Assembly: GCF_001751255.1 (NCBI RefSeq)
Contig: NZ_LJGW01000066.1
Coordinates: 34,624 to 68,566 of the forward strand
From: Streptomyces nanshensis
GTDB lineage: Bacteria > Actinomycetota > Actinomycetes > Streptomycetales > Streptomycetaceae
DNA length: 33,943 bases
Direction of reading: 5' to 3'
The stretch's first letter is position 1, and every line of letters starts with the position of its first letter. The notes below the pieces were generated by a model. That model saw nothing but the letters and a program-made list of their open reading frames with translations, was not told the origin of the DNA and did no database searches. Of the stretch, positions 1 through 33,943 are shown piece by piece. The position numbers and the translations under genes were made by a program.

Positions 1-487
1 CCAGTGCGAGCGCCGCCTCCGGGCCGGGGCAGGTGACCTCCAGCGAGGAGCTGCGGCCGGGCTCGGTGAGCGATCCGTGCGCGAGGAACGCCCCGCGCCA
101 CGCGGCCTCGGCGTCGCAGGTGGCCCCCGAGACCACCTGCGGCGGGAGGCCGCGGATCGGCCGGCCGCGGCTGTCCACCAGCCCCGTCTGGCGCGCGAGT
201 TGGTCGCCTCCGGCCACGACCCGTACGACGTAGCGGCTGCCGCGGCGCAGCCCCCCGGGCGCCATCACCACCAGGTCGGAGCTGTGTCCGAAGATCTCCA
301 GAACGTCCTTGCGCAGACGACGGGCCGCGATGCCCGTGTCCAGCTCCGCCTCGATCACGATCCGCCCGCTCACCAAGTGCAGGCCGCCCGCGAAGCGCAG
401 GATCGACGAGACCTCGGACTTCCGGCAGCAGGTCCGGGTGACGGGGAGCCGGGAGATCTCGTCCTTCACCGCAGCCGTCATCGCCAT
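1..487 (-). CDS. whiA: WhiA sporulation transcription regulator (N-terminal part; gene runs off the window)
   Basis: WhiA is a DNA-binding regulator with an N-terminal LAGLIDADG-homing-endonuclease-like fold and a C-terminal helix-turn-helix. In Streptomyces it acts with WhiB to stop aerial growth and start sporulation septation. Only the first about 162 residues are present; the HTH half lies beyond base 1. The visible protein begins [15 protein letters not shown] and includes [18 protein letters not shown] and [13 protein letters not shown], all typical of Streptomyces WhiA. The ATG at 487-485 is preceded on the minus strand by GGAAGGA about 8 nt upstream. The start overlaps the yvcK stop by 10 bp, implying translational coupling within rapZ-yvcK-whiA. 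Identification is from recognised family sequence and from gene order, which is conserved across Actinobacteria and Firmicutes. Confidence 0.95.
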
Positions 488-1530
488 GGGCCGATCCTTC
501 CATGCATCCGAAAAATACGGTCGTACGCGGCTGCCAGCAGCTCGGGATCGTGCCTGGCGGCGCCCGCCCCGGAACCTTCGCCCTGGGAAGCGCCGCCCGC
601 CGCCGCGACCGGAGAGAGCTGAGCCGTCGCTCCGAGCCGCTCGGCGGCCTGGCACAGGGAATCCCGGTCGGGGACGGCGTCCTCGTCGGCCAGCACCACG
701 TCGAAGGCGAGTTTAGGGGCGTGTCGGGCCAAAACGTCCAAATGACGCTGCGGGGAGAAGCCTTCTGTTTCTCCGGGCTGCGGCGCGAGGTTGAGCGAGA
801 GGACCTTGCGGGCCTTGGTCTGGGTCAGGGCGTCCAGCAGATCGGGGACGAGCAGATGCGGAATCACGGAGGAGAACCAGGAGCCGGGACCGAGGACGAC
901 CCAGTCGGCGTCGAGCACGGCCCGTACGGCTTCGGTGACGGCGGGCGGGTCGTGCGGCACCAGGTGCACCTGCAGCACCTCGCCCCTGGTGAGCGCGACG
1001 GTGGCCTGGCCGCGGACGGTCGAGACCTCGTCGGGGCGCTCCGGGTCGTGGCCGCGTACGAGGGCCTGGAGCTCCAGCGGGACGGCGGACATCGGCAGCA
1101 CCCTGCCGTGCGCGCCGAGCAGCTTGCCCACCAGATCGAGCGCCTGGACATGGTCGCCGAGCTGCTCCCAGAGCGCGACGATCAGCAGATTCCCCACGGC
1201 GTGGTCGTGCAGGTCGCCGCGGCTGACGAAACGGTGCTGCACGACCTCGGCCCAGGTCCGGCCCCAGTCGTCGTCCCCGCACAGCGCCGCGAGCGCCTTG
1301 CGCAGATCGCCGGGGGGCAGCACGCCCAGTTCGTCGCGGAGGCGTCCGCTGGAGCCGCCGTCGTCGGCGACGGTGACGACGGCGGTGAGGTCCCCGGTGA
1401 TGCGGCGCAGCGCGGTGAGGGAGGCGGACAGGCCCGCGCCGCCGCCCAGGGCCACGACCTTCGGCTGGGTGCCGCGGTGCGATCCGCGGGTGCCGACCGG
1501 ACGCCGCAGCCGGATGGTCCTACGAGGCAT
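478..1530 (-). CDS. yvcK: YvcK/CofD-like gluconeogenesis factor (UDP-sugar binding)
   Basis: 350-aa protein of the YvcK family, related in fold to CofD 2-phospho-lactate transferase. YvcK proteins bind UDP-GlcNAc and are needed for normal cell-wall precursor allocation on gluconeogenic carbon sources. Visible hallmarks are the N-terminal GGGAGLS nucleotide-binding loop (about residues 29-35), [11 protein letters not shown] (about 55-65) and [10 protein letters not shown] (about 71-80). The first about 20 residues are a basic extension. The ATG start lies 17 bp after the rapZ stop, with GAGAAG a short distance upstream, and the gene ends inside the whiA start region. Enzymatic activity is not established for the family, so the role is cytosolic regulation or metabolism by inference. 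Confidence 0.93.
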
Positions 1531-1547
1531 TCGCGCTTCTCACGTCC

Positions 1548-2561
1548 TCATTCACGTCCCATGTCGCGGTGCACCACGACGGTCTCCACGCCGGCGCCGG
1601 AGAGTCTGCGGGCCAGCTTCTCGGTGACGGCGACGCTGCGGTGCTTGCCGCCCGTACAGCCGACGGCGACGGTGACATACCGCTTGCCCTCGCGGCGGTA
1701 CCCGGCGGCGATGAGCTGGAGCAGCTCGGCGTAGCGGTCGAGGAACTCCTTGGCGCCCGGCTGGTCGAAGACGTAGTCCGAGACCTGCTCGGTCGTGCCG
1801 TTGTACGGGCGCAGTTCCGGGACCCAGTGGGGGTTGGGGAGGAAGCGGCAGTCGGCGACGAGATCGGCGTCAACCGGGAGCCCGTACTTATACCCGAAAG
1901 ACATCACCGTGGCGCGGAGTTCGGGCTCCTCGTCGCCGGCGAAGCGGGCGTCGAGCTTGGCCCGCAGCTCGTGAACGTTGAGGTCGGAGGTGTCGATGAC
2001 GAGGTCCGCGTCGCCGCGCAGCTCCCGCAGCAGGTCGCGCTCGGCGGCGATGCCGTCGACGATCCGGCCGTCGCCCTGGAGGGGATGCGGGCGGCGGACC
2101 GACTCGAAGCGGCGCACCAGCGCCTCGTCGCTCGCCTCCAGATAGACGATGCGGCGCTTGACCTGGCGCTGGGCGAGATCGGCCAGGGACTCGCGGAGGT
2201 TGTCGAAGAAGCTGCGCCCGCGGACGTCGACGACGACGGCGATGCGGGCGACGTTGCCCTGCGAGCGTGCGCCCAGGTCGACCATCGTCGGGATCAGCTC
2301 GGGCGGCAGGTTGTCGACGACGAACCAGCCGAGGTCCTCCAGGCACTTGGCCGCCGTACTGCGCCCGGCGCCGGACATCCCGGAGATGATCACCAGCTCG
2401 GGGATGACCGCCTCGTCCGCCGCCGCGTCGGCGGCCGTGCCGGACGCAGCCCGTGCCGCGTCCGCGCCGGACGCACCGGTCGCGCCGGTCGCACCGGTCG
2501 CACCGGTCGCACCGGTCGCCGCCGGCTCTCTGCCCTGTTCTCGTTCCTGCCTGCTGTTCAT
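1548..2561 (-). CDS. rapZ: RapZ family P-loop nucleotide-binding protein
   Basis: 337-aa RapZ (YvcJ) homologue. The N-terminal kinase-like domain has a Walker A loop GMSGAGRS (about residues 61-68). The C-terminal domain has GCTGGKHRS (about 301-309), the glucosamine-6-P/UDP-sugar-associated loop in E. coli RapZ. In E. coli RapZ is an adaptor for small-RNA decay; in Gram-positives its job is less defined, but it is always beside yvcK and whiA. The start chosen is ATG 2561, 25 bp after the uvrC stop. An in-frame GTG at 2609 would overlap uvrC and add an unlikely basic peptide. Odd feature: the first about 50 residues are a low-complexity Ala/Thr/Gly segment built from (ATG) tripeptides encoded by a 9-bp tandem repeat. 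Confidence 0.93.
   Translation of the reverse strand: MNSRQEREQGREPAATGATGATGATGATGASGADAARAASGTAADAAADEAVIPELVIISGMSGAGRSTAAKCLEDLGWFVVDNLPPELIPTMVDLGARSQGNVARIAVVVDVRGRSFFDNLRESLADLAQRQVKRRIVYLEASDEALVRRFESVRRPHPLQGDGRIVDGIAAERDLLRELRGDADLVIDTSDLNVHELRAKLDARFAGDEEPELRATVMSFGYKYGLPVDADLVADCRFLPNPHWVPELRPYNGTTEQVSDYVFDQPGAKEFLDRYAELLQLIAAGYRREGKRYVTVAVGCTGGKHRSVAVTEKLARRLSGAGVETVVVHRDMGRE
2473..2517 (-). repeat. 9-bp tandem repeat inside rapZ N-terminal linker
   Basis: Five consecutive units of GCACCGGTC on the plus strand (one with A to G) lie at 2473-2517. In the rapZ frame they encode repeating Ala-Thr-Gly tripeptides in a non-conserved N-terminal extension. Because the unit is a multiple of three, copy-number change would not shift the frame. 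Such repeats are prone to replication slippage. Confidence 0.9.
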
Positions 2562-2586
2562 GTCCTCGGCCCCCCGTCCTCGTGGC

Positions 2587-4581
2587 TCACTCTTCTTCAA
2601 CGATCTCACCGGTCGCAGTGTTCACAGCCGGCGCGGAGGACTTCGTGACAAGCGCCGCGGCGACGGCCTCCGCCGTCTTGCGGCCCACGCCCGGTACCTC
2701 GCAGATCTCCTCGACCGTCGCGGCGCGCAGCCGCTTGAGCGAGCCGAAGTGCTTCAGCAGCGCCTGCTTGCGGGACGCCCCCAGCCCCGGGACGGCGTCG
2801 AGCGGGCTGGCCTTCAGCGTCTTGGAGCGCTTGCTGCGCTGGTATCTGATCGCGAAGCGGTGCGCCTCGTCGCGTACGCGCTGGAGCAGATAGAGCCCCT
2901 CGCTCGTACGCGGCAGCACGAGGGGATCGTCCTCGCCGGGCACCCAGACCTCTTCGAGGCGCTTGGCGAGACCGCAGACGGCGACGTCGTCGACGCCGAG
3001 TTCGTCCATGGCGCTGCGGGCCGCGGCGACCTGGGGGCGGCCGCCGTCCACGACGATGAGCTGCGGAGGGTAGGCGAACTTCCTGGGGCGGCCGTCCTCG
3101 TCCCGCGACCCCGTCTCGACGGGCTCGGGACCCTCGCCCTCCGCGGGACCGTCGCCGTCGCCGCCCCACTCTCCCGTACGGCGCTTCTCCTGGAGATAGC
3201 GGCGGAAGCGGCGGCTGATGACCTCGTGCATCGAGCGGACGTCGTCCTGCCCGGCGAAGGACTTGATCTGGAAGCGGCGGTACTCGCTCTTGCGGGCGAG
3301 GCCGTCCTCGAAGACGACCATGGACGCGACCACGTCGTCGCCCTGGAAATGGGAGATGTCGAAGCACTCGATGCGCAGCGGCGCCGAGTCGAGGCCGAGG
3401 CCCTCCGCGATCTCCTCCAGCGCGCGCGAGCGCGTCGTCAGGTCGGAGGCGCGCTTGGTCTTGTGCAGGGCCAGGGCCTGCTGGGCGTTGCGCTTGACCG
3501 TCTCCATCAGGGCGCGCTTGTCGCCGCGTTGGGGCACGCGCAGGCTGACGCCGCTGCCGCGGCGCTCGGCGAGCCACTGCGCCGCGGGCTCCGGCGGCTC
3601 GGGCAGCGCCGGAACGAGGACCTCCTTGGGGACGCCCTCGCCGCGCTCCTCCCCGTAGAGCTGCTGGAGGGCGTGCTCGACGAGTTCGGGTGTGCCGATC
3701 TCCTCGACCTTGTCGGTGACCCAGCCGCGCTGGCCGCGCACCCGTCCGCCGCGTACGTGGAAGATCTGCACGGCCGCCTCCAACTCGTCCTCGGCGAGGG
3801 CGATCAGGTCGGCGTCGGTGGCGTCGGTGAGGACGACGGCGCTCTTCTCCATGGCGCGCCGCAGGGCGTCGGTGTCGTCCCGCAGCCGGGCCGCCCGCTC
3901 GTACTCCATCGCCTCGGACGCCTCGTTCATCTCGCGTTCCAGGCGGCGGAGATAGGAGTTGGTGTGCCCGGCGACGAAGTCGCAGAACTCCTCGGCGAGT
4001 TGACGGTGGTCCTCGGCGGAGATCCGGCCCACGCAGGGCGCCGAGCACTTGTCGATGTAGCCGAGGAGGCAGGGGCGGCCGATCTGGGCGGAGCGCTTGA
4101 ACACGCCCGCCGAGCACGTACGTACGGGAAACGCGCGCAGCATCAGGTCGACCGTCTCGCGGATGGCCCACGCGTGCGCGTACGGACCGAAGTAGCGCAC
4201 GCCCTTCTTCTTCGGGCCGCGCATCACCTGGACCCGCGGATACTCCTCGTTGAGGGTGACGGCGAGGGACGGATAGCTCTTGTCGTCGCGGTACTTGACG
4301 TTGAAGCGGGGCGCGAACTCCTTGATCCAGGAGTACTCGAGCTGGAGCGCCTCGACCTCCGTGGAGACGACCGTCCACTCGACCGACGCGGCCGTGGTGA
4401 CCATCGTGCGGGTGCGCACATGCAGGCCCGCGAGGTCCTGGAAGTAGTTGGCGAGCCGGTGGCGCAGGCTCTTGGCCTTCCCGACGTAGATCACCCGGCG
4501 GTGCTCGTCGCGGAACCGGTAGACCCCCGGCGAGTCGGGGATCTCACCCGGTTCGGGGCGGTAGGTGGAGGGGTCTGCCAT
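2587..4581 (-). CDS. uvrC: UvrABC excinuclease subunit C
   Basis: 664-aa UvrC, which makes both incisions around a DNA lesion after UvrB loading in nucleotide excision repair. Domains in order: GIY-YIG nuclease (GVYRFRDE at about 19-26 and IYVGKAKSL at about 31-39); a Cys-containing segment [15 protein letters not shown]; a UVR motif ([11 protein letters not shown]) that contacts UvrB; an RNase-H-like endonuclease with IECFDISH and VVDGGRPQV; and C-terminal helix-hairpin-helix repeats ([28 protein letters not shown]). A Gly/Glu-rich insert lies in the second nuclease domain, as in other Streptomyces. The start is ATG 4581 (MADPSTYRP); an upstream in-frame codon at 4611 lacks support. TAGGCT lies 7 nt before the ATG and no Shine-Dalgarno is visible, suggesting a leaderless mRNA. 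Confidence 0.97.
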
Positions 4582-4588
4582 GCCGCAC

Positions 4589-4594
4589 AGCCTA
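4589..4594 (-). promoter_or_regulatory. Putative -10 box for leaderless uvrC
   Basis: Reading the minus strand, TAGGCT is followed by exactly 7 nt and then the uvrC ATG. This is the spacing expected when transcription begins at the A of the start codon, common in Streptomyces. No convincing -35 hexamer is visible. Confidence 0.5.
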
Positions 4595-4612
4595 CGTCCG
4601 CGCGGTGACACT

Positions 4613-4640
4613 CCCCTGCCCCGTCATCACGGAGCAGGGG
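4613..4640 (-). terminator. Hairpin between the MBL-fold gene and uvrC
   Basis: CCCCTGC at 4613-4619 pairs with GCAGGGG at 4634-4640. After a single mismatch, CCGT (4621-4624) pairs with ACGG (4629-4632) around the tetraloop CATC. The helix has 11 pairs and lies 50 bp past the upstream gene's stop. It has no U-tract, as is usual for actinobacterial terminators. It also falls near the -35 region of the predicted uvrC promoter, so an operator role is possible. Confidence 0.5.
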
Positions 4641-4689
4641 CGCTCGTACGTGTCGCCCTGTACGGGCTCGTGCCGTCGCGGCGGTGGCG

Positions 4690-5346
4690 TCACCAGCCGC
4701 GTTCGCGCCACTCGGCGAGGTGGGGGCGCTCGTTGCCCAGGGTGGTGTCGCCGCCGTGGCCCGGGTAGACCCAGGTCTCGTCGGGGAGCCGCTCGAAGAG
4801 CTTGGTCTCGACGTCGTTCAGCAGGCTCGCGAACGCCTCCGGATCGTCATGGGTGTTGCCCACGCCGCCCGGGAAGAGGCAGTCCCCGGTGAAGAGATGA
4901 GGATGGCCGTGCGGGTCGTCGTAGACGAGGGCGATCGAGCCCGGGGTATGGCCCACGAGGTGACGTGCCGTCAGTTCGACGTCGCCGACGCGCACCGTGC
5001 CGCCGTCGTCCACGAGTTCGTCCGTGGCGACCGGGATGCCCTCGGCGTCGTGGCGGCCCGCGTACGTACGGGCTCCCGTCGCCTCGACGACGGGGGCGAG
5101 GGCCTGCCAGTGGTCGCCGTGCCGGTGGGTGGTGACGACGGAGGCGATGCCGTCGGAGCCGATGAGGTCGAGCAGGGTCTCGGGCTCGTTGGCCGCGTCG
5201 ATCAGAAGCTGCTCGCCGGTGCTGCGGCAGCGCAGCAGATACGCGTTGTTGTTCATGGGGCCGACCGCGACCTTCGAGATCATCAGGTCGGTCAGCTCGT
5301 GCACGTCGGCAGGTCCCCCGACCTGTACGTCTCCGGTGTAAGCCAT
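4690..5346 (-). CDS. Metallo-beta-lactamase-fold hydrolase (glyoxalase II-like)
   Basis: 218-aa cytosolic MBL-fold protein with a complete metal site: THRHGDHW (H74, H76, D78, H79), GHTPGS (H133), GDCLF (D155) and YPGHGGDT (H197). The THxHxDH motif and the PGHGxDTTLG ending resemble the glyoxalase-II/hydroxyacyl-thiol hydrolase branch. In actinomycetes this may act on mycothiol conjugates rather than glutathione ones; that substrate is inference. It lies upstream of uvrC on the same strand but is separated by a hairpin and a likely separate uvrC promoter. TAGGCT lies 7 nt before the ATG and no ribosome binding site is visible, so it is probably leaderless. Its upstream region is occupied by a MITE-like insertion. 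Confidence 0.88.
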   Translation of the reverse strand: MAYTGDVQVGGPADVHELTDLMISKVAVGPMNNNAYLLRCRSTGEQLLIDAANEPETLLDLIGSDGIASVVTTHRHGDHWQALAPVVEATGARTYAGRHDAEGIPVATDELVDDGGTVRVGDVELTARHLVGHTPGSIALVYDDPHGHPHLFTGDCLFPGGVGNTHDDPEAFASLLNDVETKLFERLPDETWVYPGHGGDTTLGNERPHLAEWRERGW

Positions 5347-5353
5347 GAGGGAC

Positions 5354-5359
5354 AGCCTA
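5354..5359 (-). promoter_or_regulatory. Putative -10 box of the MBL-fold gene, abutting the MITE
   Basis: Minus-strand TAGGCT, then 7 nt, then ATG at 5346. This is identical in sequence and spacing to the uvrC box. Its outermost base is also the first base of the inverted-repeat element, so any -35 region must lie inside the inserted DNA. Confidence 0.45.
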
Positions 5360-5535
5360 GGGCGTGTCCGGGAAGTAGCGTCGTCGCCCTGCTGGGCAGG
5401 GCGGGGGCGCGGGGTCTGGTGCGTGCGATCGCAAGGCGGAGGAGGAGAGCGCAGCGTGCTGCGCCGACGATCGACAACGCAGCGAGTGCGCGTGCCAGGG
5501 CCCGCACCCCAGACGGGACTTCGCGGACACGCCCT
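5359..5535. mobile_element. MITE-like element, 177 bp with 18-bp terminal inverted repeats
   Basis: The left end (5359-5376, AGGGCGTGTCCGGGAAGT) and the right end (5518-5535) are inverted repeats matching at 17 of 18 positions. The interior is non-coding. It is GC-rich, lacks a transposase and resembles short repeated elements I recall from intergenic regions of Streptomyces genomes; that recollection cannot be checked here. Possible target duplications are CTAG (5357-5360) versus CTCG (5534-5537), or the dinucleotides TA and TC, so the duplication is uncertain. No second copy is visible in this window. It sits 12 bp upstream of the MBL-fold gene start. Confidence 0.75.
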
Positions 5536-5595
5536 CGGGCCGTGGGCTTCGGGAGTTGGCCAGAGCGCGGCAGGGCGGGATGCCGATGTGGCGGC

Positions 5596-5652
5596 GGTGA
5601 AGGGGCGCAGGGCGCGCGCACGGTCGGTGCGCGCCGCGACGCACCCCTCACC
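5596..5652 (-). terminator. Long imperfect hairpin downstream of the maleylpyruvate isomerase-like gene
   Basis: The core is GCGCGCAC (5614-5621) pairing with GTGCGCGC (5627-5634) around a 5-nt loop. Outer arms GGTGAAGGGG (from 5596) and CCCCTCACC (to 5652) extend it with bulges. It starts 22 nt past the stop codon of the minus-strand gene, the expected place for a terminator. No T-run follows. Together with the MITE it accounts for most of the 327-bp gene-free stretch 5347-5673. Confidence 0.6.
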
Positions 5653-5673
5653 GCCCGCGGCGGGACGCCCCCG

Positions 5674-6402
5674 CTACAGCGCCGGAAGCTCCGGCAGCGG
5701 ATCCCGCGCCGAGAGCCCGGTGCCCGTGCTGCGCCCCGTGAGCCATGCGACGAGCGCGGTGGGGCTCCCCGCGACGACAAGGGTCTTCGCGCCGTCGCCG
5801 GCCGCCCCCGTGTGCCAGCTCACGCCGTCCTCCGTACGCAGCTCGATCGGTACGGCGATGCCGGGGTGGCCCTGGAACCGCCGTGCCATGTTGGCCAGTT
5901 CGCGCTCGATGAACGTGGCGGGCAGATCGTCCATGGCGTAGCCGACGCCGAGGTCGACGTGGTGCAGCTCCACCTCGATCCAGCGGCGGAAGGGGAGGGA
6001 ATACGCGCCGTCCGTCACACCGTTACGCAGCTCTACGGTGCGTTCCCAGTCGGTGTCGCGCTGCGCGGCGAAGGCGCCGTCGAGACGGGCCCCGCTCTCG
6101 CGCAGATCGGCGAGGTGCTCGCGCACACTCCGGTGTGCGTCCCGCTCGATGTCGTCGTCGCGGCTCTCGGCGCTGGCGTACATGGGGCGTCCGGCGAGGA
6201 CGTTCAGCAGGGCGTCCGCGTTGCGGGCGAGGTGCGCCAGTACGTGACCGCGGGTCCAGCCGGGCAGCAGCGAGGGCTTGGCGGCGGTGGCGTCGTCGAG
6301 TTGCTCGACGGCAGCGAGCAGCCGGTCCGTCGCGCTCCGCAGGGCGGCGGCGTCGGCGGCGGGGTCGGGAGCGTTGGCGGCGGGGTTCGCTGGCGGCGTC
6401 AT
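5674..6402 (-). CDS. Maleylpyruvate isomerase family / DinB-like mycothiol-dependent enzyme
   Basis: 242-aa protein of the DinB/YfiT superfamily, maleylpyruvate-isomerase branch. Members are four-helix-bundle, often metal-binding, mycothiol-dependent transferases or isomerases. Visible hallmarks are the N-terminal helix LRSATDRLLAAVEQLDDAT, then LLPGWTRGHVLAHLARNADAL with the conserved Trp-Thr-Arg and His, then RWIEVELHHVDLG supplying further His ligands. The C-terminal half (GVSWHTGAAGDGAKTLVVAGSPTALVAWLTGR) is the sterol-carrier-like domain common in this family. The start is ATG 6402 (MTPPANPAA); a longer reading from 6546 adds a non-homologous basic peptide. TAGCTT lies 7 nt before the ATG, suggesting leaderless expression. 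The actual substrate is unknown. It is divergent from uvrA. Confidence 0.85.
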   Translation of the reverse strand: MTPPANPAANAPDPAADAAALRSATDRLLAAVEQLDDATAAKPSLLPGWTRGHVLAHLARNADALLNVLAGRPMYASAESRDDDIERDAHRSVREHLADLRESGARLDGAFAAQRDTDWERTVELRNGVTDGAYSLPFRRWIEVELHHVDLGVGYAMDDLPATFIERELANMARRFQGHPGIAVPIELRTEDGVSWHTGAAGDGAKTLVVAGSPTALVAWLTGRSTGTGLSARDPLPELPAL

Positions 6403-6409
6403 GATCCCC

Positions 6410-6415
6410 AAGCTA
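6410..6415 (-). promoter_or_regulatory. Putative -10 box of the maleylpyruvate isomerase-like gene
   Basis: Minus-strand TAGCTT followed by 7 nt (GGGGATC) and ATG. The GGGGA inside the spacer could also be a poor ribosome binding site at only 2-3 nt, so leaderless initiation is the better reading. Confidence 0.45.
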
Positions 6416-6480
6416 GCCCGGCTCCTCCTCCGGGTGGAAGACGGCGCGGAACGCCGGACCTCGTGCGGAAAGGCGCACAA

Positions 6481-6496
6481 TCGAATGTACGTGCTA
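6481..6496 (+). promoter_or_regulatory. Possible LexA (SOS) box upstream of uvrA
   Basis: TCGAATGTACGTGCTA resembles the actinobacterial SOS box TCGAACRNRNGTTCGA, with three deviations among its 14 specified positions. It overlaps TATAAG (6495-6500), a candidate -10 element. It is about 125 bp before the uvrA start in the divergent control region. The match is imperfect, so this is suggestive only. Confidence 0.3.
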
Positions 6497-6620
6497 TAAG
6501 CTCTGAGGGCGGTACCGATACGGTCCGGGGCACACCCGGGCGGCACCGCCTCTAGTCTTGAGCGGGGGGCTCCTGCGCAGTCGGGGCACCCTGCTTCTCA
6601 CACGAAAGGTGCCAACCGGC

Positions 6621-9609
<2,989 letters not shown>

Positions 9610-9611
<2 letters not shown>

Positions 9612-9629
9612 CCGCGGCGGGACGCGGCT
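9610..9629 (+). terminator. Short hairpin at the uvrA stop codon
   Basis: AGCCGCG (9610-9616, overlapping the TAG stop) pairs with CGCGGCT (9623-9629) around a 6-nt loop. It is probably one half of a tandem terminator with the stronger hairpin at 9724-9762. Confidence 0.4.
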
Positions 9630-9723
9630 CGTACGCGGTGCGGTAGCAGCGTACGGACAGAGCGGCCCACCGGGCCGACGGCGTACGGGCGTTGGAGCCC
9701 ACAACCTCACAACGGTCCCCCGG

Positions 9724-9762
9724 CGGCGGGGAGTTCGCGGCACGTCCGCGAGCTCCCCGCCG
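9724..9762 (+). terminator. Strong terminator hairpin downstream of uvrA
   Basis: A 17-nt left arm beginning CGGCGGGGAG pairs fully with the right arm 9746-9762, with one T-G wobble, around the 5-nt loop CACGT. It is the longest clean hairpin in the window and lies 113 bp after the uvrA stop. The remainder of this 343-bp gap (9763-9954) holds GTACGGGC direct repeats near 9778-9796 and the leader of the next gene. No credible ORF is seen there. Confidence 0.75.
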
Positions 9763-9954
9763 TCGTCTGTGCGGACGTACGGGCGTACGGGCGTGCGTGA
9801 GGCGTCCGTCCCGCGCTCCGTACGCCACTGAGCCGCAGGACATTGTTCGCGCCGAATTTCTACCGGACATCTGGTGCGGTCCGGTCACCGCTGAGACCCT
9901 TTTCGGCGCTGTGCGTAGAAAGCGCACGCAACAACCGTGTTTACAGGGGATGTT

Positions 9955-12900
9955 GTGGTACGAGTAAACGTGCGCAGAAGAGTCCTCATCCGGTCACTGA
10001 TTCCCGCAGTGACCGCTTTTTCGTTTCTGACGGCCACTCAGCCGCCGTCGGCGAACGCGGCGCCCGCCGCCGCATCTGCCCCGGCCGCCGTCTCTGCTCA
10101 GAGCGGCGCGTCCCACTCCACGGTCCGTCCCACGACGGCCCCCGACGGCGACGGCATGGAACTGTCGCGCACCACCCGGCCCGTGGCGCCGGGCGCCCGG
10201 CTCACCTCGTTCCAGCGGCTGGAGCCGGACAAGTGGCTTCGGGCGGACGCCCTCAGCGTCGAACTCGGCGACGGCGGGACGGGATCGGGTTCCGGCGCCG
10301 TCGCCGGACAGGGCACCGGCGGCACAGGCAGCGGTGGCGGCGGAGGCAGCGGGGGCACTCGCGCCGAGTACCTCTCCTCCGGCGAGGTCTCCACCCGTAA
10401 GCCGCTCAGCGAGCAGGCCGCCGCCTACGACCCGGGCAAGGGCCGCCGTACGGTCGCGGCCTTCAACGCCGACTTCTTCGACATCGACGAGACCGGCGCC
10501 CCGCTCGGGCCGGGCGTACGCCACGGCCGCGCCACGCACTCCCCCGAGGCGGGCAACAGCTCGTCGGTCGCCTTCGGTCCGGACGCGGCGGGCCGCATCC
10601 TCGACCTCTACTTCGAGGGCACCCTCACCCTCCCCGACGGCAAGCAGCCGCTGACCGCGTACAACGCGGCCAACGTCCCCGAGAACGGCATCGGCGCCTA
10701 CAACTCCCGCTGGGGCAGCGCCGATCGGGCTCTCGCCACCGACGGCGACCCCGAGTCGTCCGAGGTGCGGCTGCGGCACGGCCGCGTGGCCGAGGTCGTG
10801 GACGAGCCCGGCGACGGCCCGATTCCGAAGGGCACGACCGTCCTGGTCGGCCGGGACGCCGCGGCGGGCGCCCTGGACGGTCTGGACGTGGGCGACCGTG
10901 TCTCGCTGGAGTACCACGTCCGTACGAACGGGGGCGGCCCGGCGCCGCGTACGGCGGTCGGCGGCCGGGGCCTGCTGGTCGTCGACGGCGAGCCGCAGGA
11001 CTGGGAGGGCAAGCCGAACAACGAGGCGGCGCCCCGTACCGCCGTCGGCTTCTCCCAGGACGGCTCCACGATGCACGTCCTGTCCGTGGACGGACGCCAG
11101 GCCGCCTCCGGCGGTGTCACGCTCACCGAACTGGCCCGGATGATGCGGCAGTTGGGCGCCTACAACGCGCTCAATCTGGACGGCGGCGGCTCGTCCACCC
11201 TGCTCGCTCGCGAACCGGGCGCCCAGAAGCCCCAGTTGGAGAACGAGCCGTCCGACGGCGAGGAGCGCGAGGTGCCCAACGGCCTCGCCCTGACCGCTCC
11301 CGAGGGCAGCGGCAGGCTCAAGGACTTCTGGGTGGAGACGGCCGCGGACCCGGCCTCCGCACCGACCGCCGACAACATGCCCGTCGGCCACCCGGACCGT
11401 GTCTTCCCGGGCCTGACACGGAAGTTGACGGCCGCCGGGTACGACGAGTCCTACGGTCCGGCCGAGGGCAGCCCGCGCTGGTTGGCGGCCCGTTCCGGCG
11501 TCGGCCGGGTCGACGGCAAGGGCGTCTTCCACGCCCGTCGTGCCGGCTCCACGCGGGTCACCGCGCACCAGGGTGCCGCACAGGGCTCGACACGGCTGTC
11601 GGTCGTCGGCGATCTGGCACGCGTACAGCCCACCCGGGAACGCGTCGGGCTGGCGGACGGCGACGCCGAGGGCTCCTTCGGCATCGTCGGGTTCGACGCG
11701 GGCGGCACCAGCGCTCCCGTCGATCCCGCCGACGCTCAACTGACGTACGACCGTTCGCTGTTCTCCATCACGCCCGACAGCGAGAGCGGCGGCTTCACCG
11801 TACGGGCCCGGCCCGGACAGGAGTCGGCGTCCGGCATCGTGACGGTCGCGGTACGGGGGCACACCGCCAAGGTCGCCGTCACGGTCGGACTGCGCGAGGT
11901 GAGGACCGCGGACTTCGAAGACGCCGCGGACTGGAAGTTCAGCGCCGCACGGGCCGAGGGCTCGCTCGCCGCCGACCCCGGCGGCAAGGAGGGCACGGGG
12001 CTGAAGATGACGTACGACTTCGGCCGCTCGACCGCGACCCGCGCCGCGTACGCGACCCCGCCCGCGGAGGTTCCCGTACCGGGGCAGCCGCAGAGCTTCA
12101 GCCTGTGGATCAAGAGCGACGGCAAGGGCGCCTGGCCCTCGCTCCACCTCAAGGACGCGAGCGGGACCGACCAGGTGCTGCGCGGCGAGCACCTCACCGA
12201 GGAGGGCTGGCAGCAGGTCGTCTTCGAGGTGCCGGAGACCGTCAACTACCCGCTGCGGCTGAACCGTTTCTACCTCGCGGAGACCAGACCGGCGGAGCAG
12301 TACACGGGCGAGGTCGTGCTCGACGAGCTGACGGCGCACGTGCCGCCGGACGTGGAGCTGCCAGAGGCCGCCCGTCCGCACGATCCGCTGATCTCGACGG
12401 CGGCCGACGTCGCGGGACGCGACTGGCGGTACGCGGTGATCTCCGACGCGCAGTTCGTGGCCCGCGACCCGGACAGCGCCGTCGTACGGCAGGCACGCCG
12501 GACACTGCGCGAGATCCGCGCCGCACGGCCCGACTTCGTCATCGTCGACGGCGACCTCGTGGACGAGGGCTCGAAGGAGGATCTGGCCTTCGCACACCGG
12601 GTGTTGGAGGAGGAGTTGGGCGATGCCGTCGACTGGTACTACGTGCCGGGCAACCACGAGGTGATGGGCGGCAGCATCGCGGACTTCACCGCCGAATTCG
12701 GCCCGGCGCAGCGGACGTTCGACCACAAGGGCACGAGGTTCATCACGCTCGACACCTCGTCCCTGACCGTACGGGGCGGCGGGTACGGCCAACTCCAGGA
12801 GCTGCGGCGGCAGTTGAACGAGGCTGCCGGCGACCCGTCGGTCTCCTCGGTGACCCTCGTCCAGCATGTGCCGCCGCGCGACCCGACCGGACAGCAGGCG

Positions 12901-13515
12901 AGCCAGCTCACCGACCGGATGGAGGCGGATCTGCTGGAGGACTGGCTAGGCGACTTCCGCGCGCGAACAGGCAAGGGCGCGGCCTTCATCGGGGGGCACG
13001 CGGGCGCGTTCGACGCCTCACGGGTGCGCGGTGTGCCGTATCTGGTCAACGGCAACTCCGGTAAGGCACCGGCCACTCCGGCGGACCACGGCGGGTTCAC
13101 CGGCTGGTCGCTGGTCGGCGTCGACGCACACACGCACGGGAACCGGAACGGGAACGGAAACGGCCGGGACTGGACGGCCGTGCAGACAAGGGCACATGTC
13201 GACGGACTGGCGATGGACGCTCCGGAGAAGCTGCGCGTGGGGGCGTCGACGCATGCGACGGCGGCCGTCACCCAGGGCGAGGGTGCGTCGGCGCGGAAGG
13301 TGCCCGTGACGTGGCCGGTCTCCGCGGACTGGTCCGGCTCCGGGAACCTCTGTGTGCGGGGCGGCCGGAGCGCCGCGGACGACACGAGGGTGCGCTGCGC
13401 GGCCTCGTACGACCCACGGGACGGCACCCTCACCGCGTACCGGCCGGGCACCGTGCGCCTGGCGGTGGAGGTGTCCGGGGAGCGGACGGAGAGGCAGGTG
13501 ACGATCACCCGCTGA
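9955..13515 (+). CDS. Secreted phosphodiester glycosidase-metallophosphoesterase fusion
   Basis: 1186-aa exported protein. A basic N terminus plus hydrophobic core (RRRVLIRSLIPAVTAFSFL) ending in SANA is a signal peptide. A phosphodiester-glycosidase (NAGPA/DUF2233) domain follows, with AAFNADFFDI near 169 and NLDGGGSSTLL near 405, interrupted by a Gly/Ser-rich loop. Next come Ig-like (Big2-type) segments and a carbohydrate-binding-like beta domain (FEDAADWKFS...). A calcineurin-like phosphoesterase follows: SDAQF (about 830), GDLVDEG, GNHEV (about 900), VQHVPP and GGHAG (about 1012). The first metal motif is D-x-Q rather than D-x-H, and the last is GHxG rather than GHxH. A final Ig-like tail closes the protein. 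Start GTG 9955 has AGGGGA 4 nt upstream; GTG 9937 and 9970 are alternatives. The likely role is cleavage of sugar-phosphodiesters outside the cell, but the substrate is unknown. Confidence 0.85.
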   Translation: MVRVNVRRRVLIRSLIPAVTAFSFLTATQPPSANAAPAAASAPAAVSAQSGASHSTVRPTTAPDGDGMELSRTTRPVAPGARLTSFQRLEPDKWLRADALSVELGDGGTGSGSGAVAGQGTGGTGSGGGGGSGGTRAEYLSSGEVSTRKPLSEQAAAYDPGKGRRTVAAFNADFFDIDETGAPLGPGVRHGRATHSPEAGNSSSVAFGPDAAGRILDLYFEGTLTLPDGKQPLTAYNAANVPENGIGAYNSRWGSADRALATDGDPESSEVRLRHGRVAEVVDEPGDGPIPKGTTVLVGRDAAAGALDGLDVGDRVSLEYHVRTNGGGPAPRTAVGGRGLLVVDGEPQDWEGKPNNEAAPRTAVGFSQDGSTMHVLSVDGRQAASGGVTLTELARMMRQLGAYNALNLDGGGSSTLLAREPGAQKPQLENEPSDGEEREVPNGLALTAPEGSGRLKDFWVETAADPASAPTADNMPVGHPDRVFPGLTRKLTAAGYDESYGPAEGSPRWLAARSGVGRVDGKGVFHARRAGSTRVTAHQGAAQGSTRLSVVGDLARVQPTRERVGLADGDAEGSFGIVGFDAGGTSAPVDPADAQLTYDRSLFSITPDSESGGFTVRARPGQESASGIVTVAVRGHTAKVAVTVGLREVRTADFEDAADWKFSAARAEGSLAADPGGKEGTGLKMTYDFGRSTATRAAYATPPAEVPVPGQPQSFSLWIKSDGKGAWPSLHLKDASGTDQVLRGEHLTEEGWQQVVFEVPETVNYPLRLNRFYLAETRPAEQYTGEVVLDELTAHVPPDVELPEAARPHDPLISTAADVAGRDWRYAVISDAQFVARDPDSAVVRQARRTLREIRAARPDFVIVDGDLVDEGSKEDLAFAHRVLEEELGDAVDWYYVPGNHEVMGGSIADFTAEFGPAQRTFDHKGTRFITLDTSSLTVRGGGYGQLQELRRQLNEAAGDPSVSSVTLVQHVPPRDPTGQQASQLTDRMEADLLEDWLGDFRARTGKGAAFIGGHAGAFDASRVRGVPYLVNGNSGKAPATPADHGGFTGWSLVGVDAHTHGNRNGNGNGRDWTAVQTRAHVDGLAMDAPEKLRVGASTHATAAVTQGEGASARKVPVTWPVSADWSGSGNLCVRGGRSAADDTRVRCAASYDPRDGTLTAYRPGTVRLAVEVSGERTERQVTITR

Positions 13516-13537
13516 CGACGGGAAGTCGGAAGCGGGG

Positions 13538-13575
13538 CGGGAGCGCGCGGCCGGACCTCTGGCCGCCCGCTCCCG
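13538..13575. terminator. Bidirectional terminator between the glycosidase gene and terC
   Basis: CGGGAGCG (13538-13545) pairs with CGCTCCCG (13568-13575), and internally CGGCC (13548-13552) pairs with GGCCG (13561-13565) around an 8-nt loop. It sits in the 105-bp gap between convergent genes, 22 bp after one stop and 45 bp after the other, so it can serve both. Confidence 0.7.
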
Positions 13576-13620
13576 TACCCGTCCCGTCCCGCGCCTCGTA
13601 CGTCTCGCGTCTCGTACGCC

Positions 13621-14583
13621 TCAGACCGAGGCGTCGTCCTTGATACGGCGCGTGGCCAGCAGACTGGTAATGGTCGTGACGACGAGGACGGCACCGATCA
13701 CGCCCAGCGACACGGCGATGCCGATCTCCGGTACATGCACGCCTGATTCGTGCAGCGCATGCAGCACGAGCTTGACGCCGATGAAGCCGAGGATCACCGA
13801 CAGCCCGTACGACAGGTGCACCAGCTTCTCCAGCAGCCCGCCGATGAGGAAGTAGAGCTGCCGCAGACCCATCAGCGCGAAGGCGTTGGCGGTGAAGACG
13901 ATGTACGGGTCCTGCGTGAGGCCGAAGATCGCCGGGATGGAGTCCAGCGCGAAGAGGACGTCCGTCGAGCCGATGGCCAGCATCACGATCAGCATGGGCG
14001 TCATCAGCCGCTTGCCGTTCTCGACGACGAACAGCTTCGTGCCGTGGTAGCGGTCGGTGGAGGGGAAGCGCCGCTCGACCATCTTCAGGAAGCGGTTCTC
14101 CTCGTACGTCTCCTCTCCGTGGTCCTCGCGGGCCTCCTTGATCAGCTTCCAGGCCGTCCAGATCAGGAAGGCGCCGAAGATGAAGAAGATCCAGGAGAAC
14201 GCCGAGATCATCGCCGCTCCCGCCGCGATGAACAGGGCCCGCAGCACCAGCGCGATGAGGACGCCGACCATCAGCACACGCTGCTGATACGCCGCCGGCA
14301 CCGCGAACTTCGCCATGATCAGCACGAAGACGAAGAGGTTGTCGACGCTGAGCGATTTCTCGGTGAGGAAGCCCGCGAAGAACTCACCCGACGCCTTGCT
14401 CGTACCGAACAGATGGAGCCCCAGCCCGAAGAGCCCGGCCAGGACGATCCAGACGGTCGTCCACGCCCCGGCCTCCTTGAGGGAGACCTCGTGCGGTTTG
14501 CGGCCGCCGATGAAGAAGTCGGCGGCGATGAGGACGCACAGACCGACGATCGTCAGAACCCAGACATCCAGGGAGATTTCCAT
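13621..14583 (-). CDS. TerC family integral membrane protein (probable Mn2+/metal exporter)
   Basis: 320-aa polytopic membrane protein of the TerC/Alx/YkoY family with about nine hydrophobic segments, starting MEISLDVWVLTIVGLCVL. Conserved acidic residues lie in membrane motifs EKSLSVDNLFVFVLI and GSTDVLFALDSIPA, characteristic of the family and proposed to bind metal. Bacillus and E. coli homologues are linked to Mn2+ export and to metal loading of secreted enzymes. A cytoplasmic loop EDHGEETYEENRFLKMVERRF lies mid-protein. GGAGG is 8 nt before the ATG. The leader carries a yybP-ykoY-type riboswitch able to hide that site, strongly supporting manganese control. Downstream it converges on the secreted metallophosphoesterase gene. 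The name TerC reflects tellurite-resistance history, not proven function here. Confidence 0.93.
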   Translation of the reverse strand: MEISLDVWVLTIVGLCVLIAADFFIGGRKPHEVSLKEAGAWTTVWIVLAGLFGLGLHLFGTSKASGEFFAGFLTEKSLSVDNLFVFVLIMAKFAVPAAYQQRVLMVGVLIALVLRALFIAAGAAMISAFSWIFFIFGAFLIWTAWKLIKEAREDHGEETYEENRFLKMVERRFPSTDRYHGTKLFVVENGKRLMTPMLIVMLAIGSTDVLFALDSIPAIFGLTQDPYIVFTANAFALMGLRQLYFLIGGLLEKLVHLSYGLSVILGFIGVKLVLHALHESGVHVPEIGIAVSLGVIGAVLVVTTITSLLATRRIKDDASV

Positions 14584-14591
14584 GTGCTCAT

Positions 14592-14736
14592 CCTCCGGCT
14601 AGCGTGCGCGCATCCGCCGGAGGTCTCCTCCACCTGGCGAGCACTGTCGTGCCTCCAGGCCGGCGCCCCGGGACCGGTCACATCCGGTCCGTATTGACGG
14701 GCACACCGCCGGGTGTCGGGAGTACTCCCCTCCGCA
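14592..14736 (-). promoter_or_regulatory. yybP-ykoY (Mn2+) riboswitch controlling terC translation
   Basis: Read on the minus strand, the leader contains the class hallmarks. GGGGAGTA lies at 14730-14723, closing off a P1 5' strand CGGAGG (14734-14729). CGTCAATAC lies at 14699-14691, the second conserved metal-site loop. GAGACCTCCGGC lies at 14627-14616 and contains the P1 3' strand. The same 3' strand CCTCCGGC (14623-14616) is a perfect 8-bp complement of GCCGGAGG (14599-14592), which includes the terC Shine-Dalgarno, with a 16-nt loop between. This predicts that Mn2+-stabilised P1 frees the ribosome binding site, while unliganded RNA sequesters it (translational ON switch). The class is well known upstream of TerC-family genes; the switching model here is inferred from base pairing. 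Confidence 0.85.
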
Positions 14737-14815
14737 CAAAGGAGAGTAAAGCAACACCAAGGAAAGGTAAAGAGCCGCTGGTCAGGCTGCCTTGGGAACG
14801 GTACGTCGATGCTGT

Positions 14816-14829
14816 GGCCGGTGTCGGCC
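14816..14829 (-). terminator. Small hairpin after the TerD-fusion gene
   Basis: GGCCG (14816-14820) pairs with CGGCC (14825-14829) around GTGT, starting 8 nt past the stop codon of the minus-strand gene. It is short, so only weakly supported as a terminator. The 14741-14815 stretch between it and the terC leader is comparatively A-rich and probably holds the terC promoter, but I cannot assign hexamers. Confidence 0.3.
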
Positions 14830-14837
14830 GGCTCCGT

Positions 14838-16850
14838 TCAGCCGCCGGTGCGGCGGGTGGCCCGCGCCGTGGCGACCTGGCTCAGCACCCGCGTCAGTAT
14901 TCGGCTGCCGTGCGGCACGAGCGGCGGCTCGTACGTCCAGTGGTGACCCACCCACGGATCCGCGAGGTGGTCGTCCGGGACGGGCGTGATGCGCAGCAGC
15001 GCGCGCCACAGCGGCTGCAGCAACGGACCGTACTCTTGGGCGTCTTCACGGTCGGCGACCATCAGCAGATGGACGCCGACGGACGGTCCCTCGTCTGCGA
15101 GATAGCGCAGTTGCGTCACGCCGCGGTCGTCGAACCCGTGCGGGAAGTCGTGGACGACCAGGAGCTGTTCGGCGGTGTCGACGTCGGGCGGCAGCGCGTC
15201 GGTGGCACGGCTGCGGACGGCCATCTGCACCAAGTCCACGCGCCGGGTGAGCTGTTCGAGTACGGCGCTGACGCCCGCGGCGCCCGTGGCGGGCGGCCCG
15301 GAGAGCACTCCGGTCTCCAGAAGCGGTGCGAGGGCGGCCGTCGCCGTGGCCGCCGGATCGATGACGTGCAGGGTGAAGTCGCCGGGCGGATGGACCGCCG
15401 CCAGTCGTGCGGCGATGGCCGTCGCCGTCTCACAGGCCAGACCCCGCATCTCGTCGGGCGTGACGACGGAGGCCGCCGCCGGACCGGTCGAGGCCGAACC
15501 GGCGGAGCCGCCGGGGCCGCTGTCGATCCACAGTCCGCGCTCCAGAGGCAGACGTACCAGCATCGGGATGCGCAGCCCCGCGCTCTCGGGCAGGGCGAGG
15601 TCGCCGAGGCGCATCGCCATCGGCGGCTGCCCGGGCGGCTCGTAGCCGTGCCAGACCGGGTTGTCCCAGCGGGCGTAGGCGGCCGGCAGCGCGGGCTCGA
15701 CGACGTCGGACTCCGCGCGGAGCTGCCCCAGATCACGGTCGAGCACCTCGCGGGCCTTCTCGACCAGTTGGGCCTGGCGGGCGCGTGCCTCGGCGCGGGC
15801 CGCGTCGGCCGCCGGGCCCACGCGCGTGCGGGGATCGGCGAGCACCTTGTCGAGCTCCTGCTCCATGCGGGAGTCGGCGAAGTCGACGGCGGAGCGGTAC
15901 GCCGAGACCGTACGGGCCAGGTCCTCGAACATGTCCCAGACCTGGTTGTAGAGCCGCTCGTCCATGCTCCAGCCGTTGGCGTCGCCCGCGACCGGGGTGT
16001 ACGGGGCCTCACCGGTGCCGCTGCCCTGACCACCGCCCGCGCCGGGCGCCGCCGCCGGGACGGACGGTACGGGCGGAACAGCCGCGGACGGCGAAGCGGA
16101 AAGCGGCGGAGAAGGGGGTGAAGGTGGCGGTCCGGCGGCACGATTGGGATGCTGGTAGCTGATGCGGCCGTCGCTCGGGGCGGCCGTGCCCGTGCCACCG
16201 TCGGCGATGCCCATGGCACCGCCGACGGTGGTTTCGCGGGGGCGTTCACCGTCCGGACGCGACGGGTGCGGAGCGGGGGCGGGAGCGACGGAACGGGCCC
16301 GCCCGTCGGCCACCGCCTCCTCGATCTGCGACGCCAACTCCGGTGCGCGCGCGAGCCCTTGGTCGGCGAGCATCGCGGCGAGCCCGCCGGCGTATCCCTG
16401 GCCGACCGCGCGCACCTTCCAGCTTCCCTGGCGGCGGTAGAGCTCCAGCGCGACGACGGCGGACTCCGCGCTCAGTCCCGTGAGCGTGCAGCGGGCCACG
16501 GGCTCGCCGTCCAGCTCGGTCACGGCCGCGGACGGCGGGGCCAGTTCGCCGAAGCATGCCGGGCCGCCCTCGCCCCGGGGCAGGGCGAGCAGCACGTTGA
16601 CGCGGTGCACCTCGTCGGGCAGGGCGTCCAGATCGACGGCGAGGCGGTGTTCGGCCGCGGCCTGCCGGGAGACCTCCAGACCCGGGAGCTGCGGCTGCGC
16701 AGGATGGGCTATCCAGCCCTCCTCGCGCATCCTGCCGTCCTGGTCGTTGAGCGTCGCACCGGCGATGACCGGCCGCTCCGCCGAGACCCGGATCTCCAGA
16801 CGGGCTCCCGGCAAGGGGTGGTTCTGCCCCCGTACCAGCTCGGCCGTCAT
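14838..16850 (-). CDS. TerD domain fused to a degenerate FtsK/SpoIIIE-like domain
   Basis: 670-aa protein. Residues about 1-170 form a TerD-like beta-sandwich (MTAELVRGQN..., DLDALPDEVHRVNVLLALP, VVALELYRRQGSWKVRAVGQGY). Residues about 175-300 are a Pro/Ala/Gly/Ser linker. Residues about 310-420 are helical and charged (LYNQVWDMFEDLARTV). Residues about 440-660 follow the order of an FtsK/SpoIIIE ATPase core: GLWIDSGPGG, FTLHVIDPAATATAAL, LEQLTRRVDLVQMA, LLVVHDFPHGF, VGVHLLMVADRED. However, the P-loop Gly-Lys-Ser/Thr is missing and the Walker B Asp-Glu is Asp-Phe, so it is probably catalytically dead. Start ATG 16850 follows GGGGAG at a short spacing. Function unknown; TerD context suggests envelope or metal stress. 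The TerD call is firmer than the FtsK-like call. Confidence 0.8.
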   Translation of the reverse strand: MTAELVRGQNHPLPGARLEIRVSAERPVIAGATLNDQDGRMREEGWIAHPAQPQLPGLEVSRQAAAEHRLAVDLDALPDEVHRVNVLLALPRGEGGPACFGELAPPSAAVTELDGEPVARCTLTGLSAESAVVALELYRRQGSWKVRAVGQGYAGGLAAMLADQGLARAPELASQIEEAVADGRARSVAPAPAPHPSRPDGERPRETTVGGAMGIADGGTGTAAPSDGRISYQHPNRAAGPPPSPPSPPLSASPSAAVPPVPSVPAAAPGAGGGQGSGTGEAPYTPVAGDANGWSMDERLYNQVWDMFEDLARTVSAYRSAVDFADSRMEQELDKVLADPRTRVGPAADAARAEARARQAQLVEKAREVLDRDLGQLRAESDVVEPALPAAYARWDNPVWHGYEPPGQPPMAMRLGDLALPESAGLRIPMLVRLPLERGLWIDSGPGGSAGSASTGPAAASVVTPDEMRGLACETATAIAARLAAVHPPGDFTLHVIDPAATATAALAPLLETGVLSGPPATGAAGVSAVLEQLTRRVDLVQMAVRSRATDALPPDVDTAEQLLVVHDFPHGFDDRGVTQLRYLADEGPSVGVHLLMVADREDAQEYGPLLQPLWRALLRITPVPDDHLADPWVGHHWTYEPPLVPHGSRILTRVLSQVATARATRRTGG

Positions 16851-16965
16851 CCTGCTCCCCCTTCTCACCGTCGACGCCGGTGCCGACGGCTCCTGCCGTC
16901 GCTGTCGCTGCCCCTGCCGGCGTCGCGGCCCCCGTCGTGTGAACTGCCCGTGCTGCGCCCTCCGT

Positions 16966-17544
16966 TCAGAGGTGCGGCACCATCGCGGGCATCAGGTCCT
17001 GGAACGTCTTGCCGTTGGTGGGCGCGCCGACGGCCGTCATCTGCCAGCCGTTGCCCTGGCGGTGGACCTTGGCCATGATCTGGGCGGTGTACTCGCCGCC
17101 GCCGGTCAGCGTGTAGCGGGCCAGCTCCTGCCCGTTGGTCTCGTCGACGAGGCGGCAGAAGGCGTTCTCCACCTCGGCGAAGGTCTGCCCCGTGAAGGAG
17201 TTGACCGTGAAGACGATCTGGTCGATGTGGACCGGCACACGCTGGAGGTCCACCATGATCGCCTCGTCGTCGCCGCCCTGGCCGGCGCCGCCGACGAGGT
17301 TGTCGCCGGTGTGCCGCACGGAACCGTCGTCGCTGACGAGGTGACGGAAGAAGACCACGTCCTTCGGCTCGGTGCCCGCGAACAGCACCGCCGAGGCGTC
17401 GAGGTCGATCTCCTTGCTGCGCTTGCCGAAGAGGCCACGGCGCGGTGCGGCCTTCCAGCCGAGTCCCATCCGCACCGCGGTGAGGTTGCCCCCGTCGTTC
17501 TTCTGCAGACTGATGGCCTGTCCCTTGGACAAGTTCACCGACAC
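16966..17544 (-). CDS. TerD family calcium-binding stress protein
   Basis: 192-aa TerD-family protein, essentially the standard family length. It shows VNLSKGQAISLQKND at the N terminus, RMGLGWKA, DLDASAVLF, then FFRHLVSDDGSVRHTGDNLVGG with GDDEAIMVDL, the acidic loops that bind Ca2+ in TerD structures. It ends in a typical GNGWQMTAVG strand. TerD proteins are cytosolic stress proteins tied to tellurite, oxidative and differentiation phenotypes in Streptomyces; the mechanism is unclear. GTG 17544 has AGGGGA 6 nt upstream and fits family starts. An upstream in-frame GTG at 17595 lies 6 nt after a TAGGGT box and may be simply the transcription start. The TerD-FtsK-like gene follows after 115 bp on the same strand. 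Confidence 0.92.
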   Translation of the reverse strand: MSVNLSKGQAISLQKNDGGNLTAVRMGLGWKAAPRRGLFGKRSKEIDLDASAVLFAGTEPKDVVFFRHLVSDDGSVRHTGDNLVGGAGQGGDDEAIMVDLQRVPVHIDQIVFTVNSFTGQTFAEVENAFCRLVDETNGQELARYTLTGGGEYTAQIMAKVHRQGNGWQMTAVGAPTNGKTFQDLMPAMVPHL

Positions 17545-17601
17545 GTGCTTTCCCCTCTCGACTTGCCACTGCCGTCCCGCCGTGATGGCGGTCACGCTCC
17601 G

Positions 17602-17607
17602 ACCCTA
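17602..17607 (-). promoter_or_regulatory. Putative -10 box for terD
   Basis: Minus-strand TAGGGT followed by 6 nt and a GTG at 17595. If transcription starts there, the terD mRNA either has a leaderless GTG giving a 209-aa form or a 51-nt leader before the better-supported GTG at 17544. Confidence 0.45.
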
Positions 17608-17684
17608 CGCATGCACGCGAAGCGCCCGGTCAGGGCGTCCGCCTTCGTGTCGCTCTTGCAACCTTGTGTGCCAGGCCGGCCGAT

Positions 17685-17700
17685 GCGCCGGGCCGGGCGC
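17685..17700 (-). terminator. Hairpin downstream of uvrB
   Basis: GCGCC (17685-17689) and GGCGC (17696-17700) form a 5-bp stem with a 6-nt loop, about 22 nt after the uvrB stop. A second 6-bp stem, AACCGC (17703-17708) with GCGGTT (17718-17723), overlaps the TAA stop. Together they may end uvrB transcription before the terD promoter. Confidence 0.4.
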
Positions 17701-17721
17701 TGAACCGCTCCCCTTGCGCGG

Positions 17722-19854
17722 TTACTTCAGGCCCGCCTCCCTCATCTGCCGCAGCTCCTTCTTCAGCTCCGAGACCTCGTCGCGGAGCCGGGCCGCGACC
17801 TCGAACTGCAGCTCCGCCGCCGCGGCACGCATCCGCTCGGTCATCTGCTCGATGGTCTCGGCCAGTTCGGCCGCGGGACGGTCCGTGAGGACCTCGCCGT
17901 CGCGCTCCGTACGCCCGGCCGACTTCGACGGTGTCGGCGCCTTGCCCTTGGCCGTACGGTCGCCCCCGCCGGACTTCGACTCCTTCCGGTACCCCGAGCC
18001 GAGGAGCTGCTCGGTGTCGACGTCCTCGCGCGCGATGTCGGCGACGATGTCACCGATCTTCTTGCGCAGCGGCTCCGGATCGATGCCGTGCTCCTTGTTG
18101 TACGCGATCTGCTTCTCCCGGCGGCGGTTGGTCTCCTCGATGGCCTTCTCCATCGCGGGCGTCGCCTTGTCCGCGTACATGTGGACCTGCCCGGAGACGT
18201 TCCGCGCGGCGCGGCCGATCGTCTGGATCAGGGACGTGCCGGAGCGCAGGAAGCCCTCCTTGTCGGCGTCGAGGATCGCCACCAGGGAGACCTCCGGCAG
18301 GTCCAGGCCCTCCCGCAGCAGGTTGATGCCGACCAATACGTCGAACTCGCCAGAGCGCAGCTCCCGCAGCAGCTCGATGCGGCGCAGCGTGTCGACGTCG
18401 CTGTGCAGATAGCGGACCTGGATCCCCAACTCCAGGAAGTACTCGGTGAGATCCTCCGCCATCTTCTTGGTGAGGGTGGTCACCAGCACCCGCTCGTTCT
18501 TCTCCTCGCGCATGCGGATCTCGTGCACGAGATCGTCGATCTGGCCCTCGGTGGACTTGACCACGACCTCCGGGTCGACGAGCCCGGTCGGGCGGATCAC
18601 CTGCTCCACATAGCCGTCGCCGCGGGAGAGTTCGTACGGACCGGGGGTCGCCGAGAGATACACCGTCTGCCCGATGCGCTCCACGAACTCCTCCCACTTC
18701 AGCGGCCTGTTGTCGATCGCCGAGGGCAGCCGGAAGCCGTGCTCCACCAGCGTCCGCTTGCGCGCGGCGTCGCCCTCGTACATCGCGCCGATCTGCGGCA
18801 CGGTCTGGTGCGACTCGTCGATGACGAGGAGGAAGTCGTCGGGGAAGAAGTCGAGCAGCGTATGCGGTGCTGTGCCCGGGTCACGGCCGTCGATGTGCCG
18901 CGAGTAGTTCTCGATGCCGGAGCAGGTGCCGATCTGGCGCATCATCTCGATGTCGTACGTGGTACGCATCCGCAGCCGCTGCGCCTCCAGCAGCTTGCCC
19001 TGCTTCTCCAGCGACGCGAGCTGCTCCTCCAGCTCGGTCTCGATGCCGGCGACGGCCCGCTCCATGCGCTCCGGACCCGCCACGTAGTGCGAGGCGGGGA
19101 AGACGTAGAGCTGCTCGTCGTCCGAGATGACCTCGCCAGTGACGGGGTGGAGCGTCGAGAGCGCCTCGATCTCGTCCCCGAACATCTCGATGCGGACGGC
19201 CAGTTCCTCGTAGACGGGGAAGATCTCGATCGTGTCGCCGCGGACCCGGAAGGTGCCCCGCGTGAAGGACACGTCGTTGCGTGTGTACTGCACCTCGACG
19301 AAGCGGCGCAGCAGCTCGTCCCGGTCCGTCTCCTGACCGACGCGGAGCGGCACCATCCGATCGACGTATTCCTGGGGGGTGCCCAGACCGTAGATGCAGG
19401 AGACGGACGCTACGACGACCACGTCGCGCCGGGTCAGCAGCGAGTTCGTCGAGCTGTGCCGGAGTCGCTCGACCTCCTCGTTGATCGAGGAGTCCTTCTC
19501 GATGTAGGTGTCCGTCTGCGGGACGTACGCCTCGGGCTGGTAGTAGTCGTAGTACGAGACGAAGTATTCCACCGCGTTGTGCGGGAGGAGTTCCCGGAAC
19601 TCGTTGGCGAGCTGGGCGGCCAGCGTCTTGTTGGGCGCCATCACGAGCGTCGGCCGCTGGAGCTTCTCGATCATCCAGGCCGTCGTGGCCGACTTCCCCG
19701 TGCCCGTCGCGCCGAGCAGCACGACATCCTTCTCGCCCCCGCTGACGCGCTGCGCCAGCTCGCTGATCGCGGTGGGCTGGTCACCGCTGGGCTGGTAGGG
19801 ACTGACGACCTCGAAGGGCGCCACCGTACGTTCGATCTGGGTCTCCGGCCGCAT
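17722..19854 (-). CDS. uvrB: UvrABC excinuclease subunit B
   Basis: 710-aa UvrB, the damage-verifying helicase-like subunit delivered by UvrA and bound by UvrC. Visible motifs: Walker [13 protein letters not shown] near residue 50, [16 protein letters not shown], beta-hairpin region [21 protein letters not shown], Walker [39 protein letters not shown], and motif [11 protein letters not shown]. The C-terminal UVR domain ([18 protein letters not shown]) docks with UvrC. A charged Ser/Lys-rich linker precedes it. The start is ATG 19854 ([27 protein letters not shown]), the family start; a longer frame from 19884 is not supported. TACGGT lies 7 nt upstream and no ribosome binding site is seen, so leaderless initiation is likely. 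It is divergent from the phosphodiesterase gene across 178 bp. Confidence 0.97.
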
Positions 19855-19861
19855 GCTGACA

Positions 19862-19867
19862 ACCGTA
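19862..19867 (-). promoter_or_regulatory. Putative -10 box for leaderless uvrB
   Basis: Minus-strand TACGGT, then 7 nt, then the uvrB ATG. No SOS-box-like inverted repeat is obvious in the divergent region next to it. Confidence 0.4.
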
Positions 19868-19927
19868 CGGCCCACCACCGACAACGGCCCCGAGCGCCGG
19901 AAACGTCCTCACGCTCAGAGACCGAGG

Positions 19928-19960
19928 CGTCGCGCCCCGTTCACGCCGGCGACACTCCGC
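19928..19960 (+). promoter_or_regulatory. Possible PhoP (PHO box) direct repeats upstream of the GDPD gene
   Basis: GTTCACGCCGG at 19939-19949 matches the 11-nt Streptomyces PHO-box unit (GTTCACC-type) closely. The adjacent 11-nt windows, 19928-19938 and 19950-19960, match weakly. Glycerophosphodiesterase genes (glpQ) in Streptomyces coelicolor are reported PhoP targets, which motivates the call. Only one unit is good, so confidence is low. Confidence 0.3.
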
Positions 19961-20032
19961 TTCTGCTTCCGTGTATCGCACAACGGGAAGCCTTTAGCTG
20001 TCAGTGTCCGCACGACCGCGAGGAGTTCCCGA

Positions 20033-20923
20033 ATGTCGATGCGCCGTGCAGTAGCCGCCGCCACCGGCGTGCTCCTGGGTATGTCCGCGCTCACCCTCAC
20101 CGCGTCACCCGCACACGCGGCCGCCCGCCAGGACAGCACCAGCGACAGCGGCCCGGTCACAGTCGCCCACCGCGGAGCTTCCGGTTATGCACCGGAGAAC
20201 ACGCTCGCGGCGGTCAAGAAGGCCGACAAGCTCGGCTTCGACTGGGTCGAGAACGATGTACAGCGCACCAAGGACGGCGAACTCGTCGTCATGCACGACA
20301 CCACGCTCGCCCGCACGACCAACGCCGAGACCCTCTACCCGAAGCGCTCGCCCTGGAACGTGGCCGACTTCACGGCCAAGGAGATCGCCCGCCTGGACGC
20401 CGGAAGCTGGTTCAGCGACGACTACAAGGGTGAGAAGGTCCCCACGCTCGACCAGTACCTGAAGTACATCAGCAAGACCGGCCAGAACCTGCTGCTGGAG
20501 CACAAGTCCCCCGAGCTGTATCCGGGCATCGAGCAGCAGACGCTCAGGGAACTGCGCAGCCGCGGGTGGCTCGACCGCTCACACCTCTCGAAGAGGCTCA
20601 TCATCCAGAGCTTCAACGCGACGTCGGTCAGGGCCACGCACACTCTCGACCCGCATGTGAAGACGGGCTTCCTGGGCAATCCGAAGGTCTCGGAGCTGGA
20701 CTCGTACGCGCAGTTCACCGACCAGATCAACCCGACGCACTCCGCGGCGACGAAGGACTACGTCGACGAGGTGCACAAGCGCAAGGGCCCCCTCGGGAAG
20801 CGGATGCAGGTCTTCACGTGGACGGTGAACGACGCGTCCACCGCGCGGTCCGTGGACAAGGCCGGCGTGGACGGCATCATCAGCAACTTCCCCGACGTCG
20901 TACGGGACGCGACGCACAGCTGA
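20033..20923 (+). CDS. Secreted glycerophosphodiester phosphodiesterase
   Basis: 296-aa GDPD. A signal peptide with a twin-residue basic start (MSMRRAVAAATGVLLGM) and an Ala-His-Ala cleavage site after about residue 29 sends it out of the cell. The catalytic TIM-barrel motifs are intact: AHRGASGYAPENTLAA (H46, R47, E55, N56), ENDVQRTKDGELVVMHD (E73, D75, H88), and LLLEHKSP. It hydrolyses deacylated phospholipid headgroup diesters (glycerophosphocholine and similar) to glycerol-3-phosphate, supplying phosphate and carbon. ATG 20033 has GAGGAG 7 nt upstream, which rules out the longer frame. By position next to uvrB it corresponds to the glpQ2-type gene of S. coelicolor, from memory of gene order. 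Phosphate-starvation control is plausible. Confidence 0.92.
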   Translation: MSMRRAVAAATGVLLGMSALTLTASPAHAAARQDSTSDSGPVTVAHRGASGYAPENTLAAVKKADKLGFDWVENDVQRTKDGELVVMHDTTLARTTNAETLYPKRSPWNVADFTAKEIARLDAGSWFSDDYKGEKVPTLDQYLKYISKTGQNLLLEHKSPELYPGIEQQTLRELRSRGWLDRSHLSKRLIIQSFNATSVRATHTLDPHVKTGFLGNPKVSELDSYAQFTDQINPTHSAATKDYVDEVHKRKGPLGKRMQVFTWTVNDASTARSVDKAGVDGIISNFPDVVRDATHS

Positions 20924-21234
20924 TCCCCGGCTGAAGCCGAACCGTTTCAGCAGACGGGTCCTGATCCGGCGGGCCGCACGGGTACCGCTTCTCCGCGGGG
21001 TCACGGGCCCGGTTCCGGCGCCGGTCCTTCTCCGCTCGTTCTGCTCGTGCCAGATCGTTCCGGTGTCCGCTGTTCCCCCAACAGTCCCGCGGTTCCCCGC
21101 AGTCCCGTCACGGGACGCTTCCGCCGACCCCCTTTCTCCTCCGACTCCGTCCCCGACCCCCGATCCTCGGTCCCCGATCCGCCGGCCGACAGCGTTTCCG
21201 GTCAGTGTCAGTGGGAGCCTCTAGGGTTCCCGGC
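20924..21234. other. Intergenic region after GDPD (311 bp)
   Basis: No credible gene. A weak hairpin GCTGAA (20930-20935)/TTCAGC (20946-20951) lies right after the stop. A 6-bp stem GTCCCG (21102-21107)/CGGGAC (21111-21116) has only a TCA loop. The stretch 21120-21190 is pyrimidine-rich on the plus strand with repeated CCCCGATCC-like runs. The ogt -10 box is at its right end. Confidence 0.6.
21222..21227 (+). promoter_or_regulatory. Putative -10 box for leaderless ogt
   Basis: TAGGGT, then 7 nt, then ATG 21235. There is no Shine-Dalgarno between them. Confidence 0.5.
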
Positions 21235-21825
21235 ATGACTGAGACAACGGCGAACACGGCAGCACGCGCGTCCTGTTGGACGACGCTGGACTCCCCGGTG
21301 GGTCCCCTGCTGCTCGCCGCCACCGACGAGGGCCTGGTCAACGTCGTCTTCCACGCCAGTGCGGCCACGACGGACCGGGCCCTCGAAGGGCTCTCCCTCC
21401 GCCTCGGGGCGTCCCCGGTCCGTACGGGAGCCGAAGGTGCCGCCGACGAGGCTTCGGCCGCCGCGTCCGTGCTGGAGCACGCCGCCACGGAGCTCAGCTC
21501 CTACTTCGCGGGCGGGCTACGGGAGTTCACCGTGCCGCTGGACTGGTCGCTCTCCGGCGGCTTCAACGAACGGGTGCTCCGCGAACTGCTGGCCTCCGTC
21601 CCGTACGGGGTGACCGCCGGGTATCAGGATCTGGCCGACCGGGTGGGCGAGCCCGGGGCGGCCAGGGCCGTCGGCATGGCCATGGGGTCCAATCCGCTGC
21701 CCGTCGTCGTGCCCTGCCATCGCATCGTCGAAAGCCGCGGCGGGCTCGGCGGATTCGGCGGCGGCCTGGAGACCAAGCGCACGCTGCTGGCCCTCGAAGG
21801 GCTGCTCCCGCAGCCGCTGTTCTGA
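21235..21825 (+). CDS. ogt: Methylated-DNA--[protein]-cysteine S-methyltransferase
   Basis: 196-aa O6-alkylguanine-DNA alkyltransferase, a single-use repair protein that transfers the alkyl group from O6-alkylguanine to its own cysteine. The active-site motif VVPCHRIV is present with Cys near residue 161. The preceding DNA-binding helix-turn-helix (VPYGVTAGYQDLADRVGEPGAARAVGMAMGSNPLP) contains the Arg-finger region, and GGLGGFGGGLETKRTLLALEG follows. The N-terminal half is the RNase-H-like Ada/Ogt domain (TLDSPVGPLLLAATDEGLVNVVF) with an Ala/Gly-rich insert. The start ATG 21235 is 7 nt after TAGGGT. The stop overlaps an ATG that could start the MFS gene, suggesting possible co-transcription. 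Confidence 0.94.
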   Translation: MTETTANTAARASCWTTLDSPVGPLLLAATDEGLVNVVFHASAATTDRALEGLSLRLGASPVRTGAEGAADEASAAASVLEHAATELSSYFAGGLREFTVPLDWSLSGGFNERVLRELLASVPYGVTAGYQDLADRVGEPGAARAVGMAMGSNPLPVVVPCHRIVESRGGLGGFGGGLETKRTLLALEGLLPQPLF

Positions 21826-21899
21826 TGGGCGCCACACCTCCCGTACGGACGGCGGGAAACCCCATGGGCGGCGGCAACCGCGGCTGGCAGACTGCCGAC

Positions 21900-23435
21900 G
21901 TGACCGACACCGACGACACAGCGGACGCTCCTGACAGACCCGGTACGGGCGCCGTGCCCGACGCGGACGGCGTCCCCGACGCGGACGGACTGGCCCGGCT
22001 GCGGCGTCGCACCACGACGGTGCTCGTGATCAGTCAGATGCTCGGCGGGCTCGGGGTGGCGACGGCCGTCGCGCTGGCGGCCGTGCTGGCGAAGGAGATC
22101 AGCGGGTCCGAGGCGCTGTCGGGGCTCGCGTCGACGTCGTCGGTCATCGGGACGGCGCTGCTCTCGCTGCCGCTCGCCTCGCTGATGGCGGCGCGTGGAC
22201 GGCGGGTAGGACTGACGGTCGCGTATCTGATCGGGGCGGCGGGCGGTGTCGTCGTGGTCGCCGGTGCGGCGCTCGGCAACTTCCCGCTGCTGTTGCTGGG
22301 CATGACGGCGTTCGGCGCCGCGAGTTCGGCCAATCTGCAGGCCCGTTACGCCGCCGCCGACCTCGCGGAGCCGGAACGGCGGGCGCGCGCCATCTCTTTG
22401 GTGGTGTGGGCGACCACGATCGGCGCCGTGCTCGGGCCCAACATCGCGGCGCCCGCCGGGAAGACGGTCACGGGGATGGGCATACCGGCGACGGCGGGCG
22501 CCTTCGTCTGGGGGTCGGCCGTCTTCCTCGTCACCGGCGTCCTGATCCATCTGCTGCTGCGACCCGATCCGCTGCTGACGGCACGGGCCCTCGCGGACGC
22601 GGACTGGACCTCGGACACGGACACGGCCTCGGGAGCGGACTCGGGGACGGGCAAGGGAACGGAAGAGGGCAGGGTTCCGGAGCCTGACGTCGGCGCGGGC
22701 AAGGACGCCGACAAGGGGGCGCGCGAAGGGCGTTCGCTGCGCGCCGGGCTCGCCGCCGTCGGCGCCTCGCCGCAGGCACGTCTGGCCCTGGTGACGATCG
22801 CCACCGCGCACACCGCGATGGTCTCGGTCATGGTGATGGCGCCCGTCGACCTCGGCCACCACGGCGCGGGCATCGAGCTGATCGGCCTTGTCATCAGCGT
22901 TCACATCCTCGGCATGTACGCCTTCTCGCCGCTGATGGGCTGGCTCGCGGACCGCGTCGGACGGGTCGCGGTCATCCTGCTCTCCGTGACGCTGCTCTCC
23001 TGCGCCGCCGCGCTGGCGGGCACCGCGAACGGCCACCACGCCCAGTCGGGCGCGGGGCTGTTCCTGCTGGGCCTCGGCTGGTCGGCGGGTCTCGTCTCCG
23101 GCTCCGCGCTGCTGACGGACGCGGTGCCGCAGCCTGCACGCGCCGCCGTACAGGGACTGTCGGACCTGACGATGAACGCTTCGGCGGGCGCAGGCGGCGC
23201 CCTGGCCGGGGTCGTGATGTCGGCCGCGGGTTACGGCTGGCTCAGCGCGATGGCCGCCGCGCTGCTGCTGCCGGTGGTGGTCCTCGTCCTCTTCCGTCAC
23301 ACGCGCCGCGGCGCCCCACGCTCCCCCGACGCCGGTTCCGGGGCCGGACCCATACCCGGGTCCGATTCCGGCGGGGCTACGGGCAAGGAGGGGGACGAGG
23401 GCAAGGACGTCAGCGCGGATACAGCTCGAACGTGA
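21900..23435 (+). CDS. MFS transporter (12-TM-type efflux permease)
   Basis: About 511-aa major facilitator superfamily permease. Hydrophobic segments occur in two halves: from SQMLGGLGVATAVALAAVLA to about LVTGVLIHLLL, and from LALVTIATAHTAMVSVMVMA to LLLPVVVLVLF. The MFS-A motif is seen as MAARGRRVG and again as GWLADRVGRV. A long hydrophilic Asp/Gly/Lys-rich cytoplasmic loop separates the halves, and the C-terminal about 40 residues are Gly/Asp-rich. Start choice is uncertain. GTG 21900 (VTDTDD) is 6 nt after CAGACT and avoids a poorly conserved extension, whereas ATG 21825 overlaps the ogt stop and ATG 21864 is in frame too. The substrate is unknown. The 3' end overlaps the convergent PIG-L gene by 26 bp. 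Confidence 0.85.
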   Translation: MTDTDDTADAPDRPGTGAVPDADGVPDADGLARLRRRTTTVLVISQMLGGLGVATAVALAAVLAKEISGSEALSGLASTSSVIGTALLSLPLASLMAARGRRVGLTVAYLIGAAGGVVVVAGAALGNFPLLLLGMTAFGAASSANLQARYAAADLAEPERRARAISLVVWATTIGAVLGPNIAAPAGKTVTGMGIPATAGAFVWGSAVFLVTGVLIHLLLRPDPLLTARALADADWTSDTDTASGADSGTGKGTEEGRVPEPDVGAGKDADKGAREGRSLRAGLAAVGASPQARLALVTIATAHTAMVSVMVMAPVDLGHHGAGIELIGLVISVHILGMYAFSPLMGWLADRVGRVAVILLSVTLLSCAAALAGTANGHHAQSGAGLFLLGLGWSAGLVSGSALLTDAVPQPARAAVQGLSDLTMNASAGAGGALAGVVMSAAGYGWLSAMAAALLLPVVVLVLFRHTRRGAPRSPDAGSGAGPIPGSDSGGATGKEGDEGKDVSADTART

Positions 23436-24156
23436 CGCAGTCGCGCCCGCCGAACCGCTCCGCCCCGAGCCGCAGCGCCCACTCCGTGAAGGAGCGCGCG
23501 TAGCTCTCCACGGGCTCGTCGCTGAGCGCGGTGATGTACGCGCGGTGCTCGCACAGCGAGGCCACGGCACGCTCCACCGCCGCATGGCCGACCGCCACCG
23601 CATGCGTCGGCTCCGGGGAACCGGCGACCGCGACCCACCGCACCCCGTTCCACGGCTTCTCGCCCCCGTCGAGCTGTTCGGGGAAGATCCAGCGGTTGCC
23701 CGCGTCGCCGCACGCGTCCAGCACGGCGCGGCCCACGACCCGGTGGTCGGGGGTGTTCCAGTGCGAACCGCCCCAGGTGTCCCGGTGGTTGATCGTGACG
23801 ACCAGTTCGGGGCGCCACGCGCGTACGGCCGCGGCGATGTCCCGCCGCAGCGCCACCCCTTCCTCGATCACGCCGTCCTGATGGCCCAGGAACTCGACGG
23901 AGTCGACGCCCACGATCCGGGCGCTGGCGTGCTGTTCCTCCTCGCGCACCCGGGCGCACTCCACGGGCTCCAGACCGTCGATGCCGGCCTCGCCCCGCGT
24001 CACCATGAGGTAGGCGACCTGCTTTCCCGCCGCGGTCCACTCGGCGACGGCGGCCGCCGCCCCGTACTCCATGTCGTCGGGGTGCGCGACGACCGCGAGG
24101 GCGCGCTCCCAGTCCTCGGGCATCGCCGCGAGTTCTCCGCCGGGGCTCTCGGCCAC
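23410..24156 (-). CDS. PIG-L family deacetylase (LmbE-like)
   Basis: 248-aa zinc-dependent N-acetylglucosaminyl deacetylase-like protein. The metal motif AHPDD (H25, D27, D28) followed by MEYG, and the third ligand in NTPDHRVVG (H138), are intact. LMVTRGEAGIDG and REEEQHASARIVGV are also family hallmarks. Actinobacterial relatives include MshB and Mca of mycothiol metabolism, but this protein is a short generic LmbE type and its substrate cannot be assigned. The start is GTG 24156 with AGGTG about 7 nt upstream; an internal ATG at 24123 is an alternative. It ends 26 bp inside the tail of the convergent MFS gene. Confidence 0.9.
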   Translation of the reverse strand: MAESPGGELAAMPEDWERALAVVAHPDDMEYGAAAAVAEWTAAGKQVAYLMVTRGEAGIDGLEPVECARVREEEQHASARIVGVDSVEFLGHQDGVIEEGVALRRDIAAAVRAWRPELVVTINHRDTWGGSHWNTPDHRVVGRAVLDACGDAGNRWIFPEQLDGGEKPWNGVRWVAVAGSPEPTHAVAVGHAAVERAVASLCEHRAYITALSDEPVESYARSFTEWALRLGAERFGGRDCVTFELYPR

Positions 24157-24212
24157 CGCGCGTCACCTGCCTTCCGGTCCGGCCGTCCCGCGGAGGTCTC
24201 GGCCGCCCCGGG

Positions 24213-25028
24213 TCAGCGTGATTCGAAGGGCGTCCATTCCAGCTTCTCGCCGGCGCCCTCGCCGGGACGTGTTCCCCACTTACGTCCGCCGTCCCGCTCC
24301 ATCATCGGGTCGAGGCTGACGAACAGGGTGATGAGCAGCAGCACGAGCACCGGCCCGATGAGTACGGGGGTGAGCACGCCCAGGGACGAGGAGCCCACGC
24401 CGCCGTCGTCCGTGAACAGCCGGACCGACATCCCCGCCATGCCCAGGTACTGCATGGCGATGAAGCCCGTCCCCATGATCACCGCCGCGGCCACCGAGGC
24501 GCCCATGTGCCGGATCCGCCGCGCACACCACAGCGCGACCGTGGTGACGACGACGACCACCGCCGCCGCGATCGCCATGACGCGGCCCTCGTAGCGCACC
24601 GCTCCCGCGATCCGCATCGCCGTCATTCCCGTGAAGTGCGTGGCGGCGGCGCCCAGTCCGAGCACCACTCCGCCCCCGAGCACCGCCAGCCACGCGGGCC
24701 GGCGGCGGGAGACCACGAACAGCGCGACAGCGGAGACCAGGACGGCCAGCAGCAGACTCCCGTACGTCGTCACCATGTCGTAGTCGATCGGGGCGCCGCC
24801 CACGCTGAAGCCGATCATCGCCACGACGTGCATCGTGAAGATCCCGATGCCGACGGCGACCGACCCCAGGGCCAGCCACCCGGCCTGCTCCCGGGCCTCG
24901 GCGCCGGGTGTGCGCATCGCGCATCTGAGCCCGACGGCACTGCCGAGTACGGCCATCCCGTACGCGAGCAACGGCGTGACAGGCCCGTACGTCAGAACGT
25001 TCGGCTGTACCGCGGCGGCAGGGAGCAT
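24213..25028 (-). CDS. MHYT-domain membrane sensor, stand-alone
   Basis: 271-aa integral membrane protein with about seven hydrophobic helices. It has three MHYT-type motifs at helix ends: MHVVAM (about 66-71), THFTGM (about 130-135) and MQYLGM (about 192-197). MHYT domains are thought to bind copper and sense diatomic gases or redox state, usually fused to GGDEF/EAL output domains. Here no output domain is present, only a short charged C-terminal tail. The third motif has Gln in place of His. The start is ATG 25028; the spacing of GGGGAT upstream is imperfect. It is 56 bp upstream of the PIG-L gene on the same strand, so they may share a transcript. The 167-bp region before it is also the 3' side of the PemK-like gene. 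Confidence 0.88.
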   Translation of the reverse strand: MLPAAAVQPNVLTYGPVTPLLAYGMAVLGSAVGLRCAMRTPGAEAREQAGWLALGSVAVGIGIFTMHVVAMIGFSVGGAPIDYDMVTTYGSLLLAVLVSAVALFVVSRRRPAWLAVLGGGVVLGLGAAATHFTGMTAMRIAGAVRYEGRVMAIAAAVVVVVTTVALWCARRIRHMGASVAAAVIMGTGFIAMQYLGMAGMSVRLFTDDGGVGSSSLGVLTPVLIGPVLVLLLITLFVSLDPMMERDGGRKWGTRPGEGAGEKLEWTPFESR

Positions 25029-25195
25029 CGCCCGTCATCCCCATCAGGAAAGCGTGAGTGACCACAGCACCGACACATGGTGAACACACGTGCGGGGGAC
25101 TCATGTTAAGTTCCCGTGTCCTTGTGCGGGCCCGGTTCCCAAATCCCGTCAGATGCTCGGAGCGATTCATTCCGCACGCGTCCGCGGGGACCGGC

Positions 25196-25678
25196 TCACC
25201 GCCATCCGTAGAGCTGCTGAAGACGGTGCACGACGCGCTGGAACCGCGCCCTGTCGAGCGCGCACGCCTCCCGCCGCATCCCCTCCGGATGTACGCGCAG
25301 CACCCGTTCCGTACTCACCCACGAGTCACGGCCGCTGGCGTCCCACGGGCCGGAGCCCAGCGGCAGCCACCCGTGCCGGGCGGCGCGTTCCTGCGAGCTC
25401 AACTGGACGCCGAGGACGGTGCCGTGACTCTCGCGCGCGACTATCAGCACGGGACGGTCCTTGCCCCGGCCGTCGTCCTCCTCGTACGGCACCCACGTCC
25501 AGACGATCTCGCCCGGGTCCGGATCGCCGTCCGGGTCCGGGGCGTAGGAGGTGCGGACGGTGCCGACCGCACCGGGTTCGACCTCGCACGTCGCCGTGGG
25601 GCCGCTGCTGCCGGGGCTGCCGGAACCGTCCCGGATGCCGGATGCACCGCCTGCGGAGTCGTTGCTTGAATGGCTCAT
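25196..25678 (-). CDS. PemK/MazF-like toxin-fold protein without an adjacent antitoxin
   Basis: 160-aa protein. Residues about 1-50 are a low-complexity acidic Gly/Ser region. The PemK/MazF beta-barrel signature follows: GEIVWTWVPYEEDDGRGKDRPVLIVARE, with the Gly-Glu-Ile-Val entry strand and the Lys-Asp-Arg-Pro-Val-Leu-Ile-Val strand, then LGVQLSSQERA. The C-terminal helix ALDRARFQRVVHRLQQLYGWR is conserved in actinobacterial relatives. Classical MazF members are mRNA endonucleases neutralised by an adjacent small antitoxin. No antitoxin ORF is found on either side, so this may be a domesticated or regulatory member. The start is ATG 25678 with TAGGTT 6 nt upstream (leaderless). It is divergent from the amidotransferase gene with 57 bp between. 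Confidence 0.8.
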   Translation of the reverse strand: MSHSSNDSAGGASGIRDGSGSPGSSGPTATCEVEPGAVGTVRTSYAPDPDGDPDPGEIVWTWVPYEEDDGRGKDRPVLIVARESHGTVLGVQLSSQERAARHGWLPLGSGPWDASGRDSWVSTERVLRVHPEGMRREACALDRARFQRVVHRLQQLYGWR

Positions 25679-25684
25679 GCCGGG

Positions 25685-25690
25685 AACCTA
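25685..25690 (-). promoter_or_regulatory. Putative -10 box for the PemK/MazF-like gene
   Basis: Minus-strand TAGGTT, then CCCGGC, then ATG. The 57-bp divergent spacer must also hold the promoter of the amidotransferase gene, or that gene's promoter lies further upstream inside the PemK-like gene. Confidence 0.45.
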
Positions 25691-25735
25691 TCGCCGTCCC
25701 GGACCAGGTGAGACGACGGGAAGGCGGGGGCGGAC

Positions 25736-26443
25736 ATGCAGGGTGCCCTGGTGGTGCAGAACACTCCGACGGGAGGTCCGGGCCGCGTCGGGGACTGGCT
25801 CGGCGAGGACGGGCTGCCGCCGGACGTCGTACACGCCTACGACGGCGGGGAGTTGCCGGAGACACTGGCGGATCACCGGTGTCTGGTGGTGCTCGGCGGC
25901 GGCTTCATGCCGGACGCCGACGACCGCGCGCCCTGGCTGGCGCGGGCCCGCGAGTTGGCGGCGGAGGCGCTGAAGACGCGAGTGCCGGTTCTCGGCATCT
26001 GCCTGGGCGCGCAGCTTCTGGCGCATGTGGCGGGCGGGACGGTACGGGCCCGGCACGGGCTGCCCGAGTCGGGGAGCACCGAACTGACGCTGCGCCCCGA
26101 GGCGTTGGAGGATCCGCTCTTCCGGGGGCTGCCCGCACGGGTGAAGGCCGTCGAGCACCGCGTCGACGCGATCACGAGACTGCCGCGGGACGCGTACTGG
26201 CTCGCGAGCAGCGAACGCTGTCCCGTGCAGGCGTTCCGTGTCGGGGAGCGGGCGTGGGGCGTGCAGTTCCATCCGGAGGCGACGCCGCGGTCCGTCGCGG
26301 GCTGGGACGCGGAGTCGCTGCGCGAACAGGGCTTCGACCGCGACGAGTTGGTACGGCAGGCCGAACTGGACGAGCCGGCGGCAGCGGCGAACTGGCGGCT
26401 GCTGCTGGGGCGCTTCGCGGCGTTCGTCACGGACGGCGGCTGA
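25736..26443 (+). CDS. Class-I glutamine amidotransferase domain protein
   Basis: 235-aa stand-alone class-I glutamine amidotransferase. The nucleophile loop LGICLGAQLLA carries Cys89, and VQFHPEA carries the His179-Glu181 pair, so the Cys-His-Glu triad is complete. LVVLGGGFMPDADDRAPWL is the typical oxyanion-side loop. Such proteins (GuaA-like GATase domains) release ammonia from glutamine or hydrolyse gamma-glutamyl bonds, as in the PuuD-like or Streptomyces gamma-glutamyl types. With no synthetase partner nearby the acceptor is unknown. ATG 25736 follows GGAAGGCGGGGG. It converges on the uridine-kinase-like gene across a 95-bp GC-rich gap. Confidence 0.9.
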   Translation: MQGALVVQNTPTGGPGRVGDWLGEDGLPPDVVHAYDGGELPETLADHRCLVVLGGGFMPDADDRAPWLARARELAAEALKTRVPVLGICLGAQLLAHVAGGTVRARHGLPESGSTELTLRPEALEDPLFRGLPARVKAVEHRVDAITRLPRDAYWLASSERCPVQAFRVGERAWGVQFHPEATPRSVAGWDAESLREQGFDRDELVRQAELDEPAAAANWRLLLGRFAAFVTDGG

Positions 26444-26538
26444 GCACCCGGGCCGAACAGGCCGCGGCGGGGCGGGAGTTGGGCGGGGCCGGGACAGACC
26501 TGCCTACGGGGGCGGGGCGTCCGCTCGCGCGTGTGCCC

Positions 26539-27204
26539 TCAACGCCGGCCGGGCGGCGGCCCGTTCCACGCCGGGTGCTCCGGCTTGTCGGCGCGTACGA
26601 AGACGTCGGCGGCCTCCCGCGGCGCCACCTCCTCCTCGTAACGGGCGTACGCCGGCAGGCTCCAGCGTTCCTCCTCGGCGGTCAGACGCTCCAACGCGCC
26701 CGCGGACAGCCCGAGATGGACCGACAGGTCGAAGGGGAACCAGTGCCCGAGCAGGAACGGGCCGTGCAGCAGCAGAACGCCGCCGGGCGGCAGCGGCACA
26801 CGCGGACTGCGGGTGGGCAGATCCGTGGACGGTGCGCGCAGATCGGGCAGTACGCGGCCGTCGCCGCCGGGGTCGAGAGGTGCGAAGACCTCACGCCAGA
26901 GGGCGCCCGTGTCGAACCAGCGGTCGTAGTACGCGTCCGGGTCCCGTTTGCCGAACTCGAAGCGCAGGGAGGCCGCCCGCAGGAATCCGCCGGTGCCGAC
27001 GGTCAGGGCCGGCAGGCCCCGTACCCGCAGGGCGTCGGCCAGCCGCCCGGCGAGCCGGTCAGGTGCCGCGGACGGGGCGCCGTCGAGAGCGACGCGTCGC
27101 CAGGGGCTGCCGTCCGCGGACGCCTCCGGGTCGGCGGCGTCCGCGGCGACATGGTCGGCGAGCTGCTCGGTGAGGCGCTCCCAGGTGATCGGTTCGAGTC
27201 GCAC
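26539..27204 (-). CDS. Uridine kinase-like protein with degenerate P-loop
   Basis: 221-aa protein resembling the uridine/cytidine kinase-like family widespread in Streptomyces: a nucleoside-kinase core with FLRAASLRFEFGKRDPDAYYDRWFD (lid and acceptor region) and LLLHGPFLLGHWFPFDLSVHL. The expected Walker A GxxxxGK[ST] is replaced by DGAPSAAPDRLA (about 41-52), so there is no catalytic lysine at the usual position. ATP-dependent kinase activity is therefore doubtful. The start is GTG 27204 (VRLEPITWERL). No Shine-Dalgarno is seen; CACGAT 6 nt upstream may be a -10. A perfect 14-bp palindrome lies about 24 bp upstream. It is divergent from the Excalibur-domain gene. The family name is by resemblance only. 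Confidence 0.75.
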   Translation of the reverse strand: MRLEPITWERLTEQLADHVAADAADPEASADGSPWRRVALDGAPSAAPDRLAGRLADALRVRGLPALTVGTGGFLRAASLRFEFGKRDPDAYYDRWFDTGALWREVFAPLDPGGDGRVLPDLRAPSTDLPTRSPRVPLPPGGVLLLHGPFLLGHWFPFDLSVHLGLSAGALERLTAEEERWSLPAYARYEEEVAPREAADVFVRADKPEHPAWNGPPPGRR

Positions 27205-27227
27205 GTACTCATCGTGACGCGTGGCGG

Positions 27228-27241
27228 CGCGTGTACACGCG
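27228..27241. promoter_or_regulatory. Perfect 14-bp palindrome, candidate operator
   Basis: CGCGTGTACACGCG is fully self-complementary. It lies 24 bp upstream of the uridine-kinase-like start, in the 210-bp divergent region shared with the Excalibur gene, where a dimeric repressor would block the -35 region. The same region has two direct copies of CCGGGGCCC at 27263-27271 and 27294-27302. Confidence 0.4.
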
Positions 27242-27414
27242 GAGGGCGGCGCGGCTTTCACGCCGGGGCCCCACCGCACGGCCCGTCGCATCACCGGGGC
27301 CCGGCAGCGCACAAGGTCTCGATTCGGTGGACATCTCCGCTTTTTCACCGTCACTTCTCCCCAACTCCTCCATAACGGGCCACACTTGCGGTCCCACTCC
27401 ACAAGGGGGTCCGT

Positions 27415-27915
27415 ATGTCGTCCCGTCAGCCCCGCCCCTGGCCCCAGCCCACTCCCCCGCCGCGCGGCCCCTCGTACCGGCCGGCGTGGACCCGTAAGCG
27501 TGTGCTGCTGCCGGGGATCTTCCTCGTCGGCTTCTTCGGCTTCGTCCTCGGCACGGCGGGAGCGCCCGCCGACGGCGCGGCGGCCTCGGCGACCGCACGG
27601 CCCACCGCCACGGCGACGGTGACCGCGACGGCCACGGAGACGGCCGCTCCCGAGGAGGAGCCCGCGCCCGCGGTCACCGAGACGAAGAAGGTGAAGGTCA
27701 CGACGACCGCCACCGTCACGGTCACGGCGAAGCCGCCCGCCGCCGGGAACGCCGGGCAGGGCTCGGGTTCCGGTTCCGGTTCTGGTTCCGGGTCGGTGCA
27801 CTACGGCAACTGCGCGGAGGCACGGGCCGCGGGCGCCGCCCCCGTGCACCGCGGCGAGCCCGGCTACGCACGCCATCTGGACCGCGACGGGGACGGCGTG
27901 GGCTGCGACACCTGA
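27415..27915 (+). CDS. Membrane-anchored Excalibur calcium-binding domain protein
   Basis: 166-aa protein. A Pro-rich cytoplasmic N terminus (about 1-27) precedes one transmembrane segment after TRKR (VLLPGIFLVGFFGFVLGTAG, about 29-48). A Thr/Ala-rich then Gly-Ser-repeat extracellular linker follows (about 50-125). The C-terminal Excalibur domain reads YGNCAEARAAGAAPVHRGEPGY...HLDRDGDGVGCD. The Asp-x-Asp-x-Asp-Gly loop and the two conserved Cys match the family and probably bind Ca2+ and form a disulfide. The Gly-Ser linker is encoded by 6-bp GGTTCC-type repeats near 27766-27795. The start ATG 27415 has GGGGG 5 nt upstream. The role is unknown; the architecture suggests a cell-surface protein. 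Confidence 0.9.
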   Translation: MSSRQPRPWPQPTPPPRGPSYRPAWTRKRVLLPGIFLVGFFGFVLGTAGAPADGAAASATARPTATATVTATATETAAPEEEPAPAVTETKKVKVTTTATVTVTAKPPAAGNAGQGSGSGSGSGSGSVHYGNCAEARAAGAAPVHRGEPGYARHLDRDGDGVGCDT

Positions 27916-27933
27916 CGGGCGCGGCAGCGGCAC

Positions 27934-27960
27934 CGCTCCCGTACGCGTACGCAGGGAGCG
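27934..27960 (+). terminator. Terminator of the Excalibur gene
   Basis: CGCTCCC (27934-27940) pairs with GGGAGCG (27954-27960) around a 13-nt loop that itself contains GTAC-GC-GTAC. It begins 19 bp past the stop. An alternative outer pairing GGGCGC/GCGCCC is also possible. Confidence 0.6.
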
Positions 27961-28094
27961 CCCGCATCCGTACGGACGGACGCACCGGACACACCCGGAC
28001 GCCCGGCCGCACCCGCATCCGTACGCTTCCGCGCGGAGCCTCCCGCCGGCCGCTCCGCATCGCGTTCACCGGTCCCTCCGGATCCCGTTCCGGT

Positions 28095-28158
28095 GGATCA
28101 TCCGCCCGCGGTGTCCCTATCCTGGGGCAGCGGTCCACCGGCGTCGTCAGGATGATCC
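28095..28158 (+). promoter_or_regulatory. Two GGATNATCC palindromes flanking a TATCCT box
   Basis: GGATCATCC at 28095-28103 and GGATGATCC at 28150-28158 are near-perfect palindromes whose centres are 55 bp apart. Between them is TATCCT (28118-28123), a possible -10 for the acylphosphatase gene. The second copy is directly before its Shine-Dalgarno. The arrangement would suit a dimeric regulator, but could be chance. Confidence 0.3.
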
Positions 28159-28177
28159 TCCGGAGGTGACCAGACCG

Positions 28178-28597
28178 ATGTACCGGAAGCGTGTGATCGT
28201 CTCGGGCGCGGTCCAGGGCGTGTTCTTCCGCGACACCTGCCGCGCGACAGCGGCGGCGCAGGGCGTGCACGGCTGGGTCCGCAACCTCCCGGACAGCAGC
28301 GTCGAGGCGGTCTTCGAGGGGGAGACGGGCGCGGTCGAGCAGCTCGTCGACTGGGTGCACGAGGGACCGCCGACGGCCGGCGTGGAACACGTCGAGGTGT
28401 ACGGCGAGGAGCCGGAGGGCCTCGACGGCTTCGAGATCCGCGAGACACCACCGTCCGGTCCGTCTTCCGGTCCGCCGCCCGGCCCGGATTCCGCTCCGTT
28501 GTCCGGGCCGCAGTCCGGTCCCCCGCCCGGTCCGTCGTCCGCGCCGCCTCCGGACCAGGACGTGCCCGGTGCGTCCGGCGGTCCGTCCGGGCCGTGA
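28178..28597 (+). CDS. acyP: Acylphosphatase with Pro/Gly/Ser-rich C-terminal extension
   Basis: 139-aa protein. Residues about 3-92 are a complete acylphosphatase fold: VSGAVQGVFFRDTCR supplies the phosphate-binding loop and catalytic Arg, and HGWVRNLPDSSVEAVFEG supplies the catalytic Asn. The enzyme hydrolyses carboxyl-phosphate bonds (acetyl-phosphate, 1,3-bisphosphoglycerate). Unusually, about 45 residues of Pro/Gly/Ser follow, with imperfect repeats of SGPSSGPPPGP type, whereas family members usually end near 90-95 residues. ATG 28178 is preceded by GGAGGTGA at 8 nt, one of the best ribosome binding sites in the window, which decides against the GTG at 28166. Its stop overlaps the start of the Mut7-C gene (GTGA), implying translational coupling. 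Confidence 0.9.
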   Translation: MYRKRVIVSGAVQGVFFRDTCRATAAAQGVHGWVRNLPDSSVEAVFEGETGAVEQLVDWVHEGPPTAGVEHVEVYGEEPEGLDGFEIRETPPSGPSSGPPPGPDSAPLSGPQSGPPPGPSSAPPPDQDVPGASGGPSGP

Positions 28598-29388
28598 CGC
28601 CGGCGCAGATCCGGCTCCGTTTCGCCGGAGGGCTGCGCTTCTTCCTCGCGGCGCGGCACCGCCGCTCGGGCGCCGCGTACGTCCCGTACGACGGCACCTC
28701 GACGCTCGGCCATGTCGTCCAGTCCCTCGGCGTGCCCCTGACGGAGGTCGGCCCGCTGACCGTTCACGGGCCGCGGGAGGAGGGCGCCGGGCGCCAAGTC
28801 GACCCCGCGTACCGGCCGCAGGAGGCGGAGACCGCCGACGTCGGCGTCGCCCCGCGCCCCCAGAGCGTGGAGGGACCGTGGCCGCCCCGCTTTCTGCTCG
28901 ACGTTCATCTCGGGGCGCTCGCCCGGCGGTTGCGGCTCGTCGGCCTCGACGCCGCCTACGGCAACGACGCCTCCGACGACCGGCTCGTCGCCCACGCCGA
29001 CGACGAGCGGCGGCTGCTGCTCACCCAGGACCGCGGTCTGCTGCTGCGCCGGGCGCTGTGGCTGGGCGCATATGTGCGCGGCGCCCGCCCCGACGCCCAA
29101 CTCCTCGACGTACTGGACCGGTTCGCGCCCCCGCTGACGCCGTGGACACGCTGCATGGCCTGCAACGGAACGCTGGAGGCGGTCGAGAAGGCGGAGGTCG
29201 AGCCGCTGCTGCCGCCGGGCACGCGGCGCACGTACGACACGTTCATGCGCTGTCGTTCGTGCGCGCGGCTCTACTGGCGGGGTGCGCACAGCGGCAGGCT
29301 GGAGTCGCTCGTGGAACGGGCGTACGAGGCGGCCGCGTCGAGGCCGCCGGGCGCGCCGGACCCGTCCCACGGAACGGAACCGGCATAA
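28594..29388 (+). CDS. Mut7-C RNase domain protein with N-terminal ubiquitin-like domain
   Basis: 264-aa protein of the Mut7-C family. Residues about 1-80 resemble the Mut7-C ubiquitin-like/MoaD-like fold (IRLRFAGGLRFFLAARHRRSG, STLGHVVQSLGVPLTEVGPL). Residues about 92-190 are the PIN-like RNase core (RFLLDVHLGALARRLRLVGLDAAYGNDASDDRLV, LLTQDRGLLLRRAL) with conserved acidic residues. Residues about 188-235 form a zinc ribbon with CMAC and CRSC pairs. The family is predicted to be an RNase related to the C terminus of animal Mut-7, but its bacterial substrates are not known to me. GTG 28594 overlaps the acylphosphatase stop by 4 nt. The first gene's Gly/Pro-rich codons leave no Shine-Dalgarno, so re-initiation is likely. 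Confidence 0.88.
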   Translation: MTPAQIRLRFAGGLRFFLAARHRRSGAAYVPYDGTSTLGHVVQSLGVPLTEVGPLTVHGPREEGAGRQVDPAYRPQEAETADVGVAPRPQSVEGPWPPRFLLDVHLGALARRLRLVGLDAAYGNDASDDRLVAHADDERRLLLTQDRGLLLRRALWLGAYVRGARPDAQLLDVLDRFAPPLTPWTRCMACNGTLEAVEKAEVEPLLPPGTRRTYDTFMRCRSCARLYWRGAHSGRLESLVERAYEAAASRPPGAPDPSHGTEPA

Positions 29389-29618
29389 GCCGCAATCCCG
29401 CGGGGAGTCGGCCGCGCGGTCCCCAACACCCCGTGGCCGTACGGCAGTTGTGGCCCCCTCCCGCACCGTAAGAGGCCACTTGCGTACCACCTCTCACGAG
29501 TTCCAGGTCACAGCACCGGACCTATTTCCCCGGGAAGCGTCCCGAAGGGCCCCGCCGTGCTGCACGATGCGGTATGGCCGTGACAGGTGCGGCCGTCGAC
29601 ACCCCCACTGGAGCACGA

Positions 29619-31247
29619 ATGAAGAGACGCGTCATAGCCGTGTACGGCGGCGCCGCGGTCGTTCTGGCAGGACTGATCACAGCCATACCGGTGGCTGCGA
29701 ACGCCGGTTCCGCCGACGCCGAGGGCACCTCGGCCGCCGCCGGCAAGCTCAAGTGGACCGACTGTGCCACGGAGGACTACCCGGACCTCCAGTGCTCCAA
29801 GGTCCGCGTGCCGCTCGACTACAAGAAGACGGACGGCAAGAAGATCACCATCGCGCTCTCGCGCGTTCAGCACACCGCCTCCAAGTCCCAGGGCCCCCTG
29901 CTGGTCAACCCCGGCGGCCCCGGCGGCAGCGGGCTGACTCTCGCGGGCTTCGTCGCCAAGTCGCTGCCGAAGAAGGTCGCGTCGCAGTACGACGTGATCG
30001 GTTTCGACCCTCGCGGAGTCGGCAAGAGTGAGCCCGCCCTCGACTGCCAGCCCGGCTCCTTCGACCCGGTACGCCCCGACAGCGTGCCGCGCAACGCGAA
30101 GGACGAGAAGGCCAACATCGACCGCGCCCAGGACTTCGCGAAGGCCTGCGGCAAGAAGCACGGCAAGCTGCTGCGGCACATCAACACGGTCAACGCGGTC
30201 AAGGACATGGACCGCATCCGCGCCGCCGTCGGCAGCAAGAAGATCAACTACTTCGGCTACTCGTACGGCACCTACCTCGGCGCCGTCTACGCCAAGATCT
30301 TCCCGGACCGCGTGCGCCGCGCGGTGCTGGACAGCATCGTCGACCCCGACGGCGTCTGGTACGAGGACAACATCTCCCAGGACTACGCCTTCGAGGGACG
30401 TCAGAAGGCGTTCACCGCATGGGTCGCCAAGCACGACGCGGAGTACAAGCTGGGCAAGGACCCGGAGGCCGTCGAGAAGGCCTGGTACAAGATGCGCGCC
30501 GCGCTGAAGAAGAAGCCCGCGGGCGGCACGGTCGGCGCCTCCGAACTGGAGGACACCTTCATCCCGGGCGGCTACTTCAACGGCTACTGGCCCGATCTGG
30601 CCACCGCCTTCGCCGCGTTCGTCAACGACAAGGACACCGCGCCGATCGTCGAGGCGTACAAGGCGATGGGCTCGGTCGACGCCGAGGGAGACAACGGCTA
30701 CTCGATCTACACCTCGGTGCAGTGCCGCGACGCCTCCTGGCCGCGTGACTGGGGCACCTGGCACCGCGACACCGAGAAGGTGTACGAGAAGGCACCCTTC
30801 ATGGCCTGGAACAACGCCTGGTACAACGCACCGTGTGCCTTCTGGCCGGTCAAGTCGCAGAAGGCGCTGGACGTTTCGAACAAGAAGCTCCCGCCCGTGC
30901 TGCTCTTCCAGGCCACGGACGACGCGGCCACCCCGTACGAGGGCGGCATCAGCATGCACCGCAAGCTGAGCGGTTCGCGTCTCGTCGTCGAGGAGGGCGG
31001 CGGCAACCACGGCATCACGCTGGGCGGCAGCGAGTGCCTCGACAAGCACCTGGCGGACTACCTGGCGACGGGCAAGGTCCCCAAGGGCAAGAGCAGCGGT
31101 GACGCCGACGCCACGTGCAAGGCGCTGCCCGACCCGGAACCGCTGAGCCCCGAGAAGGCCAAGGCGGCCGTTCCCGCGCCGTACGGCTCGCAGGGCGGCT
31201 CCGACAAGGCCGGTGAGCTGCACCGGCTGGTCGGCAACCGCGGCTGA
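29619..31247 (+). CDS. Secreted alpha/beta hydrolase, tripeptidyl aminopeptidase (TAP/SlpD-E) family
   Basis: 542-aa exported serine hydrolase. The signal peptide is MKRRVIAVYGGAAVVLAGLI followed by AIPVAANA. The mature protein opens with LKWTDCATEDYPDLQCSKVRVPLDY, as in Streptomyces TAP/Slp proteases. It has the NPGGPGGSG oxyanion loop, nucleophile elbow GYSYGTYLG (Ser near 215), acid in ATDDAATP (Asp near 434-435), and the final GGGNHGIT (His near 464). Several Cys pairs suggest disulfides. Members remove tripeptides or hydrolyse ester/amide substrates outside the cell. The start is ATG 29619 with GGAG 6 nt upstream; an in-frame ATG at 29574 would spoil the signal peptide. It is monocistronic: a strong hairpin follows. 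Confidence 0.92.
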   Translation: MKRRVIAVYGGAAVVLAGLITAIPVAANAGSADAEGTSAAAGKLKWTDCATEDYPDLQCSKVRVPLDYKKTDGKKITIALSRVQHTASKSQGPLLVNPGGPGGSGLTLAGFVAKSLPKKVASQYDVIGFDPRGVGKSEPALDCQPGSFDPVRPDSVPRNAKDEKANIDRAQDFAKACGKKHGKLLRHINTVNAVKDMDRIRAAVGSKKINYFGYSYGTYLGAVYAKIFPDRVRRAVLDSIVDPDGVWYEDNISQDYAFEGRQKAFTAWVAKHDAEYKLGKDPEAVEKAWYKMRAALKKKPAGGTVGASELEDTFIPGGYFNGYWPDLATAFAAFVNDKDTAPIVEAYKAMGSVDAEGDNGYSIYTSVQCRDASWPRDWGTWHRDTEKVYEKAPFMAWNNAWYNAPCAFWPVKSQKALDVSNKKLPPVLLFQATDDAATPYEGGISMHRKLSGSRLVVEEGGGNHGITLGGSECLDKHLADYLATGKVPKGKSSGDADATCKALPDPEPLSPEKAKAAVPAPYGSQGGSDKAGELHRLVGNRG

Positions 31248-31311
31248 GCCACGGCTTCCGGCGGATCCCGGACGGGACTTCGCTGGAATCCGGTGAACAC
31301 CGGCGGCAGTC

Positions 31312-31347
31312 GGGGCCGGGTGGGACCGAAGTGTCCTGCCCGGCCCC
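31312..31347 (+). terminator. Strong terminator after the TAP-family hydrolase
   Basis: GGGGCCGGG (31312-31320) pairs with CCCGGCCCC (31339-31347). Inside, after a TG/TG internal loop, GGAC pairs with GTCC around a 6-nt loop. It lies 65 bp past the stop, well before the helicase promoter. Confidence 0.7.
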
Positions 31348-31414
31348 ACTGTTGAACGCCGTGGGGCGGCAGAGAGGCGTGAGCCCCGCCGCCTGCGGTG
31401 TTCGCCGCACGGCC

Positions 31415-31420
31415 TACCGT
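31415..31420 (+). promoter_or_regulatory. Putative -10 box for leaderless helicase gene
   Basis: TACCGT, then 6 nt (ACGGAT), then GTG 31427. No ribosome binding site is visible. Confidence 0.45.
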
Positions 31421-31426
31421 ACGGAT

Positions 31427-33943
31427 GTGCACTCCCTCGCCGAGTCCATGGCCCGCCTCCGTCCGCCGTACGCGCTGCGCAGGCACCAAGAGGACGCGCT
31501 GACACGGCTGATGCGCGCGACGGCGGGCGACGGCGGCGACCGGGACGGAGCCGGAGCCGGAGCCGGCGACAGCCCGGACGGCGGCGAGGGGACGGACGAG
31601 GACTCCGGGCCGCGACGTCAACCGGCCCGCGCCTGGGTCGTGTTGCCGCCCGGAGCAGGCAAGACGCTCACCGGCCTGGAAGCGGCACGCCGCCTCGGTG
31701 CGCCGGTGGTCGTGCTCACCCCGAACACCGCGATCCAGGGTCAGTGGGTACGCGAGTGGGAGTCGTTCGAGCCCCGCCCGGAGGTCACGGACGCGGCTGA
31801 TGCGGCGGACGCGGCGAGCGGCACCTCCGCCGGTGCCGAAGTCGGCGCGGACAGCGCACCGTCGGTGCCCGCCGGCACCGGCCGTAGCCTCGACTCCCCC
31901 GTCACCGTGCTCACCTATCAGGCACTCGCCTCCTTCGACCCCGACGCCGAGGTCGACGAGGAGGGCAGCGAACGCGGCCGCAGCGGGCATCTGCACCGGC
32001 TCCGGCCGCAGGGCCGCGAACTCGTCGAAGCGCTGCGCCGCACCGGCGAGTTCACCCTGCTTCTCGACGAATGCCACCATCTCCTCGACACCTGGGGCGA
32101 GTTGCTCGCCGAGCTGCTGCGCGAACTGCCCGACGCCACGGTCGTCGGCCTCACCGCCACACCGCCCGACCGGCTCTCGCCCGCCCAGGCCGAGCTGGTC
32201 CGTGAACTGTTCGGGCCCGCCGTGCAGGGTCCGTCGATCCCCGCCGCCGTACGCGAGGGGCATCTCGCCCCGTACGCCGAACTGTGCTGGCTGACCTCCC
32301 CCACCGCCGTCGAGACGGAGTGGCTGGCCGCCGAGGCCGAACGCTTCACCGAGCTGACGACCGGCCTCCTCGACCCAGGCTTCGCCTCGGTCCCGTTCCT
32401 GAGCTGGCTCGACGAGCGCTTCGTCACACGCCGCGGACCCGACGGGGCCACGCTGCCCTGGTCGCGACTGGCCCGGGAACGTCCCGAACTCACCGCGGCC
32501 GCCCTGCGGTTCCACCATGCGGAGCTGCTCGCGCTGCCCGAGGGCGCCCGTCCGCACGAGGAGCACCGCCGCAGTCCGGGCGCCGACGACTGGGTGCTGC
32601 TGCTGGACGACTGGATACGGCACTGTCTGCGCCGCAGCGGCGATCCCCGCGACGCCGAGGTGCTGGAGGCGCTCAGGGCCGCACTTCCGTCCGTGGGGCA
32701 CCAGTTGACGGCGCGCGGCGTCCGCGGCGGGCGCTCCCCCGTCGACCGGGTGCTGGCGCGCAGCGCGGCGAAGCCGCACGCGGTACGGGAGATCCTGGCC
32801 GCGGAGGACGCCGCGCTCGGCGACGGGCTGCGGGCGGTCGTGGTGTGCGACCACGAGCGGGCGACGGCGACGCTGCCCGCACGGCTGTCGGGAGTGCTGG
32901 AGGCTCAGGCCGGGTCGGCGCTGCTGGTACTGGAAGAGCTGGCGGGCGACCCGCGTACGGCGGCGCTCGATCCGGTGCTGGTGACGGGCCGTACGGTGGG
33001 CGCCTCCCGGCGCACGGCGGAACGCCTGCTGGCCTGGTGCCGGAATTCCGCGGGGCCGGAGGTCTCCCGACTGGCGCTGTTCACCGAGCCGTTGGGCGCG
33101 GGCGGTACGGACGGGGACGCCGACGCGGTCGACGCCGCGAGCGGAGACTCCGGTTCCGGCCCCGGTTCCGACCCCGGCTCCGGGGCGCTCGTACGCGTCG
33201 CCGGCCCGCCCGGTTGGAACAGCCGCCGCTGGGTGGAGGCCGTCACCCGCTTCTTCGAGGACGGCGGCACCCGCGTCCTCATCGGTACGCGCGGCATGCT
33301 CGGCGAGGGCTGGGACGCACGCCGCGTGAACACCCTGATCGACCTCACGGAGGCGACGACGCCCACCGCCGTCGTCCAGACCCGCGGCCGCGCCCTGCGG
33401 CTGGACCCGGGCCGTCCGGACAAGGTCGCCAACACCTGGTCCGTGGTGTGCGTCGCGCAGGAACATCCGCGCGGCGACCGCGACTGGGGCCGCTTCGTAC
33501 GCAAGCACGACGGCTATCTCGGGCTGACGGACGCGGGCGAGGTCATGGTCGGCGTCTCGCACGTCCACCCGGAGCTGTCCCCCTACGCGCCGCCGCCCGC
33601 CGGTGAGTTCGACCGCTTCAACGCGGTGATGCTCCAGCGGGCCGCCGCACGCGAGGAGGTGCGTGAGCGCTGGCGCGTCGGCGAACCGTACGAGGACGAG
33701 CTGATCCACACCGTCCGGGTGACCATGCCCCGCGGGAGGACGGGCCGCGTCCCCGCGTCCGTACCGGCCGGAGCCCACGCGGTGCCGCCGGCGGTCCCCG
33801 CCGCCTACGGGGTCCGCACGACACACGGCCCGGTGCGCACCGTTCGGAGCGGACGCACCCGGCACACGGCGCATACGCCGCGTACGCCGCGCACCGCCGA
33901 CTCCGCGCCGGCCGGCGGGAATCGGCGCCTGGCCACCGCCTCC
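31427..33943 (+). CDS. DEAD/DEAH-box superfamily 2 helicase (3' end outside the window)
   Basis: At least 839 aa, open to the window edge. SF2 helicase motifs: YALRRHQEDAL (Q-like region), Walker A VLPPGAGKTL (Lys near 79), VVVLTPNTAIQGQW (Ia), LLLDECHHL (DECH box, near 214), GLTATPP (III), LIGTRGMLGEGWDARRVNTLIDL (V) and VQTRGRALRLDPG (VI). Acidic Asp/Gly/Ala-rich insertions occur near 39-60, 120-150 and 560-590. The visible C-terminal part is Arg/Thr/His-rich. Helicases of this size in Streptomyces are annotated as DNA repair or restriction-type helicases, but nothing here fixes the substrate. The GTG start is chosen because TACCGT lies 6 nt upstream and the frame opens there. ATG 31425 is out of frame. 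Confidence 0.9.
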   Translation, partial: MHSLAESMARLRPPYALRRHQEDALTRLMRATAGDGGDRDGAGAGAGDSPDGGEGTDEDSGPRRQPARAWVVLPPGAGKTLTGLEAARRLGAPVVVLTPNTAIQGQWVREWESFEPRPEVTDAADAADAASGTSAGAEVGADSAPSVPAGTGRSLDSPVTVLTYQALASFDPDAEVDEEGSERGRSGHLHRLRPQGRELVEALRRTGEFTLLLDECHHLLDTWGELLAELLRELPDATVVGLTATPPDRLSPAQAELVRELFGPAVQGPSIPAAVREGHLAPYAELCWLTSPTAVETEWLAAEAERFTELTTGLLDPGFASVPFLSWLDERFVTRRGPDGATLPWSRLARERPELTAAALRFHHAELLALPEGARPHEEHRRSPGADDWVLLLDDWIRHCLRRSGDPRDAEVLEALRAALPSVGHQLTARGVRGGRSPVDRVLARSAAKPHAVREILAAEDAALGDGLRAVVVCDHERATATLPARLSGVLEAQAGSALLVLEELAGDPRTAALDPVLVTGRTVGASRRTAERLLAWCRNSAGPEVSRLALFTEPLGAGGTDGDADAVDAASGDSGSGPGSDPGSGALVRVAGPPGWNSRRWVEAVTRFFEDGGTRVLIGTRGMLGEGWDARRVNTLIDLTEATTPTAVVQTRGRALRLDPGRPDKVANTWSVVCVAQEHPRGDRDWGRFVRKHDGYLGLTDAGEVMVGVSHVHPELSPYAPPPAGEFDRFNAVMLQRAAAREEVRERWRVGEPYEDELIHTVRVTMPRGRTGRVPASVPAGAHAVPPAVPAAYGVRTTHGPVRTVRSGRTRHTAHTPRTPRTADSAPAGGNRRLATAS

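Follow-up and report, generated by a model that had tools for sequence, protein, structure and literature searches.

Manganese-responsive riboswitches of the yybP-ykoY class, and terC genes that carry such a leader, are already known. The Escherichia coli alx leader has been reported to respond to Mn2+ (PMC9603457), and in Vibrio parahaemolyticus terC has a yybP-ykoY leader and is induced by manganese (PMC13274385). In the class, an adenosine contacts Mn2+ through its N7 (A41 in Lactococcus lactis, whose L3 loop reads UCAAUUC, and A48 in Xanthomonas oryzae; PMC6754395), and Mn2+ stabilises P1.1 in L. lactis (PMC11087558). TerC proteins have been reported to metalate exoenzymes (PMC10550928). 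Among actinobacteria, the leader of Corynebacterium glutamicum cg2157 (terC) was observed by RNA-seq and listed at 49.13 bits under an older Rfam model of RF00080 (PMC3890552 Table 2), yybP-ykoY leaders are also named in Corynebacterium elsewhere (PMC4046766), and Corynebacterium and Streptomyces transcriptomes are jointly credited with revealing yybP-ykoY riboswitches (PMC8164766). We found no description of a Mn2+ riboswitch of Streptomyces terC in the open literature searched, a search that did not extend to the Streptomyces transcriptome source behind PMC8164766.

Here we analyse the terC leader in a 33,943-nt stretch of Streptomyces nanshensis DNA (contig NZ_LJGW01000066.1, positions 34,624 to 68,566), hereafter the window. 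We consider it very probable that this leader is an alx-type yybP-ykoY Mn2+ riboswitch, predicted to act as a translational ON switch by strand exchange.

Results

Read directly on the minus strand of the window, the conserved blocks precede the terC start codon (ATG, 14583-14581). Downstream from 14734 they follow in the order CGGAGG, GGGGAGTA, CCCGTCAATACGG, GAGACCTCCGGC, GCCGGAGG and ATG, and the positions that the initial annotation had given for the blocks, P1 and the anti-Shine-Dalgarno strand were right to the base. The features of the leader and its gene, all on the minus strand, are as follows.

14743-14771, minus: predicted promoter, with -35 TTTACC at 14771-14766, a 17-nt spacer and -10 TACTCT at 14748-14743
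14729-14734, minus: P1 5' strand CGGAGG, pairing with 14623-14618; invariant in Streptomyces, covarying outside it
14730-14723, minus: GGGGAGTA, the L1 5' strand GGAGTA plus the two G before it
14723-14728, minus: L1 5' strand GGAGTA, invariant in the 24 first-batch leaders and the same in E. coli alx
14719-14722, minus: P1.2 5' strand CTCC, pairing with GGAG 14631-14628; the three inner pairs covary
14703-14708, minus: P3.1 outer 5' strand CGGTGT, pairing with GCGCCG 14666-14661; covariation
14698-14701, minus: P3.1 inner 5' strand CCCG, pairing with CGGG 14670-14667
14699-14691, minus: CGTCAATAC, letters read directly, covering L3
14691-14697, minus: L3 UCAAUAC; UCANYAC in the 53 aptamer-bearing leaders, UCAUUAC in E. 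coli alx
14671-14690, minus: P3.2 hairpin, GGACCGG 14690-14684 with CCGGTCC 14677-14671; covariation
14632-14660, minus: P4 hairpin, GCCTGG 14660-14655 with CCAGGT 14637-14632; C-G to U-A changes
14624-14627, minus: L1 3' strand GAGA, invariant in the 24 first-batch leaders; GAGA-CC as in alx
14627-14622, minus: GAGACC, letters read directly
14616-14623, minus: switch strand CCTCCGGC; CCTCCG is the P1 3' strand and the whole strand is the anti-Shine-Dalgarno
14592-14599, minus: Shine-Dalgarno segment GCCGGAGG, 8 nt before ATG, containing a copy of the P1 5' strand CGGAGG
13621-14583, minus: terC, 320 aa, TerC/Alx family membrane protein (PF03741, TIGR03718)

The two helices proposed at the outset are both present: a 6-bp P1 formed by CGGAGG (14734-14729) with CCTCCG (14623-14618), and a perfect 8-bp helix formed by CCTCCGGC (14623-14616) with the Shine-Dalgarno GCCGGAGG (14599-14592). 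Because CCTCCG is common to both, they are mutually exclusive. Elsewhere in the fold, the outermost P1.2 pair is non-standard in 13 of 17 Streptomyces alignment rows, and P4 differs in length between species.

The downstream open reading frame encodes TerC (PF03741, E=8.9e-53) and scores 382.7 bits (E=1.3e-114) against NCBIfam TIGR03718, 'R_switched_Alx', well over the cut-off of 246.4; a TerC/Alx-family gene under the leader is a feature of the alx-type branch. It belongs to a minus-strand row of genes at 19884-13621 (uvrB, TerD, TerD-like and terC), and a large NAGPA-metallophosphoesterase reading frame on the plus strand (9937-13515) converges on it. A TA(G/C)NNT hexamer begins 13-15 nt upstream of P1 in 50 of 53 Streptomyces leaders, with TTTAC 17-18 nt farther upstream, again in 50 of 53; in the window, the predicted -10 ends 8 nt ahead of P1. 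A general sigma-70 scan found no promoter at 14743-14771. Since only about 8 nt separate this promoter-like pair from P1 in these 50 leaders, the terC messenger probably begins with the aptamer, which would place the transcription start next to P1.

The leader carries the hallmarks of the class. An L1 internal loop, GGGGAGUA / GAGA-CC, tops P1 in the window and in 53 of 61 Streptomyces leaders; the P1, P3 and P4 helices covary and meet at a junction; and a 7-nt L3 with an invariant adenosine lies above P3.1 in a register that agrees with alx, L. lactis and X. oryzae. Although the letters of CGTCAATAC resemble the RF00080 consensus CGUCAACAUAC, the folded register differs from that consensus and sets the 7-nt L3 UCAAUAC (14697-14691) on top of a CCCG/CGGG helix. 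Aligning the block to the consensus by letters was dropped, the folded register fitting alx and L. lactis better. In the 53 Streptomyces aptamers, found with a regular expression that itself required UCANYAC, L3 reads UCAAUAC (30), UCAGUAC (18), UCAUCAC (3) or UCACCAC (2), and no aptamer with another L3 loop turned up in the 8 remaining Streptomyces primary terC leaders. The leader thus has the conserved alx-type core, with loops GGGGAGUA/GAGA and UCANYAC and helices P1, P1.2, P3.1, P3.2 and P4. By analogy with the loops of those two species, A14695 is the predicted Mn2+-contacting adenosine, the counterpart of A41 in L. lactis and A48 in X. oryzae, and Mn2+ binding by the core is likely.

The public family model does not recognise this leader. 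The initial annotation had predicted an Infernal match to the Rfam yybP-ykoY model and had taken the lack of one as refutation; taken literally, that is the outcome, as RF00080 gave no match in the window at the gathering cut-off of 45 bits, nor at E<=10 in 381 nt around the leader. The S. nanshensis genome gave no match either, and neither did 14 further aptamer-bearing Streptomyces loci, drawn from 23, when searched at E<=10. Across 61 Streptomyces genomes, searched with stricter filters, RF00080 produced 29 matches with E up to 10; they were spread over 24 genomes and in no case lay at a terC leader. Moreover, 0 of 18 alx-type loci of other genera reached the gathering threshold, the only one applied there. 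The same model also misses the E. coli alx leader (L031, 2376-2499; Rfam 15, E<=10, 351 nt) and scores the E. coli mntP leader at 41.6 bits. For these reasons the miss is weak evidence against the class, and a match to Rfam is a poor test of it; we ceased to treat the miss as a refutation once alx was found to be missed as well.

We built a covariance model, R1, from 17 of the first 24 Streptomyces terC aptamers, with the structure read from folds and alx left out. The underlying alignment (A3) and R1 exclude L008 and L006 (near-identical to L005), as well as L016, L019, L020, L022 and L023, which have a long P4. In a search of 91.6 kb, R1 picks out the E. coli alx leader with 29.5 bits (E=3.3e-4), and the best non-aptamer match there reaches 16.7 bits (E=0.29); that one model finds both the Streptomyces leaders and alx is a further feature of the alx-type branch. 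R1 gave no match to the E. coli mntP leader; it is therefore a model of the alx-type branch, whose link to the mntP type is indirect. That link is provided by a second Streptomyces element, which R1 matches at ten loci (L032-L041) with 44.5-49.9 bits (E 6e-9 to 1.1e-7) and RF00080 scores at 24.3-30.5 bits, below its cut-off, and which thereby connects the two models.

This second, more RF00080-like candidate Mn riboswitch occurs in 11 of the 61 Streptomyces genomes, with E<=5.5e-4 and scores short of the cut-off. The single locus examined, L033, has it on the minus strand at 1631-1534, ahead of a gene for a GDT1-family divalent cation/proton antiporter.

The alx-type aptamer is widespread. A regular expression places it at the primary terC copy in 53 of 61 Streptomyces genomes, and R1 confirms it at 29 of 31 second-batch primary copies. 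In whole-genome searches, run with stricter filters that may lose weak matches, R1 gave exactly one match in the S. nanshensis genome (E<=0.01), matched 184 of 197 genomes and 6 of 6 genera across the order (E<=0.01), and matched 62 of 118 genomes and 36 of 72 genera across the class (E<=0.001), 8 of the 62 being Streptomyces. RF00080 has matches, none over cut-off, in 4 of 118 genomes of the class, the two genome sets being the same as far as listed.

A pattern search yielded 120 aptamers, and their downstream genes were identified by tblastn; calling the longest reading frame was abandoned because GC-rich DNA yields false ones. TerC or Alx lies within 2.6 kb downstream of 84 of the 120 (E<1e-3; six weak), and GDT1 follows 3. 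The remaining 33 loci had no TerC, Alx or GDT1 match, eight of them with at most 423 nt of DNA downstream. A Pfam scan of eight reading frames identified six as TerC, including those of L052, L072 and L121, three of the five unseen by tblastn. TerC also follows 21 of 22 aptamers found with R1.

Two loci have unusual arrangements. In Thermus tenuipuniceus (L075), an alx-type pattern match on the plus strand (4407-4498) lies 23 nt before a reading frame (4522-5229) for a putative neutral zinc metallopeptidase family protein (PF04298), an unusual partner. In Nonomuraea sp. (L077), two alx-type aptamers lie on opposite strands (minus 1858-1762 and plus 1946-2045), 87 nt apart; terC is behind the minus-strand copy, and tblastn found no TerC, Alx or GDT1 in the 1.6 kb past the plus-strand copy.

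Covariation supports the structure. P1 is CGGAGG/CCTCCG in all 53 aptamer-bearing Streptomyces leaders; since it is invariant there, the evidence for P1 covariation comes from other genera, and covariation within Streptomyces concerns P3.1, P3.2 and P4. From the pattern set we kept 65 of 120 loci, leaving out Streptomyces, non-TerC loci and six without a start codon. R1 matched 62 of these 65, L077 twice, and the resulting 63 matches cover 28 pairs with 95.1% of cells paired. These 62 loci come from a pattern search in which L1, GTCANYAC and GAGACC are held fixed; they show 404 double-change cells, where shuffled controls show 125 and slid controls no more than 49. The 22 non-Streptomyces loci found with R1, the best-scoring ones fetched from the class search, show 89, compared with 26 shuffled and at most 15 slid; because both alignments were fitted to the model, they are tilted in its favour. 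Leaving aside the fixed GG/CC, P1 pairs number 200 in the 65 non-Streptomyces loci, compared with a shuffled mean of 130 and a maximum of 149 in 5,000 shuffles. P1, P1.2, P3.1, P3.2 and P4 therefore covary across actinobacteria.

The alternative helix is equally well kept. An anti-Shine-Dalgarno helix of 7-10 Watson-Crick pairs is present in all 53 aptamer-bearing Streptomyces leaders (7 bp in 3, 8 bp in 20, 9 bp in 6 and 10 bp in 24), so that both alternative helices persist in homologous leaders, as the initial annotation had expected, and in other genera the replacements are coupled. For the latter, the complement of the P1 3' pentamer was sought in the 24 nt before the start codon. Six of the 84 TerC loci were skipped for want of a start codon, leaving 78 that include 13 Streptomyces; the 33 loci with no TerC, Alx or GDT1 match and the 3 GDT1 loci were left out. 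The complement is present in 48 of the 78 (shuffled mean 24.5, maximum 36 of 20,000), in 36 of the 65 non-Streptomyces leaders (mean 15.6, maximum 26 of 20,000) and, with the CCTCC group also removed, in 15 of 41 (mean 4.1, maximum 12), in permutation tests that ignore phylogeny among related species.

The groups are uneven. CCTCC is accompanied by GGAGG in 21 of 24 leaders (GGAGG in 13 of 41 other non-Streptomyces leaders), CCTCG by CGAGG in 7 of 13 (0 of 52 others), CCTTC by GAAGG in 4 of 9 (3 of 56), CCTTG by CAAGG in 1 of 8 (0 of 57), CCTCA by TGAGG in 3 of 3 (4 of 62) and CCTCT by AGAGG in 0 of 2 (0 of 63). The exact pentamer is absent in 29 of the 65; some of these misses tolerate G-U pairs, as with CCTTCGG opposite CCGGAGG in L069, L083 and L117. 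In the set found with R1, the complement is present in 11 of 20 leaders (mean 6.4; 4 of 20,000 shuffles as high), and of the 9 leaders without it, 7 have CCGGAG and so miss it by one base; 20 of 22 loci entered this test, L238 having no TerC and L244 no start. The P1 5' strand, the P1 3' strand and the Shine-Dalgarno thus tend to change together outside the genus, as an exclusive two-state model requires.

Folding energies, which as predicted ignore metal and loop docking, were compared in 23 leaders (L006 out). With the anti-Shine-Dalgarno helix forced, the energy equals the minimum free energy (MFE) in 21 Streptomyces leaders, and in the other two the MFE is 0.3-0.4 kcal/mol lower; folds with P1 forced lie 6.4-18.4 kcal/mol above the MFE. 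The MFE of the window leader is a third fold, 0.4 kcal/mol below the anti-Shine-Dalgarno fold, in which all 8 Shine-Dalgarno bases are paired, with other partners. From these energies, OFF is the predicted default fold without ligand. A search of the leader for an intrinsic-terminator-like site found none, and an anti-Shine-Dalgarno exclusive with the ligand-stabilised helix in a leader with no terminator is the architecture of a translational ON switch. We infer the ON direction because the default fold is OFF, no terminator-like site is present and Mn2+ stabilises P1.1 in L. lactis (PMC11087558).

In 8 of 61 Streptomyces genomes the terC aptamer has been lost or has decayed naturally, and no intact copy is present (L003, L004, L007, L010, L011, L012, L185 and L197). 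L003, L004 and L007 keep the promoter-like pair and the Shine-Dalgarno and have no anti-Shine-Dalgarno adjoining it. L010 keeps P1 and a 9-nt anti-Shine-Dalgarno and not the L1 and L3 sequences, and L197 keeps an 8-nt anti-Shine-Dalgarno without an aptamer. Six of the eight leaders have no anti-Shine-Dalgarno near the Shine-Dalgarno: five have a complement of 2-4 nt, and L004 has one of 6 nt that lies 96 nt upstream. Additionally, an intact aptamer is absent from six second terC copies; L175 gives a weak 17.7-bit R1 match, and the second copies in L170, L175 and L198 show apparent remnants of the aptamer 3' half.

Discussion

The class, the gene and the two-state translational architecture first proposed for this leader hold up. 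The Shine-Dalgarno segment repeats the sequence of the P1 5' strand, so these two strands compete for the same partner. We infer Mn2+ as the ligand, and the switch may work as follows. In the ligand-free RNA, CCUCCGGC (14623-14616) would be paired to the Shine-Dalgarno GCCGGAGG (14599-14592), keeping ribosomes from entering. Binding of Mn2+ between L1 and L3 would make P1 more stable; P1 would then capture CCUCCG, free the Shine-Dalgarno and allow terC translation. TerC may then handle excess manganese, by efflux or by metalation of exported enzymes; this would be its physiological role.

The same RNA fold could serve another main signal in Streptomyces, such as alkaline pH, Ca2+ or another divalent ion, instead of Mn2+. 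Alkaline pH acts together with Mn2+ on reporters of E. coli alx and mntP (PMC9603457), a Streptococcus pneumoniae aptamer also binds Ca2+ (PMC9495176), and terC here adjoins TerD-domain genes. We nevertheless regard this as improbable, because L1 and L3 are those of the Mn2+-responsive alx, the gene family is the riboswitch-controlled Alx family, and the sister element in L033 precedes a GDT1-family divalent cation/proton antiporter.

A leader hairpin that hides the Shine-Dalgarno with no riboswitch at all, as an RNA thermometer or a protein-binding leader, is very unlikely. The anti-Shine-Dalgarno pairing alone would suit a thermosensor, and folding gives a strong OFF state; yet a thermosensor needs no conserved L1/L3, P3 or P4, and these are conserved and covary across actinobacteria. 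Moreover, the six of eight aptamer-less leaders that lost the anti-Shine-Dalgarno are mostly what is expected if this strand needs the aptamer. Least credible is that the exclusive pairing is a by-product of the P1 3' strand CCTCCG complementing any GGAGG Shine-Dalgarno by chance: GGAGG is a common Shine-Dalgarno, found before the start in 14 of 42 leaders with a non-CCTCC P1 3' strand, but the helices span 7-10 bp, beyond five Shine-Dalgarno bases, in 53 of 53 Streptomyces leaders, and leaders with P1 CCTCG have CGAGG before the start in 7 of 13 cases, against 0 of 52 among other non-Streptomyces leaders.

Taking the alx-type Mn2+ riboswitch as the preferred reading, we lean, by a modest degree, toward a broader picture. 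Actinobacteria may harbor a large, overlooked alx-type Mn2+ branch before terC that is invisible to the public model and works as a pure translational switch, with the Shine-Dalgarno as a copy of a P1 strand. In most Streptomyces it may be the chief means by which manganese controls TerC, and some lineages may have lost it, mostly together with the anti-Shine-Dalgarno. What appears to be new is this alx-type actinobacterial branch, in which the anti-Shine-Dalgarno covaries, and how much the public model leaves undetected: RF00080, an RNA family model in wide use, misses the branch, with matches in 4 of 118 class genomes where R1 has them in 62. Although TerC still bears a name taken from tellurite, the proposed switch would place it under manganese control in the main genus of antibiotic producers. 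Furthermore, natural pairs of presence and absence, and a simple strand-exchange design, make it directly testable by reporter assay.

Among the closest described systems is the E. coli alx leader, which shares L1 GGGGAGUA/GAGACC, an adjoining P1.2, the P3.1/P3.2/P4 layout and a 7-nt L3, UCAUUAC in alx, that fits UCANYAC. The two differ in G+C content over the match (0.47 in alx, 0.72 here), and alx has a larger P4 and a longer downstream region. Unlike alx, the terC leader uses the P1 3' strand itself as the anti-Shine-Dalgarno, and its aptamer starts 8 nt after the predicted -10.

With the RF00080 type, represented by mntP, L. lactis and X. oryzae, the leader shares the GGGGAGUA block, P3, a 7-nt L3 with the conserved adenosine, and P1 as the switch helix (PMC6754395, PMC11087558). 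At L3 the RF00080 consensus reads CGUCA-ACAUACU, and it includes a hairpin separating L1 from P3, whereas the terC leader has CCCG-UCANYAC, no L1-P3 hairpin is modelled, and RF00080 does not score it. The C. glutamicum cg2157 leader is likewise an actinobacterial terC leader; it is listed under RF00080, and the likeness is drawn from that listing. Finally, the GDT1-linked Streptomyces element (L032-L041) shares the R1 match, with P1 CGAAGG/CCUUCG in L032, and differs in being closer to RF00080 and in preceding a different gene, identified in L033 only.
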